Shown one piece after another: positions 1 to 64,000 of a stretch of DNA of 64,000 bases. Origin of the DNA: Neisseria sp. (lineage in GTDB: Bacteria; Pseudomonadota; Gammaproteobacteria; Burkholderiales; Neisseriaceae). Under the pieces are notes generated by a model. The model saw nothing but the letters and a program-made list of their open reading frames with translations. It was not told where the DNA came from and did no database searches. A program made the translations under genes and the position numbers. The DNA lies in contig NZ_JAUMUI010000003.1 of assembly GCF_030530745.1 (NCBI RefSeq), forward strand, positions 62,001 to 126,000. The letters are read 5' to 3'. Each line of letters begins with the position of its first letter. Position 1 is the first letter of the stretch.

Positions 1-566
1 TCGATATCCAGCTCGGGTTCGGGATATTTGATGCCGTTGGCGGCCAGATGGCGCACTTCGTCGATTACGTTGGCGTTGTGCAGCAGGGCTTTAGAGGGGA
101 TGCAGCCCACGTTCAGGCACACGCCGCCCAAGGTGGCGTAACGCTCGACGATAGCAACTTTCAAGCCTTCGTCGGCTGCGGCAAACGCGGCGGAATAACC
201 ACCGGGGCCGCCGCCCAGCACCACAACGTCGTATTCGGCATCGGCCTTGCCGCCGAATTGCGCGGCCTGAGACGCGGCAGCAGCCTTAGGGGCTTCCTGC
301 TGCGCGGCTTCGGCTTTGGGCGATTCTGCGGCGGCTTCAATCACGGCAATCACGCCGCCTTCCGAAATTTTACCGCCCACTTGCACTTTTACTTCTTTCA
401 CCACGCCGGCGGCTTCGGCCGGCACGTCCATGGTAGCTTTATCGGTTTCCAGCGTAATCAGCGTATCTTCAACCGCCACAGTGTCGCCCGCTTTGATTTC
501 TACGGCGATGATGTCCACGTTTTCATGGCCGCCGATGTCGGGCACTTTCAATTCAATCAAGCTCAT
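1..566 (-). CDS. lpdA: Dihydrolipoamide dehydrogenase with N-terminal lipoyl domain (5' part, runs off window)
   Basis: E3 component of pyruvate dehydrogenase; it reoxidises dihydrolipoamide with FAD and NAD in the cytoplasm. The visible first 188 residues start [13 protein letters not shown]. They form a complete lipoyl domain (lipoyl Lys in [10 protein letters not shown]), then an Ala/Pro/Lys linker, then the FAD-binding start [16 protein letters not shown] and the redox disulphide motif [13 protein letters not shown]. Most of the FAD, NAD and dimer domains lie outside the window. A lipoyl domain fused to E3 is known from the meningococcal P64k protein. The gene lies 91 bp after aceF on the same strand, separated by a paired uptake-sequence hairpin, so it is the last gene of aceE-aceF-lpdA. 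Confidence 0.95.
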
Positions 567-610
567 GTTTCAGCCTTTCTTTTCAGGCAGTCCTGCCTGT
601 TTCAATACAG

Positions 611-655
611 TTTTTCAGACGGCCTGCCGTTTCCGGCGGATGCCGTCTGAAAAGT
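611..655 (-). terminator. Inverted DUS pair between aceF and lpdA
   Basis: Two facing copies of the uptake sequence (TTTTCAGACGGCC and GCCGTCTGAAAAG) form a stem after the aceF stop and before lpdA. The hairpin may attenuate rather than end transcription, because lpdA follows in the same direction. Confidence 0.5.
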
Positions 656-657
656 TT

Positions 658-2334
658 TTACAGCACCACGCGGCGGAAGTCTTTCAGCAGGTTTGCGAGA
701 TACACGGTAAAACGCATACCGGCCGCACCGTCGATAACGCGGTGGTCGAACGACAGGCTCAGCGGGCACATCAGGCGCGGTTCGAAAGCCGAGCCGTTCC
801 ACACGGGCTTCATCTGCGATTTGCACACGCCCAAAATGGCCACTTCCGGAGCGTTGACAATCGGGGTAAAGCCGGTACCGCCGATGCCGCCCAAGCTGGA
901 AATAGTAAAACATGCGCCCTGCATTTCTTGCGGTTTGAGTTTGCCTTCGCGAGCTTTTTTGCTTAATTCGGCCAGCTCTTGCGAGATTTCTTTCAAGCCT
1001 TTCTTATCCACGTCTTTAATCACGGGCACAACCAAACCGTTGGGCGTGTCGGCGGCAAAGCCGATGTTGTAGTATTTTTTCAATACCAGATTGTCGCCGT
1101 CGAGTGAGGCGTTAAATTCGGGGAAAGCTTTCAGTGCCGTTACCGATGCTTTGATAATGAAAGCCAAGGGCGACAGTTTCACGCCTTCGCGCTCCCATTC
1201 TTTGTTGAGCTGCCTGCGGAATTCTTCCAAATCGGTCATGTCGGCATCTTCATTAACGGTAACATGGGGGATCACCACCCAGTTGCGCGACAGGTTTTGG
1301 CCGGAAATCTTCTTGATGCGGGAAAGTTCTTTAACCTCGATTTCGCCGAACTTGCCGAAATCGACTTTCGGCCACGGCAGCAGGTCGAGGCCGCCTCCCA
1401 AAGAAGCAGTGGCTGCAGCCGGGGCAGCTTTGCCCGCACCACCCTGCATGGCGGCTTTTACAAAGGCTTTAATGTCTTCGCCGACGATGCGGCCTTTGGC
1501 TCCGGTTCCTTTTACCAAACCCAAATCCACACCCAGCTCGCGTGCCAGTTTGCGGGCGGAGGGGCCTGCGTGGGCTTTGGCAAATGCTGCTTCGTTGACC
1601 GGGGTATTGCCGAATGCAGCTACGGGGGCGGCATCGGCTTTAGGTGCGGCAGGAGCCGGAGCAGCTTGTTGTGCGGGAGCGGCTGCGGGTGTTTCGGCTT
1701 TCGCTTCTTGAACCGGTGTGGCAGCAGCGGCGGAGGCACCACCCGCGGCTTCCACTTCGATAATTTGAGTGCCTTGCGAAACTTTGTCGCCCACTTTCAC
1801 ATAAACCGCCTTTACCACACCGGCTGCGGTACTGGGCACGTCCATGGTGGCTTTGTCGGTTTCCAAAGTAATCAGGGTATCGTCTTCCGATACGGTATCA
1901 CCTACTTTGATTTCTACGGCAATCACATCCACATTATTGTGGCCGCCGATGTCAGGCACTTCTACTTTAACGGTTGCGCCGCCTGCCTGTGCGGCAGGAG
2001 CGGGAACGGCCGTTTGGGCGGCTGAGGGAGCAGCGGCAGCGGTAGGGGCAGCCTCAGGCGCTTTTTCTGCCGGAGCGGGCGCGGCGGCGGCACCGGCGGC
2101 TTCCACCAGCACAATAACGCTGCCTTCCGACACTTTGTCGCCCACTTTCACTTTCACTTCTTTCACCACGCCTGCGGCGTCGGCCGGCACGTCCATGGTG
2201 GCCTTGTCGGTTTCCAGCGTGATCAGCGTGTCGTCGACGGCGATGGTGTCGCCCGCTTTCACTTCAACGGCAATCACGTCCACATCGCTGTGGCCGCCAA
2301 TGTCGGGTACTTTGATTTCTACGATCTGACTCAT
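658..2334 (-). CDS. aceF: Pyruvate dehydrogenase E2, dihydrolipoamide acetyltransferase
   Basis: Transfers acetyl groups from lipoyl-lysine to CoA and forms the core of the pyruvate dehydrogenase complex. The 558 residues hold two lipoyl domains (about 1-75 and 118-195, each with [10 protein letters not shown]). Ala/Pro linkers follow, then a peripheral-subunit-binding domain (about 255-295, [14 protein letters not shown]) and the catalytic acetyltransferase domain from about 325 with the C-terminal active-site motif DHRVIDGA. It reads leftward, 106 bp after aceE, with an uptake-sequence hairpin between. Length and domain order are normal for the homodimeric-E1 type of complex. Confidence 0.97.
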
Positions 2335-2398
2335 CGTGATATTCCTTTATCAACCGCAGTTTGATCGCTGCGGCTTGAATGTTTCAAATGTCTGCCTG

Positions 2399-2434
2399 TT
2401 TTTCAGACGGCCTTAACAACAGGCCGTCTGAAAA
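2399..2434 (-). terminator. Inverted DUS pair between aceE and aceF
   Basis: TTTCAGACGGCC faces GGCCGTCTGAAA across a short loop just after the aceE stop. It has the same form as the other paired uptake sequences here and may be a weak terminator or mRNA-stabilising hairpin. Confidence 0.5.
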
Positions 2435-2440
2435 GCGGCA

Positions 2441-5110
2441 TCAGCGTTTCCAGCTCGGTGCAGTGTCGGTTTTGATGCTGTATTTTTCGATGGCTTGCTG
2501 CACGACGGCTTTGTCAACTTTGCCCTGATCGGCCAGCGCGCTCAGGGCAGCTACGGCAACGTGGCGGCTGTCGACCTCGAAGAAATCACGCAGGTTGGCA
2601 CGCGAATCGCTGCGGCCGAAACCGTCGGTGCCCAAAACGTGGTAATCGTTGGGGATATAGGCACGGATGCGGTCGGCAAAGCTGCGGATGTAGTCGGTGG
2701 AGGCAATCACCGGCCCTTCGCGGCCTTGCAGCTGACGGGTAACGTAAGCCTGTTTTGCCTCTTCCAGCGGATGCAGGCGGTTATAGCGTTCGGCCTCAAT
2801 GGCGTCGCGGTACAGCAGGTTGAACGAAGGCACCGACCAAATGTCTGCCTCCACGCCGAAATCGGCTTTGAGCATATCGGCGGCTTTAATCACTTCGTTC
2901 AGAATCACGCCCGAACCCATCAGCTGCACTTTTTTGCCGCCCTTGCCGCCTTCTTTAAACAGATACATGCCTTTAAGGATTTCTTCTTCGATTCCTTGGC
3001 GCTGCGGCATGGCGGGGTGGGCATAGTTTTCGTTCATCACGGTCAGGTAGTAGAACACGTCTTCCTGCTCCACATACATACGGCGCAAACCGTCTTGGAT
3101 AATCACCGCCAGCTCATACTGGAAAGTGGGATCGTAAGAAAGGCAGTTGGGAATCAGATCGGCTTGGATGTGGCTGTGGCCGTCTTCATGCTGGAGGCCT
3201 TCGCCGTTAAGTGTGGTACGGCCTGCGGTGCCGCCTACCAAAAAGCCGCGTGCGTGCATGTCTCCCGCCGCCCAAGCCAAATCGCCCACACGTTGGAAAC
3301 CGAACATCGAATAGTAGATATAGAACGGAATCATGGCGTAGCGGCTGTTGGCATAGCTTGTAGCTGCGGCAATCCAGTCGGCCATCGCACCCGGTTCGTT
3401 AATGCCTTCCTGCAGAATCTGGCCGTCGACCGATTCTTTATAGAACATCAGCTGGTCTTTATCCTGCGGGGTATAAAGCTGGCCTTTGGGATTCCAGATA
3501 CCGTATTGGCGGAACATGCCTTCCATGCCGAATGTGCGGCTCTCGTCGGGCACAATGGGCACAATGCGTTTGCCGATTTGTTTGTCTTTCAGCAGGGTGG
3601 AAAGAATGCGCACGAACGCCATGGTGGTGGAAAACTCACGCTCGCCGCTGGTTTGCAGCTGCGCATCGAAAGCTTCCAGTGCCGGTACGGGCAGGGCTTC
3701 GGTGTTGGGGTTGCGTTGGGGCAGGTAGCCGCCCAAAGCATTGCGGCGCTCCCGCAGGTAGCGCATCTCTTCGCTGTCTTCGGGAAAGCGGTAATAGGGG
3801 ATGTCGCCGCTGTCGATTTGTTCGTCGGTTACGGGAATGCCGAAACGGGTGCGGAATTTTTTCAAAGACTCCACATCCATTTTTTTTGCCTGGTGGGCAA
3901 CGTTCTGCCCCTCGCCCGACGCACCCATGCCGTAGCCCTTGATGGTTTTTGCCAAAATTACGGTGGGGCGGCCGCCGGCGTTGTTTACCGCTTCGTAATA
4001 GGCGGCATATACTTTGTGCGGGTCGTGGCCGCCGCGGTTGAGCGCCCAGATTTCTTCATCGGACATACTGGCTACCATGGCCTTCAGCTCGGGGGTGTTG
4101 AAGAAATGCTCGCGCACATAGGCGCCGTCTTTGGATTTGTAGGTTTGGTAATCGCCGTCCAAGCATTCATTCATACGCTGTTTCAGCGCATTGTCGGTAT
4201 CGGCGGCCAAGAGGTTGTCCCAACGGCGCCCCCAAATCACTTTCAGCACGTTCCAACCTGCACCGCGAAAATTGCCTTCCAGCTCTTGAATGATTTTGCC
4301 GTTGCCGCGCACGGGGCCGTCGAGGCGCTGCAGGTTGCAGTTAATCACGAAAATCAGGTTGTCCAAACCTTCGCGGGCGGCTAGGGAAATCGCACCCTGG
4401 CTTTCCGGTTCGTCCATTTCGCCGTCGCCGCAGAACACCCACACTTTTCGGCCTTTGGTTTTGGTCAAACCGCGCGATTCAAGGTATTTCAGAAAACGCG
4501 CCTGATAAATGGCCATCAGCGGCCCCAAGCCCATGGATACGGTGGGAAACTGCCAAAAATCGGGCATCAGGTGCGGGTGCGGGTAAGAAGACAGGCCTTT
4601 GCCGTCCACTTCCTGACGGAAGTTGTCCAACTGCTCTTCTGTCAGGCGGCCTTCCACAAAGGCACGGGCATAGATACCGGGAGCCACGTGCCCCTGGATA
4701 AACACCATATCGCCTTCTTCGCCCTCGCCTTTGGCGCGCCAAAAGTGGTTGAAACCCACATCATATAAAGTGGCTGCGGATTGGAAAGATGCGATATGCC
4801 CGCCCAATTCCAAATCTTTTTTACCCGCACGCAGCACCATGGCTGCAGCGTTCCAGCGTATGGCGGCACGGATGCGGTGTTCCAGCTCGTGATTGCCCGG
4901 CGACTTCTGCTCTTTGCCCACGGGAATAGTGTTCAGGTAGGCCGTGGTGGCGTCAAACGGCATGTGCACGCCGCGGCGGCGGGTGTATTTCACCAATTGC
5001 TCCAGCAGGAAGTGCGCACGCTCGGTACCTTCGGTTTCCAAAACCGAGCTTAAGGCATCCAGCCACTCCTGGGTTTCAATCGGATCAGCATCTTGAATTT
5101 GGGTGGACAT
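2441..5110 (-). CDS. aceE: Pyruvate dehydrogenase E1 component (homodimeric type)
   Basis: Thiamine-diphosphate enzyme that decarboxylates pyruvate and acetylates the lipoyl groups of AceF. The 889 residues are full length for the single-chain AceE family. The ThDP/Mg motif is seen in WVFCGDGEMDEPES followed by NLIFVINCN, and the active-site loop region YGMGASGEGQNVAHQAKKMD is present. The start is supported by a GAAGGGA ribosome-binding site 6-7 bases upstream of the ATG. It is the first gene of the leftward aceE-aceF-lpdA cluster, and the 675-bp region upstream probably carries its promoter. Confidence 0.97.
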   Translation of the reverse strand: MSTQIQDADPIETQEWLDALSSVLETEGTERAHFLLEQLVKYTRRRGVHMPFDATTAYLNTIPVGKEQKSPGNHELEHRIRAAIRWNAAAMVLRAGKKDLELGGHIASFQSAATLYDVGFNHFWRAKGEGEEGDMVFIQGHVAPGIYARAFVEGRLTEEQLDNFRQEVDGKGLSSYPHPHLMPDFWQFPTVSMGLGPLMAIYQARFLKYLESRGLTKTKGRKVWVFCGDGEMDEPESQGAISLAAREGLDNLIFVINCNLQRLDGPVRGNGKIIQELEGNFRGAGWNVLKVIWGRRWDNLLAADTDNALKQRMNECLDGDYQTYKSKDGAYVREHFFNTPELKAMVASMSDEEIWALNRGGHDPHKVYAAYYEAVNNAGGRPTVILAKTIKGYGMGASGEGQNVAHQAKKMDVESLKKFRTRFGIPVTDEQIDSGDIPYYRFPEDSEEMRYLRERRNALGGYLPQRNPNTEALPVPALEAFDAQLQTSGEREFSTTMAFVRILSTLLKDKQIGKRIVPIVPDESRTFGMEGMFRQYGIWNPKGQLYTPQDKDQLMFYKESVDGQILQEGINEPGAMADWIAAATSYANSRYAMIPFYIYYSMFGFQRVGDLAWAAGDMHARGFLVGGTAGRTTLNGEGLQHEDGHSHIQADLIPNCLSYDPTFQYELAVIIQDGLRRMYVEQEDVFYYLTVMNENYAHPAMPQRQGIEEEILKGMYLFKEGGKGGKKVQLMGSGVILNEVIKAADMLKADFGVEADIWSVPSFNLLYRDAIEAERYNRLHPLEEAKQAYVTRQLQGREGPVIASTDYIRSFADRIRAYIPNDYHVLGTDGFGRSDSRANLRDFFEVDSRHVAVAALSALADQGKVDKAVVQQAIEKYSIKTDTAPSWKR

Positions 5111-5785
5111 ATTTATCCCTTCTTTCGAGTGTAAGAATAGGCCTTTTCAGACGGCCTTTCCGTTTTCGTTTATGAAAACCCTGTGTTTTCCGCTTACGCT
5201 GCAAACACGCGGGCAACCTGCAACACACCCCGCAGCGCCGATCTAAAGTGTTAATATATTTAAAACTTTAGCGACAAACCGCCCTTATTCGGGCACTGTT
5301 CGGACTGTGCCGCAATATCCATTGCTTAATGTAAAATCCTATCAGCAAACCGTGCGGCTGGCAAATTGTGCTCATCAAGCCTGCAACACTTCCGCACACA
5401 ATCTGAGCCGGTTTTTTTCTTTATAGAAAAACATAAACTTAAAACGGCCGTTTTATTTTCTTTTTTAATCAAAAAATGAACTGGAACGAATATTTTTGCT
5501 GTGTAAAAAAACGTTGCGGCTGCCCCGGCGGAAAACAGGTTTTTCAATATACCCGATTGAAAAAACCGACGGGCAAAAGCAGGCAGAATATTGGCAAGCC
5601 CCGTCGGAATCCAAACGGCGGGGCTTTTACAGAATTCATGCCGGTATTTAAAAACTCTGCGCCATATCCGCGCATGGCGGCACATAAAATTTTCAGACGG
5701 CCTGAACAAATGCAGCAAAAGTTGCGGCCTGTTTCAAACCGGCACCGTCAATCCGCCTGCGGCTGCGGATTGAAAACCGGCACCG
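5111..5785. other. 675-bp gene-free region upstream of aceE
   Basis: I see no convincing gene here. It holds uptake sequences (about 5146 and 5693), an inverted repeat at 5243-5271, an AT-rich stretch around 5400-5480 and a 38-bp tandem duplication at its right edge. Open frames in this region on both strands have no recognisable domain and poor start contexts. Confidence 0.6.
5243..5271. promoter_or_regulatory. Candidate operator dyad upstream of aceE
   Basis: The arms CTAAAGTGTTAA and TTAAAACTTTAG form a 12-bp inverted repeat with one mismatch around a TATAT centre, about 145 bp upstream of the aceE start. The symmetry is visible. That it binds a regulator of pyruvate dehydrogenase is only an inference. 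Confidence 0.3.
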
Positions 5786-5816
5786 TCAATCCGCCTGCGG
5801 CTGCGGATTGAAAAAC
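5741..5816. repeat. 38-bp tandem duplication across a stop codon
   Basis: Two exact copies with a 38-bp period (5741-5778 and 5779-5816), each beginning GGCACCGTCAATCCGCC. The right copy contains the last codons and the stop of the leftward acyltransferase gene. The left copy is a duplicate of that end lying downstream of the stop, so the protein is not changed. Confidence 0.9.
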
Positions 5817-7471
5817 GCCAGCAGCCGCCCTCCGCCCTGCTTCAGGGCTTCAAGGAAAATCGCCACTTCGCGTTCCTGCGCTTCGGGATGGCTCACGGTA
5901 AACAGCCAGCCTTCCTGTGTCAGCGTATAGTTGACGCCCAAACCGCCAGGCGACGTGGGGGCGAAAGCAAAGTTGACAATTACGGCATCGTCGCCCAAGG
6001 TTGATGTGGAAAGAAAATCGGTGCAGAAAGTTTGATAACCCGCACTTTTGAAAAAGGCGGGCAGGCGGCTGCCGTTGCGTTGGGCCGTCAGTTGCAGGCC
6101 GAGCAGGTGGCGGTTGGCACCCTGCCCCATCTTGGCGGCCTTTACCCGCGCTTTGTGTTCGGCCAGCGCGGCGTCGAGCAGGGTTTGAACAGGTTTTTCC
6201 TGCAACAGCGAGGCCACAAACGCGAGCGATTCTTCCGACACGGGGCGCACGCATTCGGTACGGCCGTAGGCGAAATGGCTTGCATCCACCGCTTCGTAGG
6301 TGTTGCGGATGTCGCCGTAGGTGGTTAATTGGGCGTATTGCAGCAGAAACTGCATCAGCGCATCATGGCTCACTCCTTTGGGCACGCTGCCGCCGTTGAA
6401 CGGGATAACGGTGCTTTTTACGCGCATTTTGCGGGCTTTGGCGGCATAATCCTGCTGCCATTGCAGCCAGTTTTTCTTTTGGGCGGGCGTTAAATGCCAG
6501 GTGTGGCGGCTGATGGCAGGGGCGGTTTTCCGGCCTGTGGCACCGGTTTTTTCCGCCGCCAGCGCAACGATGCCTTTCAATGCGCCGCCGTCTTCCCATG
6601 TGTGTTCGCAATGCAGAAACAGGCGGCCGGTGGCGGTGTTGTAGCAGAAGGTGGCCGGCTTGTAACACCAGATGTTTTGCTGCGGCGCAAACGTGGCGCG
6701 TGCCAAATCTTCGTCGGCACTCAGGTTTTCCTCACGGTAAATACTGATGTGGAACAGATCGGTTTCGAGATAATCGGCCAGTTCGGTGTTGTCGTCTTTG
6801 CTGCGCAGGGCTTTATAGACGCGAGCGGTTCGGTCGCCGCCGAGGTAACACGGCACGGCCACGGGGAACGGGTTTTCGGCGGTGTCGGCCAGAATTTGGG
6901 CGATTGCCTGTTGAAACGTGTCGGGGTGGTAGGCTTCGTGGTTGTCGTCGAGCGCGGTAATGCGGTAATAAAAACCGTTGTGCAGCACGCCGATGTGCCG
7001 GCCCGGGGTGTCGGCGATGCGGAAGGTGTCGCAACCGTTTTGCGGCACCCTCGCCGCGCCGCGCAGAATCTGCCATTGCGCCATACACACAGGCGTACCC
7101 TGCGGCGTTACGGACGCGCTGATGCGGCCGTGGCGGTAGTCGGCGCACACGGCGGCCAGAGCGGCTGCCCATCCGCCCAAATCTTTGCCGTGGGTGCGGA
7201 TATTGAAGCCGACATTGCTCGCCAAAGGCAGCGGCGTGCGGATTTTCAAATAGCTTTCCAGCCATGCGTCAATCAGCCAGCTTTTTTCGGATTGCCCGGC
7301 AAATTCCTGCAAAGCAGCCTGCAGGTTCTTCCCGCTGCGGCCTTGAAACTGCCTGACAGAGGCGGTTGCGGCAGCATAGGTTTCATCATCAAGCAGCGGT
7401 TTCACCTGCTTGAGGTAGCGGGCACAGGTTTCGGCGAGGTCGGGCACAGGCAGCGCAGGCGGCTTCCGCAT
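5786..7471 (-). CDS. Choline/carnitine O-acyltransferase family protein
   Basis: Probably transfers an acyl or acetyl group between CoA and a hydroxylated acceptor such as carnitine or choline; the substrate is not shown by the sequence. The start with a good AAAGGAG site is the ATG at 7471 (561 aa). A second ATG 27 bases upstream lacks such a site. Family marks in order: the N-terminal LPVPDLAETCARYLK, the catalytic motif HxxxDG in CEHTWEDGG (His about 290), YGRTECVRPVS, RHLLGLQL, and STSTLG followed by a GGLGVNY segment. Length matches animal carnitine acetyltransferases (about 600). The family is mainly eukaryotic and sparse in bacteria. It sits between nirV and the pyruvate dehydrogenase genes, whose product acetyl-CoA could be a substrate. 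Confidence 0.85.
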   Translation of the reverse strand: MRKPPALPVPDLAETCARYLKQVKPLLDDETYAAATASVRQFQGRSGKNLQAALQEFAGQSEKSWLIDAWLESYLKIRTPLPLASNVGFNIRTHGKDLGGWAAALAAVCADYRHGRISASVTPQGTPVCMAQWQILRGAARVPQNGCDTFRIADTPGRHIGVLHNGFYYRITALDDNHEAYHPDTFQQAIAQILADTAENPFPVAVPCYLGGDRTARVYKALRSKDDNTELADYLETDLFHISIYREENLSADEDLARATFAPQQNIWCYKPATFCYNTATGRLFLHCEHTWEDGGALKGIVALAAEKTGATGRKTAPAISRHTWHLTPAQKKNWLQWQQDYAAKARKMRVKSTVIPFNGGSVPKGVSHDALMQFLLQYAQLTTYGDIRNTYEAVDASHFAYGRTECVRPVSEESLAFVASLLQEKPVQTLLDAALAEHKARVKAAKMGQGANRHLLGLQLTAQRNGSRLPAFFKSAGYQTFCTDFLSTSTLGDDAVIVNFAFAPTSPGGLGVNYTLTQEGWLFTVSHPEAQEREVAIFLEALKQGGGRLLAFFNPQPQAD

Positions 7472-7569
7472 GGTTTTCTCCTTTGGTATTAAACGCATGA
7501 TATTTCGAAGATTGTAGCTGAAAGCTGCCGTATTGGTAAGCCCGGTTTTCTTCTGAAACCTGTTGGTAT

Positions 7570-7610
7570 TTTCAGACGGCCCGGAATATTTATTTCAGGC
7601 CGTCTGAAAG
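7570..7610. terminator. Inverted DUS pair after the nirV-like gene
   Basis: TTTCAGACGGCC and GGCCGTCTGAAA face each other across 17 bases, downstream of the nirV-like stop and upstream of the acyltransferase start. Confidence 0.5.
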
Positions 7611-7643
7611 TATCGGGGAATCCGGTTTTACGCCGTTTTGCTT

Positions 7644-8396
7644 TTACTTGGCGCAGCGGAACCCTAAATTGTTGAGTACGAATTTCGACTGCAGGCTGGT
7701 GCGTATGCCGTAACGCATAAAGGCAGCATAATCGCTCGGATCGGCCGAACCGGCAGAAGCGCCGCTGCAAAACATGTTGCTGCCTGCCGCCGAGGCGGAG
7801 GTGAGCAGGCTGCTGTTGAAGTCTTCGGTCCACTCCCAAATCAGGCCGTGCATGTCGTGTATGCCCCAATAGTTCGGTTTGCCTTTTCCGACATCCCTCA
7901 AGCCTTTGCGGCTTCCTTCGGCATACCAATCCAAAATGGTGCGGTTATAGCCGGGTTCCGCAGTGCCGTTGATTTTGGTAGCTGATGCCTGCCCGGCAAA
8001 TTCCCATTCGTCGATGGTGGGCAGACGCTTGCCTTGTGCGGCACAGTAAGCATGTGCGGCAAACCATGAAACGTTGGTTACGGGTTTGTTCAAATCGCCT
8101 TTTTGCGGAACAAAACCGCCGCCGCCCGCCACCCAATGGCGCAGATAACCTTGTTCGGCATGTTTGCTGCTGACTTTGTTGCGCTGCCATTGCGGGTGTT
8201 TTTGCACAAAAGCGGAAAATTGGGCATTGGTAACGGGCAAAGTGTCTATTTGAAACGCTTTTACAGTAATCATCGGCGTTTCTTTTTTCAGATAAAGCGG
8301 GCGGTACCTGCCGCCGCTGACTTTGGCCATTTCCGCCGCACCGGCTGCGGAAGCTGCTAAAAGCAGGAAGGTACCGAAAATTTTGACAGTATTCAT
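7644..8396 (-). CDS. nirV: NirV-like protein of the formylglycine-generating-enzyme (SUMF1) family
   Basis: A 250-residue exported protein with a signal peptide (about residues 1-21, ending AAGA-AE) and one FGE-sulfatase domain. Family marks: MAKVSGGRY, LPVTNAQFSAFV, PVTNVSWFAAHAYCAAQGKRLPT, DEWEFAG, IHDMHGLIWEWTED and C-terminal NNLGFRCAK. In true formylglycine-generating enzymes a Cys precedes the conserved CRxAxR-like segment. Here that place reads AAFMRYGIR, so the catalytic Cys appears to be missing. Homologues named NirV lie beside copper nitrite reductase genes, and this one follows aniA by 104 bp on the same strand. Its role in nitrite reductase function is unproven. Confidence 0.8.
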   Translation of the reverse strand: MNTVKIFGTFLLLAASAAGAAEMAKVSGGRYRPLYLKKETPMITVKAFQIDTLPVTNAQFSAFVQKHPQWQRNKVSSKHAEQGYLRHWVAGGGGFVPQKGDLNKPVTNVSWFAAHAYCAAQGKRLPTIDEWEFAGQASATKINGTAEPGYNRTILDWYAEGSRKGLRDVGKGKPNYWGIHDMHGLIWEWTEDFNSSLLTSASAAGSNMFCSGASAGSADPSDYAAFMRYGIRTSLQSKFVLNNLGFRCAK

Positions 8397-8418
8397 AGCA
8401 GTGGTTCCTTTATTACGC

Positions 8419-8447
8419 TTTCAGACGGCTTTAGAGGCCGTCTGAAA
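8419..8447 (-). terminator. Inverted DUS pair between aniA and nirV
   Basis: TTTCAGACGGC and GCCGTCTGAAA form a stem just upstream of nirV. It could reduce read-through from aniA. Another uptake-sequence fragment, CAGACGGCC, lies at about 8472-8480. Confidence 0.45.
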
Positions 8448-8500
8448 AGGTCTGCATTACAGGCACCGCTTACAGACGGCCTGTGCGGTTCGGCTGCTTT

Positions 8501-9988
8501 TTAGCTGCCGCGTTCTTTGGCCACATCGGCCGGACTGAACTGGCCGCCACCGTTGCCGAAGCTGTTGAGGATATAGGTTACCACATTGGCGGTATCTTCG
8601 TCGTTTAAGGCAACGGAAGGCATTACACTGTTATATTCCTTGCCGTTAACGGTGATTTTGCCGCTCACGCCTTTGAGTACGGCGTGGATACCGCGTTTGG
8701 GATCGGCTTTCAGGTAGTCGGATTCGGCCAGTGGGGGAAATGCGCCTTCAACACCCTTGCCTTCCGCACCGTGGCATGCCATGCAGTTGGCATTGTATAC
8801 GGCTTTACCCAGTTTGATCTGCTCTTCTTTGTTGGAAGCCTTGGCAGGCCCGGCTTGCACTTTCTGTTCTTCTTCGGGCGTTAACGGCACGGTTTGAATA
8901 GCACCGCCTTCGGGCCGGTAAACCGTATCGCTGATTTTGCCGGAATAGATTTCTTTGTTTTCAGGCCCTTCCACCACCAGCTGGCCGAGTGCGCCTTTAT
9001 TGAACGCACGGAAAATGGAGTGGTCGACCAAAGTGTAACTGCCGGGAACATCAAGTTTGAAATCTACAATCGCGGCACCGCCCGCAGGCACGATGGTGGT
9101 TTGGATGTTTTCGTTAATCAGTTTCCCGCCTTCTACATAAACCTTATCGAAAATTTCACCGATAACGTGGAATGACGACACCAGGTTGGGGCCGCCGTTG
9201 CCGACGAAAATGCGTACGCTTTCGCCCACTTTGGCTTTCAGGGCATTATCGCCCGCAATTGCGCCCACGTGGCCGTTAAACACAACATAATCAGGTTGCT
9301 CTTTAATGGCTTTTTCCATATCGAAAGGCTGCAGGCCGGTTTCGCCGTATTTGCCCTTGGTGTAGAAGTCGCCCTGAACCACATAAAACTCTTTGTCCAC
9401 TTTGGGCAGCCCTTCTTTCGGTTCGACCAAAATCAGGCCGTACATGCCGTTGGCGATGTGCATACCCACAGGAGCGGTGGCGCAGTGGTAGATATACAGG
9501 CCGGGCTGCAGGGCTTTAAAGCTGAATGTGGAAGTGTGGCCGGGGGCGGTAAATGTGGCTTCGGCACCGCCTCCCGGACCGGTAACGGCGTGGAAGTCCA
9601 CATTATGCGGAACAGTGGAAGAAGGATGGTTGGAAAACTGCACTTCTACCGTATCGCCTTCGCGCACACGTATGAACTGGCCGGGAACGTCTCCTCCGAA
9701 AGTCCAGTATTTATAGTCTACGCCGTCGGCCATCGGCATCACTTTTTCGATAACTTCCATTTTAACCACCACCTTGGCCGGATAGTCGCGGTCAATCGGC
9801 GGCGGCACTTCTGGAGCCGAAGTCATTACGGCATCGATAACCGGCAACTCGCCCTGAGGCCGGGTGTCGGCTTTTTGATCTGCAGAAGCCGCGGCCGGTG
9901 TGTCGGCAGACTTGTCGGCTGCCTGCTGGCCGCAGGCTCCGAGAGCGAACAGAGAGGTTATCAGTACGGCTAAAATGTGGCGTTTCAT
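8501..9988 (-). CDS. aniA: Copper nitrite reductase AniA with fused C-terminal cytochrome c domain
   Basis: Outer-membrane-anchored NirK-type enzyme reducing nitrite to NO. It has a lipoprotein signal with lipobox LGAC (Cys19). Two cupredoxin domains span about 55-345. Type 1 copper ligands are His128, Cys169, His177 and Met182; type 2 ligands are His133, His168 and His323. Asp131 and His274 are the catalytic pair. After a Pro/Lys-rich linker a class I cytochrome c domain (about 385-475) carries CMACH (402-406) and probably Met456 as axial ligand. Gonococcal AniA is about 390 residues and lacks this domain, so this is the three-domain form. It is divergent from norB and controlled from an FNR site at 10203-10216. 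Confidence 0.96.
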
Positions 9989-10174
9989 AGCTGGTTCCTT
10001 TGTGGTTATCCGCTGTGCGGTGTTATCGTCGGCCGCGATGTTTTTTCAAACGGAAATTAAAGTTGAGGCCGTCTGAAAACATGCGTACCGGTAATTTTTG
10101 TTTTCTAAAATGTGTGCCGTGCCCTATGTTTAGGGTTGCCGTTTTATTTTGATTGGTTTCGCCTGCTTGGGCAG

Positions 10175-10180
10175 ATTATG
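10175..10180 (-). promoter_or_regulatory. aniA -10 hexamer
   Basis: CATAAT on the minus strand, 22 bases from the edge of the FNR box. The inferred start near 10168 places the FNR centre at -41.5. Confidence 0.7.
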
Positions 10181-10202
10181 GGTTAAACCTGTAAATACCA
10201 TT

Positions 10203-10216
10203 TTGACTTACGTCAA
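10203..10216. promoter_or_regulatory. FNR-type box for aniA
   Basis: TTGACTTACGTCAA is a perfect inverted repeat matching the FNR form TTGAY-N4-RTCAA, extended by TT and AA. It lies upstream of a CATAAT -10 on the minus strand at the class II activator spacing. FNR activation of aniA is established in gonococcus. Confidence 0.8.
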
Positions 10217-10414
10217 AAGTTTTATTTAATCTGAATCTTAAAGAAATCAGAAGAGGAAATTCCAAATCAAGTCTCAAAGAGCCCTACAACACTGTTTTTC
10301 TTGGAATATCAAATAAAAATTCACTTTAAACCTTGATTTTAATTTGATTAAGTTTTTTTAGTTTGGATTAAAAAACCCAGCATTTCAGCCGTATCTATTT
10401 TCAAAAACCCGTGT

Positions 10415-10448
10415 TAGAATGTTTTAACATTCCTATTTAATGAATGTT
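10415..10448 (+). promoter_or_regulatory. norB promoter with three-half-site operator (NsrR candidate)
   Basis: TAGAAT (10415-10420) is a plausible -10. It overlaps GAATGTT (10417-10423), AACATTC (10426-10432) and GAATGTT (10442-10448), alternating inverted half-sites. Gonococcal norB is repressed by the NO sensor NsrR. Assigning these sites to NsrR is an inference from position. Confidence 0.45.
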
Positions 10449-10481
10449 AAACCACTCCCAACCGAAATGAAGGAGCACAAA

Positions 10482-12719
10482 ATGGGACAGTACAAAAAGC
10501 TCTGGTATTCGCTGATTGCCGTGCTGGCGATTACCTTCTCGATACTCGGCTATCTGGGTATTGAAGTTTACAGGCAGGTTCCGCCCGTTCCCCAAGCCTA
10601 TGTGTCGGAATCCGGCGAAACCGTTATCAGTAAAGAAAACATCCTGGCCGGGCAGTCGGCCTGGCAGAGCACGGGCGGCATGGAGCTGGGGTCGATACTC
10701 GGCCACGGCGCTTACCAAGCCCCCGACTGGACGGCCGACTGGCTGCACCGTGAAGCGGAAGCCTGGCTCGACATCACCGCCGAAAAAGAAACCGGCAAAA
10801 AATATGCCGAACTGGATAAAGCCACCCAAGCCAATATTCAGGCGCGCCTAGCCGACGAATACCGCAACGGCAGCCGCGTAAACGAAAACGGGCAGGTGGT
10901 GTTGTCCGATACACGTATCGAGGCGGTTAAGCGCGTTGCCCCCTACTACATCACGCTCTACGGCGACGACCCGTCGATGATTAAAACCCGCGAAGCATTT
11001 GCCATGAAAAACGGCACGCTGCCGAGCGAAGAAGCGCGCCAAAGATTAACCGACTTCTTCTTCTGGACGGCTTGGGCATCTTCGACCAACCGCCCCGACC
11101 ACGATGCCACCTACACCAACAACTGGCCGCACGAGCCTTTGGTGAACAACGTGCCGACCACCGAAAACTATATGTGGTCGTTTGCCAGCATCGTGTTTCT
11201 GCTTCTGGGCATCGGCCTGTTGGTTTGGGGTTTTTCGTTTTTGAAAAAACACGACGAAGAACCGGCCGCGCCGTCTGAAGACCCGCTGTCTAAAGTGGTG
11301 CTGACTCCGTCGCAAAAAGCCTTGGGCAAATATGTGTTTTTAACCGTGGCATTGTTTGTGGCGCAAGTGTTGCTGGGCGGCCTGACCGCGCACTACACCG
11401 TTGAAGGCCAACAGTTTTACGGCATCGACATCTCGCAGTGGTTCCCCTATGCATTGGTGCGCACCTGGCACATCCAGTCGGCGATTTTCTGGATTGCCAC
11501 CGGTTTCCTCACCGCCGGCCTGTTTCTGGCGCCGGTTATCAACGGCGGCAAAGACCCGAAATTCCAACGGGCGGGCGTGAACTTCTTATACATCGCCCTG
11601 TTTATCGTGGTACTCGGCTCATACGGCGGCAATTTCTTGGCATTAAGCCATGCGATGCCCGCACATCTGAATTTTTGGTTCGGCCATCAGGGCTACGAAT
11701 ATCTCGATTTAGGCCGTTTCTGGCAGATTCTGCTGATGGTGGGTTTGCTGCTGTGGCTGTTTTTGATGCTGCGCTGCACCGTAAACGCCTTCAAACAGAA
11801 AACCGATAAAAACATGCTGGCGATTTTCGTCGCCTCGATGGCCGGCGTGGGCCTGTTCTACGCACCCGGCCTGTTTTACGGCGAACACACCAGCCTCACC
11901 ATTATGGAATACTGGCGCTGGTGGGTTGTGCACCTGTGGGTGGAAGGCTTCTTCGAAGTGTTCGCCACCGCCGCCTTGGCTTTTATTTTCTACAATATGG
12001 GTTTGGTGTCGCAACGCACCGCCACCGTTACCGCCCTGGTTTCCGCCAGCCTGTTTATGGTGGGCGGCGTGCCCGGCACTTTCCACCACCTTTATTTTTC
12101 AGGCACCACCACGCCCGTGATGGCGGTGGGCGCGTCGTTTTCGGCTTTGGAAGTCGTGCCGCTGATTCTTCTCGGCCGTGAAGCTTACGAGCATTGGTCT
12201 TACCAGCACGCCGCACCTTGGGCGAAACGCCTGCGCTGGCCGCTGATGTGTTTCGTTGCCGTGGCGTTTTGGAACATGGTGGGCGCGGGCGTGTTCGGCT
12301 TCTTGATTAATCCGCCGATTTCGCTCTACTACCTGCAAGGTTTAAACACCACAGCCGTGCACGCACACGCGGCCCTGTTCGGGGTGTACGGCTTCTTGGC
12401 GCTGGGCTTCGTGCTGTTGGTGGCAAGCTACATCAAACCGAATGCCGAATTTAACGAAAGCCTGATGACTTGGGGTTTCTGGCTCCTAAACAGCGGCCTG
12501 GTGCTGATGATTGTTATCAGCCTACTGCCGGTGGGTGTGATTCAGGCCTATGCCAGCATCACACAAGGCTTGTGGTATGCCCGCAGCGAAGGCTTTATGC
12601 AGCAGGAACTGCTCGACACCCTGCGCTGGGTGCGCACCGTTGCCGACCTGATCTTTATCGGCGGCGCGTGCTGCGTATCGTGGCAGGCAACGAAAATGGT
12701 TTTTGCCCGCAGCAAATAA
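10482..12719 (+). CDS. norB: Nitric oxide reductase, quinol-dependent single-subunit type (qNor)
   Basis: Inner-membrane haem-copper-family enzyme reducing two NO to N2O with quinol electrons; it removes the NO made by AniA. The start MGQYKKLW is chosen because AAGGAG lies 6 bases upstream. An ATG 42 bases earlier lies inside the operator. The 745 residues have an N-terminal helix, a large periplasmic domain (about 35-215, fused cytochrome c-like fold without a CxxCH) and about 12 further helices. Catalytic-core histidines are seen in VRTWHIQSAIFW, WRWWVVHLWVEGFFE, GTFHHLYF and HAHAALFG. The full-length core ends with a DUS-pair terminator. Confidence 0.95.
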   Translation: MGQYKKLWYSLIAVLAITFSILGYLGIEVYRQVPPVPQAYVSESGETVISKENILAGQSAWQSTGGMELGSILGHGAYQAPDWTADWLHREAEAWLDITAEKETGKKYAELDKATQANIQARLADEYRNGSRVNENGQVVLSDTRIEAVKRVAPYYITLYGDDPSMIKTREAFAMKNGTLPSEEARQRLTDFFFWTAWASSTNRPDHDATYTNNWPHEPLVNNVPTTENYMWSFASIVFLLLGIGLLVWGFSFLKKHDEEPAAPSEDPLSKVVLTPSQKALGKYVFLTVALFVAQVLLGGLTAHYTVEGQQFYGIDISQWFPYALVRTWHIQSAIFWIATGFLTAGLFLAPVINGGKDPKFQRAGVNFLYIALFIVVLGSYGGNFLALSHAMPAHLNFWFGHQGYEYLDLGRFWQILLMVGLLLWLFLMLRCTVNAFKQKTDKNMLAIFVASMAGVGLFYAPGLFYGEHTSLTIMEYWRWWVVHLWVEGFFEVFATAALAFIFYNMGLVSQRTATVTALVSASLFMVGGVPGTFHHLYFSGTTTPVMAVGASFSALEVVPLILLGREAYEHWSYQHAAPWAKRLRWPLMCFVAVAFWNMVGAGVFGFLINPPISLYYLQGLNTTAVHAHAALFGVYGFLALGFVLLVASYIKPNAEFNESLMTWGFWLLNSGLVLMIVISLLPVGVIQAYASITQGLWYARSEGFMQQELLDTLRWVRTVADLIFIGGACCVSWQATKMVFARSK

Positions 12720-12740
12720 ACCGGTGTATCCGAATCTCGA

Positions 12741-12770
12741 AAGGCCGTCTGAGAAAATTCAGACGGCCTT
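12741..12770 (+). terminator. norB terminator (inverted DUS pair)
   Basis: AAGGCCGTCTGA and TTCAGACGGCCTT form a stem 21 bases after the norB stop, followed by GTTTG. Confidence 0.65.
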
Positions 12771-12904
12771 GTTTGCAATAGCCAAAATAGGTTTGCCGGC
12801 CGCATACCGTATGAAAATCTACGGTAAAACAAAAAGAAAAAAGTATTGAAGCTGCAAACAGCACCGGCAGTACAGAGCGGGAACTGCCGCTGCCGATACC
12901 AAAA

Positions 12905-13041
12905 GAGACCTTTGCTCCAGATGTGGATGCAGTTCAAGGCATAGCAGCGCAGCGGGCGCAGACATATCAAGTACAAGGCTAAGCGGGCGGGCAGTGCACA
13001 ATGCAGAAATGCGCCGCAGATGGGGTTTTTGCAAAGGTCTC
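12905..13041 (+). mobile_element. MITE-like repeat, copy A
   Basis: A 137-bp element bounded by GAGACCTTTGC and GCAAAGGTCTC, with no coding capacity. Its interior, for example GATGCAGTTCAAGGC, AGCAGCGCAGCGGGCGCAGA and GCAGAAATGCGCCGCAG, is closely similar to copy B at 13645-13787 in the opposite orientation. The two copies flank ubiC. No clear target duplication is seen. Confidence 0.75.
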
Positions 13042-13062
13042 AAAAATACGTTTTTTCCGCTA

Positions 13063-13068
13063 TATAAT
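13063..13068 (+). promoter_or_regulatory. Candidate ubiC -10 at the edge of the MITE
   Basis: A perfect TATAAT lies 8 bases before the ubiC ATG, so the transcript would be nearly leaderless. The matching -35 position (13040-13045, TCAAAA) overlaps the end of the repeat and is weak. Confidence 0.45.
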
Positions 13069-13075
13069 ATCGGAT

Positions 13076-13606
13076 ATGGATAACCGCCTGATATGGCAGC
13101 CCCGCCTGCCCGAAAACATTTCACCCCGCTCACCGCAAGCCGCCGTGATGCGGGCGCAGTCGCTCACCGCTGCCTTGCGCGGTTTGAACGCCGGCTTCTC
13201 CGTGCGCCTGCTGCATTTGGGAAGCAGCAGCTTCGACCGCCTTTTTTCAGACGGCCTGCAAAACAGCACCCCACAAAACTGGTTTGCCCGCGACGTATTG
13301 CTGTGTTTGGACGGAGAACCCGTCGTATGGGCGCGCAGCCTGTGCCGGCAAACGTCGGCCGACTGGCTCGGCCTGCTCGACTGCGGCACGCGCCCCCTCG
13401 GCGAGCAGCTGTTCGACGGTTCGCTGCCCTTAACGCGCTCACCGTTCGAATATACCGCCCTGCCGCCGCATTACCCGCTGGCGGGTTTCGACGGCCATGC
13501 CTCGGTGGCGCGCCGCTCGCTGTTTGACTGGCAGGGCGAAACGCTCGGCCTGGCAGAATGCTTTCTGCCCGCGCTGCAAAGTTTTGTTCAGCCCGCTGAT
13601 GAGTGA
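13076..13606 (+). CDS. ubiC: Chorismate lyase
   Basis: Cleaves chorismate to 4-hydroxybenzoate and pyruvate, the first committed step of ubiquinone synthesis, in the cytoplasm. The start chosen is MDNRLIWQPRLP (176 aa), which matches the family's usual length of about 165-180. An upstream in-frame ATG at 13001 lies in the MITE and is unlikely. UbiC marks are WFARDVLLCLDGEPVVWARSL, GTRPLGEQLF and ARRSLFDWQG. The Arg and Glu residues that bind product fit these segments. It precedes ubiA, the next enzyme, but copy B of the MITE lies between them. Confidence 0.88.
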   Translation: MDNRLIWQPRLPENISPRSPQAAVMRAQSLTAALRGLNAGFSVRLLHLGSSSFDRLFSDGLQNSTPQNWFARDVLLCLDGEPVVWARSLCRQTSADWLGLLDCGTRPLGEQLFDGSLPLTRSPFEYTALPPHYPLAGFDGHASVARRSLFDWQGETLGLAECFLPALQSFVQPADE

Positions 13607-13644
13607 GATAGAATTAGATTATAATCGCCCCCACGATACAGGCT

Positions 13645-13787
13645 GAGACCTTTGCAAAACCGCCACCTGCGGCGCATTTCTGCGTTATGTGCTGCCCGTC
13701 CGCTTGCCTAACTCCACGTTATGTCTGCGCCCGCTGCGCTGCTACGCCTTGAACTGCATCCGCATCTGCCGGTTTTGCAAAGGTCTC
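13645..13787 (-). mobile_element. MITE-like repeat, copy B
   Basis: A 143-bp element bounded by GAGACCTTTGCAAAA and TTTTGCAAAGGTCTC, inverted relative to copy A and slightly longer. It fills most of the ubiC-ubiA gap. With the flanking CT and AG its terminal repeats extend to about 17 bp. Confidence 0.78.
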
Positions 13788-13853
13788 AGGCCGTTTGGAA
13801 ACAAGCGGCTTTATCCGTATCGGCTAAATTTATAATTAAAGTTAATATCACAC

Positions 13854-14771
13854 ATGAACATTAAACGGTTGCTCCTGAAATTTCTGCCCCGCTATACGGT
13901 CGGCAGGCTGGTGATTTACAGCCGGCTGATGCGTATCGAAAAACCTATCGGCACCCTGCTGCTGCTGTGGCCCACTTTTTGGGCGTTGTGGATTGCCTCG
14001 CAGGGCATACCCGACTTCACCATTCTGCTGGCCTTTGCCGCCGGCACCTTTCTGATGCGCAGCGCAGGCTGCGTAGTCAACGATTTTGCCGACCGCGGCA
14101 TCGACGGCGCGGTAGAGCGCACCAAAACGCGGCCTTTCGCACGCGGCTTGGTTTCCGCCGAAGAGGCCGTGCTGCTGGCGCTGATACTCTGCCTGGCGGC
14201 CGCCCTGTGCCTGCTGCCGCTCAACCGCCTGACTTGGCTGATGAGCCTGCCCGCGCTGTTTCTGGCGGTAAGCTACCCTTTCACCAAACGTTTTTTTCCA
14301 CTGCCGCAGTTTTATCTGGGGCTGGCGTTTTCGTTCGGTATACCGATGGCGTTTGCCGCCGTAACCGAAACCGTGCCGCCGCTGGCCTGGCTGCTGTTTA
14401 CCGCCAACGTATTGTGGACGCTCGCCTACGACACCATCTATGCCATGGCCGATAAAGAAGACGACCTCAAACTCGGCATCCGAACCTCGGCCATCACCTT
14501 CGGCGACAACGACGTATGGGCCATTATGCTGTGCCATTTCTGGTTCAGCGCCCTGATGGCGGTGCTGGGCCGGCAAATCGGCGCCACCTGGCCTTTCTGG
14601 ATCGTACTGCCGCTCACGGTTTACTGGCAGGTGCAGCAATACCGCCAAATCCGCACCCGCGACCGCTGGGTGTGTTTCCGCACGTTTTTAGAAAACAACC
14701 GCATCGGCCTGGCTTGGTTTTTGGGCATCGCCGGGCATTATCTGTGGCTATCGCTTTATTCGGCCGTCTGA
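13854..14771 (+). CDS. ubiA: 4-hydroxybenzoate polyprenyltransferase
   Basis: Inner-membrane prenyltransferase that attaches the polyprenyl tail to 4-hydroxybenzoate from UbiC. The 305 residues have about eight or nine membrane helices. The two Asp-rich Mg-diphosphate motifs are clear: [10 protein letters not shown] followed by TRPFARG (about 82-105), and [13 protein letters not shown] (about 190-205). The start lacks a strong ribosome-binding site. The gene ends inside an uptake sequence (TCGGCCGTCTGA). Confidence 0.95.
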
Positions 14772-14967
14772 AAACGCTTTTCAAAACTCCTCCCCGCCTT
14801 GCGGAACACCCTGCCACGGGCTAGAATCGGGCGTTCCGGCCGGAGGAACCGTATGCCGGAAAGCGGGCGCAGCAAGCTGCACGCATTACGGTTTTTTTTC
14901 AACAGCCGGCAACCGCGCCGCACCGTACCCGCATACCGATTAGGCTTTCTTTCCAAGGCACATCAAT

Positions 14968-16071
14968 ATGTTACCCACTCCCGTTTATAATTTTTCAGCC
15001 GGCCCCGCCGTGCTGCCCGATGCGGTGCTGCATACCGCACAAAACGAAATGCTCGATTACAACGGCACCGGCTTTCCCGTGATGAGCATGAGCCACCGCT
15101 CCGATGTGTTTATGAGCATCCTCCACCACGCAGAGCAGGATTTGCGCACACTGCTGGATATTCCGAACAACTATAAAATCCTGTTCCTGCAAGGCGGCGC
15201 CAGCTCGCAGTTCAATATGGTAGTGATGAACTTCGCCAACGGATTCAAACGGGTGGATTCGGTGGTAACGGGCAATTGGTCGTCGGTGGCGCACAAACAG
15301 ATGGGCAAGCTTTCCGATGCCGAAATCCATCTTGCGGCCGACGGCAAAACGCTCGACTATCTCGACCTGCCACCCGCAAACACTTGGGATACCGGCCGGC
15401 ACTCGGCTTTCGTGCACTTCGCGAGCAACGAAACCGTAAACGGCCTGCAATACGGCGAACTGCCCCGGCCGGACGCAGATATGCCGCCGCTGGTTTGCGA
15501 TATGTCGAGCGATATTTTGTCGCGCCGCATCAACGTGCGCGATTTCGGCGTGATTTACGCCGGCGCGCAGAAAAACATCGGCCCCTCGGGCGCAACCGTG
15601 GTGATTATCCGCGAAGACCTGCTCGAACGCTGCTCGGCGCGCGTGCCCGACGTATGGAACTACCAAGCCCACATCAACCGCCAGGGTATGCACAACACGC
15701 CCGCCACTTATCCCATCTATATCGCCGGGCTGGTGTTCCGCTGGCTGCTGGCGCAAGGCGGCGTGGCGCAAATAGAAACGGTGAACGCGCTGAAAGCCGC
15801 CAAACTCTACGATGCCATCGACGGCAGCGGCGGTTTTTATATCAACAAGATCCGCCCCTCCGCCCGCTCGAAAATGAACGTGGTGTTCGGCACGCAAAGA
15901 CCCGATCTTGACCAACGCTTCGTGCAGGAAGCCGATGCCGCCGGCCTGAAACTGCTGCAGGGCTACAAATCGGTGGGCGGTATGCGCGCCAGCATCTACA
16001 ACGCCATGCCCCTACAGGGCGTGGAAGCGCTGGCCGGCTTTATGCAGGACTTCCAACGCCGCCACGGCTGA
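14968..16071 (+). CDS. serC: Phosphoserine aminotransferase
   Basis: PLP enzyme converting 3-phosphohydroxypyruvate to phosphoserine in serine synthesis; it also serves pyridoxal phosphate synthesis. The 367 residues begin YNFSAGPAVLPD, the family's N-terminal signature. The PLP lysine is in YAGAQKNIGPSG, and the C-terminal GGMRASIYNAMP binds the substrate phosphate and carboxylate. Length is normal. It stands alone after ubiA with a 196-bp gap and is followed by a DUS-pair hairpin. Confidence 0.97.
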   Translation: MLPTPVYNFSAGPAVLPDAVLHTAQNEMLDYNGTGFPVMSMSHRSDVFMSILHHAEQDLRTLLDIPNNYKILFLQGGASSQFNMVVMNFANGFKRVDSVVTGNWSSVAHKQMGKLSDAEIHLAADGKTLDYLDLPPANTWDTGRHSAFVHFASNETVNGLQYGELPRPDADMPPLVCDMSSDILSRRINVRDFGVIYAGAQKNIGPSGATVVIIREDLLERCSARVPDVWNYQAHINRQGMHNTPATYPIYIAGLVFRWLLAQGGVAQIETVNALKAAKLYDAIDGSGGFYINKIRPSARSKMNVVFGTQRPDLDQRFVQEADAAGLKLLQGYKSVGGMRASIYNAMPLQGVEALAGFMQDFQRRHG

Positions 16072-16094
16072 TCAACAAACCCTAAATCAAAATT

Positions 16095-16130
16095 CAGGCC
16101 GTCTGAAACATAAAGTTTTCAGACGGCCTG
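16095..16130 (+). terminator. serC terminator (inverted DUS pair)
   Basis: CAGGCCGTCTGAAA and TTTCAGACGGCCTG form a 14-bp perfect stem shortly after the serC stop. Confidence 0.65.
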
Positions 16131-16147
16131 ATACCTTTCAAAAAAGT

Positions 16148-16176
16148 CAGATGCGGATGCAGTGCAAGGCGCAGCA
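16148..16176 (+). mobile_element. Fragment of the MITE-like repeat
   Basis: About 29 bases (CAGATGCGGATGCAGTGCAA onward) match the interior of the 12905/13645 repeats with two or three differences. The ends are missing, so this is a relic. Confidence 0.55.
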
Positions 16177-16220
16177 AAGGCTTCAGCCTCGCTTCTTCTT
16201 AATTTTGTTTCACTACAAGT

Positions 16221-16841
16221 TTAACCTTCCCGCCCGCAGAAACGGTTGCGTTTCAACAAAATCCTCACTGCGCCGTCATTGCCGGGGCGCGGTTCGGTAT
16301 AAGCCAATACATCAGGGTGGGCCATCAGCCAGCGGCGCACCAGATTTTTCAGCACGGGTTTGTAGCCTGAAGAACCCAAACCGCTGCCGTGGATAATCTC
16401 ACCGCACACACCGCGTTTTTTGGTGAACTCTATAAATTCGTTCAACACCTGCTGCGCTTCTTCCTGCGTGTAGCCGTGCAGATCCACATCTGCCACCACC
16501 GGCCAGTGGCCGCTCTGCAAACGGCGGATGTCGTTTTTACCCTGCCCGTTTTTGCTGAAAGTGGCGGGCGGCTCGTCGGCTCCGCCGTCGCCCACATAAA
16601 AATAATCTTCGGCCGCCAACGCCTCTGCCTGGATTTTGCGCGGTCTGATGGGCGACATGTCGCGCGGCGGCACATAGCGGTTGCTGTTTTTCAACGGGGT
16701 AACACCGGCCATTTCTTTGGCGAAATCCACTTGTTGCGCCGCCTGTTTGCGTACCACTTCTTCGGCTTGTGCCTTCTCCTCGGCGGCCTGTTTGGCCTGT
16801 TTGCCCAATGTTTTTAAAACGGATTGGAAATCGTTGCTCAT
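16221..16841 (-). CDS. Smr-domain protein (putative endonuclease)
   Basis: The 206-residue protein has a charged, Ala/Gln-rich N-terminal half (about 1-100) and a C-terminal Smr domain (about 115-200). The domain shows DLHGYTQEEAQQVL, IIHGSGLGSSG and a final PRPGNDGAVRILLKR. Smr domains are nucleases or nucleic-acid-binding modules, and the enterobacterial relative SmrB acts on mRNA at collided ribosomes. Whether this protein does the same is inference. It reads leftward and converges on serC. Confidence 0.88.
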   Translation of the reverse strand: MSNDFQSVLKTLGKQAKQAAEEKAQAEEVVRKQAAQQVDFAKEMAGVTPLKNSNRYVPPRDMSPIRPRKIQAEALAAEDYFYVGDGGADEPPATFSKNGQGKNDIRRLQSGHWPVVADVDLHGYTQEEAQQVLNEFIEFTKKRGVCGEIIHGSGLGSSGYKPVLKNLVRRWLMAHPDVLAYTEPRPGNDGAVRILLKRNRFCGREG

Positions 16842-16903
16842 TGCTGTTGCTTTCTATGGCCGGGTTTTCAGACGGCCTTATCGAAAATATTTCATGCCGC
16901 ACC

Positions 16904-17632
16904 TTAACGCAGGCGGCGCACATCATCAATAACGTTTGTGCCGAAACACCCGCTTGCAATCATTCCGGCAATTCCGGCGGCGGCGGTTTCGGGGCTGCTC
17001 AGTCCGCCCTCTGCTTTCAGATCAAGAAAACGCCGCACCATCGGAAAATCTGCTTCATGCACCCGGCGGATTTCGTCCTGCATGGCGGTATCGATCACGC
17101 CCGGGGCGATGGATGCGATTTTCACGCACGGATGTTGTTCGGCGGCGATGCAGCGGGCGTGATGGTCGAGCGCGGCTTTGGCGGCACCGTACACGCTCCA
17201 GCCAGGATAAGCGTTGCGCCCTGCCCCGCTGCCGATATGGGCGATTTTCAGCACCGATCCTTCGGGCTTGCAGGCTATCAGATAATTGGCCAGCAGCATG
17301 GGCGCGGTAATGTTCAGCGAAACGGCGGCGGCAACCTCGGCTGCCTGCTGCCGTCCCGCCACGGCATTGGGAACAACGGTTGCGGCATTGTTGATTAAAA
17401 CGATTTCCCTGCCGTCTGAAACAAAATGTGCCAATTCACCGCTTTGCAGCCATGCCGTCAAAGCGTCGGTATCGCTCAAATCGATACTGTGCTGCACGAT
17501 GTTTTCAGACGGCCTGAAATCTGCCTGCCGCCGCGCAATGCCCAATACACGGCAGCCTGCCTGCAGATAATGCACGGCCAGTGCTTTACCCAGGCCGCTG
17601 CTGTGGCCGGTGATGATGATTTTGGTGTCCAT
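16904..17632 (-). CDS. Short-chain dehydrogenase/reductase
   Basis: A 242-residue NAD(P)-dependent oxidoreductase of the classical SDR family. The cofactor motif TGHSSGLG is at residues 8-15 and NNAAT is near 81-85. Ser135, Tyr148 and Lys152 (YGAAK) form the catalytic set. Overall form resembles sepiapterin- or benzil-reductase-like SDRs; the substrate cannot be told. The gene lies 62 bp upstream of smr on the same strand and ends in CGGCGCACATC without a hairpin, so the two may be co-transcribed. Confidence 0.88.
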   Translation of the reverse strand: MDTKIIITGHSSGLGKALAVHYLQAGCRVLGIARRQADFRPSENIVQHSIDLSDTDALTAWLQSGELAHFVSDGREIVLINNAATVVPNAVAGRQQAAEVAAAVSLNITAPMLLANYLIACKPEGSVLKIAHIGSGAGRNAYPGWSVYGAAKAALDHHARCIAAEQHPCVKIASIAPGVIDTAMQDEIRRVHEADFPMVRRFLDLKAEGGLSSPETAAAGIAGMIASGCFGTNVIDDVRRLR

Positions 17633-17818
17633 ACGGTCTGTTTGATAAGGGAAGAAAACCCTATTTTAACGCGGACACTGTTTTTGCCAAGGCTTCGGCC
17701 GTCTGAAACAGGCATGGTATCCAAGCCTTGTGTTTTGCGGTATATTGACCCGCTTCATAAGCAGGCACCGGCTGTTTCCAACCGGTTTGGCCGATAGTTT
17801 TAAAAAAAAGGAAATGCG

Positions 17819-18229
17819 ATGTTTAAACGCCCTGAAGAACTGATTGTGGCCGTATTGGCGGCCTTATGGGTGGTACTCTCCTACCTGATTGCCAATTATT
17901 TCGGCGCTCCCGCACAAACCAAACTGCTGATTTCAGCGTTAACGCTGATTTGCGTAACCGTATGCTTCGTGCTGTGGCAGCGCAACCTGAGCCGCACGGT
18001 CTGGCCGTTTTTTCTGGGGCTGCTGACAGCCTGCTGGTGGCCGTACCTCGATTGGGTGGCGGTGCGCGATATTCTGGTGCCCGGTGCGGAATCTTCGGCC
18101 ATCGTTATCAGCAAACCCTGGTATGCCGGCTGGACTTTTAAAATCATCACCGCCGCCGTACCCGTAGTGCTGGGCTATGCGGTAAAATGGAAGCTGCACA
18201 ACAAACACAGGCATAAAGCGGTGGATTAA
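17819..18229 (+). CDS. Small inner-membrane protein of unknown function
   Basis: A 136-residue protein with about four hydrophobic segments (about 8-28, 36-54, 60-80 and 108-124) and a basic C-terminal tail (KWKLHNKHRHKAVD). I do not recognise a named family. The start is supported by an AAAAGGAAA site 5 bases upstream. It is followed by a DUS-pair terminator shared with the converging perM-like gene. Confidence 0.75.
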   Translation: MFKRPEELIVAVLAALWVVLSYLIANYFGAPAQTKLLISALTLICVTVCFVLWQRNLSRTVWPFFLGLLTACWWPYLDWVAVRDILVPGAESSAIVISKPWYAGWTFKIITAAVPVVLGYAVKWKLHNKHRHKAVD

Positions 18230-18244
18230 ACCGTACCAATCCGC

Positions 18245-18280
18245 AAAGGCCGTCTGAAAAACGCTTTTCAGACGGCCTTT
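18245..18280. terminator. Bidirectional terminator (inverted DUS pair)
   Basis: AAAGGCCGTCTGAAAA and TTTTCAGACGGCCTTT form a 16-bp perfect stem between convergent genes. Confidence 0.7.
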
Positions 18281-18293
18281 GCACAGCACTGCT

Positions 18294-19364
18294 TTATTTA
18301 TGGTTATAAAACCAGCTTTTGAAATACACGTCTGCACCTTCGCGCAGCAGCACCAGCGTTACCGCCGCCAGCGGCAGGCCGACGAGCATGCCCACGAAAC
18401 CCATCAGCTGCCCGAACGCCATCAGCGAGAAAATCACCCAGAAAGGCGACAGGCCGATACGGTCGCCGACGATTTTCGGTGTGATAAAGAAACTTTCTAA
18501 AAACTGGCCGGCGGCAAACACCCCCCACACCATCAACAGCCCCTGCCACGAACCGAACTGCAACAGCGCGGCAACAGAAGCGAGCAGCAGGCCGGTAAAT
18601 GCGCCCAAATAAGGCACAAATACCAAAATGCCGGCAATCATGCCGATGGCAAAACCCGAATCCAGCCCCACCAGCATCAGCCCCATGCCGTAAACCAAAC
18701 CCATAATCAGCATCACCATCAGCTGGCCGCGCAGAAACTCGCCCAACACCTTATCCATATTGCCGCTGATACGCACATAGCTGCCGATAAAACGGCGCGG
18801 CACCAGCTTGCGCACACCGTCGCCCCAACGCTGCCAGTCGAGCAGGAAGTAATACAGCAGAAAAGGCAGCAGCAACAGGTTGGAAACCCCCGCCGCCACA
18901 TTGCCGCCCTGCCGTATCAGAGTGGGTGCGGCCTTGCGCAGGGTATTGCTCAATTCGCCCGTGTGCGACTGCAGCCACACGGTAATGCTCTGCACGTCGA
19001 CTTCCACCCTCTCTCCCGCCAAACGGCTCACCCACGGCAAGAACCTGTTTTGAACAAAGCCCACAATTTGCGGCAGGCGCTCCACCAGATTGTTAAACTG
19101 GTTAATCAGCATCGGCACAATAATCAGCACCAGCGCGAAAATTACGGCCAGAGAAAAAACCATCACCACCATCGCCGCCGGTGCGCGCCCCATACCTTTG
19201 GCGCGCAGCTTTTCCACCAGCGGGTTGAGGATATAGGCCAGCACAGCTGCCACCACAAACGGCGTAAGGATATTGCCCAATGCATAAACCAGCCATATAA
19301 AAGCGGCCAATACCGCCGCCATGATTATCCACGGCCGTGCGCCGCGAGGTTTTTTGCGATACAT
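18294..19364 (-). CDS. AI-2E family (PerM-like) transporter
   Basis: A 356-residue inner-membrane protein with the layout of the AI-2E/PerM family: two or three N-terminal helices, a long soluble segment (about 95-165) and a cluster of C-terminal helices. Recognisable segments are LTPFVVAAVLAYILNPLVEKL, LLLPFLLYYFLLDW and the conserved FVPYLGAFTGLLLA. Members are proposed permeases, some exporting autoinducer-2 or ions; no substrate is evident. It diverges from purM across 215 bp. Confidence 0.85.
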   Translation of the reverse strand: MYRKKPRGARPWIIMAAVLAAFIWLVYALGNILTPFVVAAVLAYILNPLVEKLRAKGMGRAPAAMVVMVFSLAVIFALVLIIVPMLINQFNNLVERLPQIVGFVQNRFLPWVSRLAGERVEVDVQSITVWLQSHTGELSNTLRKAAPTLIRQGGNVAAGVSNLLLLPFLLYYFLLDWQRWGDGVRKLVPRRFIGSYVRISGNMDKVLGEFLRGQLMVMLIMGLVYGMGLMLVGLDSGFAIGMIAGILVFVPYLGAFTGLLLASVAALLQFGSWQGLLMVWGVFAAGQFLESFFITPKIVGDRIGLSPFWVIFSLMAFGQLMGFVGMLVGLPLAAVTLVLLREGADVYFKSWFYNHK

Positions 19365-19579
19365 AAAATCAAATAAACAGTTTGTTTGCAGGTTTCAGAC
19401 GGCCTCAAGCATATCATATTTGGCTTTAAAAGCCGTCTGAAATTACAGGCAGGCATCGGCAGCCCCAAGCCCTCACCTGCATTTCCGGCATGCGCCGGAA
19501 GCTTTCGGACGGCCGCAACAACACCGCATAATAATCAGGTAAAATAACCTAATTTTTACCTTAGAAAGAAAGCCCCGCG

Positions 19580-20617
19580 ATGAACATCCCTTCCCTAAGC
19601 TACCGCGACGCAGGCGTCGATATCGATGCAGGCGACCAATTGGTCGAAAACATCAAACCCTTTGCCAAACGCACCATGCGCCCCGAAGTGTTGGGCGGCT
19701 TGGGCGGCTTCGGCGCGCTGGTGGAAATCAGCAAAAAATACCGCAACCCCGTTTTGGTTTCGGGCACCGACGGCGTGGGCACCAAACTGAAACTGGCCTT
19801 TGATTGGGACAAACACGACACCGTCGGCATCGACCTCGTAGCCATGAGCGTGAACGATATTCTGGTGCAGGGCGCCGAGCCGCTGTTTTTCCTCGACTAT
19901 TTCGCCTGCGGCAAACTCGACGTGGCACGCGCCACCGATGTGGTCAAAGGCATCGCGCAAGGCTGCGAAGAATCGGGCTGTGCCCTAATCGGTGGTGAAA
20001 CCGCCGAAATGCCCGGCATGTATCCCGAAGGCGAATACGATTTGGCCGGCTTCGCCGTGGGTGTGGTGGAAAAAGATCGGATAATCACCGGCCGCAGCAT
20101 CGCGCCGGGCGACGCGGTATTGGGCTTGGCTTCCAACGGCGCACACTCCAACGGCTATTCGTTAATCCGCAAAATCATCGAGCGCTGCCAACCCGATTTG
20201 GATGCCCCGTTCGACAACGGCCAAACCCTGCGCCAAGCCGTTATCGCCCCCACCCGCCTGTATGTGAAACCGGTTTTGGCCGCACTGCAAAAATTCACCA
20301 TCAAAGGCATGGCGCACATCACCGGCGGCGGTATCACCGAAAACCTGCCTCGCGTGTTGCCCGAAAACACCGTCGCCCAAATCGATGCGGGCGCATGGCA
20401 GATGCCAAAACTGTTCCAATGGCTGCAACAGGCCGGCAATGTGGAAACGCAGGAAATGTACCGCACCTTCAACTGCGGCATCGGCATGGTGGTGATTACC
20501 GCCGCCGAAGATGCCGATGCGGTGCAAGCCTTCTTGGCCGGACAAGGCGAAACCGTTTACCGTTTGGGTTCGATTCGCGAACGCTCGGGCAACGAACACC
20601 AAACGCAGATTGCCTGA
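19580..20617 (+). CDS. purM: Phosphoribosylformylglycinamidine cyclo-ligase (AIR synthetase)
   Basis: ATP-dependent fifth step of purine synthesis, forming aminoimidazole ribotide. The 345 residues begin [17 protein letters not shown]. Family motifs are [48 protein letters not shown] and [13 protein letters not shown]. Length is normal. The start has AGAAAG upstream. It is followed by a perfect AT-dialect uptake-sequence terminator. Confidence 0.97.
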
Positions 20618-20679
20618 TTTTGGTTTGATTGTCCGAACATACGGATAAATCGGATTCACACCAAATCAGTACTGCAGTA

Positions 20680-20721
20680 AAAATGCCGTCTGAAACAATT
20701 TACTGTTTCAGACGGCATTTT
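20680..20721 (+). terminator. purM terminator (AT-dialect DUS pair)
   Basis: AAAATGCCGTCTGAAACA and TGTTTCAGACGGCATTTT form a long stem followed by T-rich sequence. This is one of the few places where the 12-mer begins with AT rather than AG. Confidence 0.75.
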
Positions 20722-21291
20722 GATTTGGTAATCCCGAACAAAGTAATTTTAGAAAACTTTATACAACCGCAATAAATTCGATATCTTTTTAGCATAAATA
20801 ACGATTATTTTATAGGTATTTACAAATCAAATTTAACCGATATGATTATTCATTTTTCAATTAAACTACATAATAACAGATGAAATCCAGCAGCATTTTT
20901 AAAATGGTTGTATTCATTATAAATTACCTATCAAAAATGCCGAAAACATTTACGGCTGCCACACAGCGGAATCACTGCTTTGCAACCCCAGCTATCCAAG
21001 TTCTCCGGCAAGCCGGCCTGCGTCAAAAGCTTTGTCCGTAAACAGTGCCTCCCACCACCTTCAAGCAGGGCTTTCATACCACAGATACCGTTTCGCTGTC
21101 CGGAAAGCAGTTCGAAATCCGACAAATTGCCTAAAGCATCAATCATGGCAAGGATTTTTAGCACCCATTTTGTCCTTTACACCAAAAAACCAACTTCAAA
21201 ATGAAACTTTTTTTTATTTTGATAATCGTAACAGTGAATCTCCATAGAACGGGATTTATGTTATTGATGATTTCATATTAAAGGAATAATT
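20722..21291. other. AT-rich region before the first bacteriocin-like gene
   Basis: About 570 bp without an intact gene. It holds a decayed transposase fragment on the minus strand (20931-21164). The AT-rich 21180-21291 stretch should contain the promoter of the next gene, but no clear -35/-10 pair can be chosen. Confidence 0.6.
20931..21164 (-). pseudogene. Remnant of an IS5-type transposase
   Basis: A 77-codon frame reads MIDALGNLSDFELLSGQRNG, then KALLEGG, then NLDSWGCKAVIPLCGSRK. This resembles the DALG(N/R)P-FxLTxGQ segment and the GIxAVIPxRxxRK segment of IS5-family DDE transposases. The N-terminal part, the C-terminus and the ends of the element are missing. It lies beside an island of likely transferred genes. 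Confidence 0.5.
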
Positions 21292-21558
21292 ATGCATACC
21301 TTGAAACACAGTGAATTGAACCATGTGTCAGGAGGATTTGCCTTAAACGCAGGAGGCGCTGCCTTAGGAGCATTAGGAGGCGGTATTTCCTATGCTACTT
21401 ATAATTATGCAAGTAACGGCAAATGGAATTGGACTCACTTTGCGGGATCCGTAAGTGGGGGCGCAATGGCTGGTGCTTTAATGAATCCGGTTGCAGTTGC
21501 AACAGTAGGTGCCGCCGCTAACGGAGCAATAGCAGGCACTGCCGCAAGAGCCAAATAA
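21292..21558 (+). CDS. Double-glycine-leader bacteriocin-like peptide
   Basis: An 88-residue precursor with a typical class II leader, MHTLKHSELNHVSGG (15 residues, cut expected after GG). The mature part of about 73 residues is very rich in Gly, Ala and Asn, with glycine-zipper-like spacing (GGAALGALGGG, GGAMAGALMNP, AAANGAIAGTAARAK). The start has AAAGGA 6 bases upstream. The leader matches those of the genes at 39204 and 40955. A hairpin and a small membrane protein follow, as expected for peptide plus immunity. Base composition is more AT-rich than the neighbours. No exporter is nearby. Confidence 0.8.
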   Translation: MHTLKHSELNHVSGGFALNAGGAALGALGGGISYATYNYASNGKWNWTHFAGSVSGGAMAGALMNPVAVATVGAAANGAIAGTAARAK

Positions 21559-21566
21559 AAAAACAA

Positions 21567-21594
21567 ATCAGCTTCTGCTAAAGCGGAAGCTGAT
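21567..21594 (+). terminator. Hairpin between bacteriocin-like gene and membrane protein
   Basis: ATCAGCTTCTGCT and AGCGGAAGCTGAT form a 13-bp stem (one G-U pair) with an AA loop. There is no U-run, so it may stabilise or attenuate the mRNA rather than end it. Confidence 0.5.
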
Positions 21595-21623
21595 TATCAA
21601 TAACAGAGACAGGGTTATTTCAG

Positions 21624-21881
21624 ATGAATTTTTTATGGAAAATTTTAGCCCCCTCCGATTCGTTTGCACAAAATATGTATGTCGTTTTTTTTATTTTTAT
21701 CGGCATGGTATTTATCATGCCGGCATTTTACCGTCTGTTTGCAGGAATCGAACCTGTTACGGCTATGGGCCGCTTTGCCGTTCCGTTTTTATCACTGCTT
21801 GCAACTATTGCCGTTTCCACCCTGTTTACTTTGTTTTCGGCCAAACTTCATAAACAGAGTAAAAAATGCAAACATGATTAA
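21624..21881 (+). CDS. Small membrane protein, candidate immunity protein
   Basis: An 85-residue protein with two strong hydrophobic segments (about 18-38 and 50-72) and a Lys/His-rich C-terminus (KLHKQSKKCKHD). It follows the bacteriocin-like gene by 65 bp. No family is recognised. Immunity proteins of small membrane-active bacteriocins often look like this, so the role is inferred from size, topology and position only. It is not obviously similar to the membrane proteins at 39583 and 40434. Confidence 0.6.
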   Translation: MNFLWKILAPSDSFAQNMYVVFFIFIGMVFIMPAFYRLFAGIEPVTAMGRFAVPFLSLLATIAVSTLFTLFSAKLHKQSKKCKHD

Positions 21882-21905
21882 AAAAAAACTGTGGGAAAAG
21901 GTCGG

Positions 21906-22077
21906 GTTGTTTACACTTTTTATGCCAAACGACTTTTGTTTTTTGCTGGAATGATGGTTTCGTGATTTTTGAGCATTCTCAAGAACGATGCGGCTTCGCC
22001 GTGCCTTTCGGCATTCTTGACAACCCTCAAAAATCCCAAAATGGGTCTGCATACAAAAAACGGAAAGTGTAAACAAC
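21906..22077. mobile_element. 172-bp palindromic repeat, MITE-like
   Basis: GTTGTTTACACTTT (21906-21919) is repeated exactly in inverted form at 22064-22077. Further inside, GATTTTTGAG pairs with CTCAAAAATC, and TCAAGAA with TTCTTGA. The whole element is therefore an imperfect palindrome with terminal inverted repeats and no gene. Confidence 0.6.
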
Positions 22078-22490
22078 GCTAGAATTTCCTACAATATACA
22101 GCAGGCCGTAACAGCAGGCTATAAGACTAAATTGATTTCTTCAGGCCATATTCTTTTGGATTCGCATTTTTCAATACAAGGCAGCCGGCCGAAAACAATA
22201 CAAACAGCAAGAGACAGCTTCTGTTTCTGCTGCGGTTTATAAAACGTTCTCTTTAGGTCAAGGTGCAGCATCACCGTAGCAAAAATTTAAGCTAACCCAC
22301 CATTTAAGCTTTGAATGTTTCAACACACAGGACGACACATAAAGCGCCGCCCTACGTGTTGCCCTGATTGGGAAGGGGTTACACCCCTACCCGATAAACC
22401 CAAATTCTACCGCCATAAATGGCGGGGTCTCAACCGAAAAGGAAACTTGATAAAATCCCCAACCGGACGCAGATTTCAAATGCGGTTCTG
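22078..22490. other. Gene-free region downstream of slam
   Basis: About 413 bp without a gene. It holds a degenerate Correia-like sequence (about 22170-22300) and short GC-rich hairpins (around 22371-22392 and 22418-22435) that could end the leftward slam transcript. Confidence 0.5.
22170..22300. repeat. Degenerate Correia-like element
   Basis: The segment ACGTTCTCTTTAGGTCAAGG, then GCAGCATCACCGTAGC and TTAAGCTAACCC, follows the order of the right half of a Correia element. A weaker match to the left half (CAAGGCAGCCGGCCG, AATACAAACAG) lies before it. The outer ends are eroded. Confidence 0.4.
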
Positions 22491-24005
22491 CTAAAACGTT
22501 TTACCCATTTCGATAAACATACGGTTTTTGCGGTACCCGTAATACACATCGTTGCTCGATGTGCCGTTGTGGCCGAACGTGAGGCGCGGGGTGATGCCGC
22601 CGAAGTGGACGGCGCGGTGCCACAGGCTCACCGAAGCGTTCCATTCTTTATCGCGGCGGTTTTCATTATCGCTGAACAGGCTGGGCGTGTAATAAACGCG
22701 CTTGGCCGCCCCCGCCTGCACACGGCTTGAGAAGCCGCCCTTCCATTCCTGCCCCCATGCGGCCCGCAGGCCGAAACGGTTGAAATTGTCGGAACGGTCA
22801 TCGCGGTTGCGCTCTTGGTAAAAATCCTGCCCCACCAGCCAGTATTGCCGCGCATTGCGGTGGAACACCAGCGAAGCGCTGGCCAAACGGTGCTGCGTAT
22901 CGGAATACGGCCGCCTCAGGTTGTTCAGGCGGCCTGTTTCCAATGCGGCCAAACTTTGCAGCCTGGGCTGCCACCAACGGTTCCAATAAAGGCGCACACC
23001 GTTGGTATAACTGTAAGCGTCGTTGCCGTAGAAGCGGCGCTCGTGAAACACGGTTGCTCCCGTATCGTTGCGCTGGCCGGCACGGCCCAAACCTGCCGAC
23101 AGCCGCGCAGAGGCATCGTTGTACCGCGAATAGGAACGGTAGGCCTTACCCCACACATCCGCACCGGCCTTGGCGTAAAAGCCGTTTTTCAGCGACTGTT
23201 TTTTCTCTGCTCCCGCCTGATAGCTAAGGCCGGTTGTATCGATGGGCGGGTTGAAACGCCAGCCTATAAAACAGTCGTTGTCCGGCTCGTTGATTCTTTG
23301 GCGGTATTGATCGCATTCCGCGCCTTCAAGCTGCGTGCCCAAGCGCTGCTGCCTCGGGGCTTGGTTGATATTTTGCTCGCGGGCAAAGTTTACCCCGGCA
23401 TAAAGCTGCCACGAGTCGCGTTTGCGCAAGGCTTCTCGGTAGGCTTCGATACGCTGCACCACCGCTTCGGGCAGCCGCTCGGTTTTCAGGCGGTCAAACT
23501 GGTCGGCGGCAGCTTCGTTTTGCTGGTCTTCAAACAGTGCCTGCGCAAGCTGTAGGCGGATAACGGGCGAACCGGGCTGCGCCGCAATCAGAATGCGGTA
23601 AAGTTTCACCGCCTCGGCCGCCCGCCCGTCGTTCTGCAATACCAATGCGCGGCCGAACATGGCCAGCTCTTTATCGTGTTGCGGCCATTTTTCATAAATC
23701 GGCAGCAACATCTTGATACCCGCCACGTTCATCCCGACTACGGCGGAATACATCGCCCGCGACAATAATTCCGTGTCGGCCAGCAGCACCGTTTCGTCAA
23801 CCTCCAACACCCTGCTCCGGCTGCCTTCCGCATCCGGCGGGGTTTGTTCCTCCGCATGTTCGGGCGGTTCGGCGGCACGGATGTTCAATTCCAGCTCGGG
23901 TTTGGGTTGGGGCAGCGGCGGCGCGGCGGCAGGATCGGGCGGCGTATCGGCACGGGCGTGTGCAAACAACCCGGCCAGTGCCAGAAAACATAAGACGTTT
24001 TTCAT
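22491..24005 (-). CDS. slam: Surface lipoprotein assembly modifier (Slam)
   Basis: Outer-membrane protein that delivers lipoproteins to the cell surface in Neisseria. The 504 residues have a signal peptide (about 1-19, cut near ARA-DT), a Pro-rich stretch, then an N-terminal TPR-like periplasmic domain (about 70-205; ELAMFGRALVLQNDGRAAEAVKLYR). A C-terminal beta-barrel domain (DUF560, about 210-504) ends in the aromatic C-terminus EMGKTF. Length matches meningococcal Slam1 (about 490). Slam genes usually sit beside a substrate lipoprotein gene, and none is seen within several kilobases here. The start ATG lies 166 bp from the divergent methyltransferase gene. Confidence 0.88.
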   Translation of the reverse strand: MKNVLCFLALAGLFAHARADTPPDPAAAPPLPQPKPELELNIRAAEPPEHAEEQTPPDAEGSRSRVLEVDETVLLADTELLSRAMYSAVVGMNVAGIKMLLPIYEKWPQHDKELAMFGRALVLQNDGRAAEAVKLYRILIAAQPGSPVIRLQLAQALFEDQQNEAAADQFDRLKTERLPEAVVQRIEAYREALRKRDSWQLYAGVNFAREQNINQAPRQQRLGTQLEGAECDQYRQRINEPDNDCFIGWRFNPPIDTTGLSYQAGAEKKQSLKNGFYAKAGADVWGKAYRSYSRYNDASARLSAGLGRAGQRNDTGATVFHERRFYGNDAYSYTNGVRLYWNRWWQPRLQSLAALETGRLNNLRRPYSDTQHRLASASLVFHRNARQYWLVGQDFYQERNRDDRSDNFNRFGLRAAWGQEWKGGFSSRVQAGAAKRVYYTPSLFSDNENRRDKEWNASVSLWHRAVHFGGITPRLTFGHNGTSSNDVYYGYRKNRMFIEMGKTF

Positions 24006-24171
24006 TAAACTTATCGTTATTAAAGTTTGTTTACAGAATAAAAATGAATTTTAACACAAAGCGTTTTAAAAGCCAGCAAAGCCGCACACGATTTCACACG
24101 GTCCGCACGCTCGCTTTACGGTAAAATACACCCGTTCGCCGCCGCAAGGCCGTCTGAAAGCACTTGAATTT

Positions 24172-25122
24172 ATGACCGACATCACCGCTTTTGCCAACCG
24201 TTTGGGCAAAAACATCAAACACTACCTGAAATGGGCGCGGCGCAACGGCATCGAAGCGTGGCGCATGTATGACCGTGATATTCCGCAGTTTCCGTTTGCC
24301 ATCGATATTTACGGCGACCAAATCCATTTGCAGGAATACGACACCGGCTGGCTGATGCAGCCCGAAGCATATGAAGCATGGCTCTCCGGGGTATTCGAAG
24401 CCGTTGCCTTCGTAACCGGCTTTACGCCCGCACAGATCCATTTCAAACGCCGCGAACGCCAGAAAGGCTTGCAGCAATACGAAAAAACCGGCAGAGAAGG
24501 CGGCGATTTCATCATCAGCGAAAACGGGCGGCGGTTTTGGGTGAACCTCGATAAATATCTCGACACCGGCCTGTTTCTCGACCACCGCAACACCCGCAAA
24601 AAAGTGGGCGAAACCGCCGGAGGCAAACGCTTTCTCAACCTGTTTGCCTACACCGGCAGCTTCAGTGTTTACGCCGCCACCGGCGGCGCGGCCGCCAGCG
24701 AAACCGTGGATTTGTCGAACACCTATCTCGATTGGGCGAAGCGCAATTTCGAGCTTAACGGCATCAACACCGAACAGCACCGTATCGTGCGCGCCGATGT
24801 GTTCCAATACCTGCAAACCGCGCAGGCGGAAGGCAAAACATTCGATTTGATTGTGATGGATCCGCCCAGTTTTTCCAACAGCAAAAAAATGCCCGGTATC
24901 CTTGACATCCTGCGCGACCACCCCAAACTGATAGACGGCGCCATGCGGCTGCTCGCTTCAGACGGCCTGATGTATTTTTCAAACAACCTGCGCAGCTTCG
25001 AGCTGAGCGGCGGCATAACGGAACGCTACCGCGTGAAAGACATTTCCAAACAATCCGTTCCCGAAGACTTCCGCAACAAAAAAATCCACCAATGCTGGGA
25101 AATCCGCCATCAGGCCGTCTGA
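24172..25122 (+). CDS. RlmK-like 23S rRNA (guanine) methyltransferase
   Basis: A 316-residue SAM-dependent methyltransferase matching the C-terminal (RlmK, m7G2069) half of E. coli RlmKL. It begins FANRLGKNIKHYLKWARRNG, has the SAM-binding LFAYTGSFSVYAATGGA (about 157-175), the catalytic motif DPPSFSNSKKM (about 228-238) and LMYFSNNLRSFELS. The N-terminal RlmL/THUMP part is absent, so the two activities are encoded separately. It may form an operon with the lipoprotein gene 13 bp downstream. Confidence 0.82.
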   Translation: MTDITAFANRLGKNIKHYLKWARRNGIEAWRMYDRDIPQFPFAIDIYGDQIHLQEYDTGWLMQPEAYEAWLSGVFEAVAFVTGFTPAQIHFKRRERQKGLQQYEKTGREGGDFIISENGRRFWVNLDKYLDTGLFLDHRNTRKKVGETAGGKRFLNLFAYTGSFSVYAATGGAAASETVDLSNTYLDWAKRNFELNGINTEQHRIVRADVFQYLQTAQAEGKTFDLIVMDPPSFSNSKKMPGILDILRDHPKLIDGAMRLLASDGLMYFSNNLRSFELSGGITERYRVKDISKQSVPEDFRNKKIHQCWEIRHQAV

Positions 25123-25135
25123 AAGGATATTTTTC

Positions 25136-25351
25136 ATGAAAAAAACATTATTTATCCTGCTCGCGCTGCCCCTTGGCGGCTGCTTCTACGCCGAAACCCC
25201 GTACGGGCGCGCGGCGGCGGTGGATTTGCCGCTGCACAGCCAAACCACCGTCAACAAAAACATCACCATCAACGCCCCGCCCGGCAGCACGGTGATTTAT
25301 CAGGAAGCCCAGCCGGTGATGCCCGCCTATCCGCGCTACCGCCGCTATTGA
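25136..25351 (+). CDS. Small lipoprotein of unknown function
   Basis: A 71-residue protein with a type II signal peptide: basic start MKKT, hydrophobic core and lipobox LGGC (Cys at 17). The mature part is short and Pro/Tyr-rich, ending PAYPRYRRY, with a TTVNKNITINAPPGSTVIY segment. No named family is recognised. It starts 13 bp after the methyltransferase, inside the downstream side of an uptake sequence, with AAGGATA as ribosome-binding site. Confidence 0.72.
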   Translation: MKKTLFILLALPLGGCFYAETPYGRAAAVDLPLHSQTTVNKNITINAPPGSTVIYQEAQPVMPAYPRYRRY

Positions 25352-25492
25352 AGCCTGTGGAAGTTACGGGCAGGCCGTCTGAAAAAACCTCCCGCTTTAC
25401 ACCCCGCCGCAACCTTTCAGACGGCTTCTCAGCCGCCCGCAGCCATCAAATTCCGCTATCGCACCAACATTTTTTTCAATCGCAACTTCGGC

Positions 25493-25498
25493 TATAAT
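25493..25498 (+). promoter_or_regulatory. Candidate hemA -10
   Basis: A perfect TATAAT lies 32 bases before the hemA ATG. The -35 region (TTTTTT) is poor, so the assignment is tentative. Confidence 0.45.
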
Positions 25499-25530
25499 AT
25501 TGCGCTGCCATTCCCTTTCCCTCGATCACA

Positions 25531-26793
25531 ATGCAACTCACCGCCGTCGGCCTCAACCACCAAACCGCCCCCCTGAGCATACGCGAAAAGCTGGCCTTTA
25601 CTGCCGACGGCCTGCCCGATGCCCTGCGTGCGCTGGCCGCCGAAGCAGCCGTGAAAGAAGCAGTGATTCTTTCCACCTGCAACCGCACCGAGCTTTACTG
25701 CGTGGGTGATGCCGAACACATTGTCCGCTGGCTGGCCGGCTACCGCCGGCTCAATATCGAAGAAATCCGCCCCTACCTCTACACCCTAGGTTGCAGCGAC
25801 ACCATACGCCACGCCTTCCGCGTGGCCTGCGGCTTGGATTCCATGGTGCTGGGCGAGCCGCAGATTCTCGGCCAAATCAAAGACGCCGTGCGGGTGGCGC
25901 AAGATCAGCAAATGGTGGATACCTGGCTCAACGCCCTGTTTCAGAAAACCTTTGCCGTTGCCAAAGAAGTGCGCACCGGCACGGCGGTGGGCGAAAACTC
26001 GGTTTCCATGGCCGCCGCATCGGTTAAGATGGCCGAACAGATTTTCCCGTCGGTGGGCGGTTTGAACGTGCTGTTTATCGGCGCCGGCGAAATGATCGAG
26101 CTGGTGGCCACCTATTTTGCCGCAAAAACCCCGCGCCTGATCACCGTGGCCAACCGAACGCTGCCCCGCGCGCAGGAATTGTGCGAAAAACTGGGCGTAG
26201 ACGCCGAACCGCGCCTGCTTGCCGAACTGCCCGAAATCCTGCACGAATACGATGTCGTAGTGTCTTCCACCGCCAGCCAGCTGCCCATCGTCGGCAAAGG
26301 CATGGTGGAACGCGCGCTCAAACAGCGCCACCATATGCCCGTGTTTATGCTTGATCTGGCCGTGCCGCGCGACATCGAAGCCGAAGTGGACGATTTGAAC
26401 GATATTTACCTCTATACGGTCGACGACATCGCCAACATCGTCCAAACCGGCCGGCAGGCGCGCCAAAAAGCCGCCGCCGAAGCCGAAGCCATGGTGGAGC
26501 AGAAAGTGGCCGAATTCGTCGAATGGCAGCGCAGCCGCCAAAGCGTGCCGCTTATCCGCGCACTGCGCGACGAAGGCGAGCGCGCCCGCCGCCAAGTGCT
26601 TGAAAACGCCATGAAACAGCTCGCCAAAGGCACTGCACCCGAAGAAGTGTTGGAGCGTTTGTCGGTACAGCTCACCAACAAACTGCTGCACTCGCCCACC
26701 CGCACCTTAAACAAGGCCGGATCGCAGAATCAGAATCTGGTAGACGCCGTGGCGCAGATTTATGATTTGGAACATCCGAACAACGGTTTGTAA
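25531..26793 (+). CDS. hemA: Glutamyl-tRNA reductase
   Basis: NADPH-dependent reduction of glutamyl-tRNA to glutamate semialdehyde, the first step of haem synthesis by the C5 pathway. The 420 residues start MQLTAVGLNHQTAPLSIREK. The catalytic Cys is in ILSTCNRTELY (about 50), followed by GLDSMVLGEPQILGQIK. The NADPH site is VLFIGAGEMIEL, and the C-terminal dimerisation helix ends with LTNKLLHSPTRTL. Length is normal. It is followed by a DUS-pair terminator. Confidence 0.97.
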   Translation: MQLTAVGLNHQTAPLSIREKLAFTADGLPDALRALAAEAAVKEAVILSTCNRTELYCVGDAEHIVRWLAGYRRLNIEEIRPYLYTLGCSDTIRHAFRVACGLDSMVLGEPQILGQIKDAVRVAQDQQMVDTWLNALFQKTFAVAKEVRTGTAVGENSVSMAAASVKMAEQIFPSVGGLNVLFIGAGEMIELVATYFAAKTPRLITVANRTLPRAQELCEKLGVDAEPRLLAELPEILHEYDVVVSSTASQLPIVGKGMVERALKQRHHMPVFMLDLAVPRDIEAEVDDLNDIYLYTVDDIANIVQTGRQARQKAAAEAEAMVEQKVAEFVEWQRSRQSVPLIRALRDEGERARRQVLENAMKQLAKGTAPEEVLERLSVQLTNKLLHSPTRTLNKAGSQNQNLVDAVAQIYDLEHPNNGL

Positions 26794-26850
26794 CCGCTGT
26801 TATCTCAGGCCTGCCGCTTTGTATCGAAATCATTCACCCCGCCATAAATA

Positions 26851-26885
26851 AGGCCGTCTGAAAACATTAAGCTTTTCAGACGGCC
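26851..26885. terminator. Terminator between hemA and glnB
   Basis: AGGCCGTCTGAAAA and TTTTCAGACGGCC face each other between convergent genes and can serve both. Confidence 0.65.
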
Positions 26886-26905
26886 CGAACTTTCAATCAA
26901 TTCAA

Positions 26906-27322
<417 letters not shown>

Positions 27323-27423
27323 TCAGCTTTTCAAGAGGCCGTCTGAAACCGAAATACCCGAGCAGCCTACCCCGCTTTCGCGTACAATTACGGTTTTTCC
27401 AACCGCCATCCGAGAGCCACGTC

Positions 27424-31392
<3,969 letters not shown>

Positions 31393-31413
31393 CCTGCCGT
31401 TTTTGACAACAAC

Positions 31414-31438
31414 GGCCGTCTGAAACTTTCAGACGGCC
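31414..31438 (+). terminator. purL terminator (inverted DUS pair)
   Basis: GGCCGTCTGAAA and TTTCAGACGGCC form a 12-bp stem with a one-base gap, 22 bases after the stop. Confidence 0.65.
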
Positions 31439-31565
31439 TCACAGCGTTAAATATAAATTTTCCGCTTTAATGTTTCAACACATCAGCTATACCCCAAAAC
31501 CGTTCAAACGGCCTTTATGCTAAACTGGCCGCCCGTTCCCCAATCTTTTCCAGAAGCAAAACACC

Positions 31566-32660
31566 ATGGCAGGCAACACTTTCGGACAACTCTTTACCGT
31601 AACCACCTTCGGCGAAAGCCACGGCCCCGCCTTAGGCTGCATCATCGACGGCTGCCCACCGGGTCTGGCCTTAAGCGAAGCCGACATCCAGGCAGACCTC
31701 GACCGCCGCAAACCCGGCACCAGCCGCCACGTTACCCAGCGGCGCGAGGCCGACGAAGTGGAAATCCTATCCGGCGTGTTCGAAGGCAAAACCACCGGCA
31801 CCCCCATCGCACTGTTAATCCGCAACACCGACCAGCGCAGCAAAGACTACGGCAACATCGCCCGCCAATTCCGCCCCGGCCATGCCGACTACACCTACTG
31901 GCACAAATACGGCACGCGCGACTACCGCGGCGGCGGCCGCTCTTCCGCCCGCGAAACCGCCGCCCGCGTGGCTGCCGGTGCGGTAGCGAAAAAATGGCTA
32001 AACGAAACATTCGGCACACAAATCATCTGCTGGGTAACCCAAGTGGGCGAAGTGGAAATCGCATTTGAGGGCGAAGAATGGATTGGGCAAAACCCGTTTT
32101 TCGCCGCCAATCAAAGTCAAACCGCCGAACTCGAAGCCTATATGGACAGCGTGCGCAAATCACTGGATTCCGTGGGCGCGAAACTGCACATCGAAGCGCG
32201 CAACGTGCCCGTGGGCTTGGGCGAACCCGTGTTCGACCGCCTCGATGCCGACATCGCCCGTGCCCTGATGAGCATCAACGCCGTGAAAGGCGTGGAAATT
32301 GGCGACGGCTTCGACGTGGTGGCGCAACGCGGCAGCTATCACGGCGACGAACTCACGCCCGAAGGCTTCGCCTCCAACCACGCAGGCGGCATTTTAGGCG
32401 GCATTTCCACCGGCCAGGCCATCACCGCCAATTTCGCCATCAAACCCACCAGCTCCATCGCCACCCCGCGCCGCAGCATCGACATCGACGGCAACAGCGT
32501 CGAAATCGCCACCCACGGCCGCCACGATCCCTGCGTGGGCCTGCGCGCCGCCCCCATTGCCGAAGCCATGCTCGCACTGGTGCTGATCGACCACGCGCTG
32601 CGACAGCGCGCACAAAACGCCGATGTTTGCGTGAACACGCCCGATATCGCACGTTTCTGA
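31566..32660 (+). CDS. aroC: Chorismate synthase
   Basis: FMN-dependent last step of the shikimate pathway, making chorismate, the substrate of UbiC and of aromatic amino acid synthesis. The 364 residues begin [18 protein letters not shown]. Signature segments are [49 protein letters not shown] and [17 protein letters not shown]. Length is normal. It ends before a factor-independent terminator without an uptake sequence. Confidence 0.97.
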
Positions 32661-32725
32661 ATACAAAGCTTTTCCGGTTATCATAACATCTGCTTCAAAG
32701 TTAAATGTTTTCCCGTCCGAATCAA

Positions 32726-32762
32726 AAAACGGGCGTACCCTCTGAAGGTACGCCCGTTTTTC
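32726..32762. terminator. Bidirectional terminator between aroC and ilvD
   Basis: AAAAACGGGCGTACC and GGTACGCCCGTTTTT form a 15-bp perfect stem with U-runs on both strands. It is a classical intrinsic terminator not built from an uptake sequence. Confidence 0.9.
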
Positions 32763-32778
32763 AATTATATTTTTGCGG

Positions 32779-34641
32779 TTATCCGCGCTCCACCTGGCTC
32801 ACATCGCGCACGGCGCCGGTGTCGGCGGAAGTGGTCATCGCGGCATAGGCGCGCAGGGCGGCAGAAATGCGGCGGTCGCGGTTTTCGGGTTGCCATGCTT
32901 TTGCGCCCCGCGCTTCCATTTCGGCGCGGCGGCCGGCCAACTCTTCGTCGGATACGGCTAGGCGGATGCTGCGGTTGGGGATATCGATTTCGACGGTATC
33001 GCCCTCGCGCACCAAGCCGATGGCGCCGCCTTCTGCCGCTTCGGGGGAAACGTGGCCGATGCTCAAACCGGAAGTGCCGCCTGAAAAACGGCCGTCGGTG
33101 AGCAAGGCGCAGGCTTTGCCCAAGCCTTTCGATTTCAGGTAGCTTGTGGGATAGAGCATTTCCTGCATGCCCGGGCCGCCTTTGGGGCCTTCGTAGCGGA
33201 TAATGACAATGTCGCCGGCGACGATTTGGTTGTCCAAAATGCCTGCCACAGCAGCGTCTTGGCTTTCAAACACGCGGGCGCGACCGGTGAATTTCAAAAT
33301 GCTGTCGTCCACGCCGGCGGTTTTTACCACGCAGCCGCGTTCGGCGATGTTGCCGAACAGCACCGCCAAGCCGCCGTCTTGTGAGTAGGCGTGTTCTTTA
33401 CTGCGGATGCAGCCGTTTTCGCGGTCTAAATCCAAGCTCGGCCACTGGCGGTTTTGCGAAAAGGCTTGCGTAGTGCGCACGCCGCCGGGCGCGGCTTTGT
33501 AACGCGTGTGCGCCGCTTCGTTGGCGGGATTCATCACGTCCCATTGTGCCAGCGCGTGTTTCAGCGTGGGCGCGTGTACGGTGGAGACATCGGTTTGCAG
33601 GCAGCCGGCGCGGTCGAGTTCGGCCAAAATGCCCATCACGCCACCGGCGCGGTGCACGTCTTCCATGTGGTATTTCTGGGTGGCGGGGGCGACTTTGCAC
33701 AGGCACGGCACTTGGCGGCTGATGCGGTCGATATCGGCCATTTTGAAATCCACTTCGGCTTCATTGGCGGCAGCCAGCAAGTGCAGCACGGTGTTGGTAG
33801 AACCGCCCATTGCCACATCAAGGCTCATGGCGTTTTCAAAGGCGGCTTTAGTGGCGATGCTGCGCGGCAGCACGCTCACGTCGTCTTGTTCGTAATAGCG
33901 TTTGGTGATTTCCACAATCAGACGGCCTGCTTCCAGAAACAGCCCTTTGCGCCCTGCATGGGTGGCCAAGAGCGAGCCGTTGCCCGGCAGCGACAGCCCC
34001 AGTGCTTCTGTGAGGCAGTTCATTGAGTTGGCGGTAAACATGCCCGAGCACGAGCCGCAGGTGGGGCAGGCAGAGCGTTCCACCGCCGCCACTTCTTCGT
34101 CGGAAACCTGATCGTTGGCGGCATCCACCATGGCGTCCACCAAATCGAGCTTGCGTTCATCAACGATATTGGCCACGCCGATCACTTTGCCCGCCTCCAT
34201 CGGGCCGCCGGAAACAAACACGGTGGGGATGTTCAGGCGCATCGCCGCCATCAGCATGCCCGGGGTGATTTTGTCGCAGTTGGAAATACACACCAGCGCA
34301 TCGGCGCAGTGGGCATTCACCATATATTCCACCGAATCGGCAATCAAATCTCGGCTGGGCAGGCTGTAGAGCATACCGCCGTGGCCCATGGCAATGCCGT
34401 CGTCCACCGCGATGGTGTTGAATTCTTTAGCCAAGCCGCCCGCTTTCTCAATTTCGCGGGCAACCATTTGGCCCAAGTCGTGCAGGTGCACATGGCCGGG
34501 CACGAATTGTGTGAACGAGTTGGCGATGGCGATAATCGGCTTGCCGAAATCTTCGTCGGCCACGCCGGTGGCGCGCCACAATGCGCGGGCGCCGGCCATA
34601 TTGCGGCCGTGGGTGGAGGTTTTGGAGCGGTAGGCTGGCAT
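32779..34641 (-). CDS. ilvD: Dihydroxy-acid dehydratase
   Basis: Iron-sulphur enzyme of branched-chain amino acid synthesis. The 620 residues begin [24 protein letters not shown]. The cluster cysteines lie in [13 protein letters not shown] and [19 protein letters not shown], and Lys and Ser residues typical of the active site are in [19 protein letters not shown]. Length is normal for the IlvD branch. It stands alone, with uptake sequences upstream (34672 and 34740). Confidence 0.97.
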
Positions 34642-34847
34642 GGTTGTTATCCTTTTTCTGAATCGGTTGCAGGCCGTCTGAAAGATTGCAGCGGTTTGAA
34701 TATCGGTTTTGCGGTTGCAAATATGTTGCAGAAACCGTTTTCAGACGGCCTTAAATAAATACGTTTGACGATGTTTTTTTTAAGGAGTGTAGTCAGGATT
34801 TTAACCAAAAATGCCGCCGCAACGCGGTCGACTACACGCCCTAAGGC

Positions 34848-35615
34848 TTACAAGCGCACTTCGATACCGGCTGCGCGCATAGCCAGTTTGGCTTCGTGTA
34901 TGCCCACTTCGCCGAAGTGGAAAATGCTGGCCGCCAGCACCGCATCGGCTTTGCCTTCTTTCACGCCGTCGATCAGGTGCTGCACGTTGCCCACGCCGCC
35001 GGAAGCAATCACGGGAATATCCACCGCCTCGGAAACGGCGCGGGTGAGCGGCAGGTTGAAGCCGGCTTTGGTGCCGTCCCTGTCCATGCTGGTGAGCAGG
35101 ATTTCGCCCGCGCCGCGTGCCTGCATGTTTTTCGCCCATTCCACCGCATCAATGCCGGTGGGTTTGCGGCCGCCGTGGGTAAACACCTCCCAGCGGGTGT
35201 TTTCGGGGTTGACGGCTTTGGCGTCTATCGCCACCACAATCGCCTGCGAACCGAAAAAACCGGCCGCTTCGTTAACCAAATCGGGGTTGGTAACGGCGGA
35301 GGTGTTGATGCTGGCTTTGTCGGCGCCGGCGTTGAGCAGGCAGCGCACGTCGGCCACGCTGCGCACGCCGCCGCCGACGGTCAGCGGGATAAACACCTGC
35401 GAGGCCACATCTTCGATAACGTGCAGAATGGTGTCGCGGTTGTCGCTGCTGGCAGTGATGTCGAGAAAGGTCAATTCGTCGGCACCTTCGTCGTTGTAGC
35501 GTTTGGCCACATCGACGGGGTTGCCCGCATCGCGCAGGCCGACGAAATTCACGCCTTTGACCACGCGGCCGTTATCGACATCCAAACAGGGGATGATGCG
35601 TTTTGCTAATGCCAT
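34848..35615 (-). CDS. hisF: Imidazole glycerol phosphate synthase, cyclase subunit
   Basis: Uses ammonia from HisH to convert PRFAR into imidazole glycerol phosphate and AICAR in histidine synthesis. The start [21 protein letters not shown] gives 255 residues, the normal length; the frame is open further upstream but lacks HisF sequence. The (beta-alpha)8 barrel shows catalytic Asp near 12 and near 130 (VAIDAK), plus the phosphate-binding GGGVRS and ASGGVGN. It is the last gene of hisH-hisA-hyp-hisF, with a DUS hairpin just before it. Confidence 0.96.
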
Positions 35616-35632
35616 GTTGTGTTTCCCGAAAC

Positions 35633-35673
35633 AGGCCGTCTGAAAAAACGGCACGGGTGTTTTCAGACGGCCC
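35633..35673 (-). terminator. Inverted DUS pair inside the his cluster
   Basis: AGGCCGTCTGAAAA and TTTTCAGACGGCC face each other between the small membrane protein gene and hisF. Full termination here would silence hisF unless it has its own promoter. Confidence 0.45.
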
Positions 35674-35689
35674 TGGTTGGTGCGGTTTC

Positions 35690-36007
35690 TCAAACCGCCA
35701 AACCCGCCACCCAGCCGGGCAGCCGTTCGAAAAGCTGGTAATAGCCGACTGCGCCTATGGCGGCCATCACCATGGTGCTCATAAAACTGCCGGCAGCGCG
35801 ATTGACGACGGCAAACACCAATGCCGCGTAAGCCCACAAAATGCCCATCACCGCGCACCACTGCGCATCGATTTGCGGCAGCGCGAAATCCATGCCCATG
35901 CTGATTAATATACTGATAATGGTGAAGGCCAGCCCTTCGCTGACGGCATGGATATCTCGGTCGGACGACCACAGCGTCCAAAAGCCCAAAACAAATGCCT
36001 GAAACAT
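35690..36007 (-). CDS. Small membrane protein within the his cluster
   Basis: A 105-residue protein with about three hydrophobic segments (about 22-40, 50-68 and 75-95). No named family is recognised. It lies between hisA and hisF on the same strand, 91 bp after hisA, so it is probably co-transcribed. Nothing in the sequence links it to histidine synthesis. Confidence 0.72.
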
Positions 36008-36098
36008 GGTTCTACCCCTTTTAATAAAATAACAATCTGTTTTTGAAATATTTTAAATTTCCTGCAAAATTGCGGCAGCCGTTTCGGACGGCCTTTGT

Positions 36099-36842
36099 TT
36101 ATTGCCCCGCAAGCGAATCGGCCAGTTTTTGCGCTTCGGCAAAATCAATGCTGCCTTCGTAAACCGCCCGGCCGGTGATAGCGCCGGCCACGCCGCTTTT
36201 TTCTACGGCGCACAGGGCGCGGATATCGTTCAAATCGGTCAGCCCGCCCGAGGCAATCACGGGAATGCGCACGGCTTCGGCCAGTTTGACGGTGGCCTCG
36301 ATGTTTACGCCGCTCATCATGCCGTCGCGGCCGATGTCGGTGTAGATGATACTGTTGACGCCGTCATCTTCAAAGCGTTTGCTCAAATCAATCACATGGT
36401 GTTCGGTAACGGTTGCCCAGCCGTCGATGGCAACCATGCCCTCTTTGGCATCCAAACCCACGATGATGTGCCCCGCGAATTCTTTGCAGGCTTCGCGCAC
36501 GAATCCGGGATTTTTCACGGCGGCGGTGCCGATAATCACATCGGTCAGCCCCAAATCAAGGTATTTTTCGATGGTGTGCAAATCACGGATACCGCCGCCC
36601 AGCTGAACGGGAATCTCTTTGGCCACTTCGCTCAAAATGCCGCCGATGGCTTCGAGGTTTTTCGGTTTGCCGGCGAAGGCGCCGTCCAAATCCACCAAAT
36701 GAAGGCGGCGCGCGCCTTGTTTGAACCAGTGCAGCGCGGTTTCGGCCGGGTTGTCGGAAAACACGGTGGCCTGGTCCATCAGGCCCTGCTTCAGGCGCAC
36801 GCAGCGGCCTTCTTTCAAATCGATTGCGGGAATCAGCAGCAT
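36099..36842 (-). CDS. hisA: ProFAR isomerase
   Basis: Isomerises 5'-ProFAR to PRFAR, the substrate of HisF. The 247 residues form one (beta-alpha)8 barrel starting [19 protein letters not shown], with the catalytic Asp at 8. The second catalytic Asp is in [14 protein letters not shown], and phosphate is bound by QLGGGIRDL and ASGGLTDL. It follows hisH with a DUS hairpin at 36868-36897 between. Confidence 0.97.
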
Positions 36843-36867
36843 TTTATTTCCTGGTATTTTTCATGCT

Positions 36868-36897
36868 TTCAGACGGCCCCGATGCCGTCTGAAAAGG
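36868..36897 (-). terminator. Inverted DUS pair between hisH and hisA
   Basis: TTTCAGACGGC faces GCCGTCTGAAAA in the 72-bp gap. One half is the rarer AT dialect (GATGCCGTCTGAAA). Confidence 0.45.
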
Positions 36898-36914
36898 CTG
36901 TATTTTACACAATT

Positions 36915-37559
36915 TTAACCGTTCCAGCGGAGAAAATTACGCAGCAGCAGCAGGCCGCCGTCATGGCTTTTTTCGGTGTGGAACTGGGTGGCAAACACGT
37001 TGTCTTTGCCCACGATGCAGGCAAATTCGTTCGGATATTCGCTGGTGCCGAACACGATGTTGTTGTCGGCGGGGGCGAAATAGTAGCTGTGCACAAAATA
37101 GAAACGAGTGTTTTGGGGCACATCTTGAAACAGCGGATGCGCCTGCGTTTGATGCACGGTGTTCCAGCCCATATGCGGCACTTTGAGTTTGTTGCCCTCC
37201 GCATCAAGGCGGTTGGCGGCAAAACGTTTCACGTCGCCCGCAAACCAACCCAAACCGGCGGTATCGCCCTCTTCGCTGTGGTCGAACAGCAGTTGTGCGC
37301 CCACGCAGATACCGAAAAAAGGCTTGTTTTTCAGGCCGTCTGAAACCGCCTCGCCCAAGCCGCTGCGTTGCAGCGCGGCCATGCAGTCGGGCATGGCGCC
37401 CTGCCCCGGAAACACCACTTTATCGGCGGCAAACACTTCTTCGGGGCGGTCGGTGAGCACGATTTGCGCGTCCACATCCGCCAGCTTTTGCGCAGCCTGC
37501 ACCGATTTGAGCACCGAATGCAGATTACCCATGCCGTAATCGACGATGGCGACTTTCAT
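36915..37559 (-). CDS. hisH: Imidazole glycerol phosphate synthase, glutaminase subunit
   Basis: Class I glutamine amidotransferase supplying ammonia to HisF. The 214 residues start MKVAIVDYGMGNLHSVLKS. The nucleophile Cys is in FFGICVGAQLLFDHSEEG, and the His-Glu pair is in ATQFHTEKSHDGG near the C-terminus. Oxyanion-strand residues FPGQGAMPDCM are present. It is the first gene of the leftward his cluster. Length is normal. Confidence 0.96.
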   Translation of the reverse strand: MKVAIVDYGMGNLHSVLKSVQAAQKLADVDAQIVLTDRPEEVFAADKVVFPGQGAMPDCMAALQRSGLGEAVSDGLKNKPFFGICVGAQLLFDHSEEGDTAGLGWFAGDVKRFAANRLDAEGNKLKVPHMGWNTVHQTQAHPLFQDVPQNTRFYFVHSYYFAPADNNIVFGTSEYPNEFACIVGKDNVFATQFHTEKSHDGGLLLLRNFLRWNG

Positions 37560-37704
37560 GCTTAATCCTTTTTGGCGGTTAAAACAATTTGCAAACGGCA
37601 GATGATAACAGAAACAAACAAAAGCGGGAAAAGGCCGTCTGAACGTATAAACAGCCCGCTGCAGAGCACTTCAAAGTCTCACGCAGCACCCGGGTGTCGT
37701 GGAA

Positions 37705-37860
37705 TATAGTGGCTTTAAATTTAAAGAGGGCAAGGCGGCAAAACCGCAGGCTGTACAAGTAGCACGAAACCGGTTCTGTTGCCGTTTCAGCGGCCTACAA
37801 AATCATTCTCTTTGAGTTAAGGCGCTGCAATGCCGTAGCGGAGTGAGTTAATCCGCTATA
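37705..37860. repeat. Correia repeat enclosed element (CREE)
   Basis: A 156-bp element with ends TATAGTGGCTTTAAATTTAA and TTAATCCGCTATA (inverted TATAG repeats). The internal order is typical of the Neisseria family: GCAAGGCGGCAAAACCGCAG, TGTACAAGTAGCACG, AACCGGTTCTG, then ATTCTCTTTGAGTTAAGGCG and GCCGTAGCGG. Length matches the full-size class. It sits 26 bp downstream of the trpS stop, between trpS and hisH. Such elements can carry promoters or be cut by RNase III when transcribed. Confidence 0.88.
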
Positions 37861-37886
37861 GCCCACCGGTGTGCGGACACCCGCGT

Positions 37887-38897
37887 TTATTTCAGAGCGC
37901 GTATCCCCACTGCATCGCGCACTTGGTCGAGCAGCACGCGGGCTTCTTTTCGGGCTTTGGCCGCACCTGCCTGCAAAACCTCTTCGATTTGCGCGGGGTT
38001 GGCGGTGAGCGCGGCATAGCGTTCGCGCGGTTCGGCCAATTCGGCGTTGATTTTCGCCGCCAGCAGTTTTTTTGCTTCGCCCCAAGCCAGCCCTTCGGCC
38101 AGCATTTGTGTAAAATCAGCGGTTTCCTGCGGCGTGGCGAAGGCTTTGTATATCTCGAACAGCGGGCTTTCGCCAGGCTGCTTCGGCTCGCCCGGCTCTT
38201 TGAGGTTGGTGATGATTTTGTTCACCGATTTTTGGGTTTTCTTGTCGTTTTCCCACAGCGGAATGGTGTTGCCGTAGCTTTTGCTCATTTTACGGCCGTC
38301 CAAACCCGCCAACAGCTCGACGTTTTCGTCGATTTTCACTTCCGGCAGGGTAAATACTTCTTTAAAGCGGTGGTTGAAGCGGCCGGCGATGTCGCGCGCC
38401 ATCTCGACATGCTGGATCTGGTCGCGCCCCACCGGCACTTCGTTTGCCTGAAACATCAGAATATCGGCGCTCATCAGAATCGGGTAACTGTATAAGCCCA
38501 TCTCGATTTGGTGGTCTTGGTCTTCCTGCCCTTTGTCCAGATTTTCCTGCACCGCGGCTTTATAGGCATGGGCGCGGTTCATCAGCCCTTTGGCGGTGAT
38601 GCAGGTGAGTATCCAGTTTAATTCCATGATTTCGGGAATATCGCTCTGGCGGTAAAACGTGGTGCGCTCGGGGTCAAGTCCGCAGGCCAGCCAAGTGGCG
38701 GCAACGGCTTGGGTGGACACGTGAATCACCGCCGGATCATGGCACTTGATAATGCCGTGGTAGTCGGCAAGAAACAGATAGGATTCGGTGCCGGGATTCT
38801 GCGCGGCACGCACGGCGGGGCGGATGGCGCCGACATAATTGCCCAAATGGGGGATGCCGGTGGTGGTTACCCCGGTTAAAACGCGTTTTCTGGTCAT
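37887..38897 (-). CDS. trpS: Tryptophanyl-tRNA synthetase
   Basis: Class I aminoacyl-tRNA synthetase charging tRNA-Trp. The start [20 protein letters not shown] gives 336 residues, the usual length; the frame runs upstream but without homology. The HIGH-type motif is GIPHLGN and the KMSKS motif is [10 protein letters not shown]. Substrate-binding [19 protein letters not shown] is present. Its promoter probably lies in 38950-39000 (TATAAT on the minus strand at 38964-38969). This places it inside the sequence that was duplicated for the bacteriocin cluster. Confidence 0.96.
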
Positions 38898-38943
38898 GAC
38901 AGCTTTCTTTATCTCTTTGCAAACGGGCTTAAAACGGCGGCAG

Positions 38944-39227
38944 AGGCCGCCTGAAAATCTCTCATTATACAGGCAAATACCGGGATATTTTATTGCCGCC
39001 GTGCGGCGGGCGGATATTTCCATGTATTAACCCAAAAACATATTTCTCAAAAAACCCATTCTGATTGCACAAAAATTAACAAAAAAAAAAAAAAAACTAA
39101 AACAAAATTATAAAAACTATATCAATAAAAACGAATCCCACCTATAGAATTCACGCCGACGGCGGAATTCTTGAATTATCAAACTATCATTAGGAGTTTT
39201 ATTATGAGAACTTTAAATGCAAATGAA
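38944..39227 (+). repeat. Duplicated upstream region, copy 1
   Basis: About 284 bp nearly identical to 40692-40978, from a uptake-sequence variant (AGGCCGCCTGAAAA) through the shared first eight codons (MRTLNANE) of the bacteriocin-like genes. It includes the probable trpS promoter on the minus strand, a 16-base poly-A tract and the ribosome-binding site TTAGGAG. Confidence 0.9.
39081..39096 (+). promoter_or_regulatory. Poly-A tract, 16 bases, upstream of bacteriocin-like gene
   Basis: An uninterrupted run of 16 A about 110 bases before the ATG. The corresponding run in the other copy has 18. Runs of this length are prone to slippage and could vary promoter strength. Confidence 0.55.
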
Positions 39228-39500
39228 TTGAACTATGTGTCTGGTGGCTTGGTACTTAATGCTGTTGGTGGTATTGCAGGAGGAATAGGAGGACACTTTG
39301 GGTACCTAGGCGGTGCGATTGCAAGTGGCACATATAACAGAAATGCACATTTGGCAGCAATTGGTGCTGGAGCAATAGGTGGAGCAGTTAACCCGATAAG
39401 AGGCGTTGGCAGTGCCATTGCAACTTTCGGAAGTAGTACTGCGCTGACAGGTGCAACAACCTATATTGGTAATACTGGAACAAGTACCCGTATCAGATAA
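39204..39500 (+). CDS. Double-glycine-leader bacteriocin-like peptide
   Basis: A 98-residue precursor. The start MRTLNANELNYVSGG has TTAGGAG 7 bases upstream; an earlier in-frame start (MNYQTI) lacks such a site. The 15-residue leader ends in GG. The mature part of about 83 residues is Gly/Ala/Ile-rich: GGIAGGIGGHFGYLGGAIASG, then GAGAIGGAVNPIRGVGSAIA, and a polar C-terminal tail TGTSTRIR. It is a relative of the genes at 39840, 40955 and 21292. Promoter, peptide and downstream membrane protein form one unit. AT-rich composition suggests transfer. Confidence 0.8.
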   Translation: MRTLNANELNYVSGGLVLNAVGGIAGGIGGHFGYLGGAIASGTYNRNAHLAAIGAGAIGGAVNPIRGVGSAIATFGSSTALTGATTYIGNTGTSTRIR

Positions 39501-39524
39501 ATACGGTGTTTTCAGTATGTATTA

Positions 39525-39552
39525 GGCATGTTATGGAAAATCATAACATGCC
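39525..39552 (+). terminator. Hairpin after the 39204 gene
   Basis: GGCATGTTATG and CATAACATGCC form an 11-bp perfect stem with a 6-base loop, between the peptide and the membrane protein. It has no U-run, like the hairpin at 21567. Confidence 0.55.
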
Positions 39553-39582
39553 TCCAATTCCATCAAAAACAAATATTTTAAT

Positions 39583-39828
39583 ATGATTATCATGGCTTTT
39601 TTAGCAACTTGCTTTATGCTTTGTTTCGGGTTTGCCAATTATTGCGTCAAAAATAAATTTTATAGGATTGTTTTTTTAATTTTAGGATGGGTGTTGTTCG
39701 GTTTACATTCTTATTTTTTACAAAAAACCATAGATGATTACAACTTCAAGCAAATATCTATTTATTTTTTATACTTGTTTGCCCAGTTGGTTGCTTTTAT
39801 TTTTCTGTTTCGTAAGTTTGACAAATAA
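39583..39828 (+). CDS. Small membrane protein, candidate immunity protein
   Basis: An 81-residue protein with three hydrophobic segments (about 3-18, 29-46 and 58-75). It is clearly a paralogue of the protein at 40434-40670: both share FMLCFGFAN, a KN(K/R)FYRI turn, a GW(V/I) segment and a C-terminal YFLYLF to FLFR(K/R)F tail. Pairing of this type with each bacteriocin-like gene supports an immunity role, which is inference. A second ATG nine bases in is also possible. It ends 11 bases before the truncated peptide gene. Confidence 0.65.
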   Translation: MIIMAFLATCFMLCFGFANYCVKNKFYRIVFLILGWVLFGLHSYFLQKTIDDYNFKQISIYFLYLFAQLVAFIFLFRKFDK

Positions 39829-39839
39829 CCTGCTTCGTT

Positions 39840-40094
39840 GTGTACAATGAAATCCAAAATGTATCCGGCGGCTGGGTTGTCGCACATGCTGCAGGAGCTG
39901 TATTGGGAGGTTATGCCAGTGGATACGGCTATTTGGCCGGCGGCGGTAAAGATCCTGATGGATTTCGCAATGCCGTTATTGCAGGGGCAGCGGGAGGAGC
40001 ACTCAGTCCTGTGAGAGGCATTGCATCCGGTGCTACTGCAATTGCCAGCGGAATAGTCAGTGGGGCTGTAAATACACACCTGTCAAAAAATTAG
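39840..40094 (+). CDS. Bacteriocin-like peptide with truncated leader (possible silent cassette)
   Basis: An 84-residue frame that can only start at GTG: V/MYNEIQNVSGG. The leader lacks the MRTLNA part found in its relatives, and homology to the 40955 gene begins abruptly at AATGAAATCCA. No ribosome-binding site or duplicated promoter precedes it. The mature part (WVVAHAAGAVLGGYASGYGYLAGGGKDP onward in sense) is the closest relative of the 40955 peptide, sharing GYGYLAGGGKDP and SPV. It may be read by coupling to the preceding gene or be a donor cassette. A membrane protein follows. Confidence 0.65.
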   Translation: MYNEIQNVSGGWVVAHAAGAVLGGYASGYGYLAGGGKDPDGFRNAVIAGAAGGALSPVRGIASGATAIASGIVSGAVNTHLSKN

Positions 40095-40103
40095 GATACA
40101 AGT

Positions 40104-40313
40104 ATGTGGGATATGCTATATGAACCTTTATTTATCGGCCTAAGCATATTACAGATGATTCTATTTGGAGCAATAGTACTTGGCCTTTATATTTTTTATA
40201 TTTTTGTCATGAAGCGTATCCATCATAATTTACTGCTTACATTTTTAGCACAAACTGGAGCAGCCATTATCGTCGGCTATCTAGTTTCTAAAATTTTTAA
40301 TATTCATCATTAA
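40104..40313 (+). CDS. Small membrane protein, candidate immunity protein
   Basis: A 69-residue protein with two hydrophobic segments (about 10-35 and 43-62) and basic residues between (MKRIHHN). It starts 9 bp after the 39840 gene with AGGAT as ribosome-binding site, so the two are tightly linked. It does not resemble the 39583/40434 pair, so different peptides may have different partners. The role is inferred from position. Confidence 0.6.
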   Translation: MWDMLYEPLFIGLSILQMILFGAIVLGLYIFYIFVMKRIHHNLLLTFLAQTGAAIIVGYLVSKIFNIHH

Positions 40314-40329
40314 CTGAATATCTAAAAAT

Positions 40330-40360
40330 AACACTGCCTGTAAATTTTACAGGCAGTGTT
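40330..40360 (+). terminator. Hairpin after the 40104 gene
   Basis: AACACTGCCTGTAAA and TACAGGCAGTGTT form a stem of about 13 bp ending in CTTAT. It is probably a terminator. Confidence 0.7.
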
Positions 40361-40433
40361 CTTATAACTAAAATGCTGCTTTAATGCCGTTTGAAACTTA
40401 ATTTATGCCGATTGGCCTCCAATGGGAGGAAGA

Positions 40434-40670
40434 ATGCTTTATTATGCAGCAATATTGGCTACAGCTTTTATGCTTTGCTTCGGATTTGCCAACCATATAA
40501 TCAAAAACAGGTTTTATAGAATAACCTGTTTGATTTCCGGTTGGATTATTTTCACTTTTCATCAGTATGTCATAATAAATAACATAGAACATGTTCCGGG
40601 CCGTTATTTTTTATACTTATTCACACAGGCCGTTATCCTTGTTTTTCTGTTCCGAAGATTTTCAAAATAA
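40434..40670 (+). CDS. Small membrane protein, paralogue of the 39583 protein
   Basis: A 78-residue protein with three hydrophobic segments. The start MLYYAAIL is chosen because GGGAGGA lies 4 bases upstream. It shares FMLCFGFAN, KNRFYRI and YFLYLFTQ with the protein at 39583-39828. It has no peptide gene directly upstream (the preceding gene encodes the 40104 membrane protein), so it looks like an orphan immunity gene left by rearrangement, or the partner of a lost peptide. It ends 21 bp before the second duplicated region. Confidence 0.65.
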   Translation: MLYYAAILATAFMLCFGFANHIIKNRFYRITCLISGWIIFTFHQYVIINNIEHVPGRYFLYLFTQAVILVFLFRRFSK

Positions 40671-40691
40671 TCATCTTTTTAAAACCGGTAC

Positions 40692-40978
40692 AGGCCGCCT
40701 GAAAACCCCTGCATTATACAGGCAAATACCGGGATATTTTATTGCCGCCGTACGTCGGGCGGATATTTCCATGTATTAGCTCAAAAACATATTTCTCAAA
40801 TAATCCATTCCGATCGCACAAAAATTAACAAAAAAAAAAAAAAAAAACTAAAACAAAATTATAAAAACTATATCAATAAAAACGAATCCCACCTATAGAA
40901 TTCACGCCGACGGCGGAGTTCTTGATTTATCAAACTATCATTAGGAGTTTTATTATGAGAACTTTAAATGCAAATGAA
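40692..40978 (+). repeat. Duplicated upstream region, copy 2
   Basis: Nearly identical to 38944-39227, including a relic of the trpS promoter (ATTATA at 40713-40718, pointing left at nothing), the poly-A tract and the ribosome-binding site. Because trpS itself lies beside copy 1, copy 2 was probably derived from copy 1. Confidence 0.9.
40830..40847 (+). promoter_or_regulatory. Poly-A tract, 18 bases, upstream of bacteriocin-like gene
   Basis: A run of 18 A where the duplicate has 16. The flanking bases are otherwise the same (TTAAC before, CTAAAAC after). Confidence 0.55.
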
Positions 40979-41224
40979 ATCCAACATGTATCCGGCGGCT
41001 GGGTTGCCAATGCGTTAGGTGCGGCAGCAGGAGCATACGGAGCCGGATACGGCTATCTTGCCGGAGGCGGCAAAGATCCCAATAGATTTTTAGGAGCCGT
41101 AGCACTGGGGGGGCTTACTGGCGCAGCAAGTCCTGTGAACGGTATTCGTTCTGCCGCAAAGACAGCAGCTGTCTCATTCGGAGGTAGTGCCGCCACCACT
41201 GCAATTGGAAGTCCTTATTTTTAA
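40955..41224 (+). CDS. Double-glycine-leader bacteriocin-like peptide
   Basis: An 89-residue precursor with leader MRTLNANEIQHVSGG and TTAGGAG 7 bases upstream. The mature part of about 74 residues is Gly/Ala-rich with an aromatic/Gly block (GAYGAGYGYLAGGGKDP), then GGLTGAASPVNGI and a C-terminal GSAATTAIGSPYF. The first 24 bases are identical to those of the 39204 gene, while the rest is closer to the 39840 gene, so the leader and mature parts have different histories. A 52-residue hydrophobic gene follows after 4 bases. Confidence 0.8.
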   Translation: MRTLNANEIQHVSGGWVANALGAAAGAYGAGYGYLAGGGKDPNRFLGAVALGGLTGAASPVNGIRSAAKTAAVSFGGSAATTAIGSPYF

Positions 41225-41228
41225 ATAA

Positions 41229-41387
41229 ATGAAAAAAGATTTTCTATTCTTTTTTGTTATTCTATTATCATTTATTACCATAATAATAGGGTTAAAATAC
41301 TTGTTTCCTGATAGAGATATGTTTTACTGGCAGCTAGGAACAAGCTTAACTGCTGCAGTTCTTATCCGAAAACTGTTCAAATATTAA
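41229..41387 (+). CDS. Very small membrane protein (52 aa), candidate immunity protein
   Basis: MKKDFLFFFVILLSF starts a frame of 52 residues with one long hydrophobic segment (about 5-25), a polar turn (FPDRDM), and a second weaker one (about 33-48) ending LIRKLFKY. The ATG lies 4 bases after the stop of the 40955 gene, which implies translational coupling. No family is recognised. Position repeats the peptide-then-membrane-protein pattern. Confidence 0.6.
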   Translation: MKKDFLFFFVILLSFITIIIGLKYLFPDRDMFYWQLGTSLTAAVLIRKLFKY

Positions 41388-41397
41388 CCCTCAATCC

Positions 41398-41424
41398 AAA
41401 GGGAAGAATTTAATTCTTCCCTTT
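41398..41424 (+). terminator. Terminator of the bacteriocin-like cluster
   Basis: AAAGGGAAGAATT and TTCTTCCCTTT form a stem of 11-12 bp followed by CTGCTTT, just after the last small gene. Confidence 0.75.
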
Positions 41425-41562
41425 CTGCTTTCCGCTTCGGCCTACTTATTTTTCAGACGGCCTCAAACAAGCACTCAACCCGAACTTACCCACAAACTAA
41501 ATAAAATAATCAAACAAAAACAGAATATTGAATAAAACAGCTGCAATAAAAAGCAGTTTTTT

Positions 41563-41591
41563 CTTGACTTATCCACAACCAAACCCATATA
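41563..41591 (+). promoter_or_regulatory. Sigma-32-type heat-shock promoter of clpB
   Basis: CTTGACT, 13 bases, then ACCCATATA, close to the RpoH consensus CTTGAAA-N11-14-CCCCATNTA, 40 bases before the clpB ATG. A perfect DnaA-box sequence TTATCCACA (41569-41577) overlaps the spacer. Confidence 0.7.
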
Positions 41592-41630
41592 GCCTGCATT
41601 CAAAAACCATATCTGATAAAAGGCAAACAG

Positions 41631-44204
<2,574 letters not shown>

Positions 44205-44222
44205 GCGTTTGATGGTATTGTA

Positions 44223-44258
44223 AACAGGCCGTCTGAAAAATATTTCAGACGGCCTGTT
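44223..44258. terminator. clpB terminator (inverted DUS pair)
   Basis: AACAGGCCGTCTGAAA and TTTCAGACGGCCTGTT form a 16-bp perfect stem between convergent genes, followed by ATTTT. Confidence 0.75.
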
Positions 44259-44283
44259 ATTTTGCCCCACCCAAGCCGGCAAT

Positions 44284-44931
44284 CTACACTTCGCTCAAGT
44301 TCAGATAATGGCGGCTGCCCTGCATATCGCTCATGGCGCGCAGCAGCATTTCGAAGTGGTCGTCGTTGTTGATGAAGTCCAACTCGTCGGCATTGGCGAT
44401 CAACAGCGGCGAGTTTTGATAGAGGTGGAAAAAACGGCGGTATTCGTCTTGAATCTGCCCCAAATAGCCGGGCGGGAAAACGTTCATCATGTTGCCGTGC
44501 CGCTTTTGCAGGCGTTTTTGGGCGTTTTCGTCGGATGTCTGCAAATAGATCACCAAATCGGGCACGGGGTATTCGGGCATAATTTTGCGCTTCATCTGCC
44601 AAAACAGGGTTTGTTCGTTGGCAGGATCGCTGCCTTTGAGCACCACCGGCACGAAAATCTGGTCTTTTTCAAGCAGGAAATCGGCGATAATGCGCTCGTT
44701 TTTTTCTTCTTCGGTGTTAATCAGCTCCACCGCTTCGGCGCGGCGCATCAGAAAATACAGCTCGGTGGCCAAGCCGTGGTTGGCGGCGTTGAGGTAGAAC
44801 TGCTCCAAAAAGGGATTGCGCTCGGGGCTTTCGGTTAAGTGCAGGGCATCGAAATATTCTGCCAAACGGCGGCTCAGCTCGGATTTGCCGCTGCCGATGG
44901 AGCCTTCTACTACGATATAACGGTGGTGCAT
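44284..44931 (-). CDS. Deoxynucleoside kinase family protein
   Basis: Phosphorylates deoxynucleosides for nucleotide salvage; which one is not evident. The start MHHRYIVVEGSIGSGKSELS (215 aa) places the P-loop GSIGSGKS at about 10-17, as in the family; a longer frame would reach into the end of folK. Other marks are LTESPERNPFLEQFY, VPDLVIYLQTSDENAQKRLQKR (lid region) and a C-terminal nucleotide-binding helix. It follows folK by 55 bp on the same strand; this pairing occurs in related bacteria. Confidence 0.85.
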   Translation of the reverse strand: MHHRYIVVEGSIGSGKSELSRRLAEYFDALHLTESPERNPFLEQFYLNAANHGLATELYFLMRRAEAVELINTEEEKNERIIADFLLEKDQIFVPVVLKGSDPANEQTLFWQMKRKIMPEYPVPDLVIYLQTSDENAQKRLQKRHGNMMNVFPPGYLGQIQDEYRRFFHLYQNSPLLIANADELDFINNDDHFEMLLRAMSDMQGSRHYLNLSEV

Positions 44932-44986
44932 GATGGGTGGTCTTTCTGTGGTGGTCGGTTGTTTGTCTGCCTGTTCGGGCGGCGGT

Positions 44987-45523
44987 TCAGACGGCCTGAC
45001 TGCCAAGGCCGTCTGAAAAAACGGGGACGGCTTCGGTTACGGCGATGCCGCCGCTGCCCAATTGTTCCGCCAAATCCGCCGCGCGGCCGTGGCTGCCTAT
45101 GCGGAAATCGGGGGCGATTTCGGCCAGCGGGCGCATCACGAAACTGCGCTCGTGGGCGCGCGGGTGCGGCAGGGTGAGGTGCGGGTCTCTGCTGGATTCC
45201 CCGTTGTAGTCGATAATATCCAAATCGAGCGTACGCGGGGCATTGCGGAAACTGCGCTCGCGCCCGAAGTCTTGTTCTATGCCGTTTAACACGGCCAGCA
45301 GACCGGATCCGCCCAAGTTGGTGGATACGGTGCAGACAGCGTTAACGAAGTCGGGCTGGTCAGTGTAGCCCACAGGCGCAGTGGTATAGAGCGAAGATAC
45401 GCGCCGCAGTTCAATCTGCGGGTGTTCGGCAATGATTTGTAAGGCGTTTTTTATCTGCCGCGCGGGGTTTTTCAGATTGCTGCCCAGGGCGATTACGGCA
45501 GTGTCGGTTAAAGGTGCAGGCAT
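44987..45523 (-). CDS. folK: 2-amino-4-hydroxy-6-hydroxymethyldihydropteridine diphosphokinase
   Basis: Transfers pyrophosphate from ATP to the pterin in folate synthesis. The 178 residues show VIALGSNLKNPARQI, SSLYTTAPVGYTDQPDFVNAV, the signature RTLDLDIIDYNG and HLTLPHPRAHERSFVMRPLAEI. The last residues (VFSDGLGSQAV) are encoded by a uptake sequence, so the stop lies within repeated sequence and the C-terminus is slightly extended. It lies 19 bp after the SirB2-like gene, on the same strand. Confidence 0.95.
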   Translation of the reverse strand: MPAPLTDTAVIALGSNLKNPARQIKNALQIIAEHPQIELRRVSSLYTTAPVGYTDQPDFVNAVCTVSTNLGGSGLLAVLNGIEQDFGRERSFRNAPRTLDLDIIDYNGESSRDPHLTLPHPRAHERSFVMRPLAEIAPDFRIGSHGRAADLAEQLGSGGIAVTEAVPVFSDGLGSQAV

Positions 45524-45542
45524 AATTTTTCAGACGGCCTTG

Positions 45543-45914
45543 TTAAAACGGTTTGTAACGCGCCAGATAAACCATCGCCGCCACGCACAGCATCGACAAG
45601 GCATAGCCCGCCCATGCCCTGCCGGTTCTCGGCTCGGCGCGCACGGTCATCATGCCGAAACCGATATAGGCCAGCAGCAGCAACAGTTTCACACCCAGCC
45701 AGCCTGCATTGCCGAAGGGAGTGAAACGGGTGATTTTCATCAGCCACAATCCGGTAAACAGCAGCAGCGTATCGTTGAAATGGGGGATGATTTTCAAAAT
45801 TTTCGACAGCGGTTCTCCGGGCCTGGCGGCGCGCAGCCAGAAACGCAGGTTGAACAGCAGCACAGTAACGGCCACAAACAGCATATGGCTGTGTTTCACA
45901 ATCAGATATTGCAT
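45543..45914 (-). CDS. SirB2-family inner-membrane protein
   Basis: A 123-residue protein with four hydrophobic segments. It matches the SirB2 family: KHSHMLFVAVTVLLFNLRFWL, then KIIPHFNDTLLLFTGLWL with the conserved His-Asn-Asp-Thr, and GWLGVKLLLLLAYIGFG. The family's function is not known despite its name, which derives from an invasion-gene context in Salmonella. It is upstream of folK and downstream of recD, all leftward. Confidence 0.82.
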   Translation of the reverse strand: MQYLIVKHSHMLFVAVTVLLFNLRFWLRAARPGEPLSKILKIIPHFNDTLLLFTGLWLMKITRFTPFGNAGWLGVKLLLLLAYIGFGMMTVRAEPRTGRAWAGYALSMLCVAAMVYLARYKPF

Positions 45915-46040
45915 GGCGGCTTCAATATTTGTTTTTTCAGACGGCCCGTATTGTAACCCGAAACCGGTATGGATTTTGTATCTTCAGTAGCGTGATGGCC
46001 GTGATTAAAACCGAGGAGGGGTTTAAAACGACGGCATGGA

Positions 46041-47792
46041 TTATGCCGGAGTTCCGGCCTGTTTTTCCGTTTCTTCGGCAATCATTTCCCGCAATGCGCT
46101 GCGGCGGTTTTCCTGTGTGGTGCAGGCCGTCTGAAAAGCGGTGCGGCCGCCCCAGAATACAAACCGTTCGCGGGCGCGGGTAACGGCGGTGTAGAGCATG
46201 GCGCGGTTCAGGCCGTGCCGGCTGCCGTCGGGGGTGGAAGGCGGCAGCAGCCACACTTCGCCGTATTCCGACCCCTGGCTTTTGTGCACGGTGATGGCGA
46301 ATGCGGTTTCGTGGGCGGGCAGGCGGCTTAACGGCACGGCGCGCTGCCCGCCTGCGGCGGGGAAATAGGCGGCCAGCGTACCGGGGCGGCTGCGGTCGGG
46401 CAGAATCAAACCGATGTCGCCGTTGAATAAATCAAGCGCGTAATCGTTGCGCGACACCATCACCACCTGCCCGGCGAACCACGGCGCATCGGCGCGCGCC
46501 AAGCCCTGCCGTTGCAGGCAGCGGCGGTAGGCTTCGTTGAATGCGGCAGCATCTTCGCGCCGGGCCGCCAGCACCACGGTATCGGTTTGGCGGCGGAACG
46601 CCTGTTCGGAATCGCCCGCAGCCACCGCCTGCCAATAGGCGGCCTGTTGTCCGTAAAAGGCTTCGGCCTGTTGTTTGAGGCTGCCTTCGCGCACGCCGAG
46701 CGCGTCGGGGAAACGGGCAAACTGCGCCCATGCGTTTTCCGCATCTCCCGCCACAATGGCGCGTGCCAGGCAGCCGATACCACTGTCGGCGCCGAAGCGG
46801 TGGCTGAAGTGCAGGCGGGCGGTATTTGCCGACAAGGGCGGCGGGTTGCCGGTAACTTTGAAACCGTGCCGGGGCAGCATGGCCGACAGCTCTTGCGCGG
46901 TTGCCGTGTTTAACCGGGTTTCCTGCGCCAGTTCGGCCAAAACCGCGCCAGCCCCCACCGAGGGCAGTTGGTTTTCGTCGCCCAGCAGAATGACGCGGCA
47001 ACCTGAAGGCACGGCGCGCAGCAGTTGCAGCATCAGAGCCAGGTCGAGCATTGAGGCTTCGTCGATAACCAGCACATCCAGCGGCAGCGGCTGCTCGCGG
47101 TGGAAGGCGGGCCGCATCTGCGGCGGACGCAGTTTCAACAGGCGGTGTACGGTTTGGCCTTCGAGTTGCAGCAGATAGCGGCGGACTGTGTCGGGCAGCC
47201 CGAAAGTGCCGGCGGCATGGTGCAGCGCCCGCGCCATATGGGCAGCGGCCTTGCCCGTGGGTGCGGCCAGCGCGATGCGTGGCAGCCTGCCGCCGTTGCC
47301 GCACAACAGCCCCAGCAGTTTGGCCACGGTGGTGGTTTTGCCCGTACCCGGCCCGCCGCTGATTAAGATAAGCGGTTGCAGCAGGGCCAATGCGGCGGCA
47401 TCGCGCTGGCCTTCGCTGTTTGCACCGGCAAACCATTGCGCCAGATTCTGCCCGGCCTGCATCTGGTCAACAGGCTCTGCCGCCGCCGCTGTCAGGCGCA
47501 CGATTTCCCGCGCCAAGTCGCGCTCGAGCTGCCACATTCTGCCGAGAAACAGCCGTTTGCCCGAGAGTATCAGCGGCATCCCGCTGCCGCCCGCTATGCC
47601 CGGAATCTGCCGCAAAGCCGCCACGTCGGCATCGTTTAACCAAATAAAGGTGTGGCCGTCTGAAAGCGCTTCAAACAGTTTGCGCACATACGGTGAGGCG
47701 GTAGCGGCCTCTTCGGGTGCGTGCCGCTGCAATAGTTCAATCGCGGCATCGGCGGCGGCATGATTTAAATCGGCGTTGGTTTCTTGCGGCAT
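46041..47792 (-). CDS. recD: Exodeoxyribonuclease V alpha subunit
   Basis: 5'-3' superfamily 1 helicase of the RecBCD recombination nuclease. The 583 residues have the Walker A motif LISGGPGTGKTTTVAKLL (about 145-162), motif II VLVIDEASMLD, motif III ILLGDENQLPSVGAGAVLAEL and motif V/VI ETAFAITVHKSQGSEYGEVWL and YTAVTRARERFVFWGG. The N-terminal RecB-binding domain is present (1-110). recB and recC are not in the window. An uptake sequence is read within the C-terminus (TAFQTACTTQ). Confidence 0.96.
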   Translation of the reverse strand: MPQETNADLNHAAADAAIELLQRHAPEEAATASPYVRKLFEALSDGHTFIWLNDADVAALRQIPGIAGGSGMPLILSGKRLFLGRMWQLERDLAREIVRLTAAAAEPVDQMQAGQNLAQWFAGANSEGQRDAAALALLQPLILISGGPGTGKTTTVAKLLGLLCGNGGRLPRIALAAPTGKAAAHMARALHHAAGTFGLPDTVRRYLLQLEGQTVHRLLKLRPPQMRPAFHREQPLPLDVLVIDEASMLDLALMLQLLRAVPSGCRVILLGDENQLPSVGAGAVLAELAQETRLNTATAQELSAMLPRHGFKVTGNPPPLSANTARLHFSHRFGADSGIGCLARAIVAGDAENAWAQFARFPDALGVREGSLKQQAEAFYGQQAAYWQAVAAGDSEQAFRRQTDTVVLAARREDAAAFNEAYRRCLQRQGLARADAPWFAGQVVMVSRNDYALDLFNGDIGLILPDRSRPGTLAAYFPAAGGQRAVPLSRLPAHETAFAITVHKSQGSEYGEVWLLPPSTPDGSRHGLNRAMLYTAVTRARERFVFWGGRTAFQTACTTQENRRSALREMIAEETEKQAGTPA

Positions 47793-47839
47793 GAAAATCT
47801 TCCGTCATTAACTAAACAATTGGATTTTAATGAAGATTT

Positions 47840-47868
47840 CAGGCCGTCTGAAATTTTCAGACGGCCTG
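47840..47868. terminator. Inverted DUS pair between tpx and recD
   Basis: CAGGCCGTCTGAAA and TTTTCAGACGGCCTG form a stem just after the tpx stop and before recD. Confidence 0.6.
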
Positions 47869-47895
47869 CTTGTTACATCTGAATCTAAAACCGCA

Positions 47896-48390
47896 TCACA
47901 ACGCAGCCAAAGCAGCAGCGTAATCCGGTTCGTTGGCGATTTCGCCCACCAGTTCGCTATGCAGAACCCGGTTGTTTTCGTCCAGCACCACCACCGAACG
48001 GGCGGTCAGCCCTTTGAGTGCGCCGCTGTCGACGGCCACGCCGTAATCGCGGGCGAAACTGCTGCGGAAAGCGGACAGCATCACCACGTTACCGATGCCT
48101 TCCGCGCCGCAGAAACGCGCTTGGGCGAACGGCAGGTCGGCGGAAACACACAACACCACAGCGTTATCCAAGCCGGCTGCTTTTTCGTTGAAAGTGCGCA
48201 CGGATTGCGCACACACGCCGGTATCGACGCTGGGGAAAATATTGAGGATTTTGCGCTTGCCGGCAAAGTCGGCCAATGCTTTTTCCGACAAATCGCCTGC
48301 GGTCAGGCTGAAATCGGGTGCGCTCTGCCCTTGTTGTAAAAACACGCCGCCCACTTCGACGGGGTTGCCTTGCAGGGTTACTTGGGCCAT
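47896..48390 (-). CDS. tpx: Thiol peroxidase
   Basis: Atypical two-Cys peroxiredoxin removing hydroperoxides with thioredoxin. The 164 residues contain the peroxidatic Cys60 in [14 protein letters not shown] and the resolving Cys94 in ARFC, 34 residues apart as the family requires. The Arg residue that polarises the active site is in RSVVVLD. Length is normal. It is preceded by the DUF4230 gene 24 bp upstream on the same strand, so the two are probably co-transcribed. The ribosome-binding site is GAAAGGAAAG. Confidence 0.96.
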
Positions 48391-48414
48391 AACTTTCCTT
48401 TCATATTTGAAAAA

Positions 48415-49029
48415 TCAAACTTTGCACGGCGGCAAAGCGGAGGGGTAGATTGACACGTTGGTTTGCGCGAGTGCAAACAGCGTTTCGAGCCGGCGCTGCG
48501 CCTGAATCTGCGCGTGTTCAAGAATATCTGCTTTACAGGCGCTTGCCAACACTTGTTTTTTCGCCTGTTCCTGCACGGCGGCAAACACGCTTTTATCAAT
48601 GGGGTGCAGGCCGAGCGAACCGGTTTTGATGTCGTACACTTCGATATTGTCGAGGTTCACGTCTAAAATTTCCACCGGCGGCAGGCTGATAATCACTTTG
48701 CCGTCAACCACGTTCACATTGTCGGCGGTGAGTTTGTTTAAATCCAAACCCGCCAGCACCCTGCCTTGCGCCATAAACAGCCCGGTTTGCGCGTCTTGCC
48801 ACAGCGCATACCAATTGCCTTTCTTTTCGGTTTTCACAATGGTGTCGATGTGGAACGCCGTGCTCTCCAAGCGGTTGAGGTTTTGGATTTGCGTGAGCAC
48901 GCCCTCGCGCGTGAGCACTTGCTGCTGCGCCGCCTGCTGCGGCTGTTTGTGAAGCCCGTGCCACCAGCCGGCGGCAACGGCCAGCAGCAATAACAATACC
49001 GCAGTGGCGGCACGGAAAAACGTTTTCAT
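48415..49029 (-). CDS. DUF4230-family membrane-anchored protein
   Basis: A 204-residue protein with one N-terminal membrane helix (about 5-24) and an extracytoplasmic DUF4230-like domain. The domain shows LTREGVLTQIQNLNRLESTAFHI, then TGLFMAQGRVLAGLDLNKL, KVIISLPPVEILDVNLDNIEVYD and AKKQVLASACKADILEHAQIQAQRRLE. Function of the family is unknown. It precedes tpx with a short gap. The C-terminal Cys pair (Cys166 and Cys202) might form a disulphide. Confidence 0.78.
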   Translation of the reverse strand: MKTFFRAATAVLLLLLAVAAGWWHGLHKQPQQAAQQQVLTREGVLTQIQNLNRLESTAFHIDTIVKTEKKGNWYALWQDAQTGLFMAQGRVLAGLDLNKLTADNVNVVDGKVIISLPPVEILDVNLDNIEVYDIKTGSLGLHPIDKSVFAAVQEQAKKQVLASACKADILEHAQIQAQRRLETLFALAQTNVSIYPSALPPCKV

Positions 49030-49322
49030 GATCCAACCTCAACAAATTTACCAACAGCTCCCAATATAATGTTTCTAATCGGATTTTCAATATTCGGAGC
49101 CGTCTGGAAAAACACAGTGCGGGCAGATCCGCCCGCGCCCCCCGTTGCCGAACCTACCGTTTCAGGCGCCCACCGTTTCCAATCTCGGAAACAAGCCGTC
49201 TGAAATTAGCCGAAACCGCATTTTTCGGCTAAAATACACAACTATTTGGTTTTTGTTTTGCCCGACCGGGCAAACCTTTTTCAGACGGCCTCTCAAGAAT
49301 AACAACCGGCATATCCAACCCA

Positions 49323-51116
49323 ATGAAAAACATCAGAAATTTTTCAATTATCGCCCACATCGACCACGGCAAATCCACCCTCGCCGACCGCTTTATCCAA
49401 TATTGCGGCGGTTTGGAAATGCGTGAAATGAGCACGCAGGTGCTGGATTCCATGGATATCGAAAAAGAACGCGGCATCACCATCAAAGCACAAACCGCCG
49501 CCCTCAACTATAAAGCGAGAAACGGCGAAACCTACCTGCTCAACTTAATCGACACCCCCGGACACGTTGATTTTTCTTACGAAGTCTCCCGCTCGCTTTC
49601 CGCCTGCGAAGGTGCGCTCTTGGTGGTAGACGCTTCGCAGGGCGTGGAAGCGCAAACCGTGGCCAACTGCTACACCGCCATTGATTTGGGCGTGGAAGTG
49701 GTGCCCGTTTTAAACAAAATCGACCTGCCCGCAGCCGATCCCGACCGTGTGGCGCAAGAAATCGAAGACATCATCGGCATCGACGCCGCAGACGCAGTGC
49801 AGTGCTCTGCCAAAAGCGGTATGGGCGTGGAAGACGTGCTCGAAGAAATCGTGGCAAAAATCCCCGCGCCCGAAGGCGATGAAAACGCACCGCTGCAAGC
49901 CATGATTATCGATTCGTGGTTTGATAATTATGTGGGCGTAGTGATGCTTGTCCGCATCAAACAAGGCCGTCTGAAACTGAAAGACAAACTGCTGTTTATG
50001 AGCACCAAGGCCGAAACGCAGGCCGAACAGCTGGGTGTATTTACCCCGAAATCACTGCCCAAACCCGAATTGAAAGCCGGCGAAGTTGGCTTTCTGATTA
50101 CCGGCATCAAAGAGCTGAACGCCGCCAAGGTGGGCGACACAGTAACACTGGCGGCCAACCCCGCACAGACCGCACTGCCGGGGTTCCAAGAGGTGCAGTC
50201 GCAGGTGTTTGCGGGGCTTTATCCGGTGGAAAGCCACGACTACGAAGCCCTGCGCGACGCGCTGGAAAAACTGCAATTAAACGATGCCTCGCTGAAATTC
50301 GAGCCGGAGGTGTCGCAGGCGTTGGGCTTCGGCTTCCGCTGCGGCTTTTTGGGGCTGCTGCATCTGGAAATCGTGCAGGAGCGTTTGGAGCGCGAGTTCG
50401 ATATGGACTTAATCACCACCGCGCCGACGGTGGTGTATGAGGTGCTGCTGAAAAACGGCGAAAAAATCGAGGTGGAAAACCCGTCGAAACTGCCCGACGC
50501 AGGCAGCATCGACACCATTTTCGAACCGGTTATCACCGCCACCATTCTGGTGCCGCAGGAATATGTGGGCGCAGTGATGACGCTGTGCAGCCAAAAGCGC
50601 GGCGTGCAGAAAAACATGCAGTATATGGGCCGGCAGGTGATGCTCACCTACGATTTGCCCATGAACGAAGTGGTGATGGACTTTTTCGACAAACTCAAAT
50701 CCACCTCCCGCGGCTATGCTTCGCTGGATTACGAATTTAAAGAATTCCAGGCCGCCGATTTGATCAAACTCGACATTATGGTGAACGGCGAAAAAGTCGA
50801 CGCCCTAAGCCTGATCGTGCACCGTTCCAACGCCGTGTTCCGCGGCCGCGAGCTGGCGGCGAAAATGCGCGAACTGATTCCGCGCCAAATGTTCGACATT
50901 GCCGTGCAGGCCGCCATCGGCAGCCAGATTATCGCCCGTGAAACCGTAAAGGCCCTGCGCAAAAACGTATTGGCAAAATGCTACGGCGGCGATATTACCC
51001 GCAAGAAAAAACTCTTGGAAAAACAAAAAGCCGGCAAACGCCGCATGAAGCAGGTAGGTAATGTGGAAATTCCGCAGAGCGCATTTCTGGCGATTCTGCA
51101 GGTTGGGGACAAATAA
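49323..51116 (+). CDS. lepA: Elongation factor 4 (LepA)
   Basis: Translational GTPase acting on ribosomes. The 597 residues start [20 protein letters not shown] (P-loop near 10-17). G-domain motifs are [12 protein letters not shown] and [12 protein letters not shown]. Domains II, III and V follow, with the LepA-specific C-terminal domain containing [22 protein letters not shown]. Length is exactly typical. Its stop overlaps the lepB start by one base (TAATG), so the pair is translated as an operon. Confidence 0.97.
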
Positions 51117-52099
51117 TGAACAACACTTTGATTTGGGGTGCAGTGGCCGCTTTGCTTGCCGGCCTGGTTTTATATGTGAAAAGCAGTAAGTCGCGCGAAG
51201 AAGGCGGCGAATGGAGCGGCGGCCTGCAATGGGGCTATCTGCTGATGATGGTGGGCGTGTTCGGCTTATTGTCGGCCTTTATGAGCTTCACCGCCGTTTT
51301 ACTGGTTTTCGTGCTGTTTACCGGCATCGTGTGGTTTGTCCACAAAGGCCGTCTGAAAAAGAACCCGACCGGCGACAGCAACCATTTCACCGACTATATG
51401 AGCGGGTTTTTCCCGATTATCCTGGCGGTATTCGTGCTGCGTACTTTTGTGGCCGAACCGTTTCAAATCCCGTCGAGCTCCATGCGGCCGGGGTTGGTGG
51501 TGGGCGACTTTATTCTGGTTAATAAATTTTCCTACGGCATCCGCACGCCGATTATCAATAATGTGCTGATTTCCACCGGAGAGGTGGAGCGCGGTGATGT
51601 AGTAGTGTTCAACTACCCCGAAGATACCAGAATCAACTACATCAAACGCGCGGTAGGGCTGCCGGGCGACGTTGTCGAATACAGCAACAAGGTTTTGAGC
51701 ATCAACGGCCAGGTTGTTGAAGACCGCTCTGCCGGCATTCAAAGCTACCGCGAAAATACGCCGCAATACGGTCTGATTACCATTGAAGCCCAAGCATTCA
51801 AAGAAACCATAGGTTCGCACCAATTCGAAGTGCTCAAAATTCCCGGCCAGCCCAGCTTTCTGCCGCAGGGCGTGCGCCCCGACTTTGCCCACCGCCAAAG
51901 CTGCGAATACGCCGAAGACGGCTCATGGTTCCGCTGCACCGTGCCTGAAGGCCATTATTTTATGATGGGCGACAACCGCGACAACAGCGAAGATTCCCGT
52001 TATTGGGGTTTTGTGAGCGACAAGCTGATTGTAGGTAAAGCATTTTTTATTTGGATGAATTTCGGCGACATCAGCCGCGTGGGTACCGGTATACGGTAA
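51116..52099 (+). CDS. lepB: Signal peptidase I
   Basis: Inner-membrane serine/lysine protease removing signal peptides from exported proteins such as AniA's partners and Slam. The 327 residues have N-terminal membrane segments (about 5-21 and 40-75), a third near 95-112, then the catalytic domain. The nucleophile is Ser122 in IPSSSMRPG and the general base is Lys177 in INYIKRAVGLPGD. MMGDNRDNSEDSRYWGFV is the C-terminal signature. It overlaps lepA and ends at a DUS terminator. Confidence 0.97.
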   Translation: MNNTLIWGAVAALLAGLVLYVKSSKSREEGGEWSGGLQWGYLLMMVGVFGLLSAFMSFTAVLLVFVLFTGIVWFVHKGRLKKNPTGDSNHFTDYMSGFFPIILAVFVLRTFVAEPFQIPSSSMRPGLVVGDFILVNKFSYGIRTPIINNVLISTGEVERGDVVVFNYPEDTRINYIKRAVGLPGDVVEYSNKVLSINGQVVEDRSAGIQSYRENTPQYGLITIEAQAFKETIGSHQFEVLKIPGQPSFLPQGVRPDFAHRQSCEYAEDGSWFRCTVPEGHYFMMGDNRDNSEDSRYWGFVSDKLIVGKAFFIWMNFGDISRVGTGIR

Positions 52100-52108
52100 C
52101 TTTCCGGC

Positions 52109-52138
52109 AAGGCCGTCTGAAAACATTTCAGACGGCCT
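52109..52138 (+). terminator. lepB terminator (inverted DUS pair)
   Basis: AAGGCCGTCTGAAAA and TTTCAGACGGCCTT form a stem just after the lepB stop. Confidence 0.7.
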
Positions 52139-52213
52139 TTGGCTTTAAGGGGGCATCATAATAAAAGTTTAAGGCGTTTAGCCAGAAAGCTGATTCTGAA
52201 AAAGCAGGCAAAG

Positions 52214-52245
52214 AAAAAAGCACCGGTTTTAAGCGGTGCTTTTTT
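52214..52245 (-). terminator. Terminator of the tRNA operon
   Basis: AAAAAAGCACCG and CGGTGCTTTTTT form a 12-bp perfect stem with U-runs, 12 bases after the tRNA-Asp 3' end on the minus strand. Confidence 0.85.
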
Positions 52246-52256
52246 CTTTAAAGGTT

Positions 52257-52333
52257 TGGCGGAGTGGACGGGGCTCGAACCCGCGACCCCCGGCGTGACA
52301 GGCCGGTATTCTAACCAACTGAACTACCACTCC
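52257..52333 (-). tRNA. tRNA-Asp (GTC)
   Basis: The minus-strand sequence starts GGAGTGGTAGTTCAG, has the anticodon loop CTGTCAC with GTC, the T-arm GGGTTCGAGCCCC and an encoded CCA. The acceptor stem GGAGTGG pairs with CCACTCC, and the discriminator is G. It is the second gene of a two-tRNA unit. Confidence 0.97.
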
Positions 52334-52345
52334 GCGCAGAAAACT

Positions 52346-52421
52346 TGGTGGGTGATGACGGAGTCGAACCGCCGACATTCTGCTTGTAAGGCAGACGCTC
52401 TACCAACTGAGCTAATCACCC
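52346..52421 (-). tRNA. tRNA-Val (TAC)
   Basis: The minus-strand sequence starts GGGTGATTAGCTCAG, has the anticodon loop CTTACAA with TAC, the T-arm GGCGGTTCGACTCCG and an encoded CCA. It lies 12 bases upstream of tRNA-Asp and is transcribed first. Confidence 0.97.
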
Positions 52422-52442
52422 GTACCGTCTTGCGAAGGCGTA

Positions 52443-52471
52443 ATTAAACCAAAATCCCGAAGCTTGTGCAA
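52443..52471 (-). promoter_or_regulatory. Promoter of the tRNA-Val/tRNA-Asp operon
   Basis: On the minus strand TTGCAC (52466-52471), a 17-base spacer and TTTAAT (52443-52448), 21 bases upstream of tRNA-Val. Confidence 0.65.
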
Positions 52472-52563
52472 GCATTTTTTCGGCCTGATAAATCACTTTT
52501 TAACAAACCCATGAAATATAAAAATTAGTTTTCAGACGGCCTAAACTTTGCGGCCGGCAATGT

Positions 52564-53634
52564 TTAACGTTTTTCCTGTTTGCGTATCAGATACACGCCC
52601 AAAACGGCAAACAGAACTGTCGGCAGCACGGCGGCTGCAAACGGCGGGATTCCGTAAAGCTGCCCGGTAAAACTGAACAACCGGCCTGCAAAATGGAATG
52701 CCAAACCCAAACAGATGCCGCCGAACAGTTTCAAGCCCATATTGCCGCGTCGGGTGTTTTGCGGGGTAAACGCCAGCGCCACCAACGCCATCACCAAGGC
52801 GGCGACGGGATACATCAGTTTGCGCCACCAAGCGATTTCGTAGAGCTTGGTTTGCTGCCGGTTGTTTTTCAGATGGCCTATATAAGTGGTTAATTCGGAC
52901 ACCGACATTTGTTCCGGCTTCACCAGCAACACGTCCAGCAGGCCGCGTTGCAGCCTGACCGGCCAGTTTTGTTCGGCCTGTGTTTCGGTGCGCACCGCTT
53001 CGCCGTCAAGCAGGCTGCGGCGCACGTTTTTCAGCTGCCAGCTGTTATCTGTGTTCAGCGTTGCGGATTCCGCTTCCACCGCTTCGGCCAGTTGGAAGGC
53101 TTCGTTGTGCCGCCACACTTTCACGCCCAACAGGGTATGGTCGGGCAGCATTTCGCGCACGTTGATAATGTTGTTCTGCTCTTTCAGCCACAAGCCCTGC
53201 GCACCCGTGCTGATGCGGCCGCTGGTAGCGGTGGCTTTCATGTTTTCGGCGCTTTGGCTCAGCGACGGCGCCAGCCATTCGCCCAAGACGGCGGTGGCAA
53301 CGGCGAAAATCAGGCCGAAACGCAGCAAGACGGCAATCAGCTTCCCGGTGCTCATGCCGCTGGTTTTCATTACCGTGATTTCGCTGCCCGAAGCGAGCTG
53401 GCTCAAGGCAATCAGGCCGCCGATCAGCACGGCCAGCGGCATCAGGTCGTAAGCGCGGGCGGGCATCTGCATCAGCACATACTGCATCATTTTGGTGCCG
53501 TTATAGCTGCCTTTGCCGAGATCGCCCACTTCATTGATGATGTCGAAAAAACTGTAAAGCGCCAGAAAGGCAAGCAGTGCATAAACCGCCATCACGCTGA
53601 GCTGGCGGATAAGGTAGCGGGTAACCAGCTTCAT
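52564..53634 (-). CDS. lptG: LPS export ABC transporter permease LptG
   Basis: Inner-membrane subunit of the LptB2FG complex that extracts lipooligosaccharide for transport to the outer membrane. The 356 residues have three N-terminal and three C-terminal helices around a periplasmic beta-jellyroll (about 130-265). They begin LVTRYLIRQLSVMAVYALLAFLALYSFFDI, with coupling segment LASGSEITVMKTSGMST. The last segment ends GVYLIRKQEKR. Its ATG overlaps the lptF stop (ATGA), so it is translationally coupled. Confidence 0.93.
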   Translation of the reverse strand: MKLVTRYLIRQLSVMAVYALLAFLALYSFFDIINEVGDLGKGSYNGTKMMQYVLMQMPARAYDLMPLAVLIGGLIALSQLASGSEITVMKTSGMSTGKLIAVLLRFGLIFAVATAVLGEWLAPSLSQSAENMKATATSGRISTGAQGLWLKEQNNIINVREMLPDHTLLGVKVWRHNEAFQLAEAVEAESATLNTDNSWQLKNVRRSLLDGEAVRTETQAEQNWPVRLQRGLLDVLLVKPEQMSVSELTTYIGHLKNNRQQTKLYEIAWWRKLMYPVAALVMALVALAFTPQNTRRGNMGLKLFGGICLGLAFHFAGRLFSFTGQLYGIPPFAAAVLPTVLFAVLGVYLIRKQEKR

Positions 53635-54743
53635 CCGGCACCGCCTTTCAAGCTGAGTTTTACTGCGCGCCAGAAAGGCTGTGCAGGCATGCTGCGCACG
53701 CGCAGCAGGATAACGGCGACGGCGGCAATCAAGATGTGCATGGGCAGCATACCGAGCCAGAAATTTAGTTTGCCGCCTTCCACCGCATTGCGCAGAAAGG
53801 TAAGGCCGTTTTGGTAAACCAGATACATGCCGATGGCGATGAGGATATTATAGGTGTGTCCCGTGCGCGGGTTGAAATAGGAAAGCGGCACGGCGAGTAT
53901 GCTCAACAGCAGCACGCTGACAGGCAGCGACAGCCGCCACATCAGCTCGGCCCGGTGTTGCGGGTTGCTGCTGCCGAAAAGTTTTTCGGTGGGAATGGTG
54001 CGGCGGTGTGAAATCGGATCGACGATTTTCGGCGTGGTGCTGATAATCAGGCTCAGATGTTCGAACGACACTTGGTTATAGTCGGCCCGGCCGGGCTTGC
54101 CGCTGTAACGGTAGCCGTTGCTCAGCTCCAGCGTGCGTTTGTTGTCTTTCAGGGAAAACGTGCCTTCTTCGGCGAAAACGATGTTGTCGTTGCCTTTACT
54201 GTCGGTTTCACGCAAAAACAGGTTTTTCATAATGCCTGAATCCGTATCGAAGGTTTCTACGAAATACACACGTCCGCCGCGCTTGCCCAGCGCGCGGAAT
54301 TCGCCCGCCTCAACCAACGAGAGCTCTTGCTTCTGCTTCAGAATTTCAGAATATTCGCGGCTGCGCAGCTCCGCCCACGGCATCACAAAAAGCTGCATCA
54401 CCGCAATCAGCAGGGCGAACGGCACGGCAAACTGCAACACGGGGCGTATCCATTGTTTCAGCGCCAGCCCGCACGAGAGCCAAACCGACATTTCGCTGTC
54501 GCGCCAATAACGGGTCAGCACGGTGAGCGTGCTGATATAGGCGGTGAGCACCAACAAGAGCGGCGTCATGCCGATAACCCAAAAGCCCACCAGCGCGGCC
54601 ACGGCGTCAATCGCCACGCGGCCGTCGGCGGCGCGCCCAAGCAGGTTGACGGCCTGTGTGGACACCAACACCGCCAGCAGCACCACGAAAATGCCCACGG
54701 CGGTGAAAGAAAGTTCTTTGATAAAATTTCGTTGATAAATCAT
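53631..54743 (-). CDS. lptF: LPS export ABC transporter permease LptF
   Basis: Partner of LptG with the same layout in 370 residues: helices at about 12-32, 50-75 and 97-118, periplasmic domain (about 130-265) and three C-terminal helices. It begins IYQRNFIKELSFTAVGIFVVLLA. The cytoplasmic coupling region is LTRYWRDSEMSVWLSCG. First gene of lptF-lptG, reading leftward and divergent from pepA. The ATP-binding subunit gene lptB is not in the window. Confidence 0.93.
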   Translation of the reverse strand: MIYQRNFIKELSFTAVGIFVVLLAVLVSTQAVNLLGRAADGRVAIDAVAALVGFWVIGMTPLLLVLTAYISTLTVLTRYWRDSEMSVWLSCGLALKQWIRPVLQFAVPFALLIAVMQLFVMPWAELRSREYSEILKQKQELSLVEAGEFRALGKRGGRVYFVETFDTDSGIMKNLFLRETDSKGNDNIVFAEEGTFSLKDNKRTLELSNGYRYSGKPGRADYNQVSFEHLSLIISTTPKIVDPISHRRTIPTEKLFGSSNPQHRAELMWRLSLPVSVLLLSILAVPLSYFNPRTGHTYNILIAIGMYLVYQNGLTFLRNAVEGGKLNFWLGMLPMHILIAAVAVILLRVRSMPAQPFWRAVKLSLKGGAG

Positions 54744-54900
54744 AAAATAGCCGCTTCAAATGGCGGGGTTGGCGTGATATGGCGGAAAACCGGATGCAAA
54801 CAACGGCGGCAATAAGTTTTCCGCCACGGGGTTTCCCCAAGGTTTCGGGCAGACCGATGATAGAGTACAATCAAACCGATATGTTTCAGACGGCCTGTAA

Positions 54901-56385
<1,485 letters not shown>

Positions 56386-56409
56386 ATACCGTTAAATCAA
56401 ACGCAGCAT

Positions 56410-56453
56410 AGGCCGTCTGAAAACAAAACGCGGTTTCCGTTTTCAGACGGCCT
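56410..56453 (+). terminator. pepA terminator (inverted DUS pair)
   Basis: AGGCCGTCTGAAAAC and GTTTTCAGACGGCCT form a 15-bp stem around a 14-base loop. Confidence 0.65.
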
Positions 56454-56517
56454 GTTTATATATGACAAAAATATAAACCCAATCCCAATCAAGCCCTTAA
56501 AGCTTACTCACAAAAGC

Positions 56518-56526
56518 TGTGGATAA
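56518..56526 (-). promoter_or_regulatory. DnaA box
   Basis: TGTGGATAA on the plus strand, the exact complement of the consensus TTATCCACA. Confidence 0.6.
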
Positions 56527-56697
56527 CTGTGTGGAAAGTTTGTGAAATCCCCGCGTTTTCCCCGCAAAATCAAGCTTTGCATATTGTTGCACAAAAATTA
56601 AGCCCAAATAAAAAACATTTATATATCAAATAAATAACCACTTCAAACAGTTGTCAAGCCCCTTATTCCGCATACTTGTCAATGCCGTAACTATTGA

Positions 56698-56706
56698 TGT
56701 GGATAA
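56698..56706 (-). promoter_or_regulatory. DnaA box
   Basis: A second exact TGTGGATAA, 180 bases from the first and in the same orientation. Confidence 0.6.
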
Positions 56707-56778
56707 AGAAAATATTTTCTTGACAAAACACCCCGAAGCGATAATCTCGCGCCACGCAAAGATTTATCAAAACCCATC

Positions 56779-57954
56779 ATGCTTTCCGAACGCCAAACCT
56801 GCCTGCCCCCGAAAACCGAATCCGCACCCGTTTGCTGGATTTTCTGCACCGTTATCGACAATTTCGGCGACATCGGCGTGTCGTGGCGGCTTGCACAAAT
56901 GCTCCGCAACGAGCTTGGCTGGCTGGTGCACTTATGGATTGACGATACCGGAGCCCTGCGCGCACTCTGCCCCGATTTGCCCGCCCCGCCCTGTACGCAC
57001 CAAAATATCCATATCCGCCTGTGGAACCCCAACGGTGCAGAAGGCTTGGAATCCGCCCCGCCGCCCGACACCGTTATCGAAACCTTCGCCTGCAACCTGC
57101 CGCCCAACGTAACGGCGGCAATAGCCGCAGCCCGGCCGCTGTGGCTGAATTGGGAATACCTGAGCGCCGAGGCCGGCAACGAACGCCTGCACGCCCTTCC
57201 CTCGCCGCAGGCAAACGGCCTGCAAAAATATTTCTGGTTTATGGGCTTTACCGAAAAAAGCGGCGGCCTGCTGTGCGAGCGGGATTACGCCGAGCGCAGC
57301 CGCTTCAACACGGCCCAATGGCGTACCCGCCTGATGCTGTCCGAAAAAACCGCCCCCGAATGGCTGCTGTTCGGCTACGAAAGCCCCGTTTGGGCCCAAT
57401 GGCTGGATATGTGGCGGCAAAACGGCGAACCCGTTACCCTCCTGCTGGCCGGCAGGCAAATCACCGACAGCCTGAAAGCCGCCGCAGCCGTTCCGCACCA
57501 TGCCCTGCAACAGACGGGCGACACGTTTCAGACGGCCTGCGTAACCCTAATCCGCATCCCTTTCGTGCCGCAACACGATTTCGACCGCCTGCTGCACCTT
57601 GCCGACGGCCTGATTGTGCGCGGCGAAGACAGCTTCGTGCGCGCCCAGTTTGCTGCCAAGCCCTTTTTCTGGCACATCTACCCGCAGGAAGAAGCCGTGC
57701 ATATCGAAAAACTGCACGCATTTTGGGACAGGGCCTATGCGTATTACCCTGAGGACGTCCGCACCGCCCACCGGCAGTTGTCAGACGAACTCAACGGTGC
57801 AGCCGCCCTCTCCCCCACGCAACGCCTGGCCGCCTGGCAAACGCTGCAAAGATGCGCCACAAACTGGCAAAAAAGCGCGGCAGACTGGCAAAAACACCTG
57901 TTTTCACAACCCACAGCCATAGAAAAACTAGCCAAATTCAACCGGCACCGCTAA
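56779..57954 (+). CDS. earP: EF-P arginine rhamnosyltransferase EarP
   Basis: Uses dTDP-rhamnose to modify Arg32 of EF-P, which lets EF-P relieve stalling at polyproline. The 391 residues begin with the family signature CTVIDNFGDIGVSWRLAQML, which contains the catalytic Asp residues. The C-terminal sugar-nucleotide-binding segment is VRGEDSFVRAQFAAKPFFWHIYPQEE. An in-frame uptake sequence encodes TFQTAC near residue 252. It lies 42 bp upstream of efp in the same direction, the standard arrangement. Confidence 0.95.
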   Translation: MLSERQTCLPPKTESAPVCWIFCTVIDNFGDIGVSWRLAQMLRNELGWLVHLWIDDTGALRALCPDLPAPPCTHQNIHIRLWNPNGAEGLESAPPPDTVIETFACNLPPNVTAAIAAARPLWLNWEYLSAEAGNERLHALPSPQANGLQKYFWFMGFTEKSGGLLCERDYAERSRFNTAQWRTRLMLSEKTAPEWLLFGYESPVWAQWLDMWRQNGEPVTLLLAGRQITDSLKAAAAVPHHALQQTGDTFQTACVTLIRIPFVPQHDFDRLLHLADGLIVRGEDSFVRAQFAAKPFFWHIYPQEEAVHIEKLHAFWDRAYAYYPEDVRTAHRQLSDELNGAAALSPTQRLAAWQTLQRCATNWQKSAADWQKHLFSQPTAIEKLAKFNRHR

Positions 57955-57996
57955 AATAACGCGTTTTATTTTCACTGAATACCGATTGGAAACACT

Positions 57997-58557
57997 ATGA
58001 AAACCGCACAAGAACTGCGCGCAGGCAACGTATTTATGGTCGGCAACGACCCGATGGTGGTGCAAAAAACCGAATACATCAAAGGCGGCCGCTCTTCCGC
58101 CAAAGTGAGCATGAAGCTGAAAAACCTGCTCACCGGCGCCGCCACCGAAACCATCTACAAAGCCGACGACAAATTCGACGTTGTCGTTTTGGCGCGCAAA
58201 AACTGCACCTACAGCTACTTCGCCGACCCCATGTATGTTTTCATGGACGAAGAATTCAACCAATACGAAATTGAAGCCGAAAACATCGGCGACGCCCTGA
58301 AATTCATCGTCGACGGCATGGAAGACGTGTGCGAAGTAACTTTCTACGAAGGCAACCCGATTTCCGTAGAGCTGCCCACCATCATCGTGCGCGAGGTGGA
58401 ATACACCGAACCGGCCGTTAAAGGCGACACTTCGGGCAAAGTTATGAAAACCGCCCGTTTGGTCGGCGGCACCGAAATCCAAGTGATGGCCTACGTTGAA
58501 AACGGCGACAAAGTGGAAATCGACACCCGCACCGGCGAATTCCGCAAACGTGCCTAA
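57997..58557 (+). CDS. efp: Elongation factor P (Arg32 type)
   Basis: Binds ribosomes stalled at consecutive prolines. The 186 residues have the three beta-barrel domains of the family. The tip loop reads [11 protein letters not shown] with Arg at position 32, the residue rhamnosylated by EarP, instead of the Lys used by the EpmA pathway. The C-terminal signature ends [17 protein letters not shown]. Paired with earP. Followed by a DUS terminator. Confidence 0.97.
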
Positions 58558-58587
58558 AGTTTGATTACCCCTGCCAGAACAAGGTTT

Positions 58588-58618
58588 GGCCGTCTGAAAA
58601 CATATTTTTCAGACGGCC
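58588..58618 (+). terminator. efp terminator (inverted DUS pair)
   Basis: GGCCGTCTGAAAA and TTTTCAGACGGCC form a 13-bp stem 30 bases after the stop. Confidence 0.7.
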
Positions 58619-58801
58619 TTATTGTTTTTAAGCCCGGCGGCAGCGGGCAGATTTGGCCAACAGCCCGGCATTTTGCCGTGCAGGATAACGTCCCTTGATT
58701 CGGCAGCCGTATTCCCCAGCCATACTGTAACGGGCTTGGCAATTGTAAACCCCTGCCTCTTGTGCCAAAATCTTTGCCGTTCACTCTGCAAAGGAAAAAC
58801 C

Positions 58802-59998
58802 ATGTTCCGACACATCGACTTCTACCCCGGCGATCCAATTTTGAGCCTGGTCGAAACCTATAACAACGACCCGCGCGGCCACAAAGTAAATCTCGGTATC
58901 GGCATTTATTTCGATGAAAACGGCAAACTGCCGCTGCTGGACTCCGTGCGGGCTGCCGAAACGAAACGTGCCGCCGCCGCGCAGCCGCGCCCCTATCTGC
59001 CGATGGAGGGCTTGGACAGCTACCGCCGTGCGGTACAGAAACTGCTGTTCGGTGCCGACTGCACGGCATTGAAAGAAAACCGCATCGCTACCATCCAAAC
59101 CCTCGGCGGTTCGGGCGCACTCAAAGTGGGCGCTGATTTTCTGCACCGCTGGTTTCCCAAAGCCAAAGCCTATGTGAGCGATCCCACTTGGGACAACCAC
59201 AAAGGCATTTTCGAGGGCGCGGGTTTTGAAGTCGGCACTTATCCTTACTACGACTCCGAAACGGGCGGCGTGAAATTCGAGGAAATGCTGGCCTTTTTCT
59301 TAAGCCTGCCCGAACACAGCGTGCTGGTGCTGCACCCCTGCTGCCACAACCCCACCGGCGTGGATCTAACGCCCGCACAATGGGATGCGGTGCTCGAAAT
59401 CGTGCAAACCCGCAAGCTGATTCCGTTTATGGACATCGCCTACCAAGGTTTCGGCGAAAACTTTGACAGCGACGCCTACGCCATCCGCAAAGCCGTTATG
59501 ATGGGGCTGCTGCTATTCGTCAGCAATTCTTTCTCTAAAAACTTGTCGCTCTACGGCGAACGCGCCGGCGGCCTGAGCGTGGTATGCCCCAGCGAAAAAG
59601 AAGCCGCCTTGGTGTTCGGCCAGCTTAAGTTTACCGTGCGCCGCATCTATTCCAGCCCGCCCGCACATGGCGGCTATATCGCGGCAGACGTGATGAACAC
59701 GCCCGAACTGTTCGCGCAATGGGAAAGCGAGGTTTACGCCATGCGCGACCGCATCCGCGCCATGCGGCAGAAATTGTATGAAGTGCTCTCTGAAAAAGTG
59801 CCGGGCAGAAATTTCGACTATTTCATCACCCAGCGCGGCATGTTCAGCTACACCGGCCTTTCCCCCGAACAAGTGCAGCGCCTGCAAAGCGAATTTGCGG
59901 TTTATCTGGTTTCCTCCGGCCGCATGTGCGTGGCGGGGCTGAACGAAGGCAATGTTGGCTATGTGGCCGATGCGTTTGCCGCCGTGTTGAACGGGTAA
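58802..59998 (+). CDS. tyrB: Aromatic/aspartate aminotransferase (class I)
   Basis: PLP enzyme exchanging amino groups between aspartate or aromatic amino acids and 2-oxo acids. The start [20 protein letters not shown] (398 aa) has AAAGGA 7 bases upstream and fits the family; the open frame upstream is not homologous. Family segments are [50 protein letters not shown], the PLP lysine in [16 protein letters not shown], and Arg in [11 protein letters not shown]. The aspC/tyrB choice of symbol is uncertain because substrate range cannot be read from sequence. Confidence 0.88.
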
Positions 59999-60035
59999 AA
60001 CCTCCGCTGGTTCAATCCGTTAGTTAGAAATCATC

Positions 60036-60066
60036 AAGGCCGTCCGAAATATTTTCAGACGGCCTT
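60036..60066. terminator. Terminator between tyrB and glcB (imperfect DUS pair)
   Basis: AAGGCCGTCCGAAA (one change from the uptake sequence) and TTTTCAGACGGCCTT form a stem between convergent genes. Confidence 0.65.
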
Positions 60067-60095
60067 TAATTCCGTTTAAAACTACCGTTTTAAAA

Positions 60096-62273
60096 CTATT
60101 GCGCCTTGGCCACGCGCCGCCAGTGGTGCAGCAGCGGTTCGGTATAGCCGTTGGGCTGCTCCGTGCCCTTAAATATCAAATCACAGGCGGCGAGGAAAGC
60201 GGGCGAGGTATCGAAACGTCCGGTCATCGGTGTGTAGGCGGGGTCGCCTTCGTTTTGCCTGTCCACCACGCCGGCCATGCGCTCCAGCGTTTCACGCACC
60301 TGCGCTTCACCCACCACGCCGTGCAGCAGCCAGTTGGCGATGTGCTGGCTGGAAATGCGCAGGGTGGCGCGGTCTTCCATTAAGCCTACGTTGTGGATGT
60401 CGGGCACTTTCGAGCAGCCCACTCCCTGCTCCACCCAGCGCACCACATAACCGAGTATGCCTTGGCAGTTGTTGTCGAGTTCCTGCCTGATTTCGTCGTC
60501 AGACCACATCCGGCCGTCTGAAAACGGAATGGTGAGCAAATCGCCGGTATAGTTTTGCGGCGGTTGCGCGAGCAGCGTTTTCTGCACGTCGAACACGTTC
60601 ACCTGATGGTAATGCAGGGCGTGCAGGGTGGCGGCGGTGGGCGACGGCACCCAGGCGGTGGTGGCGCCGGATTTGGGGTGGCCGATTTTCTGTTTGAGCA
60701 TTTCGGCCATCAAATCGGGCATCGCCCACATGCCTTTGCCGATTTGCGCTTTGCCCGGCAGGCCGCATTGCAGGCCGGTTTGCACATTGCTCAATTCGTA
60801 GGCGTTAATCCATTTGCTCGACTTCATATCGCCTTTGCGGATAAATGCGCCGCCCTGCATGGAGGTATGCATTTCGTCGCCGGTGCGGTCGAGGAAGCCC
60901 GTGTTGATGAACACCACGCGCTCTTTGGCGGCCCGAATGCAGGCGGCAAGGTTGGCGGAAGTGCGGCGCTCTTCGTCCATAATGCCCATTTTGAGGGTGT
61001 TGCGCGGCAGTTTGGCCAAATCTTCAAAGGCGGCGAACAATTCGTCGGCAAACGCCACTTCTTCGGGGCCGTGCATTTTCGGCTTCACAATATACACCGA
61101 GCCTGCGCGGCTGTTTTTGTTTTCGCTGCGGTTCAGGTCGAAGAGGGCTATCAGGGCGGTCATCACGCCGTCGAGTATGCCTTCGGGAATTTCGTTGCCC
61201 GCTTCATCGAGCACGGCGGGAGTGGTCATCAGATGGCCGACGTTGCGGATAAACAAAAGCGAGCGGCCGGGCAGTTTGAAGCCGCCGCTGCCGTCGGGCT
61301 TGGTGTAGGCGCGGTCGGCATTGAGGCTGCGGGTGAAAGTTTTGCCGCCTTTTTCCACTTCTTCGGTGAGCGTACCGGTCATCAGGCCGAGCCAGTTGGC
61401 GTACACCAGCGCTTTGTCTTCGCCGTCAACCGCGGCCACCGAGTCTTCGCAGTCCATGATGGTGCTCAGGGCCGCTTCGAGCACGATGTCTTTCACGCCG
61501 GCGGGGTCTTGGCTGCCGATGGGGCTGTTTTTGTCGATGAGGATGTCGATGTGCAGGCCGTTGTGCAGAAACAGCAGCGAGGAAGGCGCATCGGCGCTGC
61601 CGTTGTAGCCTGCGAAGAGTTCGGGCGAAGCCTGGCCGCTCTCGCTGCCGTCGTTCAGTTTGGCTTTCAGACGGCCTTCCGAAACGGTGTAGGCCGCAAC
61701 GTCTTTATGGCTGCCTTTCGCCAACGGAATGCTGTTGTCGAGAAATTCGCGGGCAAACGCAATCACGGCGTCGCCGCGTTTGGGGTTGTAGCCTTTACCG
61801 GGCGCCAAACCGCCGCTCTGATCGATGGCGTCGGTGCCGTAAAGCGCGTCGTAAAGGCTGCCCCAGCGGGCGTTGGCGGCATTGAGTGCGTAGCGGGCGT
61901 TGTTAATCGGCACCACCAGCTGCGGCCCGGCCTGTTCGGAAAGCTCGCGGTCGACATTGGCGGTGGCGATTTTGAATTCTGCGGGCGCCTCAACCAGATA
62001 ACCCAGCTCTTTCAAAAATGCCTGATACGCGGCTTCGTCTTTCACCGCACCGGGATTCTGCCTGTGCCAAGCGTCGATTTGTGCCTGAATTTCATCGCGC
62101 TTTTGCAGCAAGGCGCGGTTTTTCGGGGCGAATTTCTGCACCAAACCGGTAAAGCCCTTCCAAAATTCAGCCGATTCGACTTTCGGATGCTTGGCCAATA
62201 CTTCGTTTTCGATAAATTGATAAAGACGATCGTCCACCTGCAAACCGGCGGCGCGGGTATAGCTGTATGCCAT
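60096..62273 (-). CDS. glcB: Malate synthase G
   Basis: Condenses glyoxylate and acetyl-CoA to malate. The 725 residues are the long monomeric G isoform. Family segments are [58 protein letters not shown] (catalytic Arg) and [16 protein letters not shown]-like [24 protein letters not shown] and the C-terminal [25 protein letters not shown] complete the active site. No isocitrate lyase or glycolate gene is near. An uptake sequence is read within GRLKAKL. Confidence 0.96.
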
Positions 62274-62524
62274 ATCGGGTTCTCCTGAAATATTTTTCTC
62301 ATTGCACCCTACCGCAGCTGCTGCGGCAAAGTTAAGGCAAAAATACCATTAATCTCGGGAATAATCCATAGTTTTAAACCGCTAACCTGCAACAGGCCGT
62401 CTGAAAAAAGTTTTTATACACAATCTGTTTCAACAGACTACATACAACATGCCTTACAAAAACCGACAGGCTGCCCTAAAATGCGTTTCAAACGGCCAAG
62501 GCCGTCTGAAAAAGGAACCCATCG

Positions 62525-62953
62525 ATGAAAACCAGCGCAAGAAACCAATTCGCCGGCACCGTTAAAGCCATCAGGCAAGACACAGTAAACAGCGAAGTAA
62601 CCATCGCCCTGCCCGGCGGGCAGGAACTGGTGGCCGCCATCACCCGCAGCAGCTGCGACAACCTGAATCTGGCGGCAGGCAGCCCCGTGGTCGCCTTGAT
62701 TAAATCCACCCACATCGTTATCGCCACCGATTTGGATCACATCAAACTTTCCGCCCGCAACCAGTTAAACGGCATTATCAGCGATATCGAACGCGGTGCG
62801 GTGAACTCGGTGATAACGCTTGATGTCGGCGGCGGCACGCTGATAACGGCGGGCATCACCATGCAGAGCACCGAGCAGCTCGATCTGCGCCCCGGCCAAA
62901 AAGCAACCGCGATATTCAAAGCCGGCAGTGTGATTTTGGGCGTATTGGCCTGA
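62525..62953 (+). CDS. Molbindin-type TOBE protein (two Mop domains)
   Basis: A 142-residue cytoplasmic protein made of two similar Mop/TOBE repeats (about 4-67 and 75-140). Each begins SARNQ(F/L)xGxI and ends with an AxIKSTHIVIA or AIFKAGSVILGV strand. Such di-Mop proteins bind molybdate or tungstate and act as stores or carriers. It has no DNA-binding or ABC domain, so it is not ModE or ModC. The start has AAAGGAAC upstream. Molybdenum would serve enzymes encoded elsewhere. Confidence 0.85.
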   Translation: MKTSARNQFAGTVKAIRQDTVNSEVTIALPGGQELVAAITRSSCDNLNLAAGSPVVALIKSTHIVIATDLDHIKLSARNQLNGIISDIERGAVNSVITLDVGGGTLITAGITMQSTEQLDLRPGQKATAIFKAGSVILGVLA

Positions 62954-62980
62954 ATATAGTCAGACTACTTACTTAGCAAC

Positions 62981-63064
62981 GATTCCGTCATACCCGGGCT
63001 TGACCCGGGTATCTCTTTTTCTTCTAAAACAAAAAGATGCTCGGGTCAAGCCCGAGCATGACGC
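62981..63064. repeat. Palindromic repeat pair (dRS3-like) forming a long hairpin
   Basis: A unit of about 27 bp with the arms ATACCCGGG and CCCGGGTAT occurs at 62981-63013. It occurs again in inverted form at 63036-63064 (GCTCGGGTCAAGCCCGAGC). CTTTTT and AAAAAG also pair, so the two units can fold into one long stem. It lies after the molbindin stop and may act as a terminator. Confidence 0.65.
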
Positions 63065-63089
63065 AAGTGTTTTAAGGTACCTAAACAAC

Positions 63090-63103
63090 TTGCAAAGGTC
63101 TCA
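63090..63103 (+). mobile_element. Solo end of the MITE-like repeat
   Basis: TTGCAAAGGTCTCA is identical to the right end of the elements at 12905 and 13645, but no interior sequence is next to it. Confidence 0.4.
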
Positions 63104-63107
63104 AAAA

Positions 63108-63137
63108 GATACCTGGGCCAAGCCCGGGTATGACGCG
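63108..63137 (-). repeat. Third copy of the palindromic 27-bp unit
   Basis: GATACCTGGGCCAAGCCC followed by GGGTATGACGC. Inverted relative to the copy at 62981, with three changes. Confidence 0.6.
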
Positions 63138-63182
63138 TGTACTTTATATCAAGCTGATTAACTAAGGCCGTCTGAAAACACG

Positions 63183-64000
63183 CTACACCATGCCTATGCC
63201 CGACACTTCCCGCGCCATTTTGGCAGCGGCGTTATCGGTCATGCCGCCGACGAAATCGAGAATCTTCATATAGGCTTCATACAGGCTGTCGCTGCGGGTA
63301 ACGGGTTCGCTGTTTTTCAGCAGTTCCAACGCGAGCGACTGGCGGGTGTTAACCTGCCCCTGTGTAATCAGCGCATGGGCGGCGGGAACCAGCAGGTCGA
63401 GAATCGAGCCCAAGCAGGGGAAGGCGGCGATTTCGGTCATCAGTTTGCTTTGGTGGCGGAAAATGCGTGTGCGCGCCAGCTCTTTGGCTTTTTCGAGCGT
63501 ATTCTGCACTTCGGGGCTGCACAGGGCGAGCAAATCCCTGCCTTTGAAATGGTTGGACAGCAAATCCTGCTGGTGCGTCATAAAGGTTTGCGCCACGTCT
63601 TCAATCGCCCGCCCGATGGCCATGCCGCGCAGCATGGCGCAGCGTTGCAGGCTGCTTTGCGCCTGCCATGCGCCGGCGGTTTCGGTGAAGGTGAGTTCGG
63701 CCAAAATGCTTTCCACTTCGGCATCGCCGAGCAGGCCGATTTCGACGGCGTCTTCCAAATCGAGCAAGGCGTAGCAGATGTCGTCGGCGGCTTCCATCAG
63801 GTAAGACAGCGGATGGCGCGCCCAGCGGTCGCCGCCCTGCCCGATTAATCCCAATTCGTCGGCCACGCGGCGGATAAACGGCAGCTCGGTTTGGTAGATA
63901 TTGAATTTTTTGCGGCCGTTGGGGTCGAGCGTGGTCCACGGGTATTTCAGCAGCGCGCCTATGGTGGCCGCCGTCAGCCGCATACCGCCTTTGCCGCGGT
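63183..64000 (-). CDS. dgt: Deoxyguanosinetriphosphate triphosphohydrolase-like protein (3' part, runs off window)
   Basis: HD-domain dNTP triphosphohydrolase, cleaving dNTP to deoxynucleoside and triphosphate. The visible 272 C-terminal residues include LKYPWTTLDPNGRKKFNIYQTE and RHPLSYLMEAADDICYALLDLEDAVEIG, the last part of the HD metal site with its conserved Asp residues. A helical C-terminal domain follows, ending REVSGIGMV. The N-terminal HD motif lies beyond the window edge. The frame is open to base 64000. Confidence 0.93.
   Translation of the reverse strand, partial: RGKGGMRLTAATIGALLKYPWTTLDPNGRKKFNIYQTELPFIRRVADELGLIGQGGDRWARHPLSYLMEAADDICYALLDLEDAVEIGLLGDAEVESILAELTFTETAGAWQAQSSLQRCAMLRGMAIGRAIEDVAQTFMTHQQDLLSNHFKGRDLLALCSPEVQNTLEKAKELARTRIFRHQSKLMTEIAAFPCLGSILDLLVPAAHALITQGQVNTRQSLALELLKNSEPVTRSDSLYEAYMKILDFVGGMTDNAAAKMAREVSGIGMV

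Follow-up and report, generated by a model that had tools for sequence, protein, structure and literature searches.

Bacteriocin-like toxin and immunity genes between trpS and clpB in a Neisseria genome: a probable expression site and archive with exchange at the double-glycine leader

The interval between trpS and clpB in this Neisseria sp. genome holds three genes for Gly/Ala-rich peptides (b1, b2 and b3) and four genes for small membrane proteins, which we infer from their sequences to be class II microcin-like toxin/immunity pairs. In the sequences compared, the toxin core and the membrane-protein gene that follows it stay together from locus to locus, and the pair changes its promoter-region and leader partners at the leader codons. 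These patterns suggest that the moving unit is the mature toxin with its immunity gene, the double-glycine leader being the joint; on this view b2 seems to be a headless cassette kept in store, and 40422-40670 seems to be an orphan among the immunity genes. We consider it probable that the cluster is an expression site with a small archive of class II microcin-like bacteriocins, exported in trans and exchanged at the leader.

Layout of the cluster and its upstream units

The features are listed below; the window is the whole stretch of 64,000 nucleotides that was analysed.

21292..21558, + strand: further double-glycine precursor in the same window, leader MHTLKHSELNHVSGG
21624..21881, + strand: 85-aa membrane protein after this precursor, predicted immunity
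38929..39253, + strand: promoter/leader unit copy 1 (trpS 5' flank, poly-A, hairpin, ribosome-binding site, b1 leader)
38944..38955, + strand: DNA-uptake-like sequence AGGCCGCCTGAA, adjoining copy 1
39081..39096, + strand: poly-A tract of 16, candidate phase-variable or curved promoter element
39146..39171, + strand: predicted hairpin of copy 1, if transcribed, upstream of b1 (stretch 39140-39215, folding z-score -2.8)
39204..39500, + strand: b1, double-glycine precursor, leader MRTLNANELNYVSGG (15 residues) and 83-aa core, VSGG present
39583..39828, + strand: imm1, 81-aa membrane protein, predicted immunity to b1, three predicted membrane segments
39840..40094, + strand: b2, headless precursor, GTG start, 9 leader residues (NEIQNVSGG), without a promoter copy, predicted silent cassette
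40104..40313, + strand: imm2, 69-aa membrane protein, predicted immunity to b2, two predicted membrane segments
40422..40670, + strand: imm1', orphan immunity-type gene, imm1 paralogue, two predicted membrane segments
40679..41004, + strand: promoter/leader unit copy 2, 91.5% identical to copy 1
40692..40703, + strand: DNA-uptake-like sequence, adjoining copy 2
40830..40847, + strand: poly-A tract of 18, upstream unit copy 2
40897..40922, + strand: predicted hairpin of copy 2, one A-U to G-U stem change (stretch 40890-40966, z-score -3.2)
40955..41224, + strand: b3, double-glycine precursor, leader MRTLNANEIQHVSGG (15 residues) and 74-aa core, VSGG present
41229..41387, + strand: imm3, 52-aa membrane protein, predicted immunity to b3, one predicted membrane segment
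41452..41463, - strand: DNA-uptake-like sequence between imm3 and clpB

The sequence-only reading had described three peptide genes with VSGG, each with a short hydrophobic protein, and all are present where it placed them, with the refinement that four membrane proteins accompany the three peptides. Its proposal that the peptides are bacteriocin-like with double-glycine leaders, and that the membrane proteins suit a role in dedicated immunity, is supported, as is acquisition between housekeeping genes: the trpS-clpB site is occupied in 4 of 28 genomes and empty in the other 24, with a gap of 246-406 bp, and the GC content of the cluster is 34-43% against 52-62% in the adjoining DNA. It overlooked the leader as the place of cassette exchange, the extent to which b2 is severed from expression, the orphan among the immunity genes and no fewer than six other loci in the genome, one of them (21292-21881) in the same window. 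The orphan, imm1', is 53% identical to imm1 (tblastn) and has no peptide gene of its own; the membrane segments of all these proteins come from a simple hydropathy scan.

Double-glycine leaders carry hydrophobic residues at positions -12, -7 and -4 and GG or GA at -2/-1. The b1 and b3 leaders have L at -12, L or I at -7, V at -4 and GG, and b2 lacks position -12 and everything beyond it. The precursors are 84-98 aa long, and the part that they have in common is 15 residues. The leader motif was found in three open reading frames of at least 50 aa in the window, against one in total over 20 second-order Markov copies of it, a post hoc control with a motif derived from these same genes; the third of these matches is the further family gene at 21292-21558.

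The homology between the two upstream copies ends right after the Gly-Gly codons, and both b1 and b3 retain the entire unit with its AGGAG ribosome-binding site. Apart from a single match of 27 bases at the poly-A, the non-coding part of 38929-39253 has no third copy in the genome, and a genome-wide repeat was rejected. By "promoter" we mean this shared upstream DNA rather than a mapped promoter, and a sigma-70 scan, with 7 sites against 10.0 expected, gives none. The two poly-A tracts, whose lengths are those of the assembly and may be miscounted, are the only homopolymer runs in the window (A/T of at least 11, G/C of at least 9). The AGGCCGCCTGAA-type sequences near the cluster we take to be DNA-uptake-like; the window contains 64 AGGCCGYCTGAA sites, so that there is no enrichment at the cluster.

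Probable exchange of core and immunity genes at the leader

Pairwise comparisons place the change of partners at the leader. Between b1 and b3 identity is 95% over the upstream 150 bp and 80% in the leader, against 39% in the core and 27% in the immunity protein. The reverse holds between b3 and the N. weixii gene at the same site, where core (97%) and immunity (87%) are close and leader (60%) and upstream region (57%) are not. At the DNA level the latter pair shows 55% identity over the upstream 100 bp, 69% in the leader, 96% in the core, 91% in the immunity gene, 74% over the next 50 bp and 41% over the following 100 bp. Within the same genome, b1 and the precursor at C32:13468-13734 share 82% of the core, 37% of the immunity protein, 60% of the leader and 46% of the upstream DNA. 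For b2 and b3, homology begins within the leader, at 39846, with 26 of 27 leader-remnant bases matching, and the 60 bp upstream are only 43% identical.

Over 17 precursors, core similarity followed immunity similarity (Mantel r 0.72, p 0.0002) more closely than leader similarity (r 0.36, p 0.0004) or upstream DNA similarity (r 0.19, p 0.037). Leader and immunity similarity were also significantly correlated (r 0.46), and exchange is thus not free, because leader similarity still goes with both core and immunity. One pair, C29:10198 and C32:14458, has a leader (100%) and upstream region (88%) more alike than the core (66%), a pattern that plain duplication of an array would give and that counts against the exchange reading; the MANK-type gene paired with the C29 precursor begins 358 bp downstream, a looser pairing than elsewhere. 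The comparison left out b2 (no leader), C32_15580, C50_8271 and the C38 and C40 peptides, the broken, truncated or frameshifted L024, L028, L032, L033, L037 and L039, and members of exporter or C39-peptidase islands (L019, L021-L023, L030, L034, L040, L042 and others in L050-L056); the G008_935 leader, one residue short, was entered with M as its second residue. It covers one genome per species and reads exchange from present-day sequences.

The pairing recurs across the genus. The search of other Neisseria genomes that the sequence-only reading had proposed yielded b3 relatives in G008, G021, G043 (two loci) and G044, and at each of the five further intact loci inspected a b3-type core has an imm3 relative behind it. 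Relatives of b2 with a full leader occur in G008, where an imm2 relative (38%) follows the core, and in broken form in G044; an imm1 relative (37%) comes after the b1-type core on contig C32. At the trpS-clpB site of G022, an internally deleted toxin core is followed by an intact imm3-type gene. At the same site G044 has genes of the b2, imm2 and imm1 types in this order, with a full leader and a toxin broken by stop codons; its imm2 is also in two pieces, so that decay there is not confined to the toxin. The N. weixii trpS is split over two frames, so that sequence errors in this record are possible. Purifying selection seems to act on the cores, with dN/dS of 0.04-0.19 in six comparisons (a seventh was undefined), rough values since dS exceeds 1.2 in four of the six. 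In the genome itself, seven loci together carry no fewer than 12 intact precursors (b1, b3 and ten others), a lower bound, as about half of it was read by place (805 kb, partly twice, and 287 kb) and the rest by profile search.

A model, the exporter and competing explanations

We propose that a core-immunity cassette arrives, probably through natural transformation, and recombines at the leader, which would bring it under the promoter and leader already at the site. The cassette that stood there before would be displaced downstream without the promoter or most of its leader, as b2 may have been, and displaced cassettes could retain their immunity genes (imm2, imm1'). A C39 ABC exporter working in trans would cleave the b1 and b3 precursors behind Gly-Gly and secrete the Gly-rich cores, which would go on to damage the membranes of closely related cells without the matching immunity protein; the upstream poly-A tracts may switch expression. 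The model predicts the point of exchange, in the leader codons, and which membrane protein protects against which peptide. If it is correct, storage as exchangeable cassettes, silent copies included, extends from long polymorphic toxins to small peptide bacteriocins. A wider version is possible, though we think it less likely than not: the leader might be the recombination joint of a combinatorial system, in which a pool of core-immunity cassettes is shared among Neisseria species, headless ones are stored unexpressed behind the active one, re-arming takes place at the leader codons and poly-A slippage tunes expression. Strains without an exporter would then be armed but muted archives, turning into killers on gaining one by transformation.

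Why should a genome with so many double-glycine precursors have no leader peptidase in its assembly? PF03412 (C39 peptidase) had no match in the assembly, which is 99.76% complete, and the cluster holds no gene for a NapP-type C39 peptidase or a FapF-like NapF. Searched with a relative's C39 exporter, the genome returned only other ABC proteins, none of them aligned to the first 170 residues of the query, and the TolC-like protein of the exporter island has no relative in the assembly. An adaptor search gave two matches, the better being the adaptor of an RTX-type type I system and the other a weak one on C47. The sequence-only reading had expected an exporter with an HlyD-type partner elsewhere in the genome; with the C39 exporter not found in the assembly and the best adaptor RTX-type, that expectation was not borne out. 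An exporter behind ponA, the order in G021, was considered and dropped: here a small gene and an mnmG-like gene come after ponA instead (names given by eye). An nrdR-like gene that flanks the exporter island in G011 and G021 also lacks a match in this assembly, and an assembly gap is possible for this reason. Because no C39 exporter was found, the strain is most likely a non-producer that keeps immunity and a reserve of toxins, or else its exporter sits in such a gap.

Across the 47 genomes searched, a C39 peptidase is present in all ten other peptide-positive genomes and in 10 of 36 peptide-negative ones (Fisher p 0.0003, own genome included), a test that is partly circular in that some peptide matches adjoin an exporter or C39 peptidase. 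Of the seven genomes with cassettes that lie apart from an exporter, five have a C39 ABC exporter, against 8 of 40 others (Fisher p 0.012; C39 frames of at least 476 aa were counted, which left out G020, with 463 aa). Absence of a C39-type exporter from every carrier, which the sequence-only reading had named as evidence against itself, is therefore not what these five carriers show. The two carriers without the expected exporter are the present genome and N. weixii, which has a single 220-aa frame and is listed as 85% complete.

The cluster could instead be a degenerating remnant, its exporter island lost or never arrived, so that it serves as an immunity island or is plainly decaying with the toxins as passengers. 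The failure to find a C39 peptidase or a relative of the island's TolC-like protein, the yield of only an RTX-type adaptor and one weak match, the headless b2, and the dead toxins of G044 and G022 beside a retained immunity-type gene all fit this account; b1, b3 and the ten other precursors of the genome are nevertheless intact frames, b1 and b3 keep their full upstream unit and ribosome-binding site, and the low core dN/dS speaks against decay, although that selection may date from earlier hosts. On balance we regard a remnant as unlikely. It is very improbable that export takes another route here, for example by way of the RTX-type exporter on C35, a different ABC protein or a peptidase that escaped recognition. 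Contig C35 does encode an exporter, an adaptor and an outer-membrane channel-like protein, and ABC exporter-sized frames on C44 and C43 match the C39 exporter query at 28-31%. However, the first cysteine of the C35 exporter comes only at residue 118, we thought it an unlikely leader peptidase on that ground, and PF03412 is without a match. Reasoning from C39-like domains, a Gly-Gly cut is not expected from an exporter that lacks an early cysteine.

That the peptides act in autolysis or signalling rather than as weapons seems to us less probable than a remnant, if more so than another export route. In the available part of the report on gonococcal Naps, which share genus and leader type, these peptides promoted autolysis and were not antibacterial (PMC11798529), and a pheromone role was suggested alongside a bacteriocin role for meningococcal double-glycine peptides (PMC2784325, in the part available). 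Mature Naps, however, are given there as 16-36 aa (PMC11798529), against cores of 73-83 aa here, and the conserved pairing of core and membrane gene, the immunity-type genes beside dead toxins and the many diverged cores within one genome fit toxin and immunity better. The cassette archive remains the reading that we prefer.

Relation to known systems

Microcin V is a class II microcin, a double-glycine bacteriocin of Gram-negatives. The comparisons that follow draw on the available parts of the reports cited. With class II microcins such as McbC of Moraxella catarrhalis, which adjoins its own secretion genes and kills, the cluster has in common a Gly-Gly leader, a small peptide and a short immunity gene, predicted as such here, directly 3' (PMC2761928). 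It differs from McbC in having no linked exporter, in comprising several pairs, two of them behind copies of one promoter/leader, and in its headless cassette. The meningococcal peptides (PMC2784325) and BGI-1/BGI-2 (PMC8627216) share genus, leader type and Gly-rich peptides with it; their machinery consists of a C39 ABC exporter, an adaptor and a TolC-like protein, strain 8013 having complete C39 secretion units and two other strains remnants only (PMC2784325). Neither of these reports, in the parts available, describes an exchange of cassettes at the leader (PMC2784325, PMC8627216).

The closest studied Neisseria peptides are the Naps, encoded with a C39 peptidase (NapP) and a FapF-like protein (NapF) and acting in autolysis; the part of the report available gives no detectable antibacterial activity for them (PMC11798529). 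Their island is likewise a low-GC acquired Neisseria island with double-glycine peptides, with phase variation proposed through homopolymer tracts, which lie inside the gene there and upstream of it here (PMC11798529). MafB offers the nearest parallel to the exchange itself, since in Neisseria toxin-part and immunity cassettes are swapped behind a conserved 5' part and silent mafB-CT cassettes exist, some without a start codon (PMC4287609). MafB swaps the C-terminal part of a longer toxin, whereas here a 15-codon leader is shared and the whole mature toxin is swapped (PMC4287609). The cluster works like MafB cassettes without being one; its short precursors lack a longer conserved N-terminal part. 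In the pneumococcal blp locus, which also combines double-glycine bacteriocins and immunity genes in a naturally transformable host, the first 12 residues of blpN variants are reported to have recombined with blpM and blpK (PMC4860687). Unlike the cluster, blp forms a single regulated operon that includes exporter genes of its own, in a Gram-positive host, and its bacteriocin-immunity pairing is loose, compared with the apparently tight pairing here (PMC4860687).

Curated bacteriocin families, against which the sequence-only reading had proposed to search the peptides, did not capture them. TIGR03949 was matched at E of at most 0.1 by 8 of 10 aligned family members (best E 0.0003), in a scan whose cut-off was shown for b3 only, and b3 at 19.0 bits lies below that cut-off of 21.5; b1 and b2 matched no bacteriocin model at E of at most 1. 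Other precursors of the genome matched the Bacteriocin_IIc and MccV models below cut-off. A C29 peptide scored 24.6 against PF10439, below the cut-off of 27.1, and this model had no match above cut-off in the genome; no bacteriocin model was matched above cut-off in the scans that show one. The predicted structure of b3, mostly helix, is too poor for a fold search (mean pLDDT 54, pTM 0.36), and PADLOC defence models gave none for five proteins. The precursors at C32:14189-14458 and 21292-21558 matched the phage holin family PF16083 below cut-off (E 1e-4 and 0.004), which counts against the bacteriocin reading. Viral contigs were scanned for a phage origin with the family alignment (one leader-based pattern), and neither of the two stretches that matched was confirmed as a relative.

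Outside the genus, a b3 relative (51% over 81 residues) occurs in Marinospirillum and in a Pseudomonadaceae MAG, where it follows a Sec-type signal with a KSTEG site and adjoins a periplasmic-type C39 peptidase. In Erwinia typographi, a near-identical leader, MRILNSNEIQHVSGG, stands ahead of a different core.

Proposed cassette organisation between trpS and clpB

Seven small genes fill the interval from trpS, whose minus-strand start lies near 38898, to clpB at 41631; GC content drops here to 34-43%.

Genes of the cluster
39204-39500, +, b1, double-glycine peptide gene
39583-39828, +, imm1, small membrane-protein gene
39840-40094, +, b2, peptide gene, GTG start
40104-40313, +, imm2, small membrane-protein gene
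40422-40670, +, imm1', small membrane-protein gene
40955-41224, +, b3, double-glycine peptide gene
41229-41387, +, imm3, small membrane-protein gene

Both b1 and b3 carry a complete leader with VSGG at its end; of the b2 leader, nine residues remain behind a GTG that has no visible ribosome-binding site. The mature parts (83, 73 and 74 residues for b1, b2 and b3) are weakly cationic and 41-47% Gly+Ala, and the imm1, imm2, imm1' and imm3 products are each predicted to have one to three membrane segments.

The trpS 5' flank, poly-A, a predicted hairpin, a ribosome-binding site and the leader make up a unit of ~325 bp that stands twice, ahead of b1 and ahead of b3, in copies 91.5% identical; homology between the copies stops directly past the Gly-Gly codons. 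The poly-A tracts (lengths 16 and 18) are the sole homopolymer runs in the window at thresholds of 11 for A/T and 9 for G/C. Compared with dinucleotide shuffles, the hairpin-containing stretches fold better (z -2.8 and -3.2). The two copies differ at one stem pair, which is A-U in one and G-U in the other. Searching the same genome with the unit's non-coding part returned both known copies and one 27-base match.

From sequence, we take these genes to be class II microcin-like bacteriocin/immunity cassettes in which exchange would occur at the leader; b2 would be a stored copy. Precedents are the silent mafB-CT cassettes (PMC4287609) and, in the pneumococcus, recombination at the leader end of blpN (PMC4860687). 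No description of this cassette system was found in the literature searched, which covers a minority of subscription papers and bioRxiv preprints.

Related cassettes and history of the site

Besides b2, the genome carries no fewer than 12 double-glycine precursors with intact frames. They occupy seven loci (trpS-clpB 2, b1 and b3; window 21292 1; contigs C32 3, C29 2, C50 2, C38 1, C40 1), spanning more than one core family. The pair at 21292-21881, a single peptide and immunity-type gene belonging to the same family as the cluster, lies 3' of a purM-like gene (named by eye). In the larger C32 array (L006 12000-15700), the three precursors come with repeated upstream/leader units, and one 'MANK' immunity-type family is represented several times, by copies as well as fragments; the array is flanked by mechanosensitive-channel-like and nitrate-transporter-like genes (also named by eye).

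A peptide profile search matched 11 of 47 genus genomes. A b3-type core is accompanied by an imm3-type gene at trpS-clpB and a second site in N. weixii, beside transport genes in G044 and G008, and beside clpB in G021. On C32, a b1-type core precedes an imm1-type gene, its leader and upstream DNA differing from those of b1. G008 carries a b2-type core behind a full leader, together with an imm2-type gene (core 71%, immunity 38%); G044 has the same arrangement at trpS-clpB, there with the core interrupted by stop codons. An FGP... core type pairs with the 'MANK' membrane protein on C32 and in G006 and G044 (core truncated in G044), more loosely on C29. Core similarity correlates most strongly with immunity (r 0.72), then leader (0.36) and upstream DNA (0.19), all three nominally significant. 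In three genomes, b3-type cassettes (L017, L018, L026) have an ABC-type or outer-membrane lipoprotein gene as neighbour; this looks like a second favoured insertion site.

Among the 47 genomes, clpB was matched in 46, with trpS within the stretch read in 28. The gap is cassette-free (246-406 bp) in 24 of these and occupied in four: 2716 bp here, 2150 in N. weixii, 1419 in G044 and 774 in G022. The G021 b3/imm3 pair belongs to the 18 clpB genomes whose stretch lacked trpS. G044 has the order b2-imm2-imm1 type, as the window does 3' of b1/imm1. The arrangement fits an insertion of b1 and imm1 between an old leader and b2, which would have left b2 headless; we infer this order of events from sequence comparison.

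Export machinery and distant relatives

PF03412, the C39 peptidase family, has no match anywhere in this assembly (2.28 Mb, 53 contigs, 99.76% complete); it is matched in 20 of 47 genus genomes, including all 10 other peptide-positive ones. Seven genomes (this one, G006, G008, G021, G022, N. weixii and G044) have cassettes away from an exporter. Five of them encode a C39 ABC exporter; none was found in this genome or N. weixii, where a periplasmic-type C39 frame adjoins Sec-type precursors. Queried with the G006 adaptor, this genome yielded a weak match on C47 and, on C35, an RTX-type system; C35 (L070 48-2942, 5244-10039) encodes a large RTX-repeat-like protein and a complete type I secretion set.

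The exporter island in G011 and G021 terminates with TolC-like and nrdR-like genes. The G021 proteins found no match in this genome. For the nrdR-like gene (E 1e-5) this reflects either real loss or an assembly gap; its absence is odd enough that a gap at that point may be the cause. In G021, ponA flanks the island's other side; here ponA is present and continues into other genes.

N. meningitidis has double-glycine peptides with C39 units (PMC2784325) and the gonococcus nap peptides (PMC11798529). Three relatives outside Neisseria came out of the collection scan. One, in Erwinia typographi, has a near-identical leader and a different core; the other two, in Marinospirillum minutulum and in a Pseudomonadaceae MAG, have a b3-like core preceded by a Sec-type signal with a KSTEG site, next to a periplasmic-type C39 peptidase. 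Finding a b3-like core behind another kind of leader is consistent with cores being modular, over a greater distance. Periplasmic-type C39 peptidases adjoin Sec-signal, KETEG/KSTEG precursors in N. weixii, G044, G040, Marinospirillum and the Pseudomonadaceae MAG (L050 5474-9526, L052 4565-7339, L055 6838-9062, L046 83-1424, L047 4956-7216). Some of these loci also carry an outer-membrane-like protein, and the loci of the five genomes resemble the nap/Fap arrangement.
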